DNA of 64,000 nucleotides, taken from contig NZ_AP022332.1 of the NCBI RefSeq assembly GCF_009936375.1, forward strand, positions 682,001 through 746,000, in the 5' to 3' direction. Shown here in pieces: positions 1-64,000 of this stretch. The stretch is from Methylosinus sp. C49. GTDB lineage: Bacteria; Pseudomonadota; Alphaproteobacteria; Rhizobiales; Beijerinckiaceae. Position numbers and translations under genes: made by a program. The stretch's first letter is position 1, and each line of letters opens with the position of its first letter. Under the pieces are notes generated by a model. That model was given only the letters and a program-made list of their open reading frames with translations, was not told the origin of the DNA and searched no databases.

Positions 1-569
1 TCTGGGGCCTCGGCGCGCTGGCGACTCTGGCGCGGCGCCCGCTGGTCCAATCGCGCTGGATCGCGCTCGCGCTCTATGTCGCGGCCGTCATCCCGATCCG
101 CCTTTTGGTGCGCGGCCCCAATCTCGAGGTTCATCCCTATCTCGCCGATCTCGCCGATACGCTGTCGGCCGTTCTCTTCCTCAATCTGGTGGCGACGCTG
201 CGCTTCGGGCCGCAGCAAGGCTGGGCGCTGTTCCAACCGCAGCTGCATCGGCGGCTCGCCGATTTCTCCTTCTCGCTCTACAGCGTCCATATGCCCGTGC
301 TGATTCTGGCGCGCGCCATGGCCGATCGGCATTTCGGCGCGCAATGGGCGCGCGAGCTGGCGACGCCTGTCCATTGGCTGGTGATGGCGGCGGTGATGAC
401 GGCGGCGGTCGTCTTCGGCTTCCTCTTCTCGCGCGTCACCGAGGCGCACACCAATTCCGCGCGGCGCGCATTGCGCAGAGCCTTCGAGGCGGCGGAGGAG
501 CGCCGGCGCCGGCGCCTTCCGCAGCCGATCGAGGAGCTGGAGCGCGAGCCGCAAAAAGCCGACGCATGA
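1..569 (+). CDS. Acyltransferase 3 family membrane protein, C-terminal part
   Basis: The frame is open from base 3 and ends at TGA 567-569, so this is the C-terminal part of a gene that begins outside the window. Several hydrophobic segments are visible, and the stretch FSLYSVHMPVLIL (near bases 261-310) is typical of the last transmembrane helices of OafA/YrhL/ExoZ-type acyltransferases, which move acetyl or other acyl groups onto surface sugars at the inner membrane. The protein ends in an Arg/Glu-rich cytoplasmic-looking tail. The acceptor sugar cannot be told from this part. The family call is fairly safe; the substrate is unknown. Confidence 0.7.
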   Translation, partial: WGLGALATLARRPLVQSRWIALALYVAAVIPIRLLVRGPNLEVHPYLADLADTLSAVLFLNLVATLRFGPQQGWALFQPQLHRRLADFSFSLYSVHMPVLILARAMADRHFGAQWARELATPVHWLVMAAVMTAAVVFGFLFSRVTEAHTNSARRALRRAFEAAEERRRRRLPQPIEELEREPQKADA

Positions 570-584
570 GCCTGAAGGTCATCC

Positions 585-1685
585 GTGCCGCCCTCTGTCG
601 ACGAAACGTCGCAACCCTCCTCTAATGGCGAGGACCCGAGGCGGGCCGCCGAAGGCGCGCGCCCGCGGGGACGCGTGAAAATGAAGACGTTGCCGCCGGC
701 CGGCGCTATCGTGGGCGATTCGCCCTTTCTCTGGGTCATGCGCTTCGATGCGGAGGGCGCGGCGACGCTCGTCGCCGATCACGATTCCGCGCAGCTCGAT
801 GCGGAGGCCGACGGCTATTTCTGGGTCCATCTCAATGTCGCCGATCTTCGCTATCGCGATTGGGTCGCCGGCCGCCAGCAAATGCCGGCGGAAGCGCGGG
901 CGCTGCTCATCGATCAGGACGGTCATCAGCGGCTCGACGCCGACGAGCAGGCGCTGTGGGGCGTGATCGCCGATTACGGTCGCGATCTCGAGCGTGAGGA
1001 AGATGTGCTGCGTCCGCTGCGCGTCGTCGTCACCGAGCGCTGCATCGTCACCGCACGACGCTACGCCGTCGAATCGACCGCCGCCATTCGGCAGGCGGCG
1101 CTGGAGGGCCAGCGGCTGCAAACGCCGCTCGATCTCTTCGAGGCGCTGGTGACGCGCAGCCTCGCCTCCATGGACACCGGGCTCGAGAAGCTGCTGGCCA
1201 AATTCAACAAGATCGAGGATCGCGTGTTGGACGATGAAGCGCATGACGACCGGCGTGATCTCGGCGCGCTGCGCCGCCAGACGATCCGGCTGCGGCGCGA
1301 GCTCGCCGATGGGCAACGCGTCTTCTCGCGCGCCGCTTTCTCGCCGCGCGTCACGCCGCCGACCCATGCGGCGCTGCGCCGGCTGACGCAGCGTTTCGAT
1401 TCATTGCAGCAGGAGCTGCAGGCGGTGGAGGAGCGCGCGCGCCTGCTGCAGGACGAGATCGTCTCCAATCTCACGGCGGAGACCAATCGCCAGCTCTATG
1501 TGCTGACCATTCTCGGCACTCTGCTCATGCCGCCGACTCTCGTCTCCGGCATATTCGGCATGAACACGAAGAATCTGTTCTTCGCCGATAATGAGCAGGG
1601 GACGCTCTATGCGGCGGCGCTCTGCCTCGCCTCGGCGGCGGCGGCCTTTTTCGCGCTGATGTGGATCAAGCGCCGCGAGGGATGA
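585..1685 (+). CDS. CorA/ZntB-like divalent metal transporter
   Basis: A 366-residue protein with a long soluble, mostly helical N-terminal domain and two C-terminal transmembrane helices. Before the second-to-last membrane end is the sequence SGIFGMNTKN, containing the GMN signature of the CorA superfamily (Mg2+, Co2+ or, for ZntB, Zn2+ transport). The region around residues 130-290 is rich in Arg/Glu/Gln helices as in the CorA funnel. The start is uncertain: GTG 585 has AAGGT upstream, but ATG 681 would remove a low-complexity 32-residue head. It follows the acyltransferase by 15 bases, so the two may be cotranscribed. Whether it imports Mg2+ or exports Zn2+ cannot be decided here. Confidence 0.85.
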   Translation: MPPSVDETSQPSSNGEDPRRAAEGARPRGRVKMKTLPPAGAIVGDSPFLWVMRFDAEGAATLVADHDSAQLDAEADGYFWVHLNVADLRYRDWVAGRQQMPAEARALLIDQDGHQRLDADEQALWGVIADYGRDLEREEDVLRPLRVVVTERCIVTARRYAVESTAAIRQAALEGQRLQTPLDLFEALVTRSLASMDTGLEKLLAKFNKIEDRVLDDEAHDDRRDLGALRRQTIRLRRELADGQRVFSRAAFSPRVTPPTHAALRRLTQRFDSLQQELQAVEERARLLQDEIVSNLTAETNRQLYVLTILGTLLMPPTLVSGIFGMNTKNLFFADNEQGTLYAAALCLASAAAAFFALMWIKRREG

Positions 1686-1706
1686 CGTAGCCCACGCCGT
1701 TCAGCC

Positions 1707-2393
1707 TCACGCCGCCGCGAGGCTTTCGAACAATCCCCGGCCGTCGATTCCGCCGACCAGCGGATCGATGAGATTTTCGGGGTGCGGCATCAGGCCGAGC
1801 ACATTGCGGCGCTCGGAGAAGATTCCGGCGATGTCGTTGCGCGAGCCGTTGGGATTGGCATCGCCGCCGACGCGCCCGAGCGCATCGCAATAGCGGAAGG
1901 CGATGAGCCCCTCGCCCTCGAGCCGGGCGATCGTCTCGTCATCGGCCTCGTAATTGCCCTCGCCATGGGCGATGGCGACCTCGATCGTCTGGCCCTGCCG
2001 ATAATGGCTGGTGAAGGCGGTGTCGGCGCGCTCGACGCGCAAATGCTGCATGCGGCAGACGAAGCGCAGATTGGCGTTGCGCATCAGCACGCCGGGCAGC
2101 AGCCCGCCCTCGCACAAAATCTGGAAGCCGTTGCAGACGCCGAGCGTCAGCCCGCCGCGCGCGGCATGGGCGCGCACCGCGTCCATGATGGCGGCGCGGC
2201 CGGCGATGGCGCCGCAGCGCAGATAATCGCCATAGGAGAAGCCGCCCGGCAGCACGACGAGATCGGTGCCCGCGGGCAGCTCGGTCTGCGAATGCCAGAC
2301 CATTGCGGGCTCGTGGCCGGTGGCTTGGCGAAGCGCGCGCGCCATATCGCCTTCGCGATTGGAGCCGGGAAAGACGAGGACGGCGGCTTTCAT
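1707..2393 (-). CDS. purQ: Phosphoribosylformylglycinamidine synthase subunit PurQ
   Basis: Glutaminase subunit (228 residues) of FGAM synthase, which with PurS and PurL makes formylglycinamidine ribonucleotide in purine synthesis. The class I glutamine amidotransferase nucleophile is seen in LGVCNGFQ (Cys87), with the oxyanion segment PGGFSYGDYLRCGA just before it and MPHPEN near the C-terminus providing the catalytic His/Glu context. The length is normal for PurQ. It lies four bases after purS in the same direction, which is the usual purS-purQ arrangement of bacteria with a small PurL; purL is not in the window. Confidence 0.96.
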   Translation of the reverse strand: MKAAVLVFPGSNREGDMARALRQATGHEPAMVWHSQTELPAGTDLVVLPGGFSYGDYLRCGAIAGRAAIMDAVRAHAARGGLTLGVCNGFQILCEGGLLPGVLMRNANLRFVCRMQHLRVERADTAFTSHYRQGQTIEVAIAHGEGNYEADDETIARLEGEGLIAFRYCDALGRVGGDANPNGSRNDIAGIFSERRNVLGLMPHPENLIDPLVGGIDGRGLFESLAAA

Positions 2394-2397
2394 GGGA

Positions 2398-2634
2398 TCA
2401 GATCTCGATCTGGAAATTCTCGATGACGGTGTTGGCGAGCAGCTTCTCGCAGGCCGCGCGCAGTCGCGCCTCGGCGAGGGCGCGGTCGGAGCCCTCGAGC
2501 TCTATGTCGAACACCTTGCCTTGCCGCACGCCGCCGACGCCCTCGACGCCGAGCGAGGCCAGCGCGCCTTCTATGGCCTTGCCCTGCGGATCGAGCACGC
2601 CGTTCTTCAAGGTGACGATGACGCGGGCTTTCAT
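2398..2634 (-). CDS. purS: Phosphoribosylformylglycinamidine synthase subunit PurS
   Basis: A 78-residue protein beginning MKARVIVTLKNGVLDPQGKA, which is the conserved start of PurS. PurS dimerises and links PurQ to PurL so that ammonia passes from the glutaminase to the synthase site. GVEGVGGVRQGKVFDIEL in the middle is also family typical. It is directly upstream of purQ, four bases apart, and both are surely one transcript. purC, often the preceding gene in related bacteria, is not next to it; the upstream gene on this strand is an unrelated membrane protein. Confidence 0.95.
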   Translation of the reverse strand: MKARVIVTLKNGVLDPQGKAIEGALASLGVEGVGGVRQGKVFDIELEGSDRALAEARLRAACEKLLANTVIENFQIEI

Positions 2635-2752
2635 GCGGCGGCTTCCCTGTTTGGGCTTCGGAGGCTGGCCGCAGGGTTAGCGGGGGACGCGCCGGAGCGC
2701 AAGAATTTCCGGGCGAGAGAATTTCTGGCCGGGAATTTCCGGCCGTGACGCT

Positions 2753-3631
2753 TCAGGCCGAGCGCGCGCGCAGCGTGTAGACGAAGCCCATGGCGCCGAG
2801 CAGCGCGATCGTGGCGGCGAACACCGGTTGGCCGGCGGCGAGCGTCAGCATGACGGCGACGAAGGTGGCGACGCCGATCACCGTGGTGACGATGATGGAG
2901 CCGACCGGCGACGCCCCGCCGCCGCTCGCAGCGCTGCGCCGTCGCGGCGGGCTGGCGACAGCCGAGACCACGGCCTGATAGGCGGGATCGAAATTGATGC
3001 GATCGATGAAGAGCGGCGGCGCGGCATAGGGAAAGCCGCCGGAGGGTGAAGCGAAATCGCGGTCATAGGCGGCGGCCTCGACGGCGCCCGGCCCGGTCTT
3101 GGTCACATAGAGGTCGATGGTCGCTGTGTCGCGCTCGCCGTCGCGGACCAGAAGCGCGGCGCGAATCGTCGGCGCGGCCTCGGCTGAATTGCGCGAGGGA
3201 AGACGCGCGCGCGGAACGGTCTCGGCGGCGTCGAGGAATTCCCGGACCGTCTCGCCGCGCGCCTCCGCGGCCGCGCGCAGCGCGGTCTGCGCCTCGCGAA
3301 TGACGATGCGCGGCGGAATGCGTTCGCCGATGAGCCGCGGCAGGCCGGAGAGCGCAGCCGCGCTCGGCCCATAGGCCGACCGCAAAGGCGCATTCTCGCC
3401 GGCGAGCGGCCCGTCGGATTCGGCGCCGAGCGGCATGGCGAAATTGCGATAGCCGGCGGGCAGCGCGTCGCGGAGGCCCGGACCGGGCGGGGGCGGCGGC
3501 TTGGCGGCCGTCGCGGTCGCGACCTTCGTCTCCTCCTCCACCGCCTCGGCTTTCGCCGTGACCTGCGAGACGCGCGACAGCGCGCGCACGCTGGGCGCTC
3601 GGGAGGTGAGAGCGGAAATCGGCGAAACCAT
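2753..3631 (-). CDS. Unknown protein with two C-terminal membrane segments
   Basis: I do not recognise this 292-residue protein. From ATG 3631 (MVSPISALTSRA) it has a basic, Ala-rich head, a Pro run near residue 50, a central soluble part with a YVTKTGPGAVEAAAYDRDF segment, a Ser/Gly/Arg linker, and two hydrophobic helices at the C-terminus (around IIVTTVIGVATFVAVML and FAATIALLGAMGFVYTL). This suggests a C-terminally anchored membrane protein with a large soluble domain. The frame remains open upstream to 3814, but that extension lacks coding character and overlaps the neighbouring promoter area, so ATG 3631 is preferred. It is divergent from the acyl-AMP ligase gene. Confidence 0.6.
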   Translation of the reverse strand: MVSPISALTSRAPSVRALSRVSQVTAKAEAVEEETKVATATAAKPPPPPGPGLRDALPAGYRNFAMPLGAESDGPLAGENAPLRSAYGPSAAALSGLPRLIGERIPPRIVIREAQTALRAAAEARGETVREFLDAAETVPRARLPSRNSAEAAPTIRAALLVRDGERDTATIDLYVTKTGPGAVEAAAYDRDFASPSGGFPYAAPPLFIDRINFDPAYQAVVSAVASPPRRRSAASGGGASPVGSIIVTTVIGVATFVAVMLTLAAGQPVFAATIALLGAMGFVYTLRARSA

Positions 3632-3813
3632 GATTCGTGACCATCCATGGCGCGTCGGACGCGCATCTAGTTTCCGGCGTCCGCCTTGCGCGAAGCTGGC
3701 GTCAGCGCAACCGGAGCGATTGTCGGCGGCCCATGTCGACGGCGGGTTACAGAAAAGAGTCGAATGCCGCCGACCTCGCTCTATCTGCCTCGAGAGCGAG
3801 GGAGGGCCTCCCA

Positions 3814-6663
3814 ATGCATGCGGTCTCCAACTATCCGGGACGTCGGCGCGCCACGCAGGAGGCGGCGCGGCGGGAGGTTTTCGCCGTTGTCGACTCGCTC
3901 GCCCGCGAAATGCATCCGCGGCGCGGCGCTCCGACCGAGATTTCGCTGTCCAGCCGGCTCGAGCAGGATCTCGGCGTCGACAGCCTGGCGCGCGCCGAAT
4001 TGAATATGCGGCTGGAGCGCGCCTTCCACGCCCCGCTGCCGCTCGAGGAATTGGGCCGCGCCGATACGGTCGGCGATCTGCTGACGGCGCTGGAGAAGGC
4101 CCCCGGCGCCGAGCCGCCCGCCTTCTCCGAGCCTTCCCCCGCCGAGGCGCTGCCGCATATTCGCGCCGCCTTCGAGGCGAGGACGCTGACCGAGGCGCTG
4201 GACTGGCACGCCGCCCAAAATCCCGAGCGGCTGCATCTCACCTTTCTGCGCGACGCCGCGACGCCCGGCGGCGCGCTCACCTATTGGCGGCTCGCCGATG
4301 AGGCGCGCCGCGCGGCGGAGGGCTTCGTCGCCCGCGACGTCGCGCCGGGCGACCGAATCGCGCTGATGCTGCCGACGGGAATCGATTTCTTCGTCGGCTT
4401 TTTCGGCGCGCTCTACGCCGGCGCCATTCCCGTGCCGATCTATCCGCCGATGCGCATGGCGCAGATCGAGGAGCATCTCACGCGCCAGATCGGCATTTTG
4501 CGCAATGCGGGGGTGCGGCTGCTCGTCACCACACAGGATGGGCTGCGCCTCGCCGGCCTCGCCCGCGGGCGCGTGGAGAGCTTGGAGGCGATCGTCTGCG
4601 TCGCCGATCTCACGAGCGGCGCCAATGGCGCGCCGCTGCCGCCGACGCGCGAGGCGGGCGCGACCGCCATGCTGCAATATACGTCCGGCAGCACGGGCGA
4701 TCCCAAAGGCGTGGTGCTGAGCCACGCCAATCTTCTCGCCAATGTTCGCGCCATGGGCCTCGCCATCGGCGCCAGCTCGGCGGACACATTCGTCAGCTGG
4801 CTGCCGCTCTATCACGATATGGGGCTGATCGGCGCCTGGCTCGGCTGCCTGCATTTCGGCGCGCCGCTCTATGTCATGTCGCCGCTGACCTTCCTCTCGC
4901 GGCCGGCGAGCTGGCTGGAGGCGATCGACCGCCATCGCGGCACGCTGAGCGCCGCGCCCAATTTCGCCTTCGAGCTCTGCCTCGACAAGATCGATCCGGC
5001 GCAGATCGAAGGGCTCGATCTTTGCTCGCTGCGCATGATCGCCAATGGCGCCGAGCCCATCTCCCCGCGCACCATCCGGCGATTCGCCGAAAAATTCGCC
5101 AGACATGGCTTTCGGGCGGAGGCCATGGCGCCGGTCTATGGGCTCGCGGAAAATGCGGTCGGCCTCGCTTTTCCGCCGCCCGGCCGCGCGCCGGTCATCG
5201 ACCGCATCTCCCGCGAGGCGCTGGCGACCTCCGGCCGCGCCGAGCCGGCGGGCGAAGGCGACGGCTCATTGGAGATCGTCGGCTGCGGCGCCCCGCTGCC
5301 GGGCCATGAGATTCGCATCGTCGACGCCGCCGGCCGCGAGCTTTCCGAGCGCCGCGAGGGGCGGCTGGAGTTTCGCGGCCCCTCGGCCACAACGGGCTAT
5401 TTCCGCAATGAGGAGAAGACCAAATCGCTGCTTCGGGGCGGCTGGCTCGACAGCGGCGATCGCGCCTACATGGCCGGCGGCGAGATTTTTGTGACCGGGC
5501 GGGTCAAGGACATTGTGATTCGCGCCGGGCGGCATCTCTATCCGCAGGAGATAGAGGAGGCCGTCGCCGCGCTTCCCGGCATTCGCAAGGGCTGCGTCGC
5601 CGCTTTCGGCGCGCCCGATGTGGAGACCGGAACGGAACGGCTGATCGTCGTCGCCGAGACCTATGAGACCGTGCCGGAGGCGCTGGGCGTGTTGGAGACC
5701 AAGGTCCAGACGGCGGTGGCCGCCGTCTGCGGCGCGCCGGCCGATGAGGTTCGCTTCCTGCCGCCGCGCTCGACGCCCAAAACCTCGAGCGGCAAGATTC
5801 GCCGCGGCGCCGCCAAGGCGCTGTTCGAGGAGGGTCGGCTCGGCGAGCCGCGCGGTCCGGTCTGGCTGCAGATCGGCAGGCTGGCGCTGCTCGGCCTATG
5901 GCCGGCGATCCGAGGCGCGGTTGGGCGAGCCGGCGAGCTCGCCTATGCCTGCTGGTGGTGGCTCATCGTCTGCGCCGGCTATTTTGCCGCCTGGTGGGCG
6001 GTGATGATCCTGCCCCGCCGCTCGCGCTGGCCCGCCGTGCGCAAGATCGCCGGCGCCATGCTCGGCGCCATCGGCGCCAAAGTCACGACGGAGGGGCTGG
6101 AGCGTCTGCCGCCGGGCGGCGCCGTGCTCGCCTTCAACCATTCGAGCTATGTCGACGTCATGCTGCTCGCCGCCTCTCTGCCGGGAGAGCCGGCCTTCGT
6201 CGCCAAGAAGGAGCTGGCCGGGCAGATGTTCGCCGGGCCGTTCCTGCGCCGGCTCGGGGCGCTTTTCGTCGAGCGCTACGATATTGCCGCGAGCGTGGCC
6301 GACGCGGAGACGCTCGCGGCGGCGGCCCGGGAGGGGCGCAATCTCGTGTTCTTCCCGGAGGGGACCTTCACGCGCCGCGCCGGGCTCTGCGGCTTCTATC
6401 TCGGCGCCTTCAAGATCGCCGCGGAGGCGGAGCTGCCGGTCTATCCGGGCGTCCTGCGCGGAACCCGCGGCATGTTGCGCGGCGAGCAATGGTTCCCGCG
6501 CCGCTCGGCGCTGTCGCTCGCCATTCTGCCGCCGATACGGGCGGGCGGGAGCGATTTCCTCTGCGCGCTGCGGTTGCGGGATCATGTCCGCGCCGCCATT
6601 CTCGCGCGCTGCGGTGAGCCGGATTTGAGCGAATTGTCCAAGCCGAAGCGGGGGGAGGCGTAG
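3814..6663 (+). CDS. ACP / fatty-acyl-AMP ligase / PlsC acyltransferase fusion
   Basis: A 949-residue three-part protein. Residues about 15-100 form an acyl carrier domain with the phosphopantetheine site LGVDSL (Ser57). Residues about 125-700 are an adenylate-forming ligase: QYTSGSTGDPKGVVLSH at about 287, PLYHDMGLIGAWLG, the Y-G-L-A-E-N motif, and the C-terminal lysine motif TSSGKIRR. After one or two membrane helices, a PlsC-type acyltransferase follows, with NHSSYVD (from N775) and FPEGTFTR (about 847). The parts suggest that a fatty acid is activated as acyl-AMP, loaded on the linked ACP, and moved to a lysophospholipid or similar acceptor. ATG 3814 is chosen because GGAGGG precedes it at normal distance; the frame is open further upstream. 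Confidence 0.88.
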   Translation: MHAVSNYPGRRRATQEAARREVFAVVDSLAREMHPRRGAPTEISLSSRLEQDLGVDSLARAELNMRLERAFHAPLPLEELGRADTVGDLLTALEKAPGAEPPAFSEPSPAEALPHIRAAFEARTLTEALDWHAAQNPERLHLTFLRDAATPGGALTYWRLADEARRAAEGFVARDVAPGDRIALMLPTGIDFFVGFFGALYAGAIPVPIYPPMRMAQIEEHLTRQIGILRNAGVRLLVTTQDGLRLAGLARGRVESLEAIVCVADLTSGANGAPLPPTREAGATAMLQYTSGSTGDPKGVVLSHANLLANVRAMGLAIGASSADTFVSWLPLYHDMGLIGAWLGCLHFGAPLYVMSPLTFLSRPASWLEAIDRHRGTLSAAPNFAFELCLDKIDPAQIEGLDLCSLRMIANGAEPISPRTIRRFAEKFARHGFRAEAMAPVYGLAENAVGLAFPPPGRAPVIDRISREALATSGRAEPAGEGDGSLEIVGCGAPLPGHEIRIVDAAGRELSERREGRLEFRGPSATTGYFRNEEKTKSLLRGGWLDSGDRAYMAGGEIFVTGRVKDIVIRAGRHLYPQEIEEAVAALPGIRKGCVAAFGAPDVETGTERLIVVAETYETVPEALGVLETKVQTAVAAVCGAPADEVRFLPPRSTPKTSSGKIRRGAAKALFEEGRLGEPRGPVWLQIGRLALLGLWPAIRGAVGRAGELAYACWWWLIVCAGYFAAWWAVMILPRRSRWPAVRKIAGAMLGAIGAKVTTEGLERLPPGGAVLAFNHSSYVDVMLLAASLPGEPAFVAKKELAGQMFAGPFLRRLGALFVERYDIAASVADAETLAAAAREGRNLVFFPEGTFTRRAGLCGFYLGAFKIAAEAELPVYPGVLRGTRGMLRGEQWFPRRSALSLAILPPIRAGGSDFLCALRLRDHVRAAILARCGEPDLSELSKPKRGEA

Positions 6664-6682
6664 CGGAGGGCGCCTGCGCGCC

Positions 6683-6991
6683 CTACTCGTCCTCGCCGAA
6701 GCGGTTGCCGACCAGCGCCGCCAGCGCCTCTATCGCCTGCGAGGCCTGCGGGCCGGCGGCGGTCACGGTGATGGTGGAGCCTTGGGCGGCGCCCAGCGTC
6801 AATATGCCCATGATGGAGCTGCCGCCGACCGTGTCCCCGCATTTGGAGACGGTGATCTCGGCCTCATAAGCCTCGCAGCACTGGACGAATTTGGCCGTCG
6901 CCCGCGCGTGCAGGCCCTTGCGGTTGACGATGGTGAGATCGCGGACGATGCGGCCGCCATCGGCGGCGGCGGAAACGGATTGGTCGGTCAT
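6683..6991 (-). CDS. ptsH: Phosphocarrier protein HPr
   Basis: A 102-residue HPr-family protein. The active-site segment NRKGLHARATAKFV places the phosphorylated histidine at His28, and GGSSIMGILTLGA contains the regulatory serine (about Ser59) that HPr kinase modifies. In alphaproteobacteria this HPr belongs to a PTS without sugar transporters, in which phosphate flow reports metabolic state rather than importing sugar. It overlaps the EIIA(Man) gene by four bases and is the last gene of the chvI-chvG-hprK-manX-ptsH series. The N-terminus is about ten residues longer than in enteric HPr. Confidence 0.95.
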   Translation of the reverse strand: MTDQSVSAAADGGRIVRDLTIVNRKGLHARATAKFVQCCEAYEAEITVSKCGDTVGGSSIMGILTLGAAQGSTITVTAAGPQASQAIEALAALVGNRFGEDE

Positions 6992-7389
6992 TTGGCGTTG
7001 AGGACTCGGCTGGCGATATAGACATATTTGCGCCCGGCGTCCTGGGCTTGCAACACCGCCTGCTCGAGCGGAGCCGATTCGCGCACCGAGGCCAGCTTGA
7101 TCAGCATGGGCAGGTTGATGCCCGCCAGCACCTCCACCTTGCCGCCATTCATCACGGAAATCGCCAGATTGGAGGGGGTGCCGCCGAACATGTCGGTCAG
7201 CACGACGACGCCGTCGCCGCTGTCCGCTTCGGCGATGGCGTCGATAATGTCCCGGCGCCGACGCTCCATATCGTCCTCGGGGCCGATCGAGATCGACACG
7301 AGCTGCTTCTGCGGGCCGACGACATGCTCGAGGGCCGCGCGAAACTCCGTGGCGAGGTGGCCATGGGTCACCAGGACCATTCCGATCAT
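6988..7389 (-). CDS. PTS EIIA component, mannose family (ManX-like)
   Basis: A 133-residue stand-alone EIIA(Man) domain. MIGMVLVTHGHLA carries the phosphorylated histidine (His9), and the block DGVVVLTDMFGGTPSNLA is the conserved loop of this family. There is no fused EIIB and no EIIC/EIID gene nearby, so the protein is a regulator that receives phosphate from HPr, as in the rhizobial incomplete PTS. It is 185 bases downstream of hprK and overlaps ptsH, so the whole block is probably read together. Confidence 0.93.
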   Translation of the reverse strand: MIGMVLVTHGHLATEFRAALEHVVGPQKQLVSISIGPEDDMERRRRDIIDAIAEADSGDGVVVLTDMFGGTPSNLAISVMNGGKVEVLAGINLPMLIKLASVRESAPLEQAVLQAQDAGRKYVYIASRVLNAK

Positions 7390-7574
7390 TCGCAGCTACC
7401 GCTCATGAAGACCGTCTCGCAGGAGAACGAGATCGTCGAAACCGGAGAACCGAAGCAGACCGGCATTGCGGCTCACCAATTTACTAACGCGAATGTCGCC
7501 CCGACGTTCGCAGCGTTTCGGGCGCCATTTTGTGCGTTGCGGCGAAATTGGCAAGCGAAAACCTCCGATCCTCG

Positions 7575-8078
7575 CTAAAATGCTACAAACTGATGAATAA
7601 ACGACAAAATCTCCCTCGCCGCCCCGGCCTCTCGGGCGTTCGCGGCGAGCCTCGGCAGCCTCACGCCGCACAGATCGGCCTCCGCGCTCCCTTCCGGCGG
7701 ATAGCGGGGCGGCGTCTCGTCTCTTGGTCCACATAGATCGACGAGACAGCGCAGCACCCCCGCGGGCTCGAATTCGATCGGCAGCACGCCCCTTCCGCGC
7801 TCCTCTATCGCCCCGGCTATGGCCGGATGCGGGCGCGCCAGCAGGCGGCCGTGACGGCGCATGAGCGCGACCCGATCATCGCCGATGAGCCGCGCGAAAA
7901 GCCCCCGCCCCTCGGCGAGATGGATCAGCTCGAGGCTGAGCCCGCTCTTGCCGGCGCCGGATGGCCCGCGCAGCAGCACGCCGGCCGCGCCGATGAGCAG
8001 GGCGTTGGCGTGAATCACGATCCGCTCCTCGACCTGCTCCGCTCCGGGAGGCGCGTCTTGGAGAGGCGCGCTGGTCAT
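7575..8078 (-). CDS. hprK: HPr kinase/phosphorylase, short alphaproteobacterial form
   Basis: A 167-residue protein with the P-loop GPSGAGKS at residues 38-45 and the LIGDDRVAL strand of HPr kinase. It lacks the N-terminal domain found in Gram-positive HprK, as is usual in alphaproteobacteria. It phosphorylates the serine of HPr and so links carbon status to the PTS chain. Its start codon overlaps the chvG stop by four bases, giving translational coupling of the sensor kinase and the HPr kinase. The C-terminal sequence is Ala/Arg rich without a further recognisable domain. Confidence 0.92.
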   Translation of the reverse strand: MTSAPLQDAPPGAEQVEERIVIHANALLIGAAGVLLRGPSGAGKSGLSLELIHLAEGRGLFARLIGDDRVALMRRHGRLLARPHPAIAGAIEERGRGVLPIEFEPAGVLRCLVDLCGPRDETPPRYPPEGSAEADLCGVRLPRLAANAREAGAAREILSFIHQFVAF

Positions 8079-9904
8079 TTCGCCGCCGGAAGCCAGAGCA
8101 CGAAGCGCGCGCCCAGCACCACATCCTCCGGCGCGATCTCGTCGGTTCCCTCCGGCTCCGCCCGCGTGCGGTTCATCGCGCGGATGCGGCCGTTATGCGC
8201 CTCGACGATCTGGCGGGAGATGGAGAGGCCGAGACCGGAATTCTGGCCGAAGCCCTGCTCCGGCCGATCCGTGTAGAAACGCTCGAAAATGCGCTCGAAG
8301 GCATGGGCGGGAATGCCCGGCCCGTCGTCGTCGACGATGATCTCATAGCCGTCGATCGGCTGGCCGCCCGGCCCCATCGCCTGCTCCGGCCGCAGATAGA
8401 CGCGCACATTGCCGCCCTCCGCCGAGAAGGAGCGGGCGTTGCCGATGAGATTGTCGAACACTTGCGCGAGGCGCGAATCATGGCCGAGGATGCGCCAGCG
8501 CCGCCGCGGATCGGCGGGCTGAATGTCGAGCGTGATGGCGACGCCATCGCCGCGATCGAGATCATGCGCCATGCCGACGACGGTCTTCAGCACGCCGGCG
8601 ACATCGACAATGTCCATGTCTGCGCGGGCCAGCTCGGCGTCGAGACGCGAGGCGTCGGAAATATCGCTGATGAGACGGTCGAGCCGTCCGACGTCGTGCT
8701 TGATGATGGTCAGCAGACGCGAGCGCGCATTCTCGTCCTTGACGATGGGCAGAGTCTCCACCGCGCTGCGCAGCGAGGTGAGCGGATTCTTCAGCTCATG
8801 CGCCACATCCGCCGCGAAATGCTCGATCGCCTCTATGCGATTGTAGAGCGCGCGCGTCATGTCGCGCAGCGCGCCGGAGAGATGGCCGATCTCGTCCTGG
8901 CGCTGCGAGAAATCGGGAATCTCCTGCCGCGATTTGACGCCGCGCCGCACGCGATCGGCCGCCTCGGCGAGACGGCGCATGGGCTCGGCGATGGTGCCGG
9001 CGAAGAGCAGCGACAGCAGCAGCATCACGCCGGCCGAGACCAGGAAGATGCGGATGATGCCCCAGCGCTCCTGCGCCAGAATGGCGTCTATGTCGCCGCC
9101 GAGCGTGGAGAGCAGCAGCGCGCCGCGCACCGAGCGGAAGCGCTGCACCGGCACGGCGACCGATATGATGGTCTCGCCCTTGGCGTTGGCCCGCACCACG
9201 GAGAGCGCGCCGCCGGTGAGCGCGGCGGCGACCTCTGGATAGGCTTTGCCATTGCCGGCGCCGATATCCTCATAGAGCGGCAGCTCCGGCCGGCGCGTCC
9301 AACGGCGCAGCGCATTTATGCCCTGCTCGAGATAGCTGGACGATTCGCTCGCGCCGCCCGGCGGCCCGAGATCGAAGCGCAGAATATTGGAGCGGCCGGA
9401 GACGGAGCGCGAGTCGAGCAAGAGATAGCCGTCGCGATCATAGATGCGCGCGCGCGTGCGCGTCGGCGAGACGAGGCGACGCAGCAGCGGGCCGATGCGC
9501 TCGGGATTGAGCGAGAACTCCATCGACGGCTGGCTGCCCTCGGCGAGGCTGTAGCTCTCCCCGGGCGCGAGACGCAGCAGCTTCTCGGGATCGATGGTGA
9601 TCGCGTCCGTGTCGACGGTCGCGGAGGCGGCGATGGCCGCGGCGATGATCTCGCCCTGCGTCTGCAGGCTCTGCACGCGCGCGTCGATCAGACCTTCGCG
9701 AAATTGGTTGAGATAGAGAAAACCGCCGAGCAGCGCCACGAGGCCGCCAAGATTGAGCACGACGATGCGACGCGTGAGCGAGGACGACAGGCGCGACTGA
9801 ATCGCGCGCGTGAGCCGCGCGAAGCGAACCGACGCGGCGCGGCCGATTCGCTTTTGCCGCGCCTGCGTCTCGACGCCATGTTCATTGTCGGTCGTGACTG
9901 TCAT
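8075..9904 (-). CDS. chvG: Sensor histidine kinase ChvG
   Basis: A 609-residue membrane kinase. A first transmembrane helix lies at about residues 46-66, a periplasmic sensor domain follows to about 283, a second helix lies at 284-305, then a HAMP linker, the dimerisation/phosphoacceptor helix with DVAHELKNPLTSLRS (His369), and a GHKL ATPase domain with DDGPGIP and the GLGLSIS box. ChvG/ExoS kinases respond to acid or envelope stress and control envelope genes, motility and carbon use through ChvI. It sits seven bases after chvI and overlaps hprK, the normal Hyphomicrobiales order. Confidence 0.95.
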   Translation of the reverse strand: MTVTTDNEHGVETQARQKRIGRAASVRFARLTRAIQSRLSSSLTRRIVVLNLGGLVALLGGFLYLNQFREGLIDARVQSLQTQGEIIAAAIAASATVDTDAITIDPEKLLRLAPGESYSLAEGSQPSMEFSLNPERIGPLLRRLVSPTRTRARIYDRDGYLLLDSRSVSGRSNILRFDLGPPGGASESSSYLEQGINALRRWTRRPELPLYEDIGAGNGKAYPEVAAALTGGALSVVRANAKGETIISVAVPVQRFRSVRGALLLSTLGGDIDAILAQERWGIIRIFLVSAGVMLLLSLLFAGTIAEPMRRLAEAADRVRRGVKSRQEIPDFSQRQDEIGHLSGALRDMTRALYNRIEAIEHFAADVAHELKNPLTSLRSAVETLPIVKDENARSRLLTIIKHDVGRLDRLISDISDASRLDAELARADMDIVDVAGVLKTVVGMAHDLDRGDGVAITLDIQPADPRRRWRILGHDSRLAQVFDNLIGNARSFSAEGGNVRVYLRPEQAMGPGGQPIDGYEIIVDDDGPGIPAHAFERIFERFYTDRPEQGFGQNSGLGLSISRQIVEAHNGRIRAMNRTRAEPEGTDEIAPEDVVLGARFVLWLPAAK

Positions 9905-9910
9905 GAGCCG

Positions 9911-10618
9911 TTATGGGGCTTCCTTGAAGCGATAGCCGACGCCATAGAGCGTCTCGATCATCTCGAACTCATTGTCGACGACCTTGAACTTCTTGCGCAG
10001 CCGCTTGATGTGGCTGTCGATGGTGCGGTCGTCGACATAGACCTGATCGTCATAGGCCGCGTCCATCAGCGCATTGCGGCTCTTCACCACGCCGGGGCGC
10101 TGCGCCAGCGCTTGCAGGATGAGGAATTCCGTCACCGTGAGCACGACGGGATCGCCGCGCCAGGTGCAGGTGTGGCGCTCCGGGTCCATGACGAGCGCGC
10201 CGCGCTCCAGCACCTTGGCTTCCGATTCCTTCTGCGCGGCGGCTTCCTTGGGATTGGCGCGGCGAAGAATCGCCTTCACGCGCTCCACCAGCAGGCGCTG
10301 CGAGAACGGCTTGTGAATGAAATCGTCGGCGCCCATTTTGAGGCCGAACAATTCGTCGATCTCCTCGTCCTTGGAGGTGAGGAAGATCACCGGAAGGTCG
10401 GATTTCTGCCGCAGACGGCGCAGCAGCTCCATTCCGTCCATGCGCGGCATCTTTATGTCGAAAATGGCGAGGTCCGGCGGATTGGCCCGCAAGCCGTCGA
10501 GCGCGGCGGCGCCGTCGGTATAGGTTTGAACGCGGTAGCCCTCGCCTTCCAGCGCGATCGAGACGGAAGTGAGAATATTGCGGTCGTCGTCGACGAGAGC
10601 GATTGTCGGCATCTTCAA
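9911..10618 (-). CDS. chvI: Response regulator ChvI (OmpR family)
   Basis: A 235-residue regulator with an N-terminal receiver domain and a C-terminal winged helix. The acidic pocket is seen in IALVDDDRN, the phosphorylation site in [11 protein letters not shown] (Asp54), and the conserved lysine in LTSKDEE. The C-terminal half contains the OmpR-type recognition segment [16 protein letters not shown]. It is the first gene of the chvI-chvG-hprK block. In many relatives pckA lies upstream in the opposite direction; here the upstream 780 bases hold no convincing gene. Confidence 0.96.
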
Positions 10619-11404
10619 CCTTTACTGTTTACGTCCGATATCGGGCTCGATGTTCGCTTCGGGGGCCTCGATTTTTGCGCCCGCGCGACTCGTCGTCTCG
10701 GCGGCTCGCCTCGCCGCTTTGGAACATCGCCGTTCGGGCGCCACGTTCCAAGGCGTTGGCGGCCGAAATGTGGCTGGCCTCGGCCATTCGCATGACGTCG
10801 GCCGAAACTGGGCCGACGATCGGCTTCGATGTCGCCTTATATACATAATCGCGACACAAATCACCTACTGCCGTCACAAGGGACGAATCGCCGCGGAAAC
10901 AGGCGGCGAAGCCTTCGCTCGCAAGGCTTCCGCAAAGCGTCGAAAATTTCGATAAAAAGCAAGATGTTGTCGGCGCGTCCGCAGCCGTGCCGCCCCTGCG
11001 CGCAGCGCTCGCGCTCCCGCATGCGCGCGGCCCGCGCCAAAAGCGACGCTCGCGCATCGACGGCGCCGTGATTCGCCGGCGCTTTCGATTCGCGCTGCGC
11101 GGCTAGAGCTCGCGTCCGCTTTCCGCGCATGTGATCGTCGGAGAGCAGCGTGAGCGAGCATTCCCTCGGTCGTCGATTCGTCATAGCCTGCGCGTAGCGT
11201 CCCGACGCCGAGCGAATCGGCGCCGCGCCGGCATGGCCGCGCGCATTCGTGTCGCGCGTCGCGTGCGATTTCAGCACCTCTTCGTTTTCGACAGTGATCG
11301 GCGTCGCGCCGCACAGCGTTTCGGCTGCTCCTCGGGCGCTCGTTCGGCGACGCGCGCGGGCGCGCCTTTCTCATCGGCGCGGCGCCGTCCAGGGGACCGG
11401 CGCA
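10619..11404. other. Intergenic region between chvI and the porin gene
   Basis: No frame here has convincing coding character; the open frames seen on both strands are Arg/Ala-rich by-products of high GC. The stretch 10836-10862 is AT-rich and could hold a chvI promoter. A perfect hairpin has arms 10908-10915 and 10923-10930 (GAAGCCTT / AAGGCTTC) with a seven-base loop and no T-run. Given its 786 bases, a small RNA is possible, but nothing in the sequence proves it. Confidence 0.5.
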
Positions 11405-13108
11405 ATGAATCCTTTTCATTCTCATCGCGCAGAGCTGCTGCGCGGCTCTTTCGCGATCACGCTTCTCCTCGTCTCGACGACATCGTCGAGCGCGAATGAA
11501 GAGGAGTTGCGCGCGGAGGTTCGCGCGCTCACGGAGCGCTTGCACAAGCTCGAGGCGAGATTGGACAAGTCGCAAAAGACCGCGCAGGCCGATAAGAAAA
11601 AGGAGAAGGAGGAGAAGCAGAAAGAGAAGGAAAAAAAGGAGGAGGCGGAAAAGAAAGGGCCGGACAATTTCCGCTTTCGGGGAATCACGATCACGCCCGG
11701 CGGCTTCATCGCGCTCGAAAGCGTCTGGCGCAGCCGTTGGGTCGGCGCCGACGTCAACACGCCGTTTCAGAACATTCCTTATAATTTCTTCGCGACGGGA
11801 CATTCGAGCGAGTTCCGCTTCAGCGCGCGACAGAGTCGTCTGTCCATGCTGGTGAAGGGCGACATCGATCCTTTCACCAAGATCACCGGCTATGTCGAAA
11901 CCGATTTTCTCGGCGCGGCGCAAACCGCCAATTCGAATGAGAGTAATTCCTACAATCTGCGCCTGCGGCAGATGTACACGAATATCGATTGGGATTCGTT
12001 CGGCGCGCATTTCATGGCCGGGCAGGCGTGGTCGCTGGTGACGTTGAACAAGGTCGGCATAAAGCCGGACACGACGATTCAGCCGCTCACCATCGATGCG
12101 CAATATGTTCCCGGCTATGTCTGGGCGCGGCAGCCCGGCATGCGCCTCACTGTGGATTTCAACAAGGAATTCTGGCTCGCCTTCGCCGCCGAGGGCGCCG
12201 CCACCACTTTCACCGGCTATGGCTCCCTCCCTCCGGGCTTCTTCGGCACGACCGCTCTGCCGCTGCAAAATCCGATATTGTTCGGACAAGCGGCGGGCGG
12301 CGGCCTGTTCAACATTGTGAACAGCTATTCGCTCAATCGCGCGCCCGATCTCATCGGCAAAGCCGCATGGGACGCCAGTCTCGGCGATCGAACCGTGCAT
12401 TTGGAGGGCTTCGGCCTGGCGCGCAATTTCACAACGCGCGCTTACTGGGGAAATCGCAACGCTTGGGGCGGCGGCTTCGGAGCCGGCCTATTCGCGCCGG
12501 TTCTCCCCGGCCTCCTCGATTTCCAAGTTTCCGGCGCCATCGGCCATGGAATCGGCCGCTATGGCGCCGGGCAGCTCGCGGACTCGACATGGTCGGTCTT
12601 CGACGGCGGCCCGCTGCCGATCAACGAGCGCATGATTCTCATCGGCGGCGTCCTGCATCCGCGGCCCGATCTCGACATATACGCCTATGCCGGCGGCGAG
12701 TTCACGCGCGCCAATCCGCAATATGTCGCCGTGCCGGGCAATGTCATTTTCGGCGGCTTCGCCAATCCCTATTTCAACAATCTGGGCTGCAACATAGAGA
12801 ATGAGGCGCTGACGACGACGGCCTTCCTCTCCGGCGGCACGGCGGCCAATGTTCCATTGGGCGGCGCTTTGGCCTGCGCCGGAATCATCAAAGACATTCG
12901 GCAAGTCACCGGCGGCTTCTGGCATACATTATACGAAGGCCAGTTCGGCAAGGTGCGCGGCGGCGTGCAATATTCCTACACGGTGAAGGACGGTTATTTC
13001 GGCGTCGGCGGCGCGCCGCAGGCGCGCGACAGCATGGTGTTCACCAGCTTTCGCTATTATCCGTTCGAGGGCGCCGCGCCGACCATTCCCGTGCTCGCCA
13101 AATTCTGA
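11405..13108 (+). CDS. Outer-membrane porin with an N-terminal coiled coil
   Basis: A 567-residue exported protein. A signal peptide covers about residues 1-34 (SFAITLLLVSTTSSSA). It is followed by a heptad-like coiled coil (ELRAEVRALTERLHKLEARL) and a very Lys/Glu-rich stretch of some 30 residues, after which the rest has the alternating aromatic/Gly pattern of a beta barrel (for example MYTNIDWDSFGAHFMAGQAW). The last residue pattern is less clear than in classical porins. The short coiled coil is of the type that forms a periplasmic stalk in trimeric porins. ATG 11405 gives a clean signal peptide and has AGGGGA upstream; the longer frame from 11249 is not supported. Confidence 0.8.
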   Translation: MNPFHSHRAELLRGSFAITLLLVSTTSSSANEEELRAEVRALTERLHKLEARLDKSQKTAQADKKKEKEEKQKEKEKKEEAEKKGPDNFRFRGITITPGGFIALESVWRSRWVGADVNTPFQNIPYNFFATGHSSEFRFSARQSRLSMLVKGDIDPFTKITGYVETDFLGAAQTANSNESNSYNLRLRQMYTNIDWDSFGAHFMAGQAWSLVTLNKVGIKPDTTIQPLTIDAQYVPGYVWARQPGMRLTVDFNKEFWLAFAAEGAATTFTGYGSLPPGFFGTTALPLQNPILFGQAAGGGLFNIVNSYSLNRAPDLIGKAAWDASLGDRTVHLEGFGLARNFTTRAYWGNRNAWGGGFGAGLFAPVLPGLLDFQVSGAIGHGIGRYGAGQLADSTWSVFDGGPLPINERMILIGGVLHPRPDLDIYAYAGGEFTRANPQYVAVPGNVIFGGFANPYFNNLGCNIENEALTTTAFLSGGTAANVPLGGALACAGIIKDIRQVTGGFWHTLYEGQFGKVRGGVQYSYTVKDGYFGVGGAPQARDSMVFTSFRYYPFEGAAPTIPVLAKF

Positions 13109-13122
13109 CGAAGCCTCGCGCG

Positions 13123-14604
13123 TCAATCCGTCCAATCGAAGGAGCGCGTCACCGCCTTCGCCCATTTGGCGATGCGGCGGTCGCGCTCTTCCTTCGACAT
13201 CGTCGGGCTCCATCTTTTCTCGGCGCGCCAATGCGCGGCGATCTCGCGCTTGTCTTTCCAAAAGCCGACGGCCAGTCCTGCGGCATAGGCGGCGCCGAGC
13301 GCCGTCGTCTCTATGCAGCGTGGCCGCACGACGGGAGCGCCGAGAATATCGGCCTGAAACTGCATCAGCAGCGCATTGACCGCCATGCCGCCGTCGACGC
13401 GCAGCTCCTCCAGCGCGACGCCGGAATCGGCCGCCATCGCCGCGACGACGTCGCGCGTCTGAAAGGCGACGGCTTCCAGCGCGGCGCGCGCGATATGCGC
13501 TTTCGTCGAGAAGCGCGTGAGGCCGGCGATGATCCCGCGCGCGCTCTCGCGCCAATAGGGCGCATAGAGGCCGGAGAATGCGGGCGTGAAATAGACGTCG
13601 CCATTGTCGGGAACGCTCGCCGCCAGCGCTTCTATATCCGCGCTCTTCTCGATAATTCCGAGATTGTCGCGCAGCCATTGCACCAGCGCGCCGGCGATGG
13701 CGACGGAGCCCTCGAGCGCATAGACGGGCTTCGCGTCGCCGAGCTTGTAGGCGAGCGTCGTCAGCAGGCCTTTGGTGGAGAGACGCGGCGTCTCGCCGAT
13801 GTTCATCAGCAGAAAGCATCCTGTGCCATAGGTGTTTTTCGCGTCGCCGGGCGCAAAGCAGGCCTGTCCGATCAGCGCCGCATGCTGATCGCCGAGCGCG
13901 CCCGACAGCGGCGCGCCTGCGAGCGGCGCGCGGCAGGCGCCATAGATTTCGCTCGAGGAGAGAATCTGCGGCAGGCAGGCGCGCGGAATGTCGAAGAGCG
14001 CGAGCAGCTCATCGTCCCATTGCAGCGTCTCGAGATTCATCAGCTGCGTGCGCGCGGCGTTGGTGGCGTCGGTGAAATGGCGCCCGGTCAGATTCCAGGC
14101 GATCCACGAATCCATCGTGCCGAACAGCGCTTCGCCGGCGGCTGCCTTCTCGCGCGCGCCGGGAATGTTCTCGAAGAGCCAGATGAGCTTCAGGCTGGAG
14201 AAATAGGTGGAGAGCGGCAGGCCCGTCTTCGCGCGCAAGCGATCCTTGCCGCCCTGCGCGGAAAAGCGCGCGACCAGCGCGTCGGTGCGCGTGTCCATCC
14301 AGACGATGGCGTTGTGCAGCGGCGCGCCCGTGCGGCGATCCCACAGCAGCGTCGTCTCGCGCTGATTGGTGAGGCCGACGCAGGCGAGATCGGCCGGCGT
14401 CAGCCCCGCCTTGTTCAAGGCCCCCGCGATGACGCTCTGCGTGTTGCGCCAGATTTCCGCCGCGTCATGCTCCACCCAGCCGGGGCGCGGATAGATTTGC
14501 GCATGCTCGCGCTGGTCGAGCGCGACGATCTCGCCCTCATGATCGAAGAGGATGAAGCGCGAGCTCGTCGTGCCCTGGTCGATCGCGCCGACATATCTGG
14601 TCAT
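13123..14604 (-). CDS. glpK: Glycerol kinase
   Basis: A 493-residue FGGY-family kinase that makes glycerol 3-phosphate from glycerol and ATP. It starts [20 protein letters not shown], the usual GlpK start with the ATP-binding DQGTTS loop, and has [17 protein letters not shown] and [11 protein letters not shown] farther on. The length is normal. The open frame runs upstream to 15360, but that part is antisense to a methyltransferase gene. Partner enzyme GlpD lies 770 bases away on the same strand. No glpF transporter or glpR repressor is in the window. Confidence 0.96.
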
Positions 14605-14691
14605 GACCGCTCCGCCTCTGTCCTTTCGCGCCACGAAGACACGAGATGCGCTAAATGTTATGAGAGCAAAAACTCGAGGAACGGGTCCGAG

Positions 14692-15393
14692 ATGACGAAC
14701 CAGCCTACCGACGCATTCTTCGCCGCCTGGCGCACCTATCGCAAGATCGTCGACACGAATTACATGTTCCATCGCGAGATCGGCGAGCGCGTCGAGGAGA
14801 CGCTGCGCGCCGCCTTCGGCGGTGAGGGTTTTTCCATTCTCGACCTCGGCTGCGGCGACGCCTCTGTCTTCGCGCCGCGGCTCGCGCGGCTCCGTCCCAA
14901 TCGCTATGTCGGCGTCGATCTCTCCGAGACCGCGCTCGGCCTCGCCGCCGAGAATTTGAAAATTCTCGCCTGCCCGGCGGAGCTGCGCCGCGAGGATCTG
15001 CTCGCCGCCGTCGGCTCGGGCGAGGAGCGCTTCGACGTCATTCATACGAGCTTCGCCGTGCATCACCTTTCCACGGAGCAGAAGGCCGAATTCTTCCGCC
15101 GCGCCGCCGCGCGCCTTTCCGAGCGCGGGCTGCTGCTGATGACCGATGTAATGCGCGAGGAGGACGAGACGCTGCCCCTCTATCACGCCCATTATGTGGA
15201 ATGGCTGCGCCGCGACTGGAGCGAGCTGACGCTCGAGGAGCGCGAGACGACCTGCGCGCATCTCGTCGAGAACGATATGCCGGAGAGCTTCTCCATTCTG
15301 CAGGCGCAGGCGCGCGCGGCGGGCCTCGAGGCGGCGCCGATCGCCGCCTTTCGCTGGCACAAGGTGGCGCGCTTCACGCCCCGCGCGGGGTGA
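14692..15393 (+). CDS. Class I SAM-dependent methyltransferase
   Basis: A 233-residue protein with the SAM-binding motif [12 protein letters not shown] (about residues 48-59), the acidic end of the second strand in YVGVDLSE, and the post-motif [14 protein letters not shown]. The fold is that of UbiE/Trans-aconitate-type enzymes, and the substrate is not visible. It is transcribed opposite to glpK and glpD and sits between them; its last 20 bases overlap the end of glpD tail to tail. A wider open frame upstream is antisense to glpK and is rejected. Confidence 0.85.
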
Positions 15394-16864
15394 GCGCGCG
15401 GGTCAGCCTCTCCGTCTGCGCCGAATCGAACCACAGGCCGAGCTTGGAGCGCCGCCACAGCACATCCTCGGCCGTGCGCGCCCATTCCTGCGCGCGCAGA
15501 TAATCGAGCTCGGCCTCGGTGAGGCCGCAGCCCAAATCCGCGCCGAGATCGGCGAGAGATTTCGCCGGCGCCAAAAAGCGCCAAGCCCGCGTCCCATAGG
15601 CGCCGACGAGCCGGCGCGCGAGGCGGGACCCTAGAAACGGCTTGGCGAGCTCCAGCTCCGCGACAAAGGCGCCGAAGCCGGCCGCGCCTATGTCGCCGCC
15701 GGGCAGAATGGCGCCTGCCGTCCAGGCGGCGCGCATATTCGGAAAGAAGGGCGCGAGCGTCTCCAGCGCATGTTCGGCGAGGCGGCGCGCCGTGGTGATC
15801 TTGCCGCCGAAAATCGACAGGGCCGGCGCCTCTTCCGCCCGCGCGTCGAGATCGAAAGCGTAATCGCGCGTGACGACGGAGGCCTCGAGCGCGCCATCGT
15901 CATAGAGCGGGCGCAGGCCTGAATAGGTCCAGACGACATCGCTGCGCGCGATCTTCTTCTCGAAGAAATGATTCACCGCCGCGATGAGATAATCCGTCTC
16001 CTCGTCGCTGATCGCCACCGGACCCGGCGCTGCGGGAAAAGGAATGTCGGTGGTGCCGACGAGGGTGAAATCCTCCTCGAAGGGAATGGCGAAAATGATG
16101 CGCTTGTCCGGCCGCTGCAGCATATAGGCTTGCGCGCCCTCATAGAGCTTGCGCGTGACGATATGCGAGCCTTTCACCAGCCGCACATGCTTGCGCGAGC
16201 TGAGGCCGAGACGATGCTCCAGCGTCTCTGAGACGAAGGGGCCGGAGGCGTTGACGAGCGCGCGGGCGCGGACCTCCTCGAGCTTGCCATCGGCGCCGGC
16301 GACGCTGGCGATCCATTGCGCGCCGTCCCGTCGCGCGCCGACGAGCCGCGCGCCGATGCGAATTTGCGCGCCGCGCTCGACAGCGTCCAGCGCCTCCAGC
16401 ACGACGAGGCGCGAATCATCGACGCGGCAATCGTAATAGGAGAAGCCGAGGCGATGATCGGCGGTCAGCGGCGCGCCGAATTTCGCGCCGGCGAGGGCGA
16501 CCGTCGAGGAGCCGGGGATGCGCTTTCGCCGCGCCAGATGGTCATAAAGCAGAAGCCCCAGCCGCACGAGCCAGGCGGGGCGGATCGCGCTCTCATGCGG
16601 CAGGATGAATTGCAGCGGGTGGATGATATGCGGCGCGGCGGCGAGCAGCAGCTCGCGCTCGGCCAAGGCCTCGTGAACGAGGCGGAACTCATATTGCTCG
16701 AGATAGCGCAGCCCGCCATGGACCAGCTTGGTGGAGGCGGAGGAGGTCGCGGCGGCGAGGTCCTTGCTCTCGAGCAGAAGCACGCTCAGCCCGCGTCCGG
16801 CGGCGTCGCGCGCTATGGCGCAGCCATTGACGCCGCCGCCGACGATAAGCAGATCGAAGACCAT
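15374..16864 (-). CDS. glpD: Glycerol-3-phosphate dehydrogenase, aerobic
   Basis: A 496-residue FAD-linked membrane-associated dehydrogenase that oxidises glycerol 3-phosphate to dihydroxyacetone phosphate and feeds electrons to quinone. The N-terminal dinucleotide fold is plain ([20 protein letters not shown]), followed by [16 protein letters not shown], the active-site region of the family, and [11 protein letters not shown]. The C-terminal domain contains [16 protein letters not shown]. It forms the catabolic partner of glpK on the same strand. The ends of glpD and the neighbouring methyltransferase overlap. Confidence 0.95.
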
Positions 16865-16932
16865 TGCCGGCTCCCTCCGCGATTTTGCTCGCGAAGAGAA
16901 AGTAGAGCCGAGAGCTGAAAGATTCGCCAGCG

Positions 16933-17045
16933 CCCCCTCCCCAACCCTCCCCCGCTGCGCGGGAGAGGGAGTAGATTCGGCGCGTCATCGAGGCTTCGCG
17001 AAATGCTTGCCGTCCCCCGCTCCCGCGAAGCGGGGGAGGGAGGGG
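16933..17045. repeat. Pair of GC-rich hairpin (REP-like) elements
   Basis: Two related GC-rich inverted repeats separated by about 40 bases. The first (about 16945-16970) pairs CCCTCCCCCGC with GCGGGAGAGGG, with mismatches. The second has perfect nine-base arms 17013-17021 and 17029-17037 (TCCCCCGCT / AGCGGGGGA) and a seven-base loop. They lie between the starts of glpD and the end of the helicase gene. This C/G-rich hairpin type recurs between genes in many Hyphomicrobiales genomes; copies elsewhere in this genome cannot be checked here. Confidence 0.6.
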
Positions 17046-17076
17046 CCTGCGCGGTCCCCTCCCGCTCCAATGCAGC

Positions 17077-18468
17077 TTACTCGGAGGCGCGTGAGCGCGG
17101 CGCGGAATGGTCCGGCCGGCGGGCGGCGGCCGGCTTGGCGCGGCGGCGCTGCTGCTGCTGCGGGGGTCGCCCATGCTCGGCGGGCTTGCCCGGATGGCGC
17201 GCGGCGCGGCCCGGCTCCTGATGCGTGCGGCGATGCTCGTGCGGACGGCGCGGCGAGTCGCCCTCGGCCGGGGCGGCGCCCGGCGCGCTGCGTCGGTCGG
17301 TGATCGGCAGCGTCTGGCGCGTCACGCGCTCGATCTGCTTGAGCAGCGAGCGCTCGCTATTGTCGCAGAGCGAGACGGCGGCGCCCGTCGCGCCGGCGCG
17401 CGCGGTGCGGCCGATACGGTGGACATAGGCCTCGGGCGTTTCCGGCAGCTCGAAATTCACGACATGGGAGACCCCGTCGATATCGATGCCGCGGGCGGCG
17501 ATATCGGTGGCCACCAGCGCGCGGGTGCGGCCGGAGCGGAAATCCTCGAGCGCGCGCTGGCGCTGATTCTGGCTCTTATTGCCGTGGATCGCCGAGGCGC
17601 CGACGCCATTCGCGTCGAGATGCTGCGCCACGCGATCGGCGCCGCGCTTGGTGCGCGTGAAGACGATGGCGCGCGAGAAGTTCCGATCGGCGAAAAGCTC
17701 CAGCAGAACGTCGCGCTTGGCCGCGCCGTCCACCATGATCACCCGCTGGTCCACGCGCTCGGCCGTCGTCGCCGCCGGCGTCACCTTGACGGTGATGGGG
17801 TCGCGCAGCATGTCGTCGGCGAGCGAGGCGATCTCCTTCGGCATGGTCGCCGAGAAGAAGAGATTCTGCCGCTCCTTGGGAAGGCGCGAGACGATCTTGC
17901 GAATGGGGACGATGAAGCCGAGGTCGAGCATATGATCGGCCTCGTCCAGCACGATCGTCCGCGTCGACTCGAGCCGCAGATGATTGGAGGAGACATGGTC
18001 GAGCAGGCGGCCGGGCGTCGCGACGAGAACGTCGAGCCCGCCGGCGAGCATGCGGATCTGCGGACCATGGGCCACGCCGCCGACGATGACGCCGATGCTG
18101 ATGCGGGCGAATTGCGCATAGGCGCGGAAGCTGTCGGCGATCTGCGCGGCCAGCTCACGCGTCGGGGCGAGCACCAGAACGCGCGTCGTGTTGGGGGCGG
18201 GGCGGCGGCGGTCCTCGAGCAGCCGTTGCAGGATCGGCAGAGCGAAGGCGGCGGTCTTGCCGGTGCCCGTCTGGGCGATGCCGAGCAGGTCGCGGCCTTG
18301 GAGAAGCGCGGGGATCGCCTGAGCCTGGATCGGCGTAGGCGTCACGTAATCTTCCTGCGCGAGCGCGCGCAGAATGACCTCGGCGAAGCCGAGATCGGCG
18401 AAATTGGTCACTGCGTAACTTTCGAAATAGGCCGCATGCGCGCGAGAACGTCTCCCGTGCGAGGCCAT
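17077..18468 (-). CDS. DEAD-box RNA helicase (RhlE-like)
   Basis: A 463-residue ATP-dependent RNA helicase. All core motifs are visible: the Q-motif region [17 protein letters not shown], Walker [35 protein letters not shown], and in the second domain [14 protein letters not shown] and [10 protein letters not shown]. The C-terminal tail of about 80 residues is rich in Arg, His, Pro and Gln, as in RhlE-type enzymes, and probably binds RNA. The role is likely ribosome assembly or mRNA turnover, often in the cold. The start is unclear: ATG 18468 and an in-frame GTG at 18411 (TNFADLGF) both lack a strong ribosome site. Confidence 0.9.
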
Positions 18469-18758
18469 GCAGCGATGGATGGGAGACCTGCCCCGCGTAT
18501 CGGGCCGTCATCGTGATGAGGACCCGCTCTACGGCTCCGATCCCCTGTGGGAAGCGATCCACGCGGCCGGAACGAGTCACGCTGCATTGCAGCAAGAACG
18601 TAGGTAAAGAGAATTCAAGGCTCTGTCAATCGGCAATCGCGCAGTTTGCGCCATTGTGGCGCTTTGGCCGCGCGCGGCAGGCGTGGCCGTGGACTATGCT
18701 TCGCCCGTTCGCCGCCATATAGAGCATAGGATATTCCGAACCCTCGAAGGTCCGCGCC

Positions 18759-19256
18759 ATGCTCGAAGCACTCCGCGCTTTTCTCGATGAGGTCGCCGCG
18801 CCGGCGCGCCCGCGTCCGCTGGAGGCGTCCGATTATCGGCTCGCCGCGGTCGCGCTTCTGGTGCATCTCGCCTCCATAGACGGGGAATTCGACGCCGGCG
18901 AGCGCGCGCTGCTACAAAAGATCGTCGAGACGCGTTTCGGCCTGGACCACGCCGCCGCCCGCGCGCTGATCGAGGCGGCGGCGGAGAGCGAGCGTGACGC
19001 CGTCGATCTCTATCGTTTCACCCAGGTGCTGAAGCGCAAGCTCGACGAAGAGGGTCGGCGCGTCGTCATCGGCATGTTGTGGGAGATGGCCTATGCCGAT
19101 GGCGAGGTCCATGAATTCGAGGAAAATGTGATTTGGCGCGTCGCCGAGCTGCTCGGCGTCTCCACGCGCGATCGCGTCGCGCTCCGCCAAGAAGCGAAAG
19201 ACATTGCTGCGAAGGACGCGGACAAGCCGGTTCCGCCCGGCCCCTGGGGAGGCTGA
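18759..19256 (+). CDS. TerB-family protein
   Basis: A 165-residue, mostly helical protein with two acidic loops, LASIDGEFDAGERALLQKIV and YADGEVHEFEENVIW, which form the two-site metal-binding signature of the TerB/DjlA-type domain. TerB proteins have been linked to tellurite resistance and to envelope-stress complexes, but no other ter gene is nearby, so the general name is safer. AAGG precedes ATG 18759. The downstream SDR gene follows after four bases, and the pair is presumably cotranscribed. Confidence 0.8.
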   Translation: MLEALRAFLDEVAAPARPRPLEASDYRLAAVALLVHLASIDGEFDAGERALLQKIVETRFGLDHAAARALIEAAAESERDAVDLYRFTQVLKRKLDEEGRRVVIGMLWEMAYADGEVHEFEENVIWRVAELLGVSTRDRVALRQEAKDIAAKDADKPVPPGPWGG

Positions 19257-19260
19257 AGAC

Positions 19261-20052
19261 ATGAGCGCCGCGACCACCGCCATCGTCACCGGAGCCTCGG
19301 ACGGCATCGGCCTGGAGCTGGCCAAGCTCTTCGCTCGCAAGGGCCATCACGTCACTCTGGTCGCCCGCCGCCGCGATCGGCTGGAGGCTTTGGCCGGCGA
19401 GATCGAGGCGGCCGGCGCGCCGGAGCGGCCGCTGGTCGTCGATCTCGACCTCTGCGAGACGGGCGCCTGCGAGAGCCTGGCCGAAACTCTGAGCGCGGCC
19501 GGGCGCAAGCCCGAGATTCTCGTCAACAACGCCGGCTTCGGCCTCGTCGGCCGGGTCGCCGAGCTGGACGCCGCCGAGCAATTGGCGATCGTCGATCTCA
19601 ATATACGCGTGCTGACGGCGCTGACGCTTCGCTTCCTGCCCTCGGTCATAGAGACGCGCGGCGGGATATTGAATGTCGCCTCCGTCGCCTCCTTCATGCC
19701 GGGGCCGGGCTTCGCCGTCTATTACGCCAGCAAGGCCTATGTCCGCTCCTTCAGCGAGGCTCTGGCCGAGGAGCTGAAGCCGCATGGCGTGCGCGTCACC
19801 GCGCTCTGCCCCGGTCCGGTGCAGACGGGTTTCCAGGCCCGCGCCGGATTCGATTACAAAGGCGAGATGAAAGCGGTGAGGCCTGCGCTATTGCCGGCCG
19901 AGGAGGTCGCACGGCAGGGCTATGATGCGCTGTTCTCCGGTCGCCGCGTGGTGGTGCCGGGGCTGGTGAACAAATTCTTCGTCGCGGCGGGACGCGCGGC
20001 GCCGCGCGCGATTCTGCTGCCGCTGCTGGCCAAGGCGCAGCAGGCGCGCTGA
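19261..20052 (+). CDS. Short-chain dehydrogenase/reductase
   Basis: A 263-residue Rossmann enzyme. TGASDGIGLELAK is the cofactor loop, NNAGFG the structural NNAG motif, and YYASKAYVRSF holds the catalytic Tyr and Lys. The basic segment LVARRRDRLEAL after the second strand favours NADP(H). It resembles the DltE/YqjQ-like classical SDR group, whose substrates are mostly unknown. Start ATG 19261 lies four bases after the TerB-like gene. The gene converges on rpmF with a strong hairpin between them. Confidence 0.87.
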   Translation: MSAATTAIVTGASDGIGLELAKLFARKGHHVTLVARRRDRLEALAGEIEAAGAPERPLVVDLDLCETGACESLAETLSAAGRKPEILVNNAGFGLVGRVAELDAAEQLAIVDLNIRVLTALTLRFLPSVIETRGGILNVASVASFMPGPGFAVYYASKAYVRSFSEALAEELKPHGVRVTALCPGPVQTGFQARAGFDYKGEMKAVRPALLPAEEVARQGYDALFSGRRVVVPGLVNKFFVAAGRAAPRAILLPLLAKAQQAR

Positions 20053-20071
20053 TCGTCATCGCTGAAACGCC

Positions 20072-20106
20072 GCGAGCCCGACGGCGCTCTCGCGCGTCGG
20101 GCTCGC
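20072..20106. terminator. Hairpin between convergent SDR and rpmF
   Basis: Perfect 11-base arms (GCGAGCCCGAC at 20072-20082 and GTCGGGCTCGC at 20096-20106) with additional GCGC/GCGC pairing within the loop. Both neighbouring genes end into it, so it can serve both directions. There is no good T-run on either side, so its strength as an intrinsic terminator is inferred from position and stability only. Confidence 0.5.
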
Positions 20107-20127
20107 AAATTCGCGCGGCTGAAAAGA

Positions 20128-20316
20128 TCAGGCTTCCTGAGCCTTGACCTTCAGCACCTGCCGGCCGCGATAAATGCCGGTCTTGAGGTCGATGTGATGC
20201 GGACGGCGCAGCTCGCCCGAATCCTTGTCCTCGACATAGGTCGGCGCTTTGATCGCGTCGGCGGAGCGGCGGAACCCGCGCTTCATCGGGGAGGTTTTTC
20301 GCTTCGGAACGGCCAT
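20128..20316 (-). CDS. rpmF: 50S ribosomal protein L32
   Basis: A 62-residue basic protein beginning [20 protein letters not shown], which is the L32 N-terminus in alphaproteobacteria. The four zinc-binding cysteines found in some L32 forms are absent, as expected in this group. A GGAGATCG ribosome site is located just before ATG 20316. In many bacteria rpmF is followed by plsX and fabH; here the gene stands alone and faces the SDR gene, so that link is broken. Confidence 0.96.
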
Positions 20317-20435
20317 TTGTCTCGATCTCCAACTCCCCGCATCGGGGGCGGGGTGAAAACTCGTGCGGGGCGCATACACCAAATTCGCACGCGTGGCTAG
20401 CCTGGACCGGACTCTGAAAGGGCGACCGAATCGGG

Positions 20436-20465
20436 TTGACACCTTCCACGACGTTGGAAAAATCT
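20436..20465 (+). promoter_or_regulatory. Possible promoter with inverted repeat for the 20516 gene
   Basis: TTGACA at 20436-20441 is a perfect -35 box. Seventeen to eighteen bases later is AAAATC/AAATCT, a weak -10. Between them is the inverted repeat TTCCA (20444-20448) / TGGAA (20455-20459), placed where a repressor could block polymerase. The start codon at 20516 is about 50 bases downstream. No regulator gene is adjacent, so the binding protein is unknown. Confidence 0.35.
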
Positions 20466-20515
20466 CTGCTCGTCGACCCGATGCGGAGGGACGATTTAAT
20501 CGAAAAGGATTGCGG

Positions 20516-20986
20516 ATGCGAAAATTGATCGGTCTCGTTTCAGCCCTTTTCGTATCCGACGCGACCGTCGCGCTCGCTGCGGAGTGGCCTGCGAAGCAAA
20601 TTTCCACCAGACTCGGCATGGTCACGTTCGAGGCGCAGCGTATCATTCCGAGGGCGTTCGACGATCATCCGGTTTTGAGATTGCTGATCGGCAAGAAAAA
20701 ATTTGATTTCGACTCGGAGACGAACGTCGTCTATCTCCCAGCAGACGCAAAAATTGCGACAAAGCTCAACATGTCGCCTTTTGCGAAGGAGCCGATCGAA
20801 AGCTATCGGCAGGGCATTGCCGAAATACTGTCACAGATCGAAAGCGCGGCGGTTTTCCGTGAGGCGCTGAAGGGAGACGGCGCCGCGCTCGACAAGGTCG
20901 CCGCGGCTTTCGACGCACTCCGATCGGCCATGCGTGAAGCGTTGCCGCGCGGCGAGCTTCTGGCCGGCTATCCCGACCCCGACTAA
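20516..20986 (+). CDS. Exported protein resembling an AHH-type nuclease without catalytic His
   Basis: A 156-residue protein with a signal peptide (residues 1-22, cut near LAAEW). The remainder matches the spacing of the AHH/LHH endonuclease VII-fold domain: [15 protein letters not shown] at 38-52, a [14 protein letters not shown] strand-loop at 62-75, and [11 protein letters not shown] near 95-105. In active AHH domains the first block reads with two histidines before the IP and a further His near the final Tyr; here QR stands at 41-42 and only His51 remains in the entire protein. I therefore infer a nuclease-like fold without nuclease activity. The match was made by eye, so the family call is tentative. 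Confidence 0.55.
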
Positions 20987-21033
20987 TCCGCCGAGCGCCT
21001 TCGGCGTTTGTCTCCCTCGCCCCCGCCGCCCCG

Positions 21034-21062
21034 CTTGATCGTGTCGAGCTTCGGCTCCATAT
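21034..21062 (+). promoter_or_regulatory. RpoH-like heat-shock promoter for hsp20
   Basis: CTTGAT at 21034-21039 and CTCCATAT at 21055-21062 are separated by 15 bases. This fits the heat-shock sigma factor pattern (CTTGAA, then a C-rich CCCCATNT box). The Hsp20 gene begins at 21131, about 60 bases after the expected transcript start. The match is by eye and unverified. Confidence 0.5.
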
Positions 21063-21130
21063 ACGGCCCCGAGGCGCCGACGCCGGGCCTCGCAGATTCT
21101 TCGCAAGAGAAGCGCCGCGAGGGCTTCGTT

Positions 21131-21571
21131 ATGGCACGACTGCCGACGCTGAATTCCCCCTTCCTCCTGGGGTTCGACGAGATTGAACGCGCGCTGGATC
21201 GCGTCACACGCTCGGGCTCCGATGGTTATCCGCCCTATAATATCGAGAGGCTGCCGGGCGCCGATTCCTGCCCCGATCGGCTGCGGCTGACGCTGGCGGT
21301 CGCCGGCTTCACGCGCGAGCAGCTGGAGATTTCGCTCGAGGAGAGCCAGCTCGTCATTCGCGGCAAGCAGGTGGACGATCGTGAGCGCCAGTTCCTGCAT
21401 CGCGGCATCGCCGCGCGGCAGTTTCAGCGCGCCTTTCTGTTGGCCGAGGGGATGCAGGTGCTGGGCGCCGATCTCATCAATGGGCTCTTGTCCATCGATC
21501 TGGTGCGGCCGGAGCCGGAGCGCGTCATTCGCAAGATCGACATAGCGACGCCGGAGGAGCCGGCCAAATGA
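21131..21571 (+). CDS. Small heat-shock protein, Hsp20 family
   Basis: A 146-residue alpha-crystallin-type chaperone that holds unfolding proteins during heat or other stress. It begins like rhizobial class A Hsps (LGFDEIERALDRV, then YPPYNIER), and carries the alpha-crystallin core: LTLAVAGFTREQLEI, ESQLVIRGKQ, FLHRGIAARQFQRAF and NGLLSIDL with the conserved I-x-I/V tail following. ATG 21131 follows a likely RpoH-type promoter. An intrinsic terminator follows directly after the stop. Confidence 0.93.
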   Translation: MARLPTLNSPFLLGFDEIERALDRVTRSGSDGYPPYNIERLPGADSCPDRLRLTLAVAGFTREQLEISLEESQLVIRGKQVDDRERQFLHRGIAARQFQRAFLLAEGMQVLGADLINGLLSIDLVRPEPERVIRKIDIATPEEPAK

Positions 21572-21574
21572 AAA

Positions 21575-21594
21575 GGGGCGCCTCGCGGCGCCCC
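21575..21594 (+). terminator. Intrinsic terminator of hsp20
   Basis: Perfect eight-base arms GGGGCGCC / GGCGCCCC around a TCGC loop, starting four bases after the hsp20 stop, preceded by AAAA and followed by TTCGTCTTC. The short T-rich tail supports termination on the plus strand; with the leading A-run it may also act on the convergent glycosyltransferase gene. Confidence 0.75.
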
Positions 21595-21638
21595 TTCGTC
21601 TTCGCAGGTCTTTTCGAGAGAGACCTCGGGGGGATGGC

Positions 21639-22775
21639 TCAGCCGGTCGTCTGCTCTTCCTGCTCGCGGACGGTCATGGCGTTGCCGTGCCAGACGAAAT
21701 CGTCGAAGAGGCAGGCGTCCACGAACATCACCGGTAGCAGAATGTCGCGCGTCAGCAGCGCCAGCGGGGTCAGCCGGGAGAGCCGCCAGCCGGCGATGCG
21801 GGCGAGGAGGCATTCCGCGCCATAGAGCGCGGCGAGGATCGCGCCGGCGGTCAGCGCCACATTGGCGTCGAGCAGATGCGCTGCATAGGCGCCGGTGATG
21901 ACCGGCATGAAGCTGCCATTCATGAATTCCGGCGCGAAATAGGCGGGGAAGGTGACGCGGCGCAGACGCGCCCAGCGCACATGGCGGGAGTAGACCTCAT
22001 GCGCCGTGCGATGGCCGAGCGGCTGCTCGAAGGGCATGTCCACGAGCCGCACCTTCATCTTTTGCGCGCGGATGATCTTGGTGGAGGCGGCGTCCTCGGC
22101 GATCTCGGCGCCCAGGGCGCGAATGCCGCCGGCGCGCTCCAGCACCTCGCGGCGCCACATCATATTCTTGCCCTGCGCGAAGCCGATGCCGACCGCCTCC
22201 GCCCCATATTGCCAGCGCGCCTGGAAGGTGTTGAGGAAGGCGCATTCCACTTCCGCCCAAAAGCCCTTGGGGCGAGAGCCGATCGGCATGGAGATGGAGA
22301 GCGCCGTGTCGTCGCGGAAGGCGGCGAGCATGGTCTGAACATAGTCCGGCGGCAGCAGGGCGTTGGAGTCGGCGAGCACGACCCAGGAATGGCGGGCGGC
22401 GTCCCAGCCCTTCACGCAATTGTTGAGCTTGGGATTGACGCTCACATAATCGTCGCCGACCAGCAGCCGGGCGGAGATATGGGGATGCGCGGCGATGAGC
22501 CGCTCGACCAGCGGAATCACCGGATCATTGGCGCATTGCACGCAGAACAGCGCCTCATAGCTCGGATAGTCGAGCGCGAAGGTGGAGCCGATCGTCTCCT
22601 CGCTGAAGGTCTCGAGCCCGCGCAGCGGCCGCACGATGCTCACCGGCGGCGCATGGGCGGGAACGCGCAAATTGCGGGGGCGCGCTTTGCAGCGGAAGGC
22701 GGCGATGGCGATGCTGGCGAGGTTGAGCGAGAGCAGCGTCGCGCAGAAGGCGGCGCACACATAGGCCATGATCAT
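21639..22775 (-). CDS. Membrane glycosyltransferase, GT21 (ceramide glucosyltransferase-like)
   Basis: A 378-residue membrane enzyme. An N-terminal helix (residues about 4-27) is followed by a GT-A domain with [26 protein letters not shown] and [12 protein letters not shown] (the D-x-D-type region), and by [11 protein letters not shown], which matches the Q/RxxRW product-site motif of processive-type and GT21 enzymes. At least two membrane segments follow. GT21 proteins move glucose to a lipid such as ceramide; in bacteria related enzymes also act on hopanoid or other lipids. It is the sole lipid-sugar gene here, so the acceptor is unknown. Confidence 0.8.
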
Positions 22776-22981
22776 GCGTGTTCCCTGCCTGTCACTTTCG
22801 GGATTCGAGACGGGCGGCGGCCTGCGCCTGCGCCAGCGGGCGGCGACGGCCGCGCAGCCCCGGAGCGGGCCAGACCGATATTCCGCCTGACAAGGAGCTC
22901 AGCTCTTGGCAAAAGGGGGGCGGCGCGAGAATCTTGTCGCGTCGCGCGGCCCTCGCACTCTCCTCCTGCCGAAGTTTGCTC

Positions 22982-24328
22982 ATGACCACTCCGATCGTTC
23001 GCTTCGCGCCCTCGCCGACCGGCCGCATCCATATCGGCAATGCGCGTCCGGCCCTGCTGAACTACTTGTACGCCCTCTCCCACCATGGAAGATTCGTGCT
23101 GCGATTCGATGACACCGATTTGGCCCGCTCGAGCGAGGAGTTCGCGCAGGCGATCGAGATCGATCTCGCCTGGCTCGGCGTGCGCCCGGATGTGGTGGTG
23201 CGGCAGTCGCAGCGCGTCGCGCATTACGATGCCGCGGCGGCGCGCCTCGAGGCGGCGGGCCTGCTCTATCCCTGCTACGAGACGCCGGAGGAATTGGAGA
23301 AGCGCCGCAAATTGCAGCAGGCGCGCGGGCTGCCGCCCGTCTATGACCGCGCCGCGCTGAAGCTTTCGGTCGAGGAGCGCGCGCGGCTGGCGGCGGAGGG
23401 ACGCAAGCCGCATTGGCGTTTCAAGCTGCCGGCGGGCGTCGTGGAATGGCGCGATCTCGTTCGCGGCGATTGCGCGATCGACTGCGCCACTCTGTCCGAT
23501 CCGGTGCTGCTGCGCGAGGACGGCAGCTTTCTCTACACGCTCCCTTCCGTGGTGGACGACATAGAGCTCGGCATTACCCATGTGATTCGCGGCGAGGATC
23601 ATGTGACCAATACGGCGGTGCAGATTCGCCTGTTCCAGGCGCTGGCGCCGGGACATGCGCATCCTGTTTTCGCGCATCACAATCTTCTCGTCGGCGGCGC
23701 GGGCGAGGCGCTCTCCAAGCGCACCGGCTCGCTCGCCATCGCCTCGCTGCGCGAGGAGGGTTATGAGGCGCTCGCCGTGGCGGCGCTGGCGGTGCTCACC
23801 GGCTCGTCGGACAGCGTCCATGCGGTGCGCTCGCTCGGCGATCTCGCGCATTCTTTCGATCTCGCGCATCTTTCGCGCAACGCTGCGCGTTTCGATCCCG
23901 CCGACCTCGGTCCGCTCACCCATCGCACTCTGGCGATATCGGAATATGACGACGTTCGCGAGCGCCTGGAGGCGCATGACATCGTCGGCTTCAAGGCCGA
24001 GCCGTTCTGGCGCGCGGTGCGGGGGAATTTGACGCGCTTCGCCGATGTGCTGGAGTGGTGGCGCGTCGTCGAGGGCGAGATCGAGCCGATCCGCGAGGAT
24101 GCGGAGTTTTTGGCGCAGGCGCAGGCGCTGCTGCCCGCCGAGCCTTGGGACGAAACCACATGGTCGGCCTGGACCAGCGCCGTGAAGGCGGGCACCGGCC
24201 GCAAGGGCAAGGCGCTGTTTCATCCATTGCGCGTCGCGCTGACCGGCGCGGAGACTGGGCCGGAACTATCGCTGCTGCTGCCGCTGATCGGCCATGCGCG
24301 GGCGGTGGCGAGGCTCTCGGGGGCGTGA
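22982..24328 (+). CDS. gltX: Glutamyl-tRNA synthetase
   Basis: A 448-residue class I tRNA synthetase. It has the HIGH-type motif in [18 protein letters not shown], the catalytic neighbour [33 protein letters not shown], and the KMSKS-type loop ALSKRTGS. The C-terminal anticodon-binding domain is full length, which separates it from the short GluQ-RS enzymes. Alphaproteobacteria often have two GltX forms, one charging tRNA-Gln for amidation; which one this is cannot be decided from sequence alone by eye. Confidence 0.93.
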
Positions 24329-24341
24329 GGGCGCGCGCCCC

Positions 24342-24683
24342 TCAGAAGCACCGCACCTGCGCTTCCGCCTGTGCCCGACGCAACTCCTCGAGCGCCTCCT
24401 TGGCGAGGCGCGAGTTTCGGAACAGCGAGCCGATCTGCCCCGCCTGCTGATCCATGCTGGCGACCGTCTCGGCCGAGACATAGCGCTCATAGGGCAATAT
24501 GGAGGCGACGATGTCGATGGAGCAGGAGCACTGCTCCAGCGCCTGCCGCGAATCGCCATTGGCCTTCATGCAGCCGAACACATAATCCGCCCGCGCAGAG
24601 GTCGGATAATCATTGAGATCGGCGGCGCGCGCGGGAATGGTGGCGGCGAGGGCGAAGAGGCAAGCGGCGGCGGGGCGGAGCAT
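24342..24683 (-). CDS. Exported Cys-containing protein of unknown function
   Basis: A 113-residue protein not recognised as a named family. A signal peptide (residues 1-20, ends near IPARAADL) is followed by a helical mature part with four cysteines: VFGCMKANG, EQCSCSID and the final RCF. This even number and the export signal suggest two disulfide bonds in the periplasm. ATG 24683 is the only start that leaves a good signal peptide; the frame upstream runs antisense to trpF. It converges on gltX with a 13-base gap. Confidence 0.7.
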   Translation of the reverse strand: MLRPAAACLFALAATIPARAADLNDYPTSARADYVFGCMKANGDSRQALEQCSCSIDIVASILPYERYVSAETVASMDQQAGQIGSLFRNSRLAKEALEELRRAQAEAQVRCF

Positions 24684-24760
24684 AGGGTCGATCCTGCGAG
24701 AGGCGAATGACCTTCTTGGCCTAGCGCAGGGAGGCGACAGCTCGCAAGCGCGATCGCGCG

Positions 24761-25423
24761 TCAGCTCTCGTCCGCCGCGCGTACAGCGCGCATGAATTCG
24801 CTCAGCGCCGTGTGGTCGAGCGCGCCATTCCGTCGCACCCCGGAACACACGTCGACGCCGAAAGGCCGGACGCGCCGGATCGCCTCGCCGACATTGGCGG
24901 CGTCGAGGCCGCCGGCGAGGAAGACCGGCCGTGGGCTCGCCGCGACGAAAGCCGCGCTGATCGACCAATCGTGAGTGCGGCCGGTGCCGCCGAGCTCCGG
25001 CGTGGCGGCGCCGGGGCGACCCGAATCGAGCAGAAAGGCATGAACGAAGGGGCTGTAGGCCGGAATGAGATCCAGCGCGCGCGGTCCTTCTACATGAATC
25101 ACCTGCACGCGCCTTATGTGGGGCCGAAGCCTCGCCAGTTCCGCGGCGTCGCCGGCGGCGATGTGAGAGACGATCTGCACCGTCGTGGGCCTGGTGCGAT
25201 CGATATGGGCGGCGATCGATGCGGCGCTCGTTTCGCTGGTGAGGAGAAAGGTCGAGATCGCCGGCGGAGCGGCGGCGGCGATATCGGCGATCAGCTCGTC
25301 GGCGATAGGGCCGGGTCCCGAGGGCATGGCCGCGACGAGCCCGAGCGCATCCGCTCCCGCGCCGATCGCCAATTCGGCTTCGCACGGCGATCCGATGCAG
25401 CAGATTTTAACTCTGGTTCTCAT
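24761..25423 (-). CDS. Phosphoribosylanthranilate isomerase-family protein (TrpF)
   Basis: A 220-residue TIM-barrel protein. It starts VKICCIGSPCEAELAIGAGA, where TrpF has VKICG-L-T, and ends with PVFLAGGLDAANVGEAIRRV and FGVDVCSGV, the phosphate-binding loops of TrpF. This supports the isomerase of tryptophan synthesis or a paralogue. The catalytic cysteine region (ICC) is retained; the catalytic Asp side is in the less conserved middle. trpB and trpA are not adjacent, and the first loop (GS-P instead of LT-R) is unusual, so a TrpF paralogue with another role is possible. Confidence 0.75.
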   Translation of the reverse strand: MRTRVKICCIGSPCEAELAIGAGADALGLVAAMPSGPGPIADELIADIAAAAPPAISTFLLTSETSAASIAAHIDRTRPTTVQIVSHIAAGDAAELARLRPHIRRVQVIHVEGPRALDLIPAYSPFVHAFLLDSGRPGAATPELGGTGRTHDWSISAAFVAASPRPVFLAGGLDAANVGEAIRRVRPFGVDVCSGVRRNGALDHTALSEFMRAVRAADES

Positions 25424-25494
25424 CTTCCTTCCCGCGGCCTCGCCCGATCATGCGGCGCCGGAAGCGGTCCGTCACGACCCCGTCTAGACGACGC

Positions 25495-25523
25495 TTGACA
25501 AAAATAATTAGGACTCCTAATAA
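25495..25523 (+). promoter_or_regulatory. Promoter with palindromic operator for the MarR gene
   Basis: TTGACA (25495-25500) and TAATAA (25518-25523) are 17 bases apart, an ideal sigma-70 promoter. A perfect palindrome ATTAGGA-C-TCCTAAT (25507-25521) covers the spacer end and the -10 box, the right place for repression by the regulator encoded directly downstream. The expected transcript start, six or seven bases after the -10 box, falls on the ATG at 25530, so the message would have no leader. Confidence 0.75.
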
Positions 25524-25529
25524 ATGTCC

Positions 25530-26213
25530 ATGACGCTCTTCGACGCCATCACCACCCCTCTGCCGCGCCGCTTGCGCGAGGGGCTCGACCGCATCGCCGC
25601 CGCCATGCGCGCCGATGAATGGGGCGTCGCCGAGGAGACCGGGCTCACCCCCACACAATTGCATGCGCTCACCTTCATCGCCGGCCGCGGCGAGGCCGGG
25701 CTGCGCCTGCGCGCTGTGGCGGAGCATTTGGGCGTCACCCAGCCGACGGCCACCGATTCCATCGCCGCCCTCACGCGCAAGGGTCTCGTCACCAAGCTCG
25801 CCGATCCTCAGGACAAACGCGCCATCGCCATTCGCGTGACGCCGGCCGGCTGCGACGTCGTTCGCGCTATCGGCCTCGCCATGACCTCCGCCGAAAGCGC
25901 GCTGGAGACGCTGACGCCACAAGAGCAGCAGACGCTGCTCGATCTGGTCATCAAGACGATCCGCGCCTTGCAGAAGGCCGAGGCCATTCCGCCGCAGCGG
26001 CTCTGCGTCAGCTGCCGCCACTTTCGCCCGCACGCCCATGCGGACGCCGAGCTTCCGCATCATTGCGCGCTCGTCGACGCGGCTTTCGGCGGCCGTCATT
26101 TGCGCCTGGACTGCCCGGAGCACGATCCCGCGCCGCCGGCGGAGAGCGAGGAGGCTTGGAGCCTTTTCGCGCATCGCGACGCGCAGCCGGTGGGGCCGCG
26201 CGCGGGCGCCTGA
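25530..26213 (+). CDS. MarR-family regulator with Cys/His-rich C-terminal tail
   Basis: A 227-residue protein. Residues about 1-150 are a winged-helix MarR domain: LTPTQLHALTFI, LRLRAVAEHLGVTQPTATDS (recognition helix) and KLADPQDKRAIAIRVT (wing). The C-terminal 60 residues contain CVSCRHFRPHAHADAE, PHHCALVDAAFGG and LDCPEHD, four Cys and several His, which look like a zinc or iron-sulfur binding knuckle. The gene has an operator-covered promoter, suggesting self-repression. ATG 25530 is preferred over ATG 25524 because the promoter would start transcription there. The CPVC redox protein follows after 130 bases. Confidence 0.85.
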   Translation: MTLFDAITTPLPRRLREGLDRIAAAMRADEWGVAEETGLTPTQLHALTFIAGRGEAGLRLRAVAEHLGVTQPTATDSIAALTRKGLVTKLADPQDKRAIAIRVTPAGCDVVRAIGLAMTSAESALETLTPQEQQTLLDLVIKTIRALQKAEAIPPQRLCVSCRHFRPHAHADAELPHHCALVDAAFGGRHLRLDCPEHDPAPPAESEEAWSLFAHRDAQPVGPRAGA

Positions 26214-26343
26214 GATGTATCGCAAATTCTCGAGCCGCTCGGGATTCCGGCGTCGCCGATCCAAGCCCGCGGCGGGTTCGCAGCAGAATGGCGCGCCATT
26301 TCGAGAGGGCGCGCCGCAGGTAGAAGAGAGGAGGACCAAGGCC

Positions 26344-26580
26344 ATGGCGACGAAAGCGACTTTCTATCACGCCGGATGCCCCGTTTGCGCGGATGCGGAG
26401 ACCGCCTTCGCCAAAGCGCTCGACCCGCAAGTCTTCGATGTCGAGATCGTGCATCTCGGCGAGGACAAGGCGCGGCTCGGCGAGGCCGAGGCGGCCGGAG
26501 TCAAATCCGTGCCCGCCTTCGTCATCGACGGGCGCGCCTATCACATTAATTTCGGCGCCGATCTCTCCGCGCTGAAATAG
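26344..26580 (+). CDS. Small glutaredoxin/thioredoxin-like protein (CPVC)
   Basis: A 78-residue protein with the fold of a minimal thioredoxin: TKATFYHAGCPVCADAETAF carries the CPVC active site, KSVPAFVIDG gives the cis-proline loop, and a short C-terminal helix remains. Such proteins reduce disulfides or pass on redox signals. GAGGAGG lies just before ATG 26344. It lies after the MarR gene on the same strand and before a MOSC protein; the MarR regulator with its own Cys motif and this CPVC partner may form a redox-sensing pair, which is inference. Confidence 0.8.
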   Translation: MATKATFYHAGCPVCADAETAFAKALDPQVFDVEIVHLGEDKARLGEAEAAGVKSVPAFVIDGRAYHINFGADLSALK

Positions 26581-26676
26581 ACCACCGACGACCCCCCGCC
26601 GTTGTCACTTCGGCGACTCCGAACTGCCTCGCCGAGCCATGCTCGCGCGAGGCCTTTTTTCGAGCGAGCTCCGCCT

Positions 26677-27357
26677 ATGACCCCTGTGATCGAAACCCTC
26701 TTCGCGGCTCCGGCGCTCATTTCTCTCGGTCCCCGCGCGGCGCCGAGCGGCATCGCCAAAAGCGCGGCGACGCCGCCTTGGCGCATATTGCGCGACGGCC
26801 TCGACGGCGATCGTCAGGGCGATTTGCGCCATCACGGCGGGCCGGAGAAGGCGCTGCATCACTATCCGCGCGATCATTACGCGGCCTGGGCGACGGAGGA
26901 GCCGGCGCTTGTCGCGGCGGCTCCGGCCTTCGGCGAGAATATCTCCACTCTGGGCGTGACCGAGCGCGACATCTGCATCGGCGACATCTTCGAACTGGGC
27001 TCGGCGCTGCTGCAGGTGAGCCAGGGCCGCCAGCCCTGCTGGAAGCTGAATACGCGTTTCGCGCGCCCGGATATGGCGCGGCGCGTTCAAACGAGCGGGC
27101 GCACCGGCTGGTATTATCGCGTGCTTCGCGAAGGCGTCGCCGAGCCGGGCGCATCTCTCCAGCGCATGGAGCGGCCGCTGCCGGATTGGCCTTTGTCGCG
27201 GCTCAATGAATTGCTCTATCTACGCATGCTCGATCGCGATGCGCTGGCGCAAATGGCCGAGCTGGCGCCGCTGGCGCGCAATTGGCGAGAGCTGGCCGCG
27301 CGCCGTCTCGCGCGCGGCGCGGTGGAGGATTGGTCCACGCGCCTCGACGGCGCGTGA
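26677..27357 (+). CDS. MOSC-domain protein, YiiM-like
   Basis: A 226-residue protein of the MOSC superfamily. RHHGGPEKALHHYP is the conserved His-Gly-Gly block, AFGENISTLGVTERDICIGD the central motif, and VSQGRQPCWKLN the Cys that binds the molybdenum cofactor in MOSC proteins. YiiM in E. coli reduces N-hydroxylated bases such as 6-hydroxylaminopurine. The C-terminal residues about 170-226 form the three-alpha extension usual in YiiM. It follows the CPVC protein by 96 bases, so cotranscription is possible and a thiol donor for a MOSC reductase would make sense. Confidence 0.85.
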   Translation: MTPVIETLFAAPALISLGPRAAPSGIAKSAATPPWRILRDGLDGDRQGDLRHHGGPEKALHHYPRDHYAAWATEEPALVAAAPAFGENISTLGVTERDICIGDIFELGSALLQVSQGRQPCWKLNTRFARPDMARRVQTSGRTGWYYRVLREGVAEPGASLQRMERPLPDWPLSRLNELLYLRMLDRDALAQMAELAPLARNWRELAARRLARGAVEDWSTRLDGA

Positions 27358-27390
27358 GAGCCTTGCGCGGTTCTGAAGGCAGGCGGCGCG

Positions 27391-28440
27391 TCAGGCTGGC
27401 AGCAGGCCCTTGCGCAAATTCTCGCCCGCGAGCGTGATGATGCGGCCGACGGCGGCCGGGTCGGCCAGCCACGCCTCTATGCGCGGATGGGTGAGCTGCG
27501 CCGGCGTGCTGCGGCGATAGACCTTGTAGCATTCGGTGAGAAAATACTTCAGCGACACGAATTCGCCGACCTCGCTCGAGAGATGATAATTCTCGAGCTT
27601 GAAGGTGTAGCTGCCCTGCACGCCGAAATATTCGCCGATCGGCGGATAGATGGGGAATATCTCCGCGCGGCCGAGATCGTCGATCGCATAATAGTCGCCA
27701 TTGACGGGCGCCGGAGTCGGCAGGCCGGCATGGGCGAAAAATTTCTTGGCGAGATCGAAGAGCACGAACGGCCGCGGATGCACCAGCGAATACATGAACA
27801 CGCCGCGGCGCGACCAATTGGCGATCTCGCCGGAGAGATCCATGCCGTATTTGCGCTTGCCGGTCTCGACCAGCTCGTTCACGGCGTCGTTCCAGACGTC
27901 GAAATAGCCGAGCGCCTCGAACACATTGCGGTTGAACAGCGCATGCGCCTCCTCCACCGAGAGGCCGCGGCGGAAGGCGAAGACGGCGAGCGCCGAATGA
28001 TAGGGGCCGACCGGGCCGATGGTCGGCGCATGGCCGCGCGTTTCGTCCAGCAGATAGACGAGATCGGGATGGAAGGCGGAGAAGGTGATCGCCGGAATCA
28101 TGATCACTTTGTCCAAGAGCTCGCACAGCTCCGCCGAGCCGCCGCCGCGCACATGCCCGTGCAGAAACTCGTGGCTGAACACATAGTCGTAGGTGGCGAG
28201 CGTCTTGGCGAGCAGCTTTATGTCCGCGAGCGTCTTGGCGATCGCCGAGAAATGCGAGACGCGCGCGGAAGGGTCGAGCAGCTTCATCGCATAGGCGAGA
28301 CCGAAAGCCTGGCAATTGCCGATGACGGCGATGCGCGGCCCGGTGAGGCGCGGACCCTTCGCGTGGAAGGGCGCGAGCCGCGGCTCGACGAGATGATTGT
28401 ACCAGGAGCGGATGATCTGCCGGTCGATCTGAGACAACAT
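27391..28440 (-). CDS. WcbI-family protein (putative polysaccharide acetyltransferase)
   Basis: A 349-residue protein with the WcbI signature IAVIGNCQAFGLAYAM (Cys43) near the N-terminus, and a long alpha/beta region including DYVFSHEFLHGH and FSAFHPDLVYL. WcbI of Burkholderia is required for capsule and has a GDSL-like fold that binds coenzyme A, which suggests acetylation of a surface sugar. It diverges from the GSCFA gene at 28659, another protein family found in cell-surface polysaccharide loci. No signal peptide is seen, so it acts in the cytoplasm or at the membrane face. Confidence 0.78.
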   Translation of the reverse strand: MLSQIDRQIIRSWYNHLVEPRLAPFHAKGPRLTGPRIAVIGNCQAFGLAYAMKLLDPSARVSHFSAIAKTLADIKLLAKTLATYDYVFSHEFLHGHVRGGGSAELCELLDKVIMIPAITFSAFHPDLVYLLDETRGHAPTIGPVGPYHSALAVFAFRRGLSVEEAHALFNRNVFEALGYFDVWNDAVNELVETGKRKYGMDLSGEIANWSRRGVFMYSLVHPRPFVLFDLAKKFFAHAGLPTPAPVNGDYYAIDDLGRAEIFPIYPPIGEYFGVQGSYTFKLENYHLSSEVGEFVSLKYFLTECYKVYRRSTPAQLTHPRIEAWLADPAAVGRIITLAGENLRKGLLPA

Positions 28441-28658
28441 GCGCGCGTTACGCCATTTCGTCGCGGCCCGAAATCGAAGTCGGCGCCGAAGGATGACAAG
28501 CGCCCGGTCGCCGTTTATGCTCCCGGCCGCATCGATGAAGCCGCCGCATTCATCCCATTCCGGCGCGCTGTTCTCGCCTTTGTGAGGGCGGACCGCGCGT
28601 CGTAGATGAACCCTGCTCGACGAGCCATGCGGCCGGCGGCTTTCCAGGAGACCGACAA

Positions 28659-29723
28659 TTGGCGGAACATCCCTATAGCTCCCTACCCGACCATCGCTTC
28701 TGGCGCAAGGCGGTGACGCAGACGCCTCCTTTCGCGATCGACCCCATTCTCTCCACGCCGTTCAAAATCTCGCTGACAGACAAAGTGGCGACCGGCGGGA
28801 GCTGTTTCGCGCAAGAAATAGCTCAGAAACTAAAGGCCAGCGGCTTCCACTATTATCTCGCCGAGCAGCCGCCGGAGGGCATGTCCGCCGCCGAGGCGGA
28901 GCGGCGCAATTATTCGATGTATTCCTGCCGCTATGGCAATCTCTACACCACGACGGCGCTGCTCCAGCTGTTCGACCGCGCCTATGGCGCCTTCAAGCCG
29001 GAGCTCGTGCATTGGGTGCGGCAGGAGGATGGCCGCATCGTCGATCCTTTCCGCCCGAGCATAGAGCCGGACGGCTATGACACGATCGAGGACATGCTGG
29101 CCGAGCGCGAGCGGCATTTCGCCGCCGTGCGCAAAATGTTCGAGACGCTGGACGTCTTCGTCTTCACCTTCGGCCATACCGAATCCTGGCGCTGCCGCAG
29201 CGATGGCGCGGTGCTGCAGCAGGCGCCCGGCGTCGCCGGCGGCGTGTGGGATCCTTCGCTCTACGCTTTCCACAATATGACCGTTTCGGAGGTGGTGCGC
29301 GACTTCCTCGCCTCGGTCGATCGCATTCGCTCGGTCAATCCGGCGTCGCGAATCATCCTCAGCGTCTCGCCGGTCGGCATCATCGCCACTTACGAGGACC
29401 GCCATGTGCTCGAGGCCAATTCGGCGATCAAGGCGATTCTGCGCGCGGCGGCGGACGAGGTGGTGCGGGCGCGGCCCAATATCGCATATTTCCCGTCGTA
29501 CGACGTCGCGACGGCGCCGCCAAATGTCGCGCGCTTCTATCGGGAGGATGTGCGGCGCATAAATCCCTTCGGCATCAGCCAGACGATGCGCCTGTTCTTC
29601 GACCATTTCACCGAGCGCGAGACGCAGACGGCCAAGATCGAGCCGCTGAAATTCGACGTGGCGGCGGAGGCGGAGAGCAATTCCCGCATCGTCTGCGACG
29701 AAGAGGCGATCGAGACCGCGTGA
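28659..29723 (+). CDS. GSCFA-domain protein
   Basis: A 354-residue protein with the family motif ATGGSCFAQEIAQKL (Ser48, Cys49), and the further conserved blocks FTFGHTESWR and LSVSPVGIIATYEDRHVLEAN. GSCFA proteins are SGNH-like hydrolases or transferases linked to capsule and exopolysaccharide loci; the exact reaction is unknown. The start is TTG 28659, supported by CAGGAG eight bases before; no in-frame ATG is close. It is divergent from the WcbI gene and has a strong hairpin after the stop. Confidence 0.82.
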   Translation: MAEHPYSSLPDHRFWRKAVTQTPPFAIDPILSTPFKISLTDKVATGGSCFAQEIAQKLKASGFHYYLAEQPPEGMSAAEAERRNYSMYSCRYGNLYTTTALLQLFDRAYGAFKPELVHWVRQEDGRIVDPFRPSIEPDGYDTIEDMLAERERHFAAVRKMFETLDVFVFTFGHTESWRCRSDGAVLQQAPGVAGGVWDPSLYAFHNMTVSEVVRDFLASVDRIRSVNPASRIILSVSPVGIIATYEDRHVLEANSAIKAILRAAADEVVRARPNIAYFPSYDVATAPPNVARFYREDVRRINPFGISQTMRLFFDHFTERETQTAKIEPLKFDVAAEAESNSRIVCDEEAIETA

Positions 29724-29731
29724 CCTTTTTA

Positions 29732-29759
29732 GCGTTTCCCGCCCATCGGCGGGAAACGC
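29732..29759 (+). terminator. Strong hairpin after the GSCFA gene
   Basis: A perfect 12-base stem (GCGTTTCCCGCC / GGCGGGAAACGC) with a CATC loop, nine bases after the stop codon. It is followed by GATCTTCGTTTC, only partly T-rich. It is probably the transcript end of the GSCFA gene. Confidence 0.65.
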
Positions 29760-29825
29760 GATCTTCGTTTCCCGAAACTAGAGCTTATATATCCTCTGTC
29801 GCAGTTCGAACGGAGGATTCGCCTC

Positions 29826-30254
29826 ATGGTCACGGGCTCGCTCGCGCTCGCTGTCGCCGGCGCTTTCACAGGGGCGTCTCTCTACGTCAATTTCGTCGAG
29901 CAGCCCGCGCGGTTGAAGCTCGACGACAAATCGCTGATGAAGGAATGGGAGACCTCCGATCATCGCGGCTTCGCTCTGCTCGCCGGCCTCTCGCTGCTCT
30001 CGGCCATTCTCGGATTCATCGACTACAAGACCTCCGACGATGCGCGCTGGCTCGCCGGCGCCGCGGTGATCGTCGCCGCCTGGCCCTTCATGTTCTATGC
30101 GGTCTCACCGCTCGACAACCGCATTCTCGCCTTGATCTCGGCCGAGGACGGCGCCGATGCGCGCAAGGCGATCGAGCTGTGGGGCAAGGTTCAGCTCGCG
30201 CTCACGGCGCTCGGCGCGCTCGCGGTCGCGCTCTTCGTCTTCGCCAACGGCTGA
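29826..30254 (+). CDS. DUF1772 four-helix membrane protein
   Basis: A 142-residue integral membrane protein with four hydrophobic helices. The first block GAFTGASLYVNFVEQPARL and WETSDHRGFALLAGLSLL match the DUF1772 family, distantly related to fungal anthrone oxygenases. No catalytic role is established in bacteria. A GGAGG ribosome site is at 29811-29815, 10 bases before ATG 29826. The next gene, a DUF2147 protein, follows after 67 bases that include an inverted repeat. Confidence 0.8.
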   Translation: MVTGSLALAVAGAFTGASLYVNFVEQPARLKLDDKSLMKEWETSDHRGFALLAGLSLLSAILGFIDYKTSDDARWLAGAAVIVAAWPFMFYAVSPLDNRILALISAEDGADARKAIELWGKVQLALTALGALAVALFVFANG

Positions 30255-30286
30255 GGCGTCGCGGCCGAAGATTCGACATCATGCTC

Positions 30287-30321
30287 GTCGATCCTCCCTC
30301 GCTGACAGAAGGAGGATCGAC
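30287..30321 (+). promoter_or_regulatory. Hairpin that hides the ribosome site of the DUF2147 gene
   Basis: Perfect 11-base arms GTCGATCCTCC (30287-30297) and GGAGGATCGAC (30311-30321) with a 13-base loop. The right arm contains the GGAGG ribosome site and ends on the base before ATG 30322. In RNA the stem would mask the start, as in thermosensors or translational switches; as DNA it could also be an operator. There is no T-run, so a terminator is less likely. Confidence 0.6.
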
Positions 30322-30768
30322 ATGACGCGCTCTTTCGCTCGCGAGCTTCTCGCGCCTTCCGCGCTGCTGGCCGCCGCCGCTCTGGCCTGCGGTTCTGCGG
30401 CCGGCGCCTCGTCCAATGATCCGCGCGGCGTCTGGCTGCGGCAGGAAGGCGGCGTGCGCTTCAGCTTCTATGATTGCGAGAACGGCAAGCTCTGCGCCAA
30501 GGTCGTCGCCGCGCAAAACGCCGAGGATCGCTCCTCGATAGGCGCGGTGATTCTTCGCGGCGCCACGCAGACCGGCCCCAATCGCTGGGCCGGCCAGATC
30601 TTCAATGTCGAGGACGGCAAGACCTATGACGGCTTCGTCACTGTCGACAGCCCGACGCGATTGACGCTGAAGGGCTGCCTCTGGGGCATGTTGTGCAGCG
30701 GCGAGACCTGGACGCGCGTTTCCGCTCCGCATGCCGCCCATGCGATGGTCGACGATGACCTGAGATAG
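30322..30768 (+). CDS. Exported DUF2147 protein
   Basis: A 148-residue protein with a signal peptide (residues 1-29, ALLAAAALACGSAAGA) and the DUF2147 pattern: DPRGVWLRQEGGVRFSFYDC near the start, CAKVV, and LTLKGCLWGMLCSGETWTRV near the end. Members are small periplasmic beta proteins of unknown role, some tied to stress. Four cysteines in the mature part probably form disulfides. Translation may be controlled by a hairpin covering the ribosome site. Confidence 0.85.
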   Translation: MTRSFARELLAPSALLAAAALACGSAAGASSNDPRGVWLRQEGGVRFSFYDCENGKLCAKVVAAQNAEDRSSIGAVILRGATQTGPNRWAGQIFNVEDGKTYDGFVTVDSPTRLTLKGCLWGMLCSGETWTRVSAPHAAHAMVDDDLR

Positions 30769-30788
30769 GCGCCTCTCACGCGGAGCGA

Positions 30789-31739
30789 TCACATCTCGTT
30801 GGAATAGACGCGGATCGATCGAAATTCGAAGCGCGCTGGCAATGCGCTTCTGTCGATCTGTCCGCCCCAGGAGCCGCCGAGCGCGAGATTGATGCGAATG
30901 CGCATCGGCATGCGCAGCGGATCGTCCGGGCCGCGCGGCGCGACGGCGAGCACCTGCCGGCCGTCGATGGAGACGGCGACGGTCTCCGCGCTCCAATCCA
31001 GCCGATAGACGTGCCATTGCGAGGACAGCGTCGGCACATTGGTCTCGGCCGACCAATTGGTCAGCTCGTCCAGCGTCGGACCCGCATGGGCGCTGGTGAA
31101 GACGATGTTCGGATGCTTGCCGACCGCCTCCACTATATCGATCTCGCGATAGGGCGGCCCGTCGTCGCCGCCGAGCATCCAGATCGCCGGCCATGTGCCC
31201 GCGCCTTTCGGCGCGCGCGCGATCACCTCCACGGCGCCATAGCGCATCGAAAAGCGCGAGAAGATGCTGCCGGATGTGTATTCCGAAGTGAGCGTCGAGC
31301 GGGTCCAATCTTTCGAGGCGCCGTCGTAGCGGGCGTTCAGCACGCCTTCCGCGCGGCCTTCCAGCGCCAGCGCGCCATTGGCGACGAAGACATTCTCGGG
31401 GCGATAATATTGCGCCTCGCGATTGCGGATGAAGCTGATCTCATAGGACCAGAAATTTTGATCGAGCCCGCCGGCGCGCGAGAAATCCTCCTCATGCACG
31501 AGACGCGGGGGCGCGCGTTTCGGCTCGGCGGCGAGGCCTCGCTCGGCGAAGGCGATGGCGACGACGCCGAGCGCGCAGAGCAGCAGCGCGGCCATGCGCC
31601 GACCGGCGCGCGGCGTCGGCCAATAGATTTGCTCGGCGTAGACGCCGGTATGGATGAAGACGACGAGGATCGCCGCGGCCGCCCGCAAATATTGGACGGC
31701 GCGGATTTCCTCGGTTCCGCTCACGCTGCTGCCGGACAA
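30789..31739 (-). CDS. GH16 glycoside hydrolase with acyltransferase-like N-terminal helix
   Basis: A family 16 beta-glucanase-type enzyme. The catalytic signature is EIDIVE (Glu199 nucleophile, Asp201, Glu204 acid/base when counted from TTG 31739), preceded by GTWPAIWMLG and followed by a jelly-roll with QWHVYRLDW. The first 45 residues (EIRAVQYLRAAAAILVVF) copy the start of ExoZ-type acyltransferase 3 proteins, then a new basic-hydrophobic segment (RRMAALLLCALGVVAIAF) looks like a signal peptide. TTG 31739 is supported by AAAGGAG; an ATG at 31595 would give the signal peptide alone and 268 residues. It follows the ECF sigma/anti-sigma genes on the same strand. Confidence 0.8.
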   Translation of the reverse strand: MSGSSVSGTEEIRAVQYLRAAAAILVVFIHTGVYAEQIYWPTPRAGRRMAALLLCALGVVAIAFAERGLAAEPKRAPPRLVHEEDFSRAGGLDQNFWSYEISFIRNREAQYYRPENVFVANGALALEGRAEGVLNARYDGASKDWTRSTLTSEYTSGSIFSRFSMRYGAVEVIARAPKGAGTWPAIWMLGGDDGPPYREIDIVEAVGKHPNIVFTSAHAGPTLDELTNWSAETNVPTLSSQWHVYRLDWSAETVAVSIDGRQVLAVAPRGPDDPLRMPMRIRINLALGGSWGGQIDRSALPARFEFRSIRVYSNEM

Positions 31740-31882
31740 CGCCGCTCCTTTCGACACAATTCGACGCCGCTGCCGAGCGGCCGCGGATATGCTGCGCCGA
31801 TCGGGGACGTTCCCGACGGCTGGCGAGATCGGTAGAAGGAAACATGCCGCCCGGCAGGCGATCGGCTTATCGCGGCTGGCTT

Positions 31883-32761
31883 TCAGCGGCTGGCTTGGGC
31901 GGCGGCGCTTTCGGCGGCGGCGCGCGCGGTCTCGGCCGTGAGCGGGCCGATGAGGATGAAGGCGAAGCCGGCGGCGCGCCATTCCACCGCCGCGAGGCCG
32001 GCCGCGGTCTTGGGCGGAGCCGAGGGTCGCTCGCCGCCGGCGCGCTCGAAATAGAGCGCCGCCCGGGCGCCGGCGGCGGATTGATAGATCAGCAGCCCCG
32101 CCGGCGAGATCACGCCCGGAACGAGCCTGCCGCCGATGAGCTCGAGGCCCACATCGGCGAGGTTCGGCAGTCGGCCGAAGCCGGCGCGCTCGCCGAGCCA
32201 GGTGGCCAGCTCGGCCTTGCGCTCGGCGACGATCTCCACTGGCCGCGAATCCTGCGCGAAGGTCAGATAGGCGAGCTGGGCGTGGGCGACGAGCCCCGGC
32301 GGCTCGATCATGATCCGTTGCGGGGCGGAGGGCGGCGAGGCGGGGCCGGTGAAGGCCAGCAGCGCCGCTCCCGCCACCGCCGCGCCGGCGAGCAGCGTCA
32401 GCAGCGACATGATGATGGCGGGCCGGCGCGGGAGCTTGCGGCTCGTGTCCGAGCGCCGCATGGCGCGCAGCGAAGCGCCCTTGCTGGGGCTGAAGCGCGC
32501 CCAATTGACGCCGGAGCCGAAGCTGCGCGTGAGGCTCGTCACCGAGGCCGTCCGCAGGCCGGCGGGCACGGGCTCCTTCACCGTCTGGGCGAAGGCCGCG
32601 CGCAGCGCCGCATTCTGCCGGCGCCAGCCTTCGACCAGAGCGGCGTCCTCGGCGTGATTGTGCAGATGGTCCTCTATGCGCCGGCGATTCTCGGCGTCGA
32701 GCTCGCCATCGACGAAAGCATGCAGGTCGGATTCGTCGACATGCTCCCGGGGGCTCGTCAT
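31883..32761 (-). CDS. Membrane anti-sigma factor
   Basis: A 292-residue protein. The N-terminal 55 residues (DESDLHAFVDGELDAENRRR, then EDHLHNH) resemble the anti-sigma domain of RsiW/ChrR-type regulators but without the zinc-site cysteines. A single transmembrane helix (IIMSLLTLLAGAAVAGAALL) lies at about 115-137, and the C-terminal half is periplasmic. It begins 11 bases after the ECF sigma gene, the standard paired arrangement: the anti-sigma holds the sigma at the membrane until an envelope signal arrives. Confidence 0.85.
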   Translation of the reverse strand: MTSPREHVDESDLHAFVDGELDAENRRRIEDHLHNHAEDAALVEGWRRQNAALRAAFAQTVKEPVPAGLRTASVTSLTRSFGSGVNWARFSPSKGASLRAMRRSDTSRKLPRRPAIIMSLLTLLAGAAVAGAALLAFTGPASPPSAPQRIMIEPPGLVAHAQLAYLTFAQDSRPVEIVAERKAELATWLGERAGFGRLPNLADVGLELIGGRLVPGVISPAGLLIYQSAAGARAALYFERAGGERPSAPPKTAAGLAAVEWRAAGFAFILIGPLTAETARAAAESAAAQASR

Positions 32762-32772
32762 TTGCGGCCTGT

Positions 32773-33273
32773 TTATTTCACGACGCGCAGATGCGGCCCC
32801 GGCCGGCGGCCGGCGTCGGCCCCCGGCGAGGGATGGCGGTCCAGCGCGGTCAGCGCCGAGCGCGCGCGCATCAGCCGCATCAGCGCCACCGGCCGATCGG
32901 TGCGGGTGATGCGGGCGACCTCCTCGTAAGTGAAGCCCTCGAGCGCCACGAGCAGTAGCGTCTCCCGCTCCTCGAAAGGGAGATCGGCGAGGCGATGCAT
33001 GATCGCCGGCTGCCGCAGAGAAGGACGATGCGGCGCGGCGGACCGCAGCCGGCGTTGCGCGGCGTGGGTCAAGGAGGCGTAGAGATCGACGCGAAGGTCG
33101 AGAACGGCGCCGGTCGACTCGCGCCCGGCTTCGTCCGCCGTGGTCTGCAGCGCCGTGTGGACCAGCTCGTCGGCGAGATCATTGGCGGCGCCGGAAAGCA
33201 GCGCGCGTGCGTAGCGGCGCAGGCCCGGCGTGAGCCTTTCCAAGGTCTCGTCGAAATCCTCCGCCTGTCCCAT
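32773..33273 (-). CDS. ECF-type RNA polymerase sigma factor
   Basis: A 166-residue sigma factor. Region 2 covers about residues 12-70 and region 4 is clear in LPFEERETLLLVALEGFTYE, followed by the helix-turn-helix EVARITRTDRPVALMRLMRA. The gene heads a probable operon with its anti-sigma and, 144 bases farther, a GH16 enzyme. The C-terminal tail is Pro/Gly-rich. Which promoters it reads is not visible; autoregulation is common but I could not find a convincing ECF box upstream. Confidence 0.88.
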   Translation of the reverse strand: MGQAEDFDETLERLTPGLRRYARALLSGAANDLADELVHTALQTTADEAGRESTGAVLDLRVDLYASLTHAAQRRLRSAAPHRPSLRQPAIMHRLADLPFEERETLLLVALEGFTYEEVARITRTDRPVALMRLMRARSALTALDRHPSPGADAGRRPGPHLRVVK

Positions 33274-33604
33274 CGCTCGGCCCGTCTCGCGCGGTCCTCG
33301 ACGCCTCGCCCGCGCGGCGCTGGTTCGGTTTCTTTCCCCACGGATATTATGCCAGTCCGGCGCGATTGACTATCTCCGCGCCCTGAGATTTATCTGTTTT
33401 TGTATGTCGGGCCGCGAGCGACGCCAAAGGCGTCTTTGCTCGTGCGCCCCGCCTCACGTCCCGAGCCCGCGCGCCCAAATGCGCGCGCTGAAGCGCCCGA
33501 TGTGCGCGCGCTGAGCGCGCATGTTGCGCGCAGCCCTCCAACGGCGTTGCCGACAGGCGGCGGAACCCCGCCTCTCGATCGCAGATTTATGGACCATTGC
33601 TCCC
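33274..33604. other. Intergenic region between ECF sigma and fabI
   Basis: No gene is supported in these 331 bases. An AT-rich patch near 33380-33405 (GAGATTTATCTGTTTTTGTA) could hold promoter elements. Farther on, a GCGC-rich low-complexity part contains the direct repeat TGCGCGCGCTGA at 33480-33491 and 33503-33514. The stretch separates two divergent promoters. Confidence 0.45.
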
Positions 33605-34483
33605 ATGTCGCAACCGGAACCGACGTCGAACGGCAATATTTTCAGCGGCGTTCTCGCAGGCAAGCGGGGCCTCGTGCTCGGCGTCGCCAATAATAAATCC
33701 ATCGCCTGGGGCATAGCCAAGGCCGCGGCCGACGCCGGAGCCGAGCTCGCCCTCACCTTCCAGGTCGAGGCGCTGGAGAAGCGCGTTCGCCCGCTCGCCG
33801 CCGAGATCGGCGCGACCGTCGTCGGCCGCTGCGACGTCTCCGAGCCGGAGACGATCGACGCCGTCTTCGCCGAGGTCGAGAAGCTGTGGGGCAGAATCGA
33901 TTTCGTCGTCCATTGTCTCGCCTTTTCGGACAAGGATCAGCTCGACGGCCGCTATGTCGACACGACGGCGGAGAATTTCACGCAATCGCTGATGATCTCC
34001 TGCTTTTCCTTCACGGCCGTCGCCCAGCGCGCCGAGAAGCTGATGAAGGACGGCGGCTCGCTGCTCACCCTCACCTATTACGGCGCCGAGAAATGGATGC
34101 CGCATTACAATGTGATGGGCGTCGCCAAGGCCGCGCTCGAGGCCTCGGTGCGCTATCTCGCCGCCGATCTCGGCGAGAAGAACATTCGCGTCAACGCGAT
34201 TTCCGCCGGGCCGATCAAGACTTTGGCGGCCTCGGGCATCGGCGACTTCCGCTATATTCTGCGCTGGAACGAATATAACGCCCCGCTGCGCCGCGTGGTG
34301 ACGATCGAGGAGGTGGGCGAGACGGCGGTCTATCTGCTCTCGCCCATGGCGCGCGGCGTCACCGGCGAGGTGCTGCATGTGGACGCCGGCTATCATGTCG
34401 TCGGCATGATGAATCCGGGCGCCGCGCCGAAAATGGCCTCGTTGCTGGCCCTGCTGCCGCAGCACACGACAGAGGCGAAATAG
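33605..34483 (+). CDS. fabI: Enoyl-[acyl-carrier-protein] reductase (NADH)
   Basis: A 292-residue FabI that carries out the last reduction in fatty-acid elongation. Typical signs are GVANNKSIAWGIAKAAADAG at the cofactor site, VVHCLAFSDKDQL, and the active-site Tyr-x6-Lys in HYNVMGVAKAALEAS. IKTLAASGIGDF is the flexible substrate loop that closes over NADH and triclosan-type inhibitors. ATG 33605 gives the usual length; the frame is open 28 codons farther. A hairpin follows the stop. Confidence 0.94.
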   Translation: MSQPEPTSNGNIFSGVLAGKRGLVLGVANNKSIAWGIAKAAADAGAELALTFQVEALEKRVRPLAAEIGATVVGRCDVSEPETIDAVFAEVEKLWGRIDFVVHCLAFSDKDQLDGRYVDTTAENFTQSLMISCFSFTAVAQRAEKLMKDGGSLLTLTYYGAEKWMPHYNVMGVAKAALEASVRYLAADLGEKNIRVNAISAGPIKTLAASGIGDFRYILRWNEYNAPLRRVVTIEEVGETAVYLLSPMARGVTGEVLHVDAGYHVVGMMNPGAAPKMASLLALLPQHTTEAK

Positions 34484-34504
34484 TCGTCATTCGGTGATGG
34501 CCGT

Positions 34505-34541
34505 CATTCCCGACACGCGCGATTTCGCGCGATCGGGAATG
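34505..34541 (+). terminator. Hairpin after fabI
   Basis: Outer arms CATTCCCGA (34505-34513) and TCGGGAATG (34533-34541), inner arms CGCGCGA (34516-34522) and TCGCGCG (34525-34531). The long imperfect stem follows fabI by 21 bases. There is no T-run. The core sequence is also like a repeated intergenic element, so it may be a dispersed repeat used as a transcript end. Confidence 0.5.
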
Positions 34542-34576
34542 CGCGGGCTATGAGCGAATGCCCCGAGCCGCGCCTC

Positions 34577-34618
34577 TTGATAGCGTATCTCATTTGAGAT
34601 ACGCTATTCGACGAATAG
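34577..34618 (+). promoter_or_regulatory. Overlapping palindromes upstream of dinJ-yafQ
   Basis: The first palindrome has 13-base arms (34580-34592 and 34595-34607) around TT. The second, CTATTCG-A-CGAATAG (34604-34618), shares four bases with it. A TTGATA-like -35 box begins at 34577, so the sites overlap the promoter region of the toxin-antitoxin pair starting at 34642. RelB/DinJ antitoxins repress their own promoters through such palindromes. Confidence 0.65.
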
Positions 34619-34641
34619 GGGCGCGCGCATAGGGTAAGCAC

Positions 34642-34923
34642 ATGGCGGCACGCACTTCCATGCTTCATGTCCGAGTGGACGATGAAATCAAGGCGCAAGC
34701 GACGGCTGCGCTCAACGCCATGGGCTTGTCCGTCTCCGACGCGGTGCGGCTGTTCTTGCATCGAGTCGTAGCGGAACAAGCCTTCCCGCTGGAGCTCAAG
34801 GCGCCGAACGCCGAAACGCGTTCAGCCATGGCGGAGGCCGAAGAAATCGCTCGGACTCGCCGTGGTCGCTTCGCAACTGCCGGCGAGCTGTTTGCCGACC
34901 TTGAAAAAGCCCGCGGCGAGTAA
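34642..34923 (+). CDS. Antitoxin, RelB/DinJ family
   Basis: A 93-residue antitoxin with the ribbon-helix-helix start MLHVRVDDEIKAQATAAL and the family block MGLSVSDAVRLFLHRVVAEQ. The C-terminal part, rich in Glu/Ala, neutralises the toxin. It directly precedes and slightly overlaps a YafQ-type toxin, and palindromes upstream suggest self-repression by the antitoxin or complex. The length fits DinJ. Confidence 0.9.
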   Translation: MAARTSMLHVRVDDEIKAQATAALNAMGLSVSDAVRLFLHRVVAEQAFPLELKAPNAETRSAMAEAEEIARTRRGRFATAGELFADLEKARGE

Positions 34924-35227
34924 GAGAGCGCAACTGCCTCGCGCGGCAGATTACGCAAAGTCGTTCCTGAAAGACTGGGAAAGATTGTCGCGTTCTGGCC
35001 GGTTCGACATGAGCCGGCTCAAAGAGGCCATGCTGCTGCTCATCGCCAACGATGGTCCACTCGGACCCGAGTGGCGCGACCATCCCTTGAAAGGCGAGTG
35101 GAAAGGCTACCGAGAATGCCATATCGGCGGCGATTTCCTCCTCGCCTATAAGGTAGACGACAGCGACGAGGCGGGCCTCGTCGTTTTCATTCGCGCCGGC
35201 GCTCACGCCGACCTTTTCGACGAGTAG
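34901..35227 (+). CDS. mRNA-interferase toxin, YafQ family (RelE superfamily)
   Basis: A 108-residue ribosome-dependent RNase-type toxin. It has LPRAADYAKSFLKDWERL at the start, then HPLKGEWKGYRECHIGGDF and FIRAGAHADLF, which contain the His and Asp residues of the YafQ active site. TTG 34901 is chosen because it removes only the part overlapping the antitoxin; the frame is open back to 34862. The overlap of 23 bases with the antitoxin gene implies translational coupling. All key residues appear present, so the toxin should be active. Confidence 0.88.
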   Translation: MKKPAASKRAQLPRAADYAKSFLKDWERLSRSGRFDMSRLKEAMLLLIANDGPLGPEWRDHPLKGEWKGYRECHIGGDFLLAYKVDDSDEAGLVVFIRAGAHADLFDE

Positions 35228-35272
35228 CCGGCGCGGCGTCGGACTGCGAGCCTTCAGGCGCGCATCGCGCCC

Positions 35273-36865
35273 TCAGCGGAACTTCACGGTGAGATCGGTG
35301 CCGACGGCGCCAGTCTCCGAGCTCGGGCCTTGATCGGAGATGATGATCGAGCCGCCGAGCCATAGACGATCGGCGATCTGCTGGCGGACATCGTCCGATA
35401 GCTCGAGGCGGTCCAGCGCCTCGGCGGCGCTGGAGGCCGCGCCCAGCGGGGCGGCGCTGCGCTCCTCCACCATCCCCTTCTTCTTATGCGCGGCGCGCGC
35501 CTCGGCGATGCGCGGCGGCATGGACAGAACCGACCATTTCAACGCGCCATTCTCGCCGGCGGCGGTGGCGATATAGAGATGCGAGCCGAGCGGACGTTCC
35601 GGCTCGCGGATCGTCGCCGGCGCCTCGAAGATCGGCGTCAGCCCCTGGCGCACATAGATGCGCTGATTCTTCTTGCTCACCAGAATGGAGATGGGCGCGG
35701 CGCGCAATTGCGCGTCCTTCTCCGCCTTGGCGGCGGCGGCGGAGGCTTCCGCCGCCTCGCGGGAGCGGCGGCCCGCCTCCACGACTTCCGCATCGCTGGC
35801 GTCATAGGCGGTTTTGGCGGCCTCGAGCCGGGCCTTGGCCTCGGCGAGGGCGGCGTCCGCTTTGGCCTTGGCGGCCTCGGCCGGGCTCGCGCCGTCATTG
35901 GTGGGCAGGTCCGGCTTGGCGGTCGCCACGTCCTGACGCTTGGCGGCGGCGGCGTCGGCGGCCTTGGCCGCGGCTTCCGCCTTGGCGCGGGCGCTCGCTT
36001 CGGCCGCTTCCGCAGATCGCAGCTCGGCGGAGGCGCGGGCGGCCTGCTGCCGCTTGGCGTTGAGAGCGACCGAGGCTTCCGTCGCAGCCTTGGAGGCGGC
36101 CGCGGCGTCGGCGGCGGATTTCGTCTTCAGCTGCTCGGCGTAGCGACGCGGATTGATCAGCGGCGCCGCGCCGGCGTCGGCGAAGCCGTCGCGCAGGCCA
36201 GCGTCGGCCAGCGTCGCGGCCAAGGCTTCCGTCGGCGAGCGCATCTTGGGCGCCGGCAAGGCGGGATGCGAGATTTCACTGGGCGAAAGATCATAAGGCG
36301 CGATGACGACGCGCTCGCCGATGCGGGTCATGCCCCACAGCTTCTGCGCGAAGGAGTCCGGCAGGCGGATGCAGCCGTGCGAGGCGGGATGGCCGGTCAC
36401 ATGACCCGTATGCATGGCGACGCCGGACCAGGTGATGCGCTGCATGTAGGGCATGGGCGCGCCGGAATAGAGATTGGAGCGGTGGAAGCGCTCGCGGCCG
36501 AGAATGGTGAACATGCCTTCCGGCGTCGGATGGCCGGGCACGCCGGTGGAAATGACCGAGCGATCGACGAGGCCATTGTGATTATAGATGGAGATATGCT
36601 GCCCGCCGAGCGACACGACCGCGAACAGCGGCCGCGCGAGGCTCACATTCTCCGCCGGCTTGGCCTCGGAGGAGGTTCCGCGCTTGCCGCGCTTGCGCGG
36701 CGCCTTGGGCGCCTCGCCCACCGGAGAATCGGCTGAATAGCCGAGCGCAGATGCCGGTCGCGCCTCGAGGGCGAGAACCGAGGCGGCGACGCTCGCGGCG
36801 CAGGCCGCGGAAAAGGCGCGAAGGCAGACCCTGCGGCTGCGGGCTACAGCAGCGACTTCCGACAT
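35273..36865 (-). CDS. L,D-transpeptidase with Ala-rich coiled coil and a second YkuD-like half
   Basis: A 530-residue exported enzyme. After a signal region (residues about 1-40), a YkuD domain covers about 80-185: HISIYNHNGLVDRSV, GVPGHPTPEGMFTI, and the catalytic HPASHGCIRLP (His163, Cys165). It crosslinks peptidoglycan or attaches proteins to it. A long Ala/Lys/Glu coiled coil (about 270-420) follows, and then ISILVSKKNQRIYVRQG with RPLGSHLYIAT, which resembles the first half of a YkuD domain but has no Cys motif. ATG 36865 has CAGGAG upstream. In polar-growing Hyphomicrobiales such enzymes are important for pole growth. Confidence 0.85.
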   Translation of the reverse strand: MSEVAAVARSRRVCLRAFSAACAASVAASVLALEARPASALGYSADSPVGEAPKAPRKRGKRGTSSEAKPAENVSLARPLFAVVSLGGQHISIYNHNGLVDRSVISTGVPGHPTPEGMFTILGRERFHRSNLYSGAPMPYMQRITWSGVAMHTGHVTGHPASHGCIRLPDSFAQKLWGMTRIGERVVIAPYDLSPSEISHPALPAPKMRSPTEALAATLADAGLRDGFADAGAAPLINPRRYAEQLKTKSAADAAAASKAATEASVALNAKRQQAARASAELRSAEAAEASARAKAEAAAKAADAAAAKRQDVATAKPDLPTNDGASPAEAAKAKADAALAEAKARLEAAKTAYDASDAEVVEAGRRSREAAEASAAAAKAEKDAQLRAAPISILVSKKNQRIYVRQGLTPIFEAPATIREPERPLGSHLYIATAAGENGALKWSVLSMPPRIAEARAAHKKKGMVEERSAAPLGAASSAAEALDRLELSDDVRQQIADRLWLGGSIIISDQGPSSETGAVGTDLTVKFR

Positions 36866-37137
36866 GACGCGAAAACTCCTGACACACACGAACACATTGC
36901 TCGAGCACATAACGCTCTGGGCCGAACTGGACAGAGCCTCGCCCTCGCCTGCATTGCTCTTATTGGTTAATGTCGGCTGAAATCTATGCGCTCGCGCACG
37001 TCGAGAAGAATTGCGTGGAATTTTCCCTTTCGCCGCCATAATGCCTCGAGGCCGTTCTCCGCTTTTCGCTCGCCGCGCCCGTCCCCGCGCCCCCGGCTGG
37101 CCTATTTCTCCCGCAAAGAATCATTTCGGAGAGGAAG

Positions 37138-38241
37138 ATGGCTGCGATGTCTTTTCGTCGTGCTTTGGGGCGGCTCGCTCTGGCGCCGCTCGCTCTGGCC
37201 TTCGCGCTCGCGCCGGCAGGGGCCTGCACGAGCTTTCTCTTGAAGGCCGCCGACGGCGCGCGCGTCTATGGCCGCACGCTCGAGTTCGGCTTTCCGCTGG
37301 AATCGGAGGCGATCGTCATTCCGCGCAATTACGCCGCGCGGGCGACGGGGCCGGAGGGCAAGCCCGGCTGGGGCTGGAAATCCCGCTATGCGATCGCCGG
37401 GCTCAACGCCTTCGGCCTGCCGGTCGTCGTCGACGGCATGAATGAAAAAGGCCTCGCCGGCGGCATTCTCTATTTTCCGGGCTTCGCCGGCTACGCCGAT
37501 CCCAAGACCGTCGATCCCGGCCATGCGCTGGCCCCTTGGGATTTCCTCACCTGGGCGCTGGGCAATTTCGTCAATGTCGAGGAGTTGCGCGCGGCGCTGG
37601 ATACGATCGCCATCGTCGATGTCGTGCAGCCGAACCTCGGAATCATTCCGCCCTTTCATTACACGTTGCATGACGCCAGCGGCGCCTCTCTGGTCGTCGA
37701 GCCCATCGGCGGGCGGCTGAAAATCTATGAGAATCCGCTCGGCGTCGTCACCAACGCCCCCTCCTTCGATTGGCACCTCACCAATCTGCGCAATTATGTG
37801 AAGCTCTCGCCGGTGGATGCGCCGCCGCTGAAGATCGCGGGGGAGAGCTTCGCCCCGCTGGGCGCCGGCTCCGGCCTCATCGGCGTGCCGGGCGACCCCA
37901 CCCCGCCGTCGCGATTCGTGCGCGCCGTGGGCATGACCCTCTCCGCCGAGCCGCAGAAGGACGCCGCCGGCACGGTGCGCCTCGCCGAGCACATCCTCAA
38001 TAATTTCGACATTCCCATGGGCCTGGTGCGTGTCGCCCCGCAGGAGACGTCGCGCTTCGAGTTCACGCAATGGTCGTCGATCGCCGATCTCTCCGGCCGC
38101 GTCTATTATGTGAAGAGCTACGATAATCAGACCCTGCGCAGCATAGATCTCACCAAGTCGGAGCTCGAGGGCCGCAGCGTCCGGGCGGCCCCTCTGCGGC
38201 CCTCCTCCCGGATCGCGCCTGTCGAATTTCCAAAACATTGA
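37138..38241 (+). CDS. Exported linear amide C-N hydrolase (choloylglycine/penicillin V acylase family)
   Basis: A 367-residue Ntn hydrolase. The signal peptide (residues 1-29) ends in APAGA, directly before Cys30 of CTSFLLKAADG, so cleavage by signal peptidase would expose the N-terminal cysteine nucleophile. Also seen are GRTLEFGF, GLPVVVDGMNEKGLAGG (with the Asn of the active site) and HYTLHDASGASLVVEP. Related enzymes hydrolyse bile salts, penicillin V or acyl-homoserine lactones. Where the family usually has Asp after GRT/N-x, this protein has Glu. A GGAGAGGAAG ribosome site precedes ATG 37138. Confidence 0.87.
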   Translation: MAAMSFRRALGRLALAPLALAFALAPAGACTSFLLKAADGARVYGRTLEFGFPLESEAIVIPRNYAARATGPEGKPGWGWKSRYAIAGLNAFGLPVVVDGMNEKGLAGGILYFPGFAGYADPKTVDPGHALAPWDFLTWALGNFVNVEELRAALDTIAIVDVVQPNLGIIPPFHYTLHDASGASLVVEPIGGRLKIYENPLGVVTNAPSFDWHLTNLRNYVKLSPVDAPPLKIAGESFAPLGAGSGLIGVPGDPTPPSRFVRAVGMTLSAEPQKDAAGTVRLAEHILNNFDIPMGLVRVAPQETSRFEFTQWSSIADLSGRVYYVKSYDNQTLRSIDLTKSELEGRSVRAAPLRPSSRIAPVEFPKH

Positions 38242-38252
38242 GGCGAAGCGCC

Positions 38253-38281
38253 TTGTCATGGGGGAGGGTTTTTGTTAGACG
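38253..38281 (+). promoter_or_regulatory. Possible promoter for tRNA-Leu
   Basis: TTGTCA (38253-38258) and TAGACG (38276-38281), 17 bases apart, lie about 40 bases upstream of the tRNA gene. The -35 box is good, the -10 box is weak. Confidence 0.4.
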
Positions 38282-38321
38282 GGCCGCCTGCCGGCGCTTT
38301 GGTTTCGATCAGCGCCCCGGC

Positions 38322-38406
38322 GCGGTCGTGGCGGAATTGGTAGACGCGCTAGCTTGAGGTGCTAGTTGGGCAACCAGTGGAGGTTCGAGTCCTCTCGACC
38401 GCACCA
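38322..38406 (+). tRNA. tRNA-Leu (GAG)
   Basis: An 85-base tRNA. Acceptor arms GCGGTCG (38322-38328) and CGACCGC (38396-38402) pair fully; A403 is the discriminator and CCA (38404-38406) is encoded. The anticodon loop TTGAGGT between CTAGC and GCTAG puts GAG at 38356-38358, reading CUC/CUU leucine codons. A long variable arm, typical of leucine tRNAs, and GGTTCGAGTCC of the T arm are present. Confidence 0.97.
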
Positions 38407-38645
38407 AGCCTCTCTCAGTCGAGGCTCCTGAAAGATCGGCTTTCGGCGCGGCCCGGGCGCCAGCAAAAGCCCTCCCCATTCCGAAGATCGCCTCGCCGAA
38501 GACCGCCGCGCGCGCCTTCGCCCGAAGAGGGTGGAAAGGCGCGGACGGCAAAGATTCGGATAATTCCTGTCTCTCGCCTGCTGTTAAGATAGAGTCGCGC
38601 CGGTTTCGAAAGAGGCGGGCGCTCGAGCGGGCATGGGAATGAAAT

Positions 38646-39473
38646 ATGTCGGGTCGCGCATTCGGTTTGGACAGATTGCTGAACTTATTCGAGCGCAAGG
38701 AGCGGACTTTCGATCGCTATGTCGACGCGCTCCCCACGCATCAGAACGCCATTGACGCCATTCCCGGCTGGAGCACCGCTTTCCCCGAAGCCTTCGGGGT
38801 GAAGGCCGGCATCGTCCCGACCTATTATGATTCGCGGATTTTCTGGGCCGTCGAATGTTTCGGGTCGCTCGAGAGCCGCGAGGTTCTGGAGCTCGGCCCG
38901 CTGGAGGCCGGCCACACCTATATGCTGGAGAACGCCGGCGCGGTGGTGGACGCGGTGGAGGCCAATCAGCTCGCCTTCATGCGCTGCCTCGTCGCCAAGG
39001 AGATTCTGCGGCTGCACAAGGCGCGCTTCTGGCTCGGCGATTTCGTCAAATGGCTGGAGCAGACCGAGAAGAGCTATGATCTCATCGTCGCCTCCGGCGT
39101 GCTCTATCATCAGCATGATCCGCTGCGGCTGCTGGAGCTGATCGCGCAGCGCGCCTCTTCCGTGTTCATCTGGACGCATGTCGTCTCGGACGCCATGCCG
39201 ATCTCCGATCCGCGGCGCAGCGTCATGGCGAAGGAGCCGGAAATCCTCTCCTTTCATGGCGTGAAGGTGCGCGCCTATCCGCGCAGCTATGTGAGGACGC
39301 AGGGCAATCCGGCCTTTTGCGGCGGCATGCGCGACGATCATCGCTGGCTCGACAGGGACGATCTCCTCGCCGCGCTGCGGGCGCTCGGCTTCGACGACAT
39401 TCGGACCAATCACGACGATCCAGATCATTTCTTCGGCCCGGCCATATCGATCTTCGCGCGGAAGTCATCGTAA
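38646..39473 (+). CDS. Class I methyltransferase-like protein
   Basis: A 275-residue protein with a Rossmann-type core: EVLELGPLEAGHTYMLENAG in the SAM-binding place, AVVDAVEANQLAFM for the second strand, and YDLIVASGVLYHQHDPLRLL, a typical methyltransferase motif IV region. The N-terminal 60 residues (FDRYVDALPTHQNAIDAIPG) are not family standard. The SGNH hydrolase gene follows after 33 bases on the same strand. Together they could modify a surface glycan, as these protein types occur in such loci, but no glycan gene is adjacent. Confidence 0.75.
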   Translation: MSGRAFGLDRLLNLFERKERTFDRYVDALPTHQNAIDAIPGWSTAFPEAFGVKAGIVPTYYDSRIFWAVECFGSLESREVLELGPLEAGHTYMLENAGAVVDAVEANQLAFMRCLVAKEILRLHKARFWLGDFVKWLEQTEKSYDLIVASGVLYHQHDPLRLLELIAQRASSVFIWTHVVSDAMPISDPRRSVMAKEPEILSFHGVKVRAYPRSYVRTQGNPAFCGGMRDDHRWLDRDDLLAALRALGFDDIRTNHDDPDHFFGPAISIFARKSS

Positions 39474-39506
39474 GGCGCGGGCCGAGGGCCGGAGCGGGAA
39501 GGCGAT

Positions 39507-40586
39507 ATGAGAGTGATGCTGCTCGGCGGGTCCAACGCCGGGGTCTATTTCGGCTGGGCCGCCCAATTGCAGGGGCTCATGCCGGAGCATGAGATCACCA
39601 ACCGTTTTCTCGGCGCGGTCGGCTCTCTCTACGGCCTCGCCCGGCTCATCGAGGCGGAGCGGCGCGGCGAGGCGCCGCCCGATCTCGTCGTTTTCGAATA
39701 TGCGCTCAACGACGTCATTCTGCTGGACGCCGGCTTCACCACCGCGGCGCTGGTTCACGATGCGCTGGCCAGCGTCGCGCAACATTGCGCCGAGCGCAGC
39801 GTCCCTCTGCTGTTCTTGTGCCTGCGTCCGCGCCCGACCGGCGGTCGGCGCCTCTCCGCCTTCGTGCGGCGCATCGATCGCGTCTATCGCCGCATCGCCG
39901 CTGCGCATGGGATGGCCCCTTGCGTGACGCCTGCGACGATCTTCGGCGAGGAGCGCGCGGAGGATTTCGTCGATCCGCATCATCTCACTGCGGAAGCCTC
40001 GGTGAAATGCGCGAAGGTCGTGGCCGATCTCATTTCCGGCGGCGCCATTCCAGTTCCGCGGGCGGGCCGGCGTCACGCGCCCATTTTCGATTATGTCTCC
40101 GCGTCGCAGGCCGAGCCGCAGGGAAGCTGCCGCAGGGTGGAGATCGCTTCAACGGTCTTCTCGGGGAGCTTTCTGGAAATCGCCCGGCCGGGGGCGAGCC
40201 GCTGGCCCGGCCGCGGCCGGCTCGCCGGCCTGCTGCTGCGCTCGACCAGCGAGAGCGGCGTCTATCGCATATCGGCGGGCGGGCGCGCCTTCGCCCGGAC
40301 GGCGCAATCGAGCATGCGCGAGATCGTGCCCAATCTCATTCTGCTGCATTATTCGCGCAGGCGTCCGCGCGCCGATTTCGATCTCGAGATCGCCATGCCG
40401 AACGATGAGAGCGCCCTCGCGGCCCTGCCGCAGGAGAAGACGCTGCTGCCGGCCGCGCCGGGCGCGCCTTTTGCGGAGCAGAGGCTGCAGATCGCCGCCG
40501 TGATGTTCTGGCGGCCGTCTTTCTGGCGGCGCTGGCTGGCCCTGCTCTCGCTACGCTTTCGGCAGGAAAAGCAAAGCTTTGGCTAG
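39507..40586 (+). CDS. SGNH/GDSL hydrolase-like protein
   Basis: A 359-residue protein with an N-terminal SGNH domain: MRVMLLGGSNAGVYFGWAA holds the nucleophile Ser, FEYALNDVILL the Asn block, and VDPHHLTAEASVKCA the Asp-x-x-His of the catalytic site. The C-terminal 150 residues are a separate, mostly beta, domain without a known name. Proteins of this layout remove or transfer acyl groups on surface sugars. There is no signal peptide, so it acts in the cytoplasm or at the inner membrane. It is cotranscribed with the methyltransferase-like gene. Confidence 0.75.
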   Translation: MRVMLLGGSNAGVYFGWAAQLQGLMPEHEITNRFLGAVGSLYGLARLIEAERRGEAPPDLVVFEYALNDVILLDAGFTTAALVHDALASVAQHCAERSVPLLFLCLRPRPTGGRRLSAFVRRIDRVYRRIAAAHGMAPCVTPATIFGEERAEDFVDPHHLTAEASVKCAKVVADLISGGAIPVPRAGRRHAPIFDYVSASQAEPQGSCRRVEIASTVFSGSFLEIARPGASRWPGRGRLAGLLLRSTSESGVYRISAGGRAFARTAQSSMREIVPNLILLHYSRRRPRADFDLEIAMPNDESALAALPQEKTLLPAAPGAPFAEQRLQIAAVMFWRPSFWRRWLALLSLRFRQEKQSFG

Positions 40587-40681
40587 AACAAGGCGTTCTG
40601 CGCGTACGGCCAAGCCGCGACCACAATTGGGCGGCAGTGTCCGCCGCAACCGATGCGACAAACCAGAGGTTCCGTTACACC

Positions 40682-40909
40682 ATGACCGACGAGACGAGCG
40701 ATCATACGGTCGATCTGAGTGACCCTTCCGAATATGAGGACATCGTCTCTCAGCGCGCCATCGCCTTCTGCCACCTCGCAAAAGTCGCCGACTCCGTCCG
40801 CGACGAGCAGGTCAAGGAGCAGTGCCTCATCATGCTGCGCAAGCTCAACGCCAGCATAAGGGCGCCCTCGACCGCGGAGGTGCGATCGATCGATGGCGGC
40901 CAGATCTGA
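40682..40909 (+). CDS. Small acidic protein of unknown function
   Basis: A 75-residue protein, from ATG 40682 (MTDETSDHTVDLSDPSEYED); a GTG at 40637 would add 15 residues. The acidic head is followed by helices with QRAIAFCHLAKVADSV and CLIMLRKLNASI. I know no family. The gene ends four bases before the end of the HPt gene on the opposite strand. It looks like a real small gene from codon use, but its role is open. Confidence 0.55.
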   Translation: MTDETSDHTVDLSDPSEYEDIVSQRAIAFCHLAKVADSVRDEQVKEQCLIMLRKLNASIRAPSTAEVRSIDGGQI

Positions 40910-40913
40910 CGCC

Positions 40914-41255
40914 TCACCGACCGAGCCGGGACGCGATCGCCAGCTGCGCCTCGGCCAGCCGCGCGATGAGCGCCCGTCGCCGCTCCGGCTCGGCGAGGGC
41001 GGACTCATAATCCTCGGCCGCGTCGCCGAGCGCGAAGGCGCCGATGGCGCGCGCCGCGCCTTTGAGCGTATGGGCGAGGTCTCGGCGCGCCTTGTCCGAG
41101 GCCGCCGCCGCCAGCCTCCCCTCGAACTCGCCCGCCTGGGTGAGGAACAACGTCAGCAGCTCGATCTCGAGCTCGGCGTCGCCCATCGTCTGACGCGAGA
41201 GATGCGCCCAATCGATCGCGTCGGGCGCGCCTTCGGTGTTTCCGCCATCCGTCAT
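40914..41255 (-). CDS. Histidine phosphotransfer (HPt) protein
   Basis: A 113-residue four-helix HPt domain with the phosphorylated histidine in DLAHTLKGAARAIGA (His62). Stand-alone HPt proteins pass phosphate between a hybrid kinase and a response regulator; no kinase or regulator is next to it, so it is an orphan here. In alphaproteobacteria one such protein, ChpT, is cell-cycle specific, but ChpT is larger and different. It diverges from the large GPR-like gene. Confidence 0.85.
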   Translation of the reverse strand: MTDGGNTEGAPDAIDWAHLSRQTMGDAELEIELLTLFLTQAGEFEGRLAAAASDKARRDLAHTLKGAARAIGAFALGDAAEDYESALAEPERRRALIARLAEAQLAIASRLGR

Positions 41256-41629
41256 TCTACGTCTCCGATCGACCCTTCGCGGAAAAGTCTCGTTTTTCCT
41301 GTGGATTGCGCCGCGAGCCCGCGCGGGGCCTCGGCGATTGCGCTCGCCGGGCCGAATCGGGCGTCGTATTCTTATTCGAATCAATCTTATGTAGGCATTG
41401 CTTCGGATTTTCGGCCAGGCCACAGGTCGTCCCTTTTGCTCCGCTGCAGCCGGAGCGCCGAGCATCTTTCTCCCGTCGCGTTAACGACGATTTCGATTGG
41501 CCGCCGGCGCCCGTTTCATTTGCGGGCCGACGGCGGTAATATTTGGTTAATCTTTTCTGCTCGATGTGAACGGCGACAAAGGGTGAGCGGCGTCATAAAG
41601 CGGAACCATGACCGCTCGGAGAGGTGACG
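41256..41629. other. Divergent promoter region of the HPt and GPR-like genes
   Basis: These 374 bases hold no gene. AT-rich patches at about 41366-41402 and 41530-41560 stand out against the GC-rich background. GTTAAC at 41479-41484 and GTAATATTTGGTTAA at 41536-41550 are the notable words; the second is close to the CtrA cell-cycle regulator box. Confidence 0.5.
41536..41550 (+). promoter_or_regulatory. Candidate CtrA-binding site upstream of the GPR-like gene
   Basis: GTAA (41536-41539), seven bases, TTAA (41547-41550): seven of eight bases of the TTAA-N7-TTAA box bound by the alphaproteobacterial cell-cycle regulator CtrA. It lies 80 bases before the start codon. One site by eye could be chance in an AT-rich patch. 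Confidence 0.35.
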
Positions 41630-44600
41630 ATGGCGAAATCGGGCAAGCCCCAGGACGCGGCTATCGCTGCGCTGTCGGCGGTCGAAGAGGCGTTGAATCT
41701 GGGCTTGGAGCCCACCGCCGAGGCCGCGACGGAAGCGGGCGAGAAAATCGCGTCGCCGGCCGAGGCGGGCGCCAAGCCCGCCGATAAGGCCGAGGGCAAG
41801 AGCCAGGCCAAGACGGCCCCCGGCTTCAACTTCAGCCTCCCCTCCTCGCGACGCCAAGATGCGCGCGACGCCGCGCGGGAGTCTGCGCGCCCGTCGGAAG
41901 GCTCCGTGGTCGCGTCCGGCCGCGCCGCGGCCAAGCCGCAGGTGGCTCCCGCCGGCGCGCCCGCCAATGACGATCGCCAGACCGTCGGCGAGCTGCGCGC
42001 CGCGCTGCAGGTCCGTCCCAACACCGCTATTCTCGGCTATACTTTCCTGTCCATCGCCGCCTGGGCGGTGCTGTGGACCCTCTTCGTCTATTTCAATCAG
42101 GGCGAGATTCTCGACCGCGAGAACGGCTCCTTCCTCGCGCCCAAGCCGGTGCTGACGCTGCTGGCGCTGCTCGCCCCCATCGTCTTTATTTTCGTGACCG
42201 GCGTGATGGCGCGCCGCGCCCATGAGATGAAGCAGGTCGCCAATTCCATGGCGGAAGTGGCGATAAGGCTGATCGAGCCGGAGACCATCGCCACCGAGCA
42301 GATGGTGACGCTGTCGCAGGCCATTCGCCGCGAGGCCGCCTCCATGGGCGACGGCATAGAGCGCGCGCTGGCGCGGGCCAGCGAGCTCGAGATCATCGTG
42401 CGCACCGAGGTCTCGAATCTCGAGCGCTCCTATTCCGAGAATGAGCGCCGCATTCGCGTGCTCATCGACGAGCTGACGCGCGAGCGCGAGGCGATCCTCG
42501 TCAACGCCGACAACGCCCGCACGGCGCTGCTCGGCGCGCGCGAGTCGCTGTCGGCGGAATTGCAGACCAGCTCCTCCCATCTCGCCGAGACGGTGAGCGA
42601 GGCCGGCGGCCGCGTGACCGCCGCTCTCGGCTCCAAGGGGGAGGAGATTCGTCTGGCGCTGGAGCGCGTCGGCGACGGCTTCAACTCCACGCTCTCGACG
42701 CGTGGCGAGGATATGGTGCAGCGTCTCTCCGTCGCCGGGGAGACGATCGCGGTCAGCCTCACTCTGGCCTCGGAGGAGGTCACGCGGCGCTTCTCCGACG
42801 GCATAGCCGAGGCCGATCGCAAGCTTCAGGAGCGCGGCGACGCGCTGGCGACCGATTTCGAATCGCGCGGCGCCTATGTCGTCGATCGGCTCGACTCCAT
42901 CGGCGGCCATCTCGTGCAGGCGGTGGGCGAGCGCGGCGAGAGCTTCGTCGATCGTCTCGCGGAGACCAGCGGGCGCGTCGACGAGGCGATCGAGACGCAT
43001 GGCGGCGCGATCGAGCGTTCGCTGCTGTCGGCTTCTGAAAATCTCGCGACCCAGCTCGCCGAGAAAGTGGCGGCGACCGAATCGGCCTTCCGCACGGCCG
43101 GCGACCGCCTCGCCGAGCTGCTCGAGGAAACGCGCGAGCGCGCCCGCGCCGAGCTGGAGGCGCATGGCGGCGGCCTCAACGAACGTTTCGCGCAGACGCT
43201 CGCCGAAAGCGCCAGCGCCTTCACCGAGCAGGCCGACGCTCTGCACGAGCGTTTCGCCGCCGTGGCCGGCGAGGCAATCGCCGCCATCGCTTCGCATGGC
43301 GATCGCGTCACCGACACGCTCGCCGATCGCCTCGGCGCCTTCGAGGAGAATGTCGTCGTCCAGGGCGGCGAGATCGCCTCGCGCTTCGCCGAGCAGGGCG
43401 AGCGCATCGGCGCGGCGCTGACGCAGGGCGTCGCGGAATTCGAGCAGAGCGTCGCGCAGCGCAGCGCCGAAGCGACGGCGCGCCTCGCCGAAGAGGGCGC
43501 GCGTCTCGGCCAGACGGTGGCCGAAGGACTCATGGCTTTCGAGGAACGTGTGACCGGCCATGGCGACGAGGTCGCGGCGCGTCTCGTTCTGCATGGCGAC
43601 GCCATCGGCTCCGCCGTTGCGGAAGGTCTCGCGGCCTTCGAGGAGCGCGTCACCGGCCATAGCGAGGAAGTGGCGACGCGCCTGCTGACGCGAGGCGACG
43701 AGATCGGCTCCGCCGTGGCCGCCGGCCTCGCCTCTTTCGAGGAGCGCGTCGCGGGCCGCAGCGAGGCGGCGGCGGAGCGTCTTTCGGTCCAGGGCGAGAC
43801 GATCGGCTCTGCGGTGGCGGCGGGTCTCGCGGCCTTCGAGGAACGCGTCCTCGGCCACAGCGAGGAAGTGGCGACGCGTCTCGTCACCCATGGCGATGCG
43901 ATCGGCTCCGCGGTGGCGGAAGGCCTCGCGGCCTTCGAGGAACGCGTCCTCGGCCACAGCGAGGAAGTGGCGACGCGTCTCGTCACCCATGGCGATGCGA
44001 TCGGCTCCGCGGTGGCGGAAGGCCTCGCCGCATTCGAGGAGCGTGTCGCCGGCCGCAGCGAGGATGCGGCCGCGCGTCTTTCGACGCAGGGCGAAACGAT
44101 CGGCGCGGCGTTGGCGGCCAGCCTCGCGGCTTTCGAGGAGCGCGTCACCGGTCAGAGCGAGGATGTCGCGACGCGTCTCTCGGCGCATGGCGACGCCATC
44201 GGGTCGGCGGTGGCGGAAGGCCTCTCCGCCTTCGAGGAACGCGTCATCGGCCATAGCGAGGATGTCGCCAATCGTCTCGTCTCGCATGGCGACGCGATCG
44301 GCGCCGCCGTCACCGAGGGCCTCGCGGCCTTCGAGGAGCGCGTCGCCGGCCAGAGCGAGGATGTCGCGGCGCGGCTCGCAGCTCATGCCGACGCGGTCGG
44401 CGCCGCCGTCAACGAAGGGCTCGCGGCTTTCGAGGAGCGTGTCGCCGGCCAGGGCGCCGCAGCGGCCGAGCGCCTCATCGAGGAAGGCGCGCGCATCGGC
44501 CTCTCCGTGTCGGAGGGCGTCGCCGCTTTCGAGGCGCGCGTGCTCGGCCACAGCGAGGTGGTCGCCGATCGTCTCGTCGCGCAGGGCGATGCGATCGGAG

Positions 44601-47600
44601 CCGCGGTCTCGGAAGGCCTCGCGGCCTTCGAGGAGCGCGTGACCGGCCACAGCGCCGAGGCGACGGAACGTCTCGTCGCTCATGCGGAGCAGATCGGCTC
44701 CACCGTTTCCGGCAGCCTCGCCGTCTTCGAGGAGCGGGTCCTCGGCCAGAGCGAGCAGGCGGCCGAACGTCTGGTCTCCCATGGCGACGCCATCGGGGTC
44801 GCGGTCGCCGACGGCCTCGCCGCCTTCGAGGCGCGCATTCTCGGCCATGGCGAGGATGTGGCGCAGCGCCTCGTCGCCCATGGCGACACGATCAGCGGCA
44901 TCGTCACCGAAGGCCTCGCCAAATTCGAGACGCGCGTTCTCGGCCAGAGCGAGGAGGCCGCCGCGCGGCTCACCGCTCACGGCGACGCCCTCGGCCTCGC
45001 CGTTGCGGAAGGCATCGCCGCTTTCGAGGATCGGCTCTCGCAGCAGCATGAGGCGACGCTGTCCAGCCTCGAGGAGCAGAGCGAGCGCGCCACGACGGCC
45101 GTCGCGGGCGGCCTCGAGGCCTTCCGCGAGGCGGTCGTGCAGCAGAGCGAGGAAACCGCCTCGCGGTTCCTGCAGCAGGGCGAGCGCGTCGGCCAGGCCA
45201 TCGCCGAAGGGCTCGCCTCCTTCGAGGAGCGCATCGCCGGCCGCAGCGACGAGACCGTCCTGCGTCTGGTCGAGCGCGGCGACGAGATCGGCGCCTATCT
45301 CTCCCAGGGCCTCGCGGCCTTCGAGGAGACGGTGGTGCGCCATGGCGACGAGGTGGCGACGCGCGTCACCGAGCATTCGGATCGCATCGCTTCCGTGCTC
45401 TCCGAGCGGCTCACCGCTTTCGAGGAGCAGGTGGTGCGGCAGAGCGGCGATGTCGTCGCCCGCGTCACCGAGCAGGGGGAATGGGTCGACGGCGTGCTGG
45501 TCAATCGGCTGGACGCGCTGGAGGAGGCGACCGCGCAAGTCTCCCGCACGCTCGAGGAGACGCAGAGCCGCGCCGAGCAGGCCTTCACGGTCGGCGGCGC
45601 CGCGCTCGAGGCGGGCCTCGCCGCGAGCGTCGCCGATGTCGCCGCGACTCTCGCCGAGCAATCCGCCTCGCTGCAGGAGCGTTTCGCGGTCACGGCCAGC
45701 GAGGCGGCGCTCGCCATCGCCACGCAGGGCGAGCGCATCGAGGAAGCGCTCGCCGGCCGCATCGCCGCTTTCGAGGCCATGGCGCTCGATCAAGGCGGCG
45801 CGCTGGCCAATGCGCTGACGGCGAGCGGCGAAGGCCTCGCGCGCGACGTCGCCGAGCGCCTCGCCTCTCTCGACGAGACATTGCGCGGCCATTCCGCGCG
45901 TCTCGCGGCGCAGATCGACGAGCATACGCAGCAGCTCGCGGCCGAGCTCACCGAGCGTCTCACAGCGGTCGACTCGGCCATTGTCGAGGAAGGCTCCGCG
46001 CTGGTTTCCGCCATCGCCGCCAATGGCGATGGCTTCACGCGCGAGATCGGCGATCAGCTCGCCGCTTTCGACGAGGCGCTGCGCAATCGCGGCGGCGAGC
46101 TCAGCGCGCAGATCGGTGAGCATTCGCAGCGGCTTTCGGCCGAGCTCTCCGAGCGGCTGGCGGCCGTCGATTCGACGATCGTCAACGAAGGCGCGGCGCT
46201 GGTGGCGGCCATCGCCGCCAATGGCGAGGGCTTCACCCGCGACATAGGCGATCAGCTCGCGGCCTTCGACGAGGCGCTGCGCAATCGCGGCGACGAGCTC
46301 GGCGCCAAGATCGGCGAGCATACCGAGCAGCTCGCGGCCGAGCTCACTCAGCGTCTGACGGCGGTCGACTCGGCCATCGTCAACGAGGGCGCGGCCCTTG
46401 TGGCGGCCATCGCCGCCAATGGCGAGGGCTTCAGCCGCGACGTCGGCGAGCAGCTCGCGGCCTTCGACGAGGCGCTGCGCAATCGCAGCAATCTCATGGC
46501 CGCGCAGATCGGCGAGCACTCCGAGCAGCTCGCGGCGGCGCTCGCCGAGCGGCTCGCGGCGGTCGATACGACGATCATCGACCAGGGCGGCGCGCTGGTC
46601 GCGGCTCTGGCGGCCAGCGGCGACGGCGTCGCCCGCGGCGTGGAGGAGCAGCTCGCCGCTTTCGACGAGCGCCTGCGCCATCACGGCGGCGAGCTCGCCA
46701 CGCAGATCGGCGAGCGCTCGCAGCAGCTCGCTTCGGCGCTGGCCGAGGGACTTTCGGCGGTGGATACGTCGATCGTGGATCGCGGCGGCGCGCTTGTCGC
46801 GGCGCTGGCGGCGAGCGGCGAGGGGGTCACGCGCGGGGTGGAGCAGCAGCTCCTCGCTTTCGACGAGCGCCTGCGCCATCAGGGCGGCCAGATCGCGGCG
46901 CAGATCGGCGAGCATTCGCAGCAGCTCGCGGCGAGTTTGGCCGAGCGTCTGGCCGCGGTGGACGCGGCCATCGTCCAGCAGGGCGGAGCGCTGGCCGATC
47001 GTCTGGCGGAGCGCGCCGACGAGATCGCGGCGCGCATCGGCGATCAGTCGCAGCGCTTGGCGGATGACGTCGGCCAGCGGCTGGCGGCCATAGACAAGAC
47101 GATTTCGGGCGACGGCACCGCGCTGGTCGAATTGCTCGGCGCCCGCGCCGAGGAGATCGCCGCGGTCATGTCGTCGAAGATCGAGAGCTTCGAGACCGTC
47201 TCCAACGCCCGCACGCGGCAGGCGGCGGATCGCATAGATGCGCTGGTCGGGCGCGTCGATTCCGGGCTCGATTCGGCAGGCAAGGCTTTTCAGGACACGC
47301 TCGCCCGCCATGCGGTGGAGGTCGCGCGCGCCATGGGCGAGGGCGGCCGCGAGGTCATTCGCTCGCTGGACGAGAAGGTCAAGGATATCGATGCGGTGCT
47401 GCTCGCCCGCTCGACCCAGCTCACCGAGACGCTCTCCTCCAAAGCGGAGGAGATCAATTCCACGCTCGGCGGCCGCGCGGAGGAGATCGCCGGCACGCTG
47501 GACGGGCGCATCGGCGTCTTCGAGAACAATGTCGTCGGCCGCCTGGACGCGGTCTCCGGCGAGATCGGCGAGCGCAGCCGCGTCGTCGTCGAGACGATCA

Positions 47601-49480
47601 ACGCCCGCATCGAGGAGATCAACGCGACGCTGGCCTCGGCGCGGCGCGATCTCGACACCACTCTGCACGCCCGCACCGGCGATCTCGGCCAGGCGCTCAC
47701 CGAGCGCGTCGGCGAGATCAGCTCGACGCTGGAGCAGCGCCTCACGCAGATCCAGACGACGCTCGGCGATCGCGGCGGCGAGGTGACGCGGGAGCTCGCC
47801 AATGTCGGCGAGCTGGTCGCCCATGCGATCGAGAGCCGCGGCTCCACCATCGTGCAGCATCTCGGCGAGAAGCGCGTCGAGCTGGCGGCGGCGATCGACC
47901 AATCGGCGGAGGAGCTGAAGAAAGCGCTCACCGACGGCGCCGAGGGCTCCGTGCGGGCGCTGCTCGACGTCAATGAGAAGCTCCGCGCCGAGCTGCCCGA
48001 GGTGCTCGACCGGCTGGGCGAGACCAATTCCTCGCTGCAGACGATCATCTCGGCGGCGGGCGGCAATCTCTCCAATCTCGATAAGGAGCTCGGCGGCAAG
48101 CTGCGCGAGTTCCAGGGCGCGATCGAGACGGTCGCGCAGCATATCGCGACAGTGGGCGAGGTCTCGAGCGGCGTGATGCGCGACGCGGGCTCTGTGGTCG
48201 GCGCGATGGAGACGCATCAGCAGAGCCTGACGCAGAGCGCCGAGCGGCTGGCGCAGAGCCAGTCCGAGCTCGACGCGGCGCTCGACGCGCGCCGCCGCTC
48301 GCTGGAAAATCTCGTGCTGCTGGTCGAGGACAAGCGCCGGGATTTCGAGGACACGGTCGCCAATTTCTCCGGCCTCGTGGAGGAGAATTTCCGCCGGGTC
48401 GAGGAGCGCGCGCGCGATGTCGGCGGCTTCATCGCCCAATCGACGCAGGAGACGGCGGAGCTGGTCGACGAGCGCTTCGCCGCCGTGCGCGACGCCGCCT
48501 CGCGCGAGCGTGAGGAGACCGCCGCGGCGCTGCGCGCGGCCTATGATCAGGCCAATGACGAGCTGGCCGAGATATTCGGGCGGGCGACGGAGAAATTCGC
48601 CGCCGCCGCGACCGAGATTCGCGGCATGTCGGCGGAGATTCAGAGCGAGCTGGAGCAGACCCGCGCCGAGCTGCGTCGCGGCGCGCAGGAATTGCCGCGC
48701 GAGACGGCCGAGCAGGCCGCCGCGCTGCGCCGGGTCGTCGGCGAGCAGGTGAAGGCGCTCAATGAGCTGACCGATATCGTCGCGCGCTCGGGCCGCGCCT
48801 ATGACATAGCGGAGACAGTTCCTGCGGCGGCCCCCGCCGCTCCCGCGCGTCGTGGTTTCGAGCCGCAGCCGCAGCCCGCGCCGGCGCCGGTCGCGCCGCC
48901 GCCGCCCGCCCCGCGCGCGCAAGAGCCGAGCTGGACCAGCCGCGCTCCGCGCGAGGAGCCGCAACGCGCCGCGCGGGCGATTCAGGCGCCGCCTCCGCCC
49001 CCGCCGGCTCCTCCGGCGCGGCCCGTCGCCTCAGCGACAGAGGATGGCTGGCTCACGGATCTCTTGGCGCGCGCCTCCCGCGACGAGGCTCCCGCCGCCG
49101 CGCCGCCGCGCGCCAATACGGCGGCCGGCCGCGCCAAGGCCGCCGGCGCTCTGGACAATCTCACCCTCGACATCGCCCGCATGGTCGATCATGCCGCGGT
49201 CGGGGAGTTCTGGGATCGCTTCCAGCGAGGGGAGAAGGGCCTGTTCACCCGCAGGCTCTATACGGCCCAGGGCCACCAGACCTTCGAGGAAATTCGTCGC
49301 CGCTACCGAGTCGATCCCGATTTCCACGCCACGGTCGATCATTATGTTCAGGAGTTCGAGCGACTCGTCGCCGAGACCAGCCGCAATGATCGCGATGGCG
49401 CGCTGACGCGTGGCTATCTCACCTCCGACGCCGGCAAGGTCTACACCATGCTCGGCCATGCGGCGGGCCGTTTCGAGTGA
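41630..49480 (+). CDS. Giant apolipoprotein-like coiled-coil protein, Growth Pole Ring (GPR/RgsE) homologue
   Basis: A 2,616-residue protein. An N-terminal cytoplasmic part (about residues 1-125) precedes two membrane helices (AILGYTFLSIAAWAVLWTLF and LTLLALLAPIVFIFVTGVM). Then comes some 2,250 residues of almost pure helix with repeats of 33 and 66 residues, a Pro-rich linker (residues about 2410-2470) and a folded C-terminal domain (DNLTLDIARMVDHAAVGEFW to the end). This layout matches the Agrobacterium GPR protein, which forms a ring at the growing pole, and RgsE of Sinorhizobium. ATG 41630 follows GGAGAGG. The name rests on architecture recalled from the family, not on an alignment. The opposite strand has a long stop-free frame that is a composition by-product. 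Confidence 0.78.
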   Translation: MAKSGKPQDAAIAALSAVEEALNLGLEPTAEAATEAGEKIASPAEAGAKPADKAEGKSQAKTAPGFNFSLPSSRRQDARDAARESARPSEGSVVASGRAAAKPQVAPAGAPANDDRQTVGELRAALQVRPNTAILGYTFLSIAAWAVLWTLFVYFNQGEILDRENGSFLAPKPVLTLLALLAPIVFIFVTGVMARRAHEMKQVANSMAEVAIRLIEPETIATEQMVTLSQAIRREAASMGDGIERALARASELEIIVRTEVSNLERSYSENERRIRVLIDELTREREAILVNADNARTALLGARESLSAELQTSSSHLAETVSEAGGRVTAALGSKGEEIRLALERVGDGFNSTLSTRGEDMVQRLSVAGETIAVSLTLASEEVTRRFSDGIAEADRKLQERGDALATDFESRGAYVVDRLDSIGGHLVQAVGERGESFVDRLAETSGRVDEAIETHGGAIERSLLSASENLATQLAEKVAATESAFRTAGDRLAELLEETRERARAELEAHGGGLNERFAQTLAESASAFTEQADALHERFAAVAGEAIAAIASHGDRVTDTLADRLGAFEENVVVQGGEIASRFAEQGERIGAALTQGVAEFEQSVAQRSAEATARLAEEGARLGQTVAEGLMAFEERVTGHGDEVAARLVLHGDAIGSAVAEGLAAFEERVTGHSEEVATRLLTRGDEIGSAVAAGLASFEERVAGRSEAAAERLSVQGETIGSAVAAGLAAFEERVLGHSEEVATRLVTHGDAIGSAVAEGLAAFEERVLGHSEEVATRLVTHGDAIGSAVAEGLAAFEERVAGRSEDAAARLSTQGETIGAALAASLAAFEERVTGQSEDVATRLSAHGDAIGSAVAEGLSAFEERVIGHSEDVANRLVSHGDAIGAAVTEGLAAFEERVAGQSEDVAARLAAHADAVGAAVNEGLAAFEERVAGQGAAAAERLIEEGARIGLSVSEGVAAFEARVLGHSEVVADRLVAQGDAIGAAVSEGLAAFEERVTGHSAEATERLVAHAEQIGSTVSGSLAVFEERVLGQSEQAAERLVSHGDAIGVAVADGLAAFEARILGHGEDVAQRLVAHGDTISGIVTEGLAKFETRVLGQSEEAAARLTAHGDALGLAVAEGIAAFEDRLSQQHEATLSSLEEQSERATTAVAGGLEAFREAVVQQSEETASRFLQQGERVGQAIAEGLASFEERIAGRSDETVLRLVERGDEIGAYLSQGLAAFEETVVRHGDEVATRVTEHSDRIASVLSERLTAFEEQVVRQSGDVVARVTEQGEWVDGVLVNRLDALEEATAQVSRTLEETQSRAEQAFTVGGAALEAGLAASVADVAATLAEQSASLQERFAVTASEAALAIATQGERIEEALAGRIAAFEAMALDQGGALANALTASGEGLARDVAERLASLDETLRGHSARLAAQIDEHTQQLAAELTERLTAVDSAIVEEGSALVSAIAANGDGFTREIGDQLAAFDEALRNRGGELSAQIGEHSQRLSAELSERLAAVDSTIVNEGAALVAAIAANGEGFTRDIGDQLAAFDEALRNRGDELGAKIGEHTEQLAAELTQRLTAVDSAIVNEGAALVAAIAANGEGFSRDVGEQLAAFDEALRNRSNLMAAQIGEHSEQLAAALAERLAAVDTTIIDQGGALVAALAASGDGVARGVEEQLAAFDERLRHHGGELATQIGERSQQLASALAEGLSAVDTSIVDRGGALVAALAASGEGVTRGVEQQLLAFDERLRHQGGQIAAQIGEHSQQLAASLAERLAAVDAAIVQQGGALADRLAERADEIAARIGDQSQRLADDVGQRLAAIDKTISGDGTALVELLGARAEEIAAVMSSKIESFETVSNARTRQAADRIDALVGRVDSGLDSAGKAFQDTLARHAVEVARAMGEGGREVIRSLDEKVKDIDAVLLARSTQLTETLSSKAEEINSTLGGRAEEIAGTLDGRIGVFENNVVGRLDAVSGEIGERSRVVVETINARIEEINATLASARRDLDTTLHARTGDLGQALTERVGEISSTLEQRLTQIQTTLGDRGGEVTRELANVGELVAHAIESRGSTIVQHLGEKRVELAAAIDQSAEELKKALTDGAEGSVRALLDVNEKLRAELPEVLDRLGETNSSLQTIISAAGGNLSNLDKELGGKLREFQGAIETVAQHIATVGEVSSGVMRDAGSVVGAMETHQQSLTQSAERLAQSQSELDAALDARRRSLENLVLLVEDKRRDFEDTVANFSGLVEENFRRVEERARDVGGFIAQSTQETAELVDERFAAVRDAASREREETAAALRAAYDQANDELAEIFGRATEKFAAAATEIRGMSAEIQSELEQTRAELRRGAQELPRETAEQAAALRRVVGEQVKALNELTDIVARSGRAYDIAETVPAAAPAAPARRGFEPQPQPAPAPVAPPPPAPRAQEPSWTSRAPREEPQRAARAIQAPPPPPPAPPARPVASATEDGWLTDLLARASRDEAPAAAPPRANTAAGRAKAAGALDNLTLDIARMVDHAAVGEFWDRFQRGEKGLFTRRLYTAQGHQTFEEIRRRYRVDPDFHATVDHYVQEFERLVAETSRNDRDGALTRGYLTSDAGKVYTMLGHAAGRFE
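43340..45440 (+). repeat. About 22 tandem 99-bp (33-residue) repeats
   Basis: The word TTCGAG recurs at 43340, 43439, 43538, 43637, 43736, 43835, 43934, 44033, 44132 and so on to 45419, each 99 bases apart, with only single degenerate copies such as the one at 45122. Each unit codes for a 33-residue helix unit of the type GLAAFEERVxGHSEEVATRL, i.e. three 11-residue turns as in apolipoproteins. The units starting at 43835 and 43934 are identical for over 90 bases. Confidence 0.93.
45869..47060 (+). repeat. About six tandem 198-bp (66-residue) repeats
   Basis: The word TTCGAC occurs at 46067, 46265, 46463, 46661 and 46859, 198 bases apart, with a variant at 45869. Each unit codes for LAAFDEALRNRGGEL, a helix with IGEHSQQLAAELxERLAAVD, and an Ala-rich segment EGAALVAAIAANGEGF. 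The length is twice that of the upstream 33-residue unit, so it may have arisen by pairing of two such units. Confidence 0.88.
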
Positions 49481-49807
49481 CGCTCCCCGTCCAGGCGCCG
49501 CAAAAGCAGGCGCCAGGGCGGGCCATGGCGTCGTGATGGGTAATCTGTAACCTGTAATCCGTGTCCGCTTTCCGCCGGGTCGCCTCGGCGGCCGGACACG
49601 ACGCGTTTTTTTTGTTCCAAATCGACAAAACTTGTCGGTTTGCGTACTCGATTGTGACATTTTCGCCACTCTCGAAAGAGAAAAAGCGCCAAAACCCGGA
49701 TTCTGCTCGAGATCTAGGCAATTGCTTCCCTGTTCCGCTTGAGTGCCTAGGCGCTTTATCGCAACAATCACGACGAGAACGATTCCAGTATCGGGGAGCC
49801 TAAGACT
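49481..49807. other. Intergenic region upstream of the TorF porin gene
   Basis: No gene is supported. Bases 49538-49560 contain three back-to-back similar words (GTAATC, TGTAACC, TGTAATCC). At 49623-49637 is the palindrome CGACAA-AAC-TTGTCG in an AT-rich part, a possible operator, with TTGTCG usable as a -35 box. A T-run at 49608-49615 precedes it. The region presumably carries the porin promoter. Confidence 0.5.
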
Positions 49808-50827
49808 ATGAAATCCGTCCTGTTTGCCGGCGTCGCCGCGCTCGCGCTCTTTGCGAATGGCGCCTATGCGGCCGATGACGCCAAGACCGCCAAGCCCGAG
49901 CCCGCCAAGCCGCTGGTCGCTTGGCCGGAACCGAATCTCGACGTTTTCGACGCCGGCTTCGACTACGCCTATGGCGCGAAATTCATGTCGGACTATATCG
50001 TCCGCGGCATTTCCAACAGCGCCCACCGCCCGGCCGGCAGCGTTTATGAGGAGCTGCGCTACGGCTGGTTCTACACGGGTCTCGCCGCCACCAATGTGAC
50101 GCTGGCCACGAGCCCGCTCGCCGAGATCGACATCACCGCCGGCATCCGCCCCACCTGGGGTCCGCTGACGCTGGACTTCGGCGCGATCTACTACGCCTAT
50201 CCGAGCAACCATCAGCAATGGTTCATCGGCGGCGCGATCCCGGTCACGACGTTCAAGAACTCCTACACCGCCCTCCCCACCACGGCTTTCGACCCGAGCT
50301 ATGTCGAGATCTACTTCAAGCCGAGCTGGGCGGTGAACGACTATCTGACGCTCGGCGGCCAGATCGCCTATGCTCCGAACTGGAACAATTATAGCGCCCA
50401 TGCGCTGTATTCGGAGATCAACGCCAAGCTCGTCCCCTTCGCCAACACCGATTATTCGGGGCTGTCGATCTCGGGCGCCTTCGGCCACTATTACATCGGC
50501 AATTCCAGCCCGGCCTATGGCGGCAGCTATATCGATCCCGACTATGCCTTCCTGGCGACCGGCATTCTCGGCACCAAGGGCTTCAAATTCGCCAGCTACA
50601 ACACTTGGAACGTCGGCGCTTCCTATAATTGGAACGTGGTGACGCTCGACCTGCGCTACTACGACTCCAATCTGACCCGCGCAGGCTGCTTCCTGAACAC
50701 CTCCGACCCGTCGGGCAATTACGTCGCCTCGGTGAACACCATCACCGGCCAGAGTTCGTCGAGCTGGTGCGGCGCGCGCTTCGTCGCCTCGCTGTCGGTC
50801 GATTTCAGCTCGGCGACCTTCAAGTAA
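49808..50827 (+). CDS. TorF-family outer-membrane porin
   Basis: A 339-residue exported beta-barrel protein. The signal peptide spans residues 1-22 (LFAGVAALALFANGAYA). The mature part has AKFMSDYIVRGISNSAHRPA, the signature of the TorF putative porin family, and many short amphipathic strands with aromatic girdle residues up to the final VASLSVDFSSATFK. The start ATG 49808 lies in a gene-free region with a likely operator; a strong terminator follows. The solute it passes is unknown. Confidence 0.85.
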   Translation: MKSVLFAGVAALALFANGAYAADDAKTAKPEPAKPLVAWPEPNLDVFDAGFDYAYGAKFMSDYIVRGISNSAHRPAGSVYEELRYGWFYTGLAATNVTLATSPLAEIDITAGIRPTWGPLTLDFGAIYYAYPSNHQQWFIGGAIPVTTFKNSYTALPTTAFDPSYVEIYFKPSWAVNDYLTLGGQIAYAPNWNNYSAHALYSEINAKLVPFANTDYSGLSISGAFGHYYIGNSSPAYGGSYIDPDYAFLATGILGTKGFKFASYNTWNVGASYNWNVVTLDLRYYDSNLTRAGCFLNTSDPSGNYVASVNTITGQSSSSWCGARFVASLSVDFSSATFK

Positions 50828-50850
50828 GCCCTCGCCGGCTCGCCTCGCGA

Positions 50851-50883
50851 AACGGACCCGCGGCGACGCGGGTCCGTTTTTTT
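50851..50883 (+). terminator. Intrinsic terminator of the TorF porin gene
   Basis: A perfect 12-base stem AACGGACCCGCG / CGCGGGTCCGTT with a GCGA loop, continuing into seven T residues (50877-50883). This is the best rho-independent terminator in the window. It lies 24 bases after the stop and just before the end of the convergent gene. Confidence 0.93.
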
Positions 50884-50888
50884 GTCTG

Positions 50889-51851
50889 TCATTGCGTGAG
50901 GATTTCGACGTCCCGATCCTGCGTCGAGGTCACCTTGAACGTCGTCTGAAAGGTCTTGCCCTCGCGGCGGGCGATGGCGACATATTCGCCCTCGGCCAGC
51001 GCCAGCGACGGAAAGGCGCCGATCAATTCGCGGATCACGTCGCCGCCCGGCGTCAGCACGGAGAAGGAGGTGTTGGCCAGCGCCTCGCCGCCCGGCGCCT
51101 TCACCAGCTTCAGCGTCATTGTCGCAGCGCGATGGCGCAGCGTCGCCTCGGTGACCTTGCCGGCGGGCACGCGCAAATCGGCGGTGACGACGGAATTGGT
51201 CGCGTTATTGTCGCCCTGCGAGCCCTGGCTCACATCCAGAAGCGTCGAGACGATGTGATAGCCGCCCTCGGGCAGGCACAGCACCTCGCCGGACCGCGCA
51301 TTGGCGAGCACCAGCTTGGCCTCGGAATTCCCTTTTTCCGGCACATAGATGGAGATGGCGAGCCGTTGCGCCGGCAGCTGATTGTCGCCCAGAGTGTCGA
51401 TGAGCTTCAGTCCGCCGGCGTTGAGCGTCAGCCTCTCGCTGATATTGCGCCCATCCATGACGACGCGGCGCGTCGCCCCGGCGAGGCCGAAGGCGACATG
51501 GACGATATAGGCGCCATCCGGCAATTGCTCGGAAAAGCTCGCCTCGCGCGATTCGGCGACCAGCTTGCGGGATCCGTCCGCCTGCGCGGCGTCCTCGAAA
51601 ATCCGCCAAACCAGACCGCTGCGCAGCGCGGCGGAATCGCTCTGCGTCAGCACCGCGGAGAGGCGCAGCGTCGCGCCAGCAGCCGGCTTCTCCTCCTCCG
51701 CCGGCGCGGGCGAGGATGAGGCGGGCTTGGCCGAGCGGCCTTTCTGCTGTGCGGGCGGAGCGGCGGTCTGGGAGGCCGCGCCGCCGGCGCCGGCGACGAG
51801 CATGGTCGAGGCGAGCAGCAACCTCGATGTGTGGAGGATGAGAAGCTTCAT
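50889..51851 (-). CDS. Exported protein of unknown function
   Basis: A 320-residue protein with a signal peptide (ILHTSRLLLASTMLVAGAGG, cut near AASQ) and a Pro/Ala/Lys-rich linker to about residue 60. The rest is beta-rich, with repeated segments such as LPDGAYIVHVAFGLAG, LPEGGYHIVSTLLD and LAEGEYVAIARREG: three similar beta units, each around a (L/A)-x-(D/E)-G-x-Y turn. This suggests a carboxypeptidase-regulatory or PEGA-like fold. ATG 51851 is the start with a clean signal. It is 69 bases downstream of the YfhO gene on the same strand. Confidence 0.7.
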   Translation of the reverse strand: MKLLILHTSRLLLASTMLVAGAGGAASQTAAPPAQQKGRSAKPASSSPAPAEEEKPAAGATLRLSAVLTQSDSAALRSGLVWRIFEDAAQADGSRKLVAESREASFSEQLPDGAYIVHVAFGLAGATRRVVMDGRNISERLTLNAGGLKLIDTLGDNQLPAQRLAISIYVPEKGNSEAKLVLANARSGEVLCLPEGGYHIVSTLLDVSQGSQGDNNATNSVVTADLRVPAGKVTEATLRHRAATMTLKLVKAPGGEALANTSFSVLTPGGDVIRELIGAFPSLALAEGEYVAIARREGKTFQTTFKVTSTQDRDVEILTQ

Positions 51852-51920
51852 GCGCCGCAAATTGGAGGGAGGCGAGACGCCGGACACGACGGCCTATTGT
51901 GACGTCCGCCGTCCGCCCTG

Positions 51921-54386
51921 TCACTCCTCTCGATGAGCGAGCAAGGTGGAGGCGGCCGAGGCGAGATTGGCGACGGAAAACGGCCGAAATAGGAATTCCA
52001 CCCGATGCCGTCCCTTGGCCGTCGGCACGCCGCGGAACAGAATATTCGCCTTCACGATCGGCGCCGGCGCGCCGTCCACCCGCGCCTCCCAGCCCGGATA
52101 ATAGAGATCGTGGAGGACGAGCAATCCGTCCTTGTCCGATTCGACGTCGATGAGAATGCGCTCGTTCTCATAGGAGACGATGGTCGCTTTTCCCTCCGGC
52201 CCTCCGGCCGCCGCCGGATCGGCGAGGGTGGGGTCGAGCCTCGGAAGATCCGTCTGATCGACCAGCGCCTCACGGGCGCCATCGAAATCGGGAATATCGT
52301 CATCGGCGATCGCCGCATCCGAGTCGACGCCCGCGACATGGGTCGCGAAATAGGCGCGCGGCGCGGCGCGGCCGAGCTTGTAGACATAAATCTGGTCGGA
52401 GACGAAGATCGGCAGAGCGTTGGGGCGCGGCATATGCCGCGGCATGCGCGCCAGCGGGCGGCCGAGCACCAGATAATCGAGCCCGAGCAGCCGCGCCAGC
52501 TTGCATCGATAGCCGCGGAACGTGCCGGGATAATGCCGCAGATTGGGATCGACGGCGTTGTCGCCCGGCCCGACGGCGCGCTCATAATCGGCGATGCGCA
52601 GCGGATTATAGCCGAGCGTGTCCTCGAGACCGAGAATCATCGAGGCGTTCTGCCAGCCGCCCGGCAGGCCGAGGATTTCGACGCGCGGACGCTCGCCCTT
52701 GGCGGCGCGCTCGGAAATATCCTTGCGCAGGGCGGCTATGGCGCCGCGCTCGGCGGGCGAGGCCTCGTTGAGAACGGAATAGCGCGTCGCCGGCTCGGCG
52801 TTCAGCGGATCGGCGGCGTTGCGCCACAAGAGCTCGCCCCCGGTGAGGGCGACGAGAAGAATGGCGACGAGGCCGCGCTTGTCGAATTTGTCGCCGAGCC
52901 GGAGCGCCGCCGCCACAGCGCCGGCCGCGCCCAGCGACGCCGCCACGGCGATGAGCGATTCCACGCCATGGCCATGGGCGAAGGAGAAGGCCAGTCCGCC
53001 GAGGATCAGCGCCGAAGTGACGCCCACCGCCGCGGCGGCGAGCCCATGGGCGAGAGCGCGCGGCATTTTCTGAAAGGGGCGCGGCGCGCCATGGGCGACA
53101 TAGCGATGCAGAAGATAGGCGGCGCTGAGCGCGAAACCGGCATTGAGTAGAAAGGCCGCGTCCGCCGGCCGGCGATACAGTGAAACGCCGGGGAAGAAAT
53201 CATAGACGGCGGAGAAAACCGGCGTCCAGCGGCCGAAGGTGTAGACCAGCGCGGCGGCGAGCATGTAATGGAAAAAGCGCATCTCCTTGGCGAAGATGCG
53301 CCCGCCCGCGAGCCCGTGCCAGAAGCCGAGAACGACGGGCGCCGCGCCGATGAAGAGATAGTTGATGGCGCGATCGGTCCAGTCCGGCGCGGCGATCGTG
53401 TCATAGCCCGGACCCCAATAATCATAGCTCTTGTCCAGCGAGCCGAAGATATCGGGCGCGAGCAGAGTGGCGAGATTGACGGGCGCCAGCGAGCCTGCCG
53501 CCGCGACGCCGAAGGCGATCCCAGGCCGATTGGAGGCCGCCAGAAATTGCAGCGTCAGCAGCACGGGAACGGCGAGAATGGCGCCGCCCGTCGCGCCCGC
53601 GGCCAGCAGCGCCGGCCAGCGGCCGAGCAGATAGTCCAGCGGCCGGCGGGAGATCGCGGCGGCGTAGAGCAGGCGGGCGATCAGCACCAGGCAGAAGAGA
53701 TAGGCGACCTGATCGCGCCCCAGCGCCATCAGGCTGGCGAGAATTCCAAAGCCGACGCCGTAGAGCAGGCGCGGGCGCTCCAGCATGACTTCCAGCATCA
53801 GCAGCGCGAGCGGAAAGAAGCTGTAGGAGATGATCATCCCCGTATGCTGGAGCCGTGAGGCGGCGACCCCGCCCAGCATGAAGATCATTCCCGCCAGCAC
53901 GGAGGCCGAGGGGATGAAGCCGCGCCGCGCGCAGAGGGCCAATATTCCGGCGCCGCCCATCAGCAGATGCGCCAGCACGAAGAGATCGAACTCCTGCATC
54001 GTCGCGGCGGGACGCAACAGCGCCAGGAGGAAGAATGTCGGCGCGAAGATCAGCGATTGCGGATCGGCGACGGAGGGATGTCCAGCGAAATGATAGGGAT
54101 TCCAGAGCGGCACGTCGCCCCGGCGCAGCGCCTCGCCGAGAAAGCGGAACATGGGATAGAAGTGATTTTTGGAGTCCCAGGGCACCACCGCGCCGCTCGC
54201 CGCCCATAGGCCGGCGGCCAGCGCCATGAAAAGGGCGACGCCCGCAAAGGCGAGGAGGGCGTCGCGACGCGTCCAAATATGGGCGTGGGTGGAATCGGGT
54301 CCGGCGAGCGCCCGACGCGTCTCCGTGAGCGCGAGCGGATTGTCCTCGGCGGTCAATGCGCCGAGCGGGCGGTCGCTGATCGACAT
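51921..54386 (-). CDS. YfhO-family integral membrane protein
   Basis: An 821-residue protein with about a dozen membrane helices and large loops. The first periplasmic loop has WDSKNHFYPMFRFLGEALRR and WNPYHFAGHP, the acidic catalytic-type loop seen in GT-C glycosyltransferases and YfhO proteins. The C-terminal 200 residues are soluble and include LLVLHDLYYPGWEARVDGAP, the typical YfhO tail. YfhO in Bacillus glycosylates lipoteichoic acid; in Gram-negative bacteria its substrates are unknown. The gene stands with the unknown exported protein downstream. Confidence 0.85.
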   Translation of the reverse strand: MSISDRPLGALTAEDNPLALTETRRALAGPDSTHAHIWTRRDALLAFAGVALFMALAAGLWAASGAVVPWDSKNHFYPMFRFLGEALRRGDVPLWNPYHFAGHPSVADPQSLIFAPTFFLLALLRPAATMQEFDLFVLAHLLMGGAGILALCARRGFIPSASVLAGMIFMLGGVAASRLQHTGMIISYSFFPLALLMLEVMLERPRLLYGVGFGILASLMALGRDQVAYLFCLVLIARLLYAAAISRRPLDYLLGRWPALLAAGATGGAILAVPVLLTLQFLAASNRPGIAFGVAAAGSLAPVNLATLLAPDIFGSLDKSYDYWGPGYDTIAAPDWTDRAINYLFIGAAPVVLGFWHGLAGGRIFAKEMRFFHYMLAAALVYTFGRWTPVFSAVYDFFPGVSLYRRPADAAFLLNAGFALSAAYLLHRYVAHGAPRPFQKMPRALAHGLAAAAVGVTSALILGGLAFSFAHGHGVESLIAVAASLGAAGAVAAALRLGDKFDKRGLVAILLVALTGGELLWRNAADPLNAEPATRYSVLNEASPAERGAIAALRKDISERAAKGERPRVEILGLPGGWQNASMILGLEDTLGYNPLRIADYERAVGPGDNAVDPNLRHYPGTFRGYRCKLARLLGLDYLVLGRPLARMPRHMPRPNALPIFVSDQIYVYKLGRAAPRAYFATHVAGVDSDAAIADDDIPDFDGAREALVDQTDLPRLDPTLADPAAAGGPEGKATIVSYENERILIDVESDKDGLLVLHDLYYPGWEARVDGAPAPIVKANILFRGVPTAKGRHRVEFLFRPFSVANLASAASTLLAHREE

Positions 54387-54622
54387 TTTCGAACCTGTCT
54401 ATCGCGAGCGCTCTGGCGGCGCCGGGGGACGGCGTCGCGCGATGGCGGCTCGCCTTTCACGCGGGAACGTCCGGGCAGGCGCGCGTCGCCGCGGCGACGG
54501 AGAATGCCCGGGCTCTGATGAAAAAAGCAGGATTTGCTGAAAAGCCGGCTCCCACCCTTTCCGAATTGGCTCAGATTGATTTCACCTTCATGAACTCATG
54601 ATGAACGTTCGGGCGCCGCCTT

Positions 54623-55354
54623 CTATAACGCAGGCGCGTCCGCGGCGAAAGTCTGGTTTATCGGTGGGATTTGTATGGGGTCGAGCGCCAGCTTGCCGGC
54701 GAACCCGTCCCGCCGGGCGGCGCGGCATTGGGCGGCGAGGCCGGCTGTGTCGGCAAGATCGGCGAAAGGCGCGTCGATCGCCGCGACGCCGGCCGCCGCG
54801 GCGCCCAGCAGCAGCAGAGATCGGGCGGTGGCGAGCGGCGTGGCCGCGCCATCCGGCGCCGCTCGAAGGGCGCGACGCAGTGGCTCCGTATCGAAGGCCA
54901 GCGCCTCGAGGCGGGAGGAGGCGCCGCCATAGGTCGAAAGCGCGAATATGGCGGCGGGCGTCTGCGTCGCCAGGGCGATGATGCGCGTGGCGCCGTCGGC
55001 CCGGCCGCATTCGGCCTCCGCCACAGCGAGCTTGGCGGAAAGATGCTGCACGCTCGCTCCGCCGCAGGCCTGTGGAAGAAAGACCCCGTCTGCCCCCGCC
55101 GCGACGATCGCCGCGAGATCGGCGTCTATGGCGGCGCCGGCGAGCGGCGGGACCAACACATAGACGCCCAGCCCCGGTGGGCGTGGACGCTCGATGAGCG
55201 CGACCGCCTGTCGCCGTATCGACTCTCGGGCAGGGTCTGCGGGATCGCCGAGATCGAGCGCCAGCGCATCGGCGCCGCTGGCGAGAGCGGCGGAAAAGGT
55301 CTCCTCGCGCGGGGCGACGAAAAGAAAGGACCGCATCTTCGCTGCTTCCGTCAT
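54623..55354 (-). CDS. CitE/HpcH-like aldolase-family protein with altered metal site
   Basis: A 243-residue TIM-barrel protein similar to the citrate-lyase beta / malyl-CoA lyase family. MRSFLFVAPREETFSAALAS, DALALDLGDPADP and GADGVFLPQACGG follow the family pattern. The metal-binding acids are not kept: the family ESA/R block reads ALATQTPAAIFAL here, and the family GAEDL block reads FDTEPL. The usual LDLED is LDLGD. The protein may thus be inactive or use another mechanism. The start may be ATG 55354 or 55336; both have weak ribosome sites. Confidence 0.75.
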   Translation of the reverse strand: MTEAAKMRSFLFVAPREETFSAALASGADALALDLGDPADPARESIRRQAVALIERPRPPGLGVYVLVPPLAGAAIDADLAAIVAAGADGVFLPQACGGASVQHLSAKLAVAEAECGRADGATRIIALATQTPAAIFALSTYGGASSRLEALAFDTEPLRRALRAAPDGAATPLATARSLLLLGAAAAGVAAIDAPFADLADTAGLAAQCRAARRDGFAGKLALDPIQIPPINQTFAADAPAL

Positions 55355-55454
55355 TCGCCGCCGTGATCTTAAGCGGGCATTTACCATAAGTCGCGATTCT
55401 GCCCATGATCGCGTCAAGTCCGGTCGAGCACATAGGGCGGAGCCCAGAGCGCCG

Positions 55455-56651
55455 ATGATCGTAAGAAATTTTCTGCAATGGGCGCAAACCGCGCCGACGG
55501 CCCTCAGAGTGGAAGGCGCGGCCGCCCTGGCGCGCGCCTATCTGGTGAGCGATCTCGACGCCGCGATGAAGCGCGAGGCGGAGACGGCGCTCGGCGCTCT
55601 GCTCGACGATCCCTCGCCGCTGGTGCGCCGCGCGCTCGCCAAGGTCTTCGCCAGCGCGCCCAACGCCCCGCATTCCATCATTTCGGCGCTCGCCAATGAT
55701 CAATCGGACATCGCCGCCATGGTGCTGTCGCGCTCGCCGCTGCTCTCCGAGAGCGAGCTCATCGATTGCGCCGCGATCGGCGACGTCTTCTCGCAGAGCG
55801 CCATTGCGCTGCGCGCCCATGTGCCCACCGGCCTCGCATCGGCCATCGCCGAGATCGGCGCCTGCGAGGCGCTGATCTCGCTCGCGGTCAATCCCGGCGC
55901 CGAGCTGCCCGCCTTCGCCATGCGCCGCATGATCGAGCGTTTCGGCGATGACGCGCAGCTGCGCGAGGCGCTGCTCGGCCGGCCGTTTCTGCCGGCGGCG
56001 GTGCGCGTCGATCTCGTCGAGGCGACCGCGGAGAGCCTCGCCTCCTTCGTGCTCGATCGCGATTGGCTGTCGCCCGAGCGCACCCGCCGCATCATGCAGG
56101 AGGCGCGCGACAAGGCCAATGTCGTCATCGCCGCCTCCGCGGACGATGGCGAGGGCCGCAGAGGCGTGCGCATGCTGGTCGGCCATTTGCGCCGCAAGGC
56201 GCGGCTGACGCCGAGCCTCGCTCTGCGCGCGCTGCTCTCCGGCAATCGCGCGCTGTTCGAGGCGACGCTCGCCGAATTGTCCGGCGTGGACGAGGAGAAG
56301 GTCGCCGGCCTGACGCGCGATTACGACGGCGCGGGTTTCGCCGCGCTCTATGCGCGCGCGGGAATGCCGGCCAATCTCCTGCCGGCCTATCGCGCCGCGC
56401 TGGAGGCGCAGCGCGCCTTCGGCTACGCGGGCGCTCCTTCCGGCGCGCGCCTGTCGCTGGCGATGGTGCAGCGCGTGCTGACATCTTGCGATCACGTCAA
56501 TTCCGGCGAGCTGGATCGGCTGATGGCGCTGCTGCGCCGTTTCGAGGCCGAGGCGCTGCGCGAGGACGCGCGCGAGGCGGCCGCCGCTCTGACAACGCCG
56601 CCGCTCGTCGACATGGCGGCGCTGGAGGCGCAGCTGCTCGTCGCGGCGTGA
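55455..56651 (+). CDS. DUF2336-domain protein
   Basis: A 398-residue all-helical protein of HEAT-like character. Typical DUF2336 parts are ALLDDPSPLVRRALAKVFAS, HSIISALANDQSDIAAMVLS and SQSAIALRAHVPTGLASAI. The family is almost limited to alphaproteobacteria and has no settled function. ATG 55455 is the first start with family sequence; the frame is open farther upstream, antisense to the CitE-like gene. It is divergent from that gene and convergent with the acetyltransferase toxin. Confidence 0.82.
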   Translation: MIVRNFLQWAQTAPTALRVEGAAALARAYLVSDLDAAMKREAETALGALLDDPSPLVRRALAKVFASAPNAPHSIISALANDQSDIAAMVLSRSPLLSESELIDCAAIGDVFSQSAIALRAHVPTGLASAIAEIGACEALISLAVNPGAELPAFAMRRMIERFGDDAQLREALLGRPFLPAAVRVDLVEATAESLASFVLDRDWLSPERTRRIMQEARDKANVVIAASADDGEGRRGVRMLVGHLRRKARLTPSLALRALLSGNRALFEATLAELSGVDEEKVAGLTRDYDGAGFAALYARAGMPANLLPAYRAALEAQRAFGYAGAPSGARLSLAMVQRVLTSCDHVNSGELDRLMALLRRFEAEALREDAREAAAALTTPPLVDMAALEAQLLVAA

Positions 56652-56672
56652 GGGCGGGGCGCTGTTGCGGCC

Positions 56673-57194
56673 CTAGCTCTCCTGCTTCAGTGCTTGCAGC
56701 ACGACGGAGAAAGGCAGCACGAGCGAGAGCGGCGCGTCGAGAAGACGCGACGCCCCATAGGTTTCATACCATTGCGCGGCCGGATCGCTCTTGGCGTCGA
56801 TCAGCAGAGCGACGCCGCCCACTTCTCGCGCGACCGTCACGCAACGCTCGGCGGCGCGAAGCAGCAGCCGTCCGCCGAGCCCGCGTCCTTGCACGCTGCG
56901 ATCCACGGCGAGCCGACCGAGACGGAAGGCCGGGACTTCATAGCGGCCGAGACCGCGCGTCACGACAGAGGGCGCGCGGCTGAATTCGATCGATGCGGGG
57001 CTCAGCGTATAGAAGCCGAGGATGCGGGCCGGCGCGTCGCGCGGCGTGGCGACGAAACATTTCGCGCCGCCGCTTTCATGGTTCTGGCGCGCGTAGCGCT
57101 TCAGATAGGTGTCGAGGATGTCCTCGCCGCATTCGAAAGCATTGCGGTCGTGGCGCTTGCCGAGCGGCGCCTCCTCCCAAAGGAGGGCGGTCAC
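56673..57194 (-). CDS. GNAT acetyltransferase toxin (TacT-like)
   Basis: A 173-residue GNAT protein. FECGEDILDTYLKRYARQNH near the start and SVQGRGLGGRLLLRAAERC (acetyl-CoA loop, Q/R-x-x-G-x-G/A) are typical of TacT/AtaT toxins, which acetylate the amino group of charged tRNAs and stop translation. WYETYGASRL near the end contains the catalytic Tyr region. The start GTG 57194 overlaps the antitoxin stop by four bases (GTGA), giving coupled translation. The motifs look intact. Confidence 0.87.
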   Translation of the reverse strand: MTALLWEEAPLGKRHDRNAFECGEDILDTYLKRYARQNHESGGAKCFVATPRDAPARILGFYTLSPASIEFSRAPSVVTRGLGRYEVPAFRLGRLAVDRSVQGRGLGGRLLLRAAERCVTVAREVGGVALLIDAKSDPAAQWYETYGASRLLDAPLSLVLPFSVVLQALKQES

Positions 57195-57466
57195 TCGAGA
57201 ACGAAGCCCGCCTTGGCCGCACGGATGAGGCGCGCGGGCGGGTCCGGCGGATTTTCGAGCAGATCGAGCACGCGCAAGGAATCGCGTTCCGACAGCGACA
57301 GCTTTTCCGATTTCGAAATGACGGCGCGGGCGCGCGGCAAGACGGCGCGCAGGATGAAGCTGGTGAGATCTAGTCGCTCGAGCGCGGCGGCGCGCGCCAG
57401 CACGGCCTTGTCCTCGGGCGCGAGCCGAAGCTCGACCCGGCCGCTGTCGATATGTTCGCGGGGCAT
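57191..57466 (-). CDS. Antitoxin, DUF1778 (TacA-like)
   Basis: A 91-residue ribbon-helix-helix antitoxin. SGRVELRLAPEDKAVLARAA and LERLDLTSFILRAVLPRARA fit the DUF1778/TacA family, whose C-terminus wraps around the GNAT toxin. ATG 57466 (MPREHIDSGR) has GAGGTGAGG before it; the frame is open farther upstream. It overlaps the toxin gene by four bases, and a 17-base palindrome lies about 25 bases upstream. Confidence 0.88.
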   Translation of the reverse strand: MPREHIDSGRVELRLAPEDKAVLARAAALERLDLTSFILRAVLPRARAVISKSEKLSLSERDSLRVLDLLENPPDPPARLIRAAKAGFVLE

Positions 57467-57489
57467 GGTCCTCACCTCTCGGCCGAGCA

Positions 57490-57506
57490 TACGGATTGTA
57501 TCCGTA
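57490..57506 (-). promoter_or_regulatory. Palindromic operator of the TacA-TacT pair
   Basis: TACGGAT-TGT-ATCCGTA: perfect seven-base arms. On the minus strand the palindrome centre contains TACAAT, a good -10 box, so binding by the antitoxin would block the promoter of its own operon. A -35 box at normal spacing is not obvious. Confidence 0.65.
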
Positions 57507-57590
57507 CATAGCAAGAAAAGCTCGGCAAAGAAGCCCGGTCTGGCTAGACCGTGGTCTTTCGCTATCTGGCGATGCCGCCACCGCCGTATC

Positions 57591-58382
57591 TCAATAGCCG
57601 AACTGCTCGCGCAATATTCTCTCCTCCAGCGAATGCCCGGCGTCGTGCAGCAGGATGAGATCGGCGCCGTGATCCATCTCGATGTCGACCTGCAGCGCGT
57701 CGCGGAACTCGTCGTGATCGGCGACGACGGAGACGGGGCGCTTCTCCGCCTCCAGCACCTCGAGCCGCACTTTGGCGGCGTCCGGCAGCAGCGCGCCGCG
57801 CCAGCGCCTCGGGCGAAAGGCGGAGATCGGCGTCAGCGCCATCAAAGGCGCGTCCAGCGGCAATATGGGGCCATTGGCGGAGAGGTTGTAGGCGGTGGAG
57901 CCGGCCGGCGTCGCCACCAGCACGCCATCGGTGATGAGCTCCGGCAGGCGTTCCTTGCCATTCACCAATATGCGCAGCTTGGCGATCTGCGAGCTCTGGC
58001 GCAACAGCGAGACCTCGTTGATCGCATGGGCGGCGAATTCGTCGCCATGCGTGTTGGTCGCGCGCATCAGCAGCGGATGAATGATCGAGGGCTTGGATTC
58101 GGCGATGCGCTTGCGCAGCCCGCTCTCGCGATATTCATTCATCAGAAAGCCGACCGAGCCGCGGTTCATTCCGTAGATGGGCTTGCCGGCGCCCATGAAG
58201 CGATGCAGCGTGCGCAGCATCAAGCCGTCGCCGCCGAGCGCGACGATGCAATCGGCCTCCTCCGGCGGAACCTCGCCATATTTGGCGACGAGCCGCGCCC
58301 TCGCCTCATCGGCCTCCGGCGTGCCGGAGGAGAGAAAGGCGAGATGCTTGTGATTGTTCGGCGTTTCGCCGGACGCGGACAT
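57591..58382 (-). CDS. nadK: NAD kinase
   Basis: A 263-residue enzyme that makes NADP from NAD and [18 protein letters not shown] has the GGDG motif, [12 protein letters not shown] the next block, and [20 protein letters not shown] the nucleotide-binding region. The length is normal for alphaproteobacterial NadK. It lies downstream of the esterase gene on the same strand with a 134-base gap. Confidence 0.95.
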
Positions 58383-58516
58383 GGGTGGACCTGGCTCGGC
58401 GGGGGCCGCGCTGGCGGCGGCGAAGGCCGAACTCCATACACCCGGCGAAGTCGGAAGGAAACGGGAGCGGCGAGCGCGCCTGTCGCGACGTCGATCCGAT
58501 CGCGGCAGCGACGCGT

Positions 58517-59374
58517 CTACTTATGCCGCGCCAGAAACGCAGCCGCCTCGCGCAGCGACGCGCGCGCCTCCGGCATGAAGGCGGCGCCCAATTGCCAGCC
58601 ATGCGGGACGCGCGGAAAAATCTTCAGCTCCACGGATGTTCCCGCCGCTGCGGCGCGCTCGGCGAGGCGGCGCGAATCGTCGAGCAGCAGCTCGTCCTCG
58701 CCCACATGCAGCAGGAGCGGCGGCAGGCCGGAGAGATCGCCGAGCAGCGGCGACGCCTCCGGGTCGCGCGCGCTCGCTTCGCCGAGATATTGCCGCGCGG
58801 CGAGCCGCAGCGCGCGCCGCGTGAAGATCGGGTCCTTCCCCTCATTGTCGCGCGTCGAGGCGCCGCTCGTCGAAAGATCGGTCCAGGGCGAGAACAGCGC
58901 CGCCGCGCGGGGGAGCGGCAGGCCGCGCGCGCGTAGCCGCAGCATCAAAGCGAGCGCCAATCCGCCGCCGGCCGAATCGCCGGCGAGCGCCAAAGGTCCG
59001 CGCGCGGCGAGGCGCTCATAGGCGGCGCTCACATCGTCGAGCGCGGCGGGGAAACGATGCTCGGGCGCCAGCCGATAGGCTGGGGTGAAGACATCGAAGC
59101 CGGCCTTCGCGAAAAAGCGCGCGGTCGAGCGATAGAGGCGCGGCGCGCCGGCCATATAGGCGCCGCCATGCAGATAGAGCAGCGTGGCCTTCGGCGCCTG
59201 CGCTCTGATCCATTCGCCGGGGATTTCGGGATCGGCTTCGGCGGCGCCGGCGGGCGGCCAGGGAAAGCGCAGATTCAGCGCTTGCACGGCGTCCGTTCCT
59301 CCGTCGCCGCAGATGTGCGGGCGCAGGAAGCGGCGCAGAAAGCCGCGCGCGAGACGCGCCGAAAGGCTCGCCAT
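58517..59374 (-). CDS. Alpha/beta hydrolase, HSL-type esterase
   Basis: A 285-residue esterase of the hormone-sensitive lipase group. [13 protein letters not shown] is the HGG oxyanion motif, [16 protein letters not shown] holds the nucleophile Ser, [14 protein letters not shown] the Asp, and [10 protein letters not shown] the catalytic His. The natural ester is unknown. It lies six bases from the end of the Sel1-repeat gene on the same strand and may be cotranscribed with it and thiE. Confidence 0.9.
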
Positions 59375-59380
59375 GGCGGT

Positions 59381-60277
59381 CTATTTCGCGGCCGGCGCCG
59401 GCGGCGGAGCGGCGGGCTTTTCGGCCGGCGGAATGGTCGTCTCCAGCAGCGCGTCGAGCTTTTCGTCCACGAGGCCGGCGGCCTTGGCGCGGCTGTTCCA
59501 CAGCATGGCCTCGGAATGATTCTTCTCGACGCCGAGCCCTTCGGCCAGCAAGCGCGCCAGACGATTCTGCGCCACCACATTGCCGGCGGCGGAGGCCCGC
59601 CGCAGCAGCTTCACCGCATGGGCGCGGTCGCGCGCGACGCCGGCGCCGTTGAACTCCATGATCGCGAATTCCACCATGGCGGCGGTATGGCCGGCCTCGG
59701 AGGCCTTGCGCAGCCAATTGGCGGCCTCGGCCGGATCGGCCGGCGCGCCGCGGCCGTTCTTGTAGAGCAGGGCCAGCGCATAGGCGGCGTCGGAATTGTC
59801 CAGCTCGGCGGCGCGGCGAAAATAGGCCTGCGCCTTGGCGAAGTCCGGCTCCTTGCCCTCATTTTCGAGCCAGAGCTCGCCCAATAGCTCGAGCGCCGCC
59901 GCATGGCCTTCGGCCTTTTCGAGATAGGTTTTCGCGAGCGCGCGGTCCTTGGGGATGTCGCGGCCGGTGAGCGCCGCTGCGCCGAAGAAATAGGCGGCGT
60001 CCTTGCCGCCGGCGTCGGCGGCGCGGCGGAACCATTGCATCGCCTTGGCGCGGTCGCGCGCGACGCCCTGCCCGTCGAGATAGAGCCGGCCGATCAACGT
60101 GAGGGCGGCGGCGTCTCTGGGATTTGCGGCGAGGCGCTTTTCCGCCTCGCCCATGGCGGCGATATAGTCCCCGCGCTGATAGGCGCCGAAGGCGAGATCG
60201 GCGGCCGGCGGCGCCGGCTCGGCCGCGAGCGCCGGGGAGACGAGCAGGGCCAGCGCGAAAGCGAGGCGCTTGCTCAT
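59381..60277 (-). CDS. Exported Sel1-repeat protein
   Basis: A 298-residue protein with a signal peptide (LAFALALLVSPALAAE) and about six Sel1-type helical repeats, such as AMQWFRRAADAGGKDAAYFF, AQAYFRRAAELDNSDAAYAL and AANWLRKASEAGHTAAMVEF. The C-terminus is Pro/Ala-rich. Sel1 proteins serve as scaffolds in the periplasm. ATG 60277 overlaps the thiE stop by four bases, so translation is coupled to the upstream thiamine gene even though no functional link is known. Confidence 0.9.
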   Translation of the reverse strand: MSKRLAFALALLVSPALAAEPAPPAADLAFGAYQRGDYIAAMGEAEKRLAANPRDAAALTLIGRLYLDGQGVARDRAKAMQWFRRAADAGGKDAAYFFGAAALTGRDIPKDRALAKTYLEKAEGHAAALELLGELWLENEGKEPDFAKAQAYFRRAAELDNSDAAYALALLYKNGRGAPADPAEAANWLRKASEAGHTAAMVEFAIMEFNGAGVARDRAHAVKLLRRASAAGNVVAQNRLARLLAEGLGVEKNHSEAMLWNSRAKAAGLVDEKLDALLETTIPPAEKPAAPPPAPAAK

Positions 60278-60918
60278 TTCGCCGCCTCTCGGACGATCCG
60301 CGCCGCCTCGCGCATGGCGTCCGCCGGACCGCGTGGATCGTCCCACACTGCGGCGTCCAGGCTCACGAATTCCGCGCCGGCGGCGGAGAGCGGGCCGACC
60401 TCGGCGAGGCTATGCGCCAGCGCCACGCAAGGCGTGTTGAAAATCTCCGCCCACCAGGCGACGCGCTCGGCGGTCCATTGGAGAGAAGGCGGCGCGCCGT
60501 CCTCGCCTATATCGCCGAAGAGGAGATAATCGGCGCCCGCCTCGCCGGCGCGCATGGCCTCGTCGCGCGAGGCGAGAGCGCCGACGCCGACGATGAAATC
60601 GGGCGAAAGCCGTTTGATCGCCGTGGCGAGGCGCTTCTCGTCATAGGGAAGATGCAGCCCATCGACGCCGTAGCGCGAGACCAGCTCCGGCTCGCCCTCG
60701 ATGATGAGCGCGACGCCCGCCGGCTGCGCTATGGCCGCGACGGCGCCTATCGCGCGCTCGGCCGTCGCAGGAGGCATGGTCTCGAGGCGCAGCAGCAGGC
60801 TCGCGACCTCGGCGGCGGCCAGCGCGGCGGAAAGGCGCGGGAGAAAGGGCTCGACCTCGGCGAGACGGGGCGTCGCCAGATAGAGGCGGGCGAAATCTTC
60901 GGACTGATCTTGCGGCAT
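60274..60918 (-). CDS. thiE: Thiamine phosphate synthase family protein
   Basis: A 214-residue TIM-barrel protein. ARLYLATPRLAEVEPFLPRL at the start, VDGLHLPYDEKRLATAIKRL and IVGVGALASRDEAMRAGEAG with YLLFGDIGE near the end match ThiE, which joins the thiazole and pyrimidine halves of thiamine. The pattern is more divergent than the usual ThiE (HLP instead of HLGQ-D), so it may be a paralogue. ATG 60918 begins the conserved part. No TPP riboswitch is seen upstream. Confidence 0.75.
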   Translation of the reverse strand: MPQDQSEDFARLYLATPRLAEVEPFLPRLSAALAAAEVASLLLRLETMPPATAERAIGAVAAIAQPAGVALIIEGEPELVSRYGVDGLHLPYDEKRLATAIKRLSPDFIVGVGALASRDEAMRAGEAGADYLLFGDIGEDGAPPSLQWTAERVAWWAEIFNTPCVALAHSLAEVGPLSAAGAEFVSLDAAVWDDPRGPADAMREAARIVREAAK

Positions 60919-61108
60919 CGCTTCTCGTTGTTCGGTCGTGCTGTCTTCACGCGAACCGGCTCCCGCCGCGCTCGAAAACACTCTAGAGCCGGGCGGCGGC
61001 CGACTCAAATCGGCGCGAATCGGCGCCGTTGTATGGCGCTGCGAAGCGGATTATGCGACGGGGCGCAAGAATCGCATGAACGGCGAAACGCATGAGCGAC
61101 GAGACGGC

Positions 61109-61795
61109 ATGAGCGGCCCGCGCATATTGATCGTCGATGATGAGCCGCAAATGCTGCGCGTGCTGCGGCCGGCGCTCGTGGCGAGCGGCTATGAGACGCT
61201 GGAGGCCGCAACCGGCCGCGAGGCGCTGAAGGCGATCGCCGCCAGCGCGCCGGACGCCGTGCTGCTCGATCTCGGCCTGCCGGATATGGACGGCAAGGAG
61301 GCGCTGCGGCAGGCGCGCGCCTTCTCGCAAGTGCCGATCCTCATACTCTCGGCGCGCGACCGCGAGGCGGAGAAGATCGCCGCGCTCGACGCCGGCGCCG
61401 ACGATTATGTGGAAAAGCCCTTCTCGATCGGCGAATTGCTGGCGCGGTTGCGCGCGGCGCTGCGGCATGGCGCGAAGACCGTGGCCGAGGCCGCCGAGAT
61501 AGAGAGCGGCGGGCTGCGCATCGATCTCGCGCGGCGGCGGGTGACGAAGAATGGCGTCGCCGTGAAGCTGACGCCCAAGGAATATGAGCTATTGGCGACG
61601 CTCGCGCGTCACGCGGACCGGCTGCTGACGCATCGCCAGATTCTGACGGCCGTATGGGGGCCGGCGCATGGCGAGGACACGCAATATTTGCGCGTTTTCA
61701 TCGGCCAGCTGCGCGCCAAGATCGAGGACGACGCCTCGGCGCCGGCGATCCTTCTGACGGAGCTGGGGGTCGGCTATCGTTTCGTGAAGCTCTGA
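61109..61795 (+). CDS. OmpR-type response regulator, KdpE-like
   Basis: A 228-residue regulator. Receiver motifs: ILIVDDEPQ, VLLDLGLPDMDG (Asp54), LSARD and DYVEKPFS. DNA-binding domain: LTPKEYELLATLARHADRLL, TAVWGPAHGEDTQYLRVFIG, and LLTELGVGYRF, the close KdpE pattern. KdpE normally works with the kinase KdpD to turn on potassium uptake (kdpFABC), but none of these lie next to it in the window. It is divergent from thiE. Confidence 0.88.
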   Translation: MSGPRILIVDDEPQMLRVLRPALVASGYETLEAATGREALKAIAASAPDAVLLDLGLPDMDGKEALRQARAFSQVPILILSARDREAEKIAALDAGADDYVEKPFSIGELLARLRAALRHGAKTVAEAAEIESGGLRIDLARRRVTKNGVAVKLTPKEYELLATLARHADRLLTHRQILTAVWGPAHGEDTQYLRVFIGQLRAKIEDDASAPAILLTELGVGYRFVKL

Positions 61796-61800
61796 TCGTT

Positions 61801-62064
61801 TCAGCGCGCCTTGCGGCAGACGATGCGGAGCGCCTGACCCTTGGCGAGGCCGCTCTCGGACTCGACGGGAACGAAGCGGCAGCGGTCCTGCGCGTGCTCG
61901 GCGAAGGCGAAGGCGGCCGGCTCGGCGATGGGCGCTGCGCTGCGCGAGAGAAACGCCTTGGCGCCGGCGAGAGCGACGGTCGCGCCCAGAATGACGAAGG
62001 CGATTTTTATCGCGGAGCCGGTCTCGACGGGGCGCGAGGCGAATTCGGAAACGGCGAAGGTCAT
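61801..62064 (-). CDS. Small single-helix membrane protein, paralogue A
   Basis: An 87-residue protein. It begins MTFAVSEFASRPVETGSA, has one membrane helix ([19 protein letters not shown]), and ends with two cysteines (DRCRFV and IVCRKAR). It is clearly related to the next gene at 62179: the first 38 residues agree at most positions, and both end in a C-R-K motif. No named family is known to me. A perfect tandem 16-base repeat lies just before its start codon. Confidence 0.75.
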   Translation of the reverse strand: MTFAVSEFASRPVETGSAIKIAFVILGATVALAGAKAFLSRSAAPIAEPAAFAFAEHAQDRCRFVPVESESGLAKGQALRIVCRKAR

Positions 62065-62073
62065 TGTCTCATC

Positions 62074-62105
62074 CTCGGTTCGTGTCGTGCTCGGTTCGTG
62101 TCGTG
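62074..62105. repeat. Tandem 16-bp direct repeat
   Basis: CTCGGTTCGTGTCGTG occurs at 62074-62089 and again at 62090-62105 without change. It lies 10 bases upstream of the small membrane protein gene on the minus strand, i.e. in its ribosome-site/leader area. It may be a replication-slip product or a repeated binding site. Confidence 0.85.
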
Positions 62106-62178
62106 GGCGGCGCGCGCCGCGCGTATGAGGCGAGATTTAGGGGAGCGGCGTCTCGGCGTTTGTGCGCGAGGGCACAGA

Positions 62179-62475
62179 TCAATAGGCCTTGCGGCAGACC
62201 CAGCGCGTGACCTGCCCGCGCACGCCATAGCCTTCGTCGATCTCGACGACGACGGGACGGCAAACGCTCTGCCCGACGTCGGCGGCGGCGAAATTCGCCG
62301 GCTCGGCGATAGAGGCGACCGGCGTGGTCGGCGGCGCGGGGGCGGCGACGCTCTGCGCCAAAAAGGCCTTGGCGCCGGCGAGGGCGACGGTCGCGCCGAG
62401 GATCACGAAAGCCATGCGCATGGCGGCGTCGGTGCGGACAGGGCGCGAAACGAATTCGGAAACGGCGAATGTCAT
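62179..62475 (-). CDS. Small single-helix membrane protein, paralogue B
   Basis: A 98-residue protein that starts MTFAVSEFVSRPVRTDAA, followed by a membrane helix ([19 protein letters not shown]), a Pro/Ala linker and a C-terminal domain with SVCRPVVVEI and WVCRKAY. It parallels the neighbouring 61801 gene, with an insertion of about 11 residues in the linker. The two cysteines in similar places suggest a disulfide on the outer side. Function unknown. Confidence 0.75.
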   Translation of the reverse strand: MTFAVSEFVSRPVRTDAAMRMAFVILGATVALAGAKAFLAQSVAAPAPPTTPVASIAEPANFAAADVGQSVCRPVVVEIDEGYGVRGQVTRWVCRKAY

Positions 62476-62581
62476 TGTTTTCTCTCCCTCAGCGCGTCGT
62501 CGGCGTCATGTCCGGCGAACGATGCTGTTGTAGGAGAGCTGCGCCCGCGTGTTTGTGCTTAGGCGCACAGGAGCGACTAGC

Positions 62582-62821
62582 TCAGCGAATGGCGGGAGGC
62601 GGAAGCGGATCGCTCTCCCACACTGGCGAGCGATCGTCGTCGAAGGGCATGAGATCGAGGCGATAGCGGGCGAGGATCACGCCGTCCACGCGCGTGATCG
62701 AATGCTCGAGGAATGCACGATGTAGCGCCGCGCCGCCGCGGATCCCGCTCGAGACGCTATGGCCGTCATGGCCGGGACGAGCCCGGCCATGACGTCGTGG
62801 GGGCGCGGAGGATGTGCGCAT
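62582..62821 (-). CDS. Possible small unknown gene
   Basis: The C-terminal half of this 79-codon frame (VDGVILARYRLDLMPFDDD and RSPVWESDPLPPPAIR) has normal codon use for this genome, so a small protein may be coded here. The N-terminal half runs through a hairpin repeat and looks artificial. The true start is not clear; a GTG within RVDGV would leave only 35 residues. Treat as tentative. Confidence 0.3.
   Translation of the reverse strand: MRTSSAPPRRHGRARPGHDGHSVSSGIRGGAALHRAFLEHSITRVDGVILARYRLDLMPFDDDRSPVWESDPLPPPAIR
62764..62794. repeat. Perfect hairpin, dispersed-repeat type
   Basis: Arms CGTCATGGCCGGG (62764-62776) and CCCGGCCATGACG (62782-62794) around ACGAG. This sequence is a familiar intergenic element in many Hyphomicrobiales genomes. 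It is downstream of the DegP gene (minus strand, 100 bases after its stop). Confidence 0.7.
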
Positions 62822-62864
62822 TCGATAGCCGCTGCGCGGTAGAGGGCTGGGGAGGGGGCTCCGC

Positions 62865-64000
62865 TCACCCGCCCACCACTGTCGTTATCACCTGTCCTTC
62901 GCGGGCCAGCGTGATCTTCCAATAATAATGGCGGTTGATCGTCGCCCGCTCGAGGTCGCGGGTGGTGGCGATCTTCTCGTCATTGACGACGAGGATCACG
63001 TCGCCCTTCTGCAGATTGAGCTGCGCGGCGACCGATTGCGGGTCGATCTCCGCGACGACGACGCCATTGGCCGCGCCCTGCACGGAGAATTCCTCCAGCA
63101 CGGCCGGGGAGATGTTGACGACCGTCGCGCCGGCGAAAGGCGAGGGACCTTTCACCTTCACCGCATCGCGCGCCGGAACTTCGGGAGCGGCGGAGAGCTT
63201 CAAAGGCACGGCGATCGTCTTGCCGCCGCGCAGCACGCCGAGCGTCGCCTGTCCGCCGAGCGGCTTGGTGGCGAGGCGATAGCCGAGCGCCTCTGGATCG
63301 TCGGCCGATTGGCCGTCCACGGTGACGATGACATCGCCGCGCTTCAGCCCCGCGTCGAGCGCCGGGCCTTTCGGGTAGAGATCGGCGACCAGCGCGCCGG
63401 CGGGGCGCTGGAGGCCGAGGCCGTCGGAAATCTCCTTGGAGAGATTTTGCAACGTGGCGCCGAGCCACGGGCGTTTGACCTGCTTGCCGCCGCCTTTGGC
63501 CGCCGCCACGACGATCTTGACCATATTGACGGGAATCGCGAAGCCGATGCCGACCGAGCCGCCCGATTTGGAGAAGATCGCCGAATTTATGCCGATCACG
63601 CGCCCGCTCATATCGACGAGCGGGCCGCCGGAATTGCCGGGATTGATGGAGGCGTCGGTCTGGATGAAGAAGCCATAGTCGGAAATGCCGACCTGCGTGC
63701 GCGCCAGCGCCGAGACGATGCCTTGCGTCACCGTCTGCCCGACGCCGAAAGGATTGCCGATGGCGAGGACGAGATCGCCGACCTCGAGCGCGTCCGAATC
63801 GCCGAGCTCCATCATCGGATAGGTCGCAGCCTCGGTCAGCTTCAGCACGGCGAGATCGGTGCGCGGATCGCGCAGCAGGATTTTCGCCGGTATCTCACGC
63901 TTGTCGGAGAGCGAGACCTTTACGTCGGTCATGCCCTCGATGACGTGATTATTGGTGACGACGAGGCCCGAGGCGTCGACGATGACGCCGGAGCCGAGCG
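62865..64000 (-). CDS. DegP/HtrA periplasmic serine protease, C-terminal part
   Basis: The frame runs off the window end; about 378 C-terminal residues are present. The catalytic triad is visible: His in VVTNNHVIEG, Asp in DPRTDLAVLKL, and Ser in NPGNSGGPLVDMSG. Two PDZ domains follow, the first starting near GATLQNLSKEISDGLGL and the second with GVVVAEIDPQSVAAQLNLQK and GDVILVVNDEKI. The enzyme degrades or refolds damaged envelope proteins. The signal peptide and the N-terminal start lie outside the window, so DegP, DegQ and other Do-type proteases cannot be told apart. Confidence 0.94.
   Translation of the reverse strand, partial: LGSGVIVDASGLVVTNNHVIEGMTDVKVSLSDKREIPAKILLRDPRTDLAVLKLTEAATYPMMELGDSDALEVGDLVLAIGNPFGVGQTVTQGIVSALARTQVGISDYGFFIQTDASINPGNSGGPLVDMSGRVIGINSAIFSKSGGSVGIGFAIPVNMVKIVVAAAKGGGKQVKRPWLGATLQNLSKEISDGLGLQRPAGALVADLYPKGPALDAGLKRGDVIVTVDGQSADDPEALGYRLATKPLGGQATLGVLRGGKTIAVPLKLSAAPEVPARDAVKVKGPSPFAGATVVNISPAVLEEFSVQGAANGVVVAEIDPQSVAAQLNLQKGDVILVVNDEKIATTRDLERATINRHYYWKITLAREGQVITTVVGG

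Follow-up and report, generated by a model that had tools for sequence, protein, structure and literature searches.

An ortholog of the growth pole ring protein GPR/RgsE with an 11/3 hydrophobic stripe in Methylosinus sp. C49

Introduction

GPR of Agrobacterium and RgsE of Sinorhizobium are described as membrane-anchored proteins that localize to the cell pole, form a ring and are associated with morphology defects (PMC8262873; PMC7327166). According to these descriptions, cells that lose GPR or RgsE become rounded or otherwise aberrant, and the absence of GPR leads to mislocalized wall synthesis (PMC8262873; PMC7327166). GPR of Agrobacterium tumefaciens (Atu1348) has a length of 2,115 aa, and its published layout comprises two transmembrane helices, a long apolipoprotein-like helix, a Pro-rich region, and a C-terminus that is needed for function (PMC8262873). 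RgsE has a published length of 2,089 aa and a reported identity of 42% with GPR of Agrobacterium (PMC7327166). In the same report, Rgs proteins and MreB were suggested to be mutually exclusive, RgsE homologs were retained when their length was within 50% of 2,089 aa, and distant RgsE homologs were noted in two other orders (PMC7327166). A link between GPR and TipN of Caulobacter crescentus is already in print, as a stated similarity (PMC8546619) and in a description of TipN as ‘analogous’ (PMC13170164). TipN is likewise a large polar organizer and, at 882 aa, is much shorter; it is compared here by description only. For Methylosinus, both binary and budding division have been described, and for Methylocystis binary division (PMC7285482).

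This study concerns a stretch of 64,000 nucleotides from Methylosinus sp. C49 (contig NZ_AP022332.1, positions 682,001 to 746,000), referred to below as the window, to which all coordinates apply unless indicated otherwise. An earlier note, based on the sequence of this DNA, proposed that it encodes a giant protein of the GPR/RgsE type.

Results

A single gene (41630..49480, + strand) encodes a protein of 2,616 aa plus stop. An alternative GTG start lies two codons before the ATG, in a frame that is open there too; the ATG is matched by the beginnings of near homologs (e.g., MSKSGKIQDAA). A conserved N-terminal region (41960..42505; residues 111-292), supported by genome matches, identity to RgsE and a sequence profile, contains a juxtamembrane helix and two transmembrane helices, for which hydropathy indicated residues 134-152 (42029..42085) and 174-192 (42149..42205). 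A 33-residue repeat zone (43427..45208; about residues 600-1193) is followed by a 66-residue repeat zone (45746..46933; about residues 1373-1768), a Pro-rich linker recognized by clustering of Pro (48821..49108; residues 2398-2493) and a C-terminal domain with six predicted helices (49127..49477; residues 2500-2616). Cys is absent from the entire protein. Along the helix, the apolipoprotein family PF01442 matched in 18 stretches with a Pfam E-value of 9.1e-102. The layout in the earlier note (2,616 aa, two membrane helices, repeats, Pro-rich linker, and compact C-terminal domain) thus agreed with the open reading frame, hydropathy, shuffling, and fold prediction. Its extent of more than 2,200 residues for the 33- and 66-residue repeats proved too large: although both repeats were real when compared with 2,000 shuffled sequences (identity at offset 33 of 0.565 in residues 601-1290, shuffles mean 0.104 and maximum 0.152; identity at offset 66 of 0.66 in residues 1373-1770, shuffles mean 0.103 and maximum 0.166), the clean arrays together span about 1,000 residues, and much of the remaining helix shows an 11-residue periodicity only. 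A second open frame of 2,482 aa (41516-48964, - strand) runs antisense to nearly the whole gene and in all likelihood results from high GC content and repeated codons.

In the Sinorhizobium meliloti sequence CP090106.1, each end of the window protein had one match, and both matches fell in a single open reading frame of 2,089 aa. Identities were 51.2% for the N-terminal region (E 5e-32; query residues 57-183 of a query covering residues 115-297) and 57.8% for the C-terminal domain (E 1e-38). The published length of RgsE, and the fact that this was the only match, indicate that the gene is probably that of RgsE (SMc00190). This protein shares with the window protein two N-terminal transmembrane helices, a PF01442-type helix (E 7.6e-77, eight stretches), a Pro-rich linker, the C-terminal domain, and an adjoining, divergently oriented Hpt gene; it is 527 residues shorter. 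The N-terminal profile scored 234.6 bits with the window protein and 244.1 bits with RgsE, both of which were among its seed rows. A. tumefaciens GPR was compared via RgsE and its published description rather than by its own sequence. Judged by both ends, its architecture and its shared neighbor, the window protein is a genuine GPR/RgsE ortholog, which bears out the GPR/RgsE-type assignment of the earlier note. The sequence entry used for this comparison (L135) is titled S. meliloti pSymB, has a size of 3.7 Mb, carries chromosomal-type genes, and is probably a mislabeled chromosome.

The S. meliloti ortholog is annotated as ‘kinesin’ in the database, and the window protein showed a weak match (23.1 bits) to ZorA of the Zorya anti-phage system, which could suggest a different coiled-coil machine, either kinesin/SMC-like or with a ZorA-type tail. 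The NCBIfam cut-off for ZorA is 190 bits, far above the observed score and hence placing the protein outside that family, and a Pfam search revealed no ATPase or motor domain in the window protein. With both ends matching RgsE, a machine of this kind was in practice refuted and retains a negligible probability.

For the C-terminal domain, structure prediction yielded a compact six-helix fold (pLDDT 88, pTM 0.82). A Foldseek comparison with PDB folds gave nothing significant (best E 0.95), and profile searches yielded no convincing relative in Pfam, NCBIfam, or PDB sequences (best E in PDB 0.11). Within a sample of 150 Hyphomicrobiales genomes, including that of the host, the domain was found in 142 and the N-terminal region in 146, among them all 131 of the high-quality genomes. 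Each search detected one place per genome, apart from an additional weak hit in a single genome of the N-terminal search and likewise in a single genome of the C-terminal search; GPR/RgsE is a single-copy ortholog across this sample. The nearest named relatives by C-terminal domain, among the best 80 loci listed, were Methylosinus sp. Sm6 (78% identity, best E-value) and Methylocystis (74-79%). In five genomes (groups f37 and f23, including L175/G036), the N-terminal region occurred in frames of approximately 1,550-1,730 aa in which the C-terminal domain was not recognized; it may be read as diverged or replaced there.

Lengths were compared for the 127 homologs in which a single open frame holds both ends, setting aside 13 genomes with the ends in different frames, six with the N-terminal region only, two with the C-terminal domain only, and two with neither. 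They ranged from 845 to 2,940 aa, with a median of 1,793 aa; in Methylosinus/Methylocystis-like relatives, the shortest form had 1,384 aa and the longest about 2,580 aa. The window protein is indeed longer than GPR (2,616 versus 2,115 aa), as the earlier note had remarked, but its length is not exceptional, since six of the 127 homologs exceed it.

Hydrophobicity along the rod of the window protein had a power of 115 at 11/3 (3.667) residues per turn, as compared to a maximum of 7.6 in shuffled sequences and a power of 0.9 at 3.5 residues per turn. Because of this difference, the rod is best described, from its sequence, as carrying an 11/3 stripe rather than forming a heptad coil. On a finer grid the peak was located at 3.665 residues per turn (power 135), so that a stripe at exactly 3.667 would be too sharp a statement. 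The phase of the stripe, determined in 110-residue windows, stayed at about 125-195 degrees from residue ~300 to residue ~2060. With a rise of 0.15 nm per residue in a helix, the stripe would be approximately 260 nm long if fully helical. A single-sequence structure prediction spanning roughly six and a half of the repeats, an analysis proposed in the earlier note, gave an unusably poor model (pLDDT 51) with helix breaks at approximately every 33 residues. A continuous helix is therefore suggested by the sequence periodicity and not by the model.

The stripe was compared among 61 Hyphomicrobiales proteins (the window protein, RgsE, and 59 others), using as a rough yardstick an 11/3 power above 7.6, the maximum in 2,000 shuffles of the window protein's helix. 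This value was exceeded in 46 of the 61, and in 36 the peak was within 0.01 of 11/3; for named near relatives, the corresponding numbers were 22 and 21 out of 22. RgsE had a weaker 11/3 periodicity than the window protein (power 25.9 versus 115), and many short forms within Hyphomicrobiales peaked at 3.62-3.65 instead. Outside this order, eight of 15 proteins had a rod long enough for assessment and none of these eight showed a strong 11/3 stripe. Two of the eight, the long copies L203 (G186; 2,000 aa) and L209 (G254; 2,418 aa) from MreB-bearing genomes, peaked at 3.624 and 3.57 residues per turn, respectively.

The change from 33- to 66-residue units had been suggested in the earlier note to mark two functional zones. 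When four near relatives were mapped, zone 1 consisted of 33-residue units in all four, while the 66-residue organization of zone 2 was conserved in none: zone 2 had 44-residue units in Methylosinus sp. Sm6 (L054) and 88/44-residue units in Methylocystis sp. Sn-Cys (L056) and a Hyphomicrobiales MAG (L059), and was not strong in Methylocystis rosea (L063). In the window protein, the only apparent sign of a difference between zones is a small step in phase, amounting to about 45 degrees and located close to residue 1291, where zone 1 ends. A single inserted residue would shift the phase by about 98 degrees; the step is thus smaller than one residue, so that the register is preserved and the hydrophobic face is turned slightly at the boundary.

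Host morphology was approached via MreB. In the host genome, an MreB model had three weak matches, none above 51 bits: an HSP70 (50.9 bits), FtsA, and a stretch of 60 residues with an actin fold that lies within a frame of 446 aa. True MreB proteins, present in 19 of the 150 Hyphomicrobiales genomes, scored 103-485 bits, and the host is therefore without a true MreB. Three genes of the AMO/PmoA family in the host genome agree with a methanotrophic host. Four matches to proteins with an IalB domain, the domain of RgsG, were found. Together with the budding described for Methylosinus (PMC7285482), the absence of MreB points indirectly to polar growth or budding in the host.

The presence of the family, from which the earlier note had inferred polar growth or budding, does not by itself lead to this conclusion. 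The C-terminal domain profile matched 68 of 187 alphaproteobacterial genomes outside Hyphomicrobiales, and MreB was present in all 26 of these 68 that were tested. At 12 of 15 such loci the N-terminal profile matched as well, with scores from 3 to 113 bits, several of them weak and the best four at 64-113 bits; three loci were missed. Frames longer than 1,500 aa occurred at nine of 69 places outside the order. Within Hyphomicrobiales, at least one end of a GPR-type protein was found in 18 of the 19 MreB-bearing genomes. Since it occurs outside the order and in MreB-bearing genomes, the family alone is not diagnostic of polar growth.

This distribution also bears on whether the protein is primarily a pole landmark of the TipN kind, which marks the new pole and organizes polarity or chromosome segregation, with control of the growth zone as a secondary role. 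The occurrence of the C-terminal domain, and sometimes of the N-terminal region, in MreB-bearing Alphaproteobacteria outside Hyphomicrobiales is in line with such a role, as are the published comparisons of GPR and TipN (PMC8546619; PMC13170164). The rounded or aberrant cells and mislocalized wall synthesis described upon loss of GPR or RgsE (PMC8262873; PMC7327166) argue against it. On balance, we regard a landmark role of this kind as possible but doubtful for the window protein.

Homologs in MreB-bearing Hyphomicrobiales were 915-1,498 aa long (n = 16), and those in genomes without MreB 845-2,940 aa (median 1,837 aa, n = 111), a difference with Mann-Whitney p-values of 3e-6 by genome and 5e-4 by family. 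Of these 16 intact forms from MreB-bearing genomes, five were shorter than 1,045 aa, and the length filter applied in PMC7327166 would exclude them. A correlation of short forms with MreB was nevertheless rejected as mostly a clade effect: of five independent pairs on starred branches of a tree, four or five shared the same length class and no more than one differed in the direction predicted (sign test p 1). Outside Hyphomicrobiales, the four frames above 1,500 aa that were tested (G186, G254, G313, and G335) all came from genomes with MreB, which lends no support to a tie between length and MreB loss.

Upstream of the GPR gene and divergent from it lies a gene for a small Hpt phosphotransfer protein of about 113 aa, with an inferred start codon (40914..41255, - strand; PF01627 30.5 bits, cut-off 24.6), which contains the H-box. 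A 244-aa open reading frame (40893-41627, + strand), considered as a co-operonic gene, was rejected because it runs antisense to the conserved Hpt gene. Among 117 loci examined, 103 could be assessed; 68 of these had a divergent upstream Hpt gene, 67 of them within 1.3 kb as measured between open reading frame limits, and 35 had none at that position. Twelve of the counted loci each supplied one seed sequence to the Hpt profile and therefore count by construction; when these were removed, 56 of 91 loci had the pair, in 55 cases within 1.3 kb. The loci cannot be treated as independent, with Microvirga accounting for 17 of the 35 absences. In a 20-locus sample of Hyphomicrobiales, 13 of 18 assessable families had the pair, and outside the order it was found at seven of 13 assessable loci, one of them with a weak match (E 6.7e-7). 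Just two of 69 Hpt matches in about 1.84 Mb lay elsewhere than in the divergent upstream position. The open-licence papers searched yielded nothing on an Hpt domain in connection with polar growth of Rhizobiales, or on TipN in connection with a histidine phosphotransferase.

Downstream of the GPR gene, a cluster encoding an MlaE-type permease, an ABC ATPase, and an MlaD-like protein was found in nine of 20 relatives (L035, positions 1944-5909 of that locus, and eight further loci), its domains being assigned by Pfam at one locus and by similarity to it at the rest. The cluster was convergent with the GPR gene in eight cases and in the same direction in one, and an auxiliary lipoprotein gene was present in seven. 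A link to phospholipid transport is possible. In the window, no mla cluster was recognized downstream of the GPR gene. Directly downstream lies a gene for a putative TorF-like (Gcw_chp) porin (49808-50827, + strand), which scored just below the NCBIfam cut-off and just above the Pfam cut-off.

The mla clusters of relatives, the PF01442 match and the amphipathic 11/3 stripe would also suit an apolipoprotein-like lipid or membrane belt, serving for example the intracytoplasmic membranes or lipid bodies of methanotrophs, instead of a growth pole ring. Against such a function stand the lack of a recognizable mla cluster downstream in the window and the occurrence of the same architecture, in single copy, in nearly all sampled Hyphomicrobiales, an order in which methanotrophy is not expected of most members. 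A lipid belt appears unlikely.

Discussion

We consider it very likely that the window protein is a growth pole ring protein, that is, a membrane-anchored rod with an 11/3 stripe and a C-terminal domain which forms a polar ring and organizes envelope synthesis without MreB. Orthology to GPR/RgsE, the architecture, the absence of MreB from the host and single-copy occurrence in Hyphomicrobiales were observed directly. In the proposed mechanism, the two N-terminal membrane helices would anchor the protein in the inner membrane, and the amphipathic helix of approximately 1,760 residues with its 11/3 stripe would form a long rod that is either apposed to the membrane or self-associating, so that the striped face may bind the membrane or other copies. 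The Pro-rich linker would present the conserved six-helix C-terminal domain, and copies would come together, at the pole where growth or budding takes place, as a large ring organizing envelope synthesis without MreB. From the orthology, we infer that polar localization and the mechanism of GPR/RgsE carry over to this methanotroph. As the family is also present in MreB-bearing species within and outside Hyphomicrobiales, a role as pole landmark without polar growth is possible.

A wider scenario, which we put forward as speculative and unlikely in its entirety, sees in the GPR family an ancient pole organizer of the Alphaproteobacteria that is wired to a phosphorelay, a wiring suggested by the back-to-back arrangement with a small Hpt gene in much of the class. 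The rod would have gained its 11/3 stripe in Hyphomicrobiales and would have been lengthened repeatedly by duplication of multiples of 11 residues, in register, and its length (frames of 845 to 2,940 aa) would set, like a ruler, the size of the ring or the width of the growth zone.

These results place a known scaffold in a methanotroph whose relatives include a genus that divides by budding. The survey suggests that the family reaches beyond polar growth and occurs alongside MreB. Two features, the Hpt gene that recurs next to it and the 11/3 stripe with its large variation in length, may offer handles on the regulation and size of the ring.
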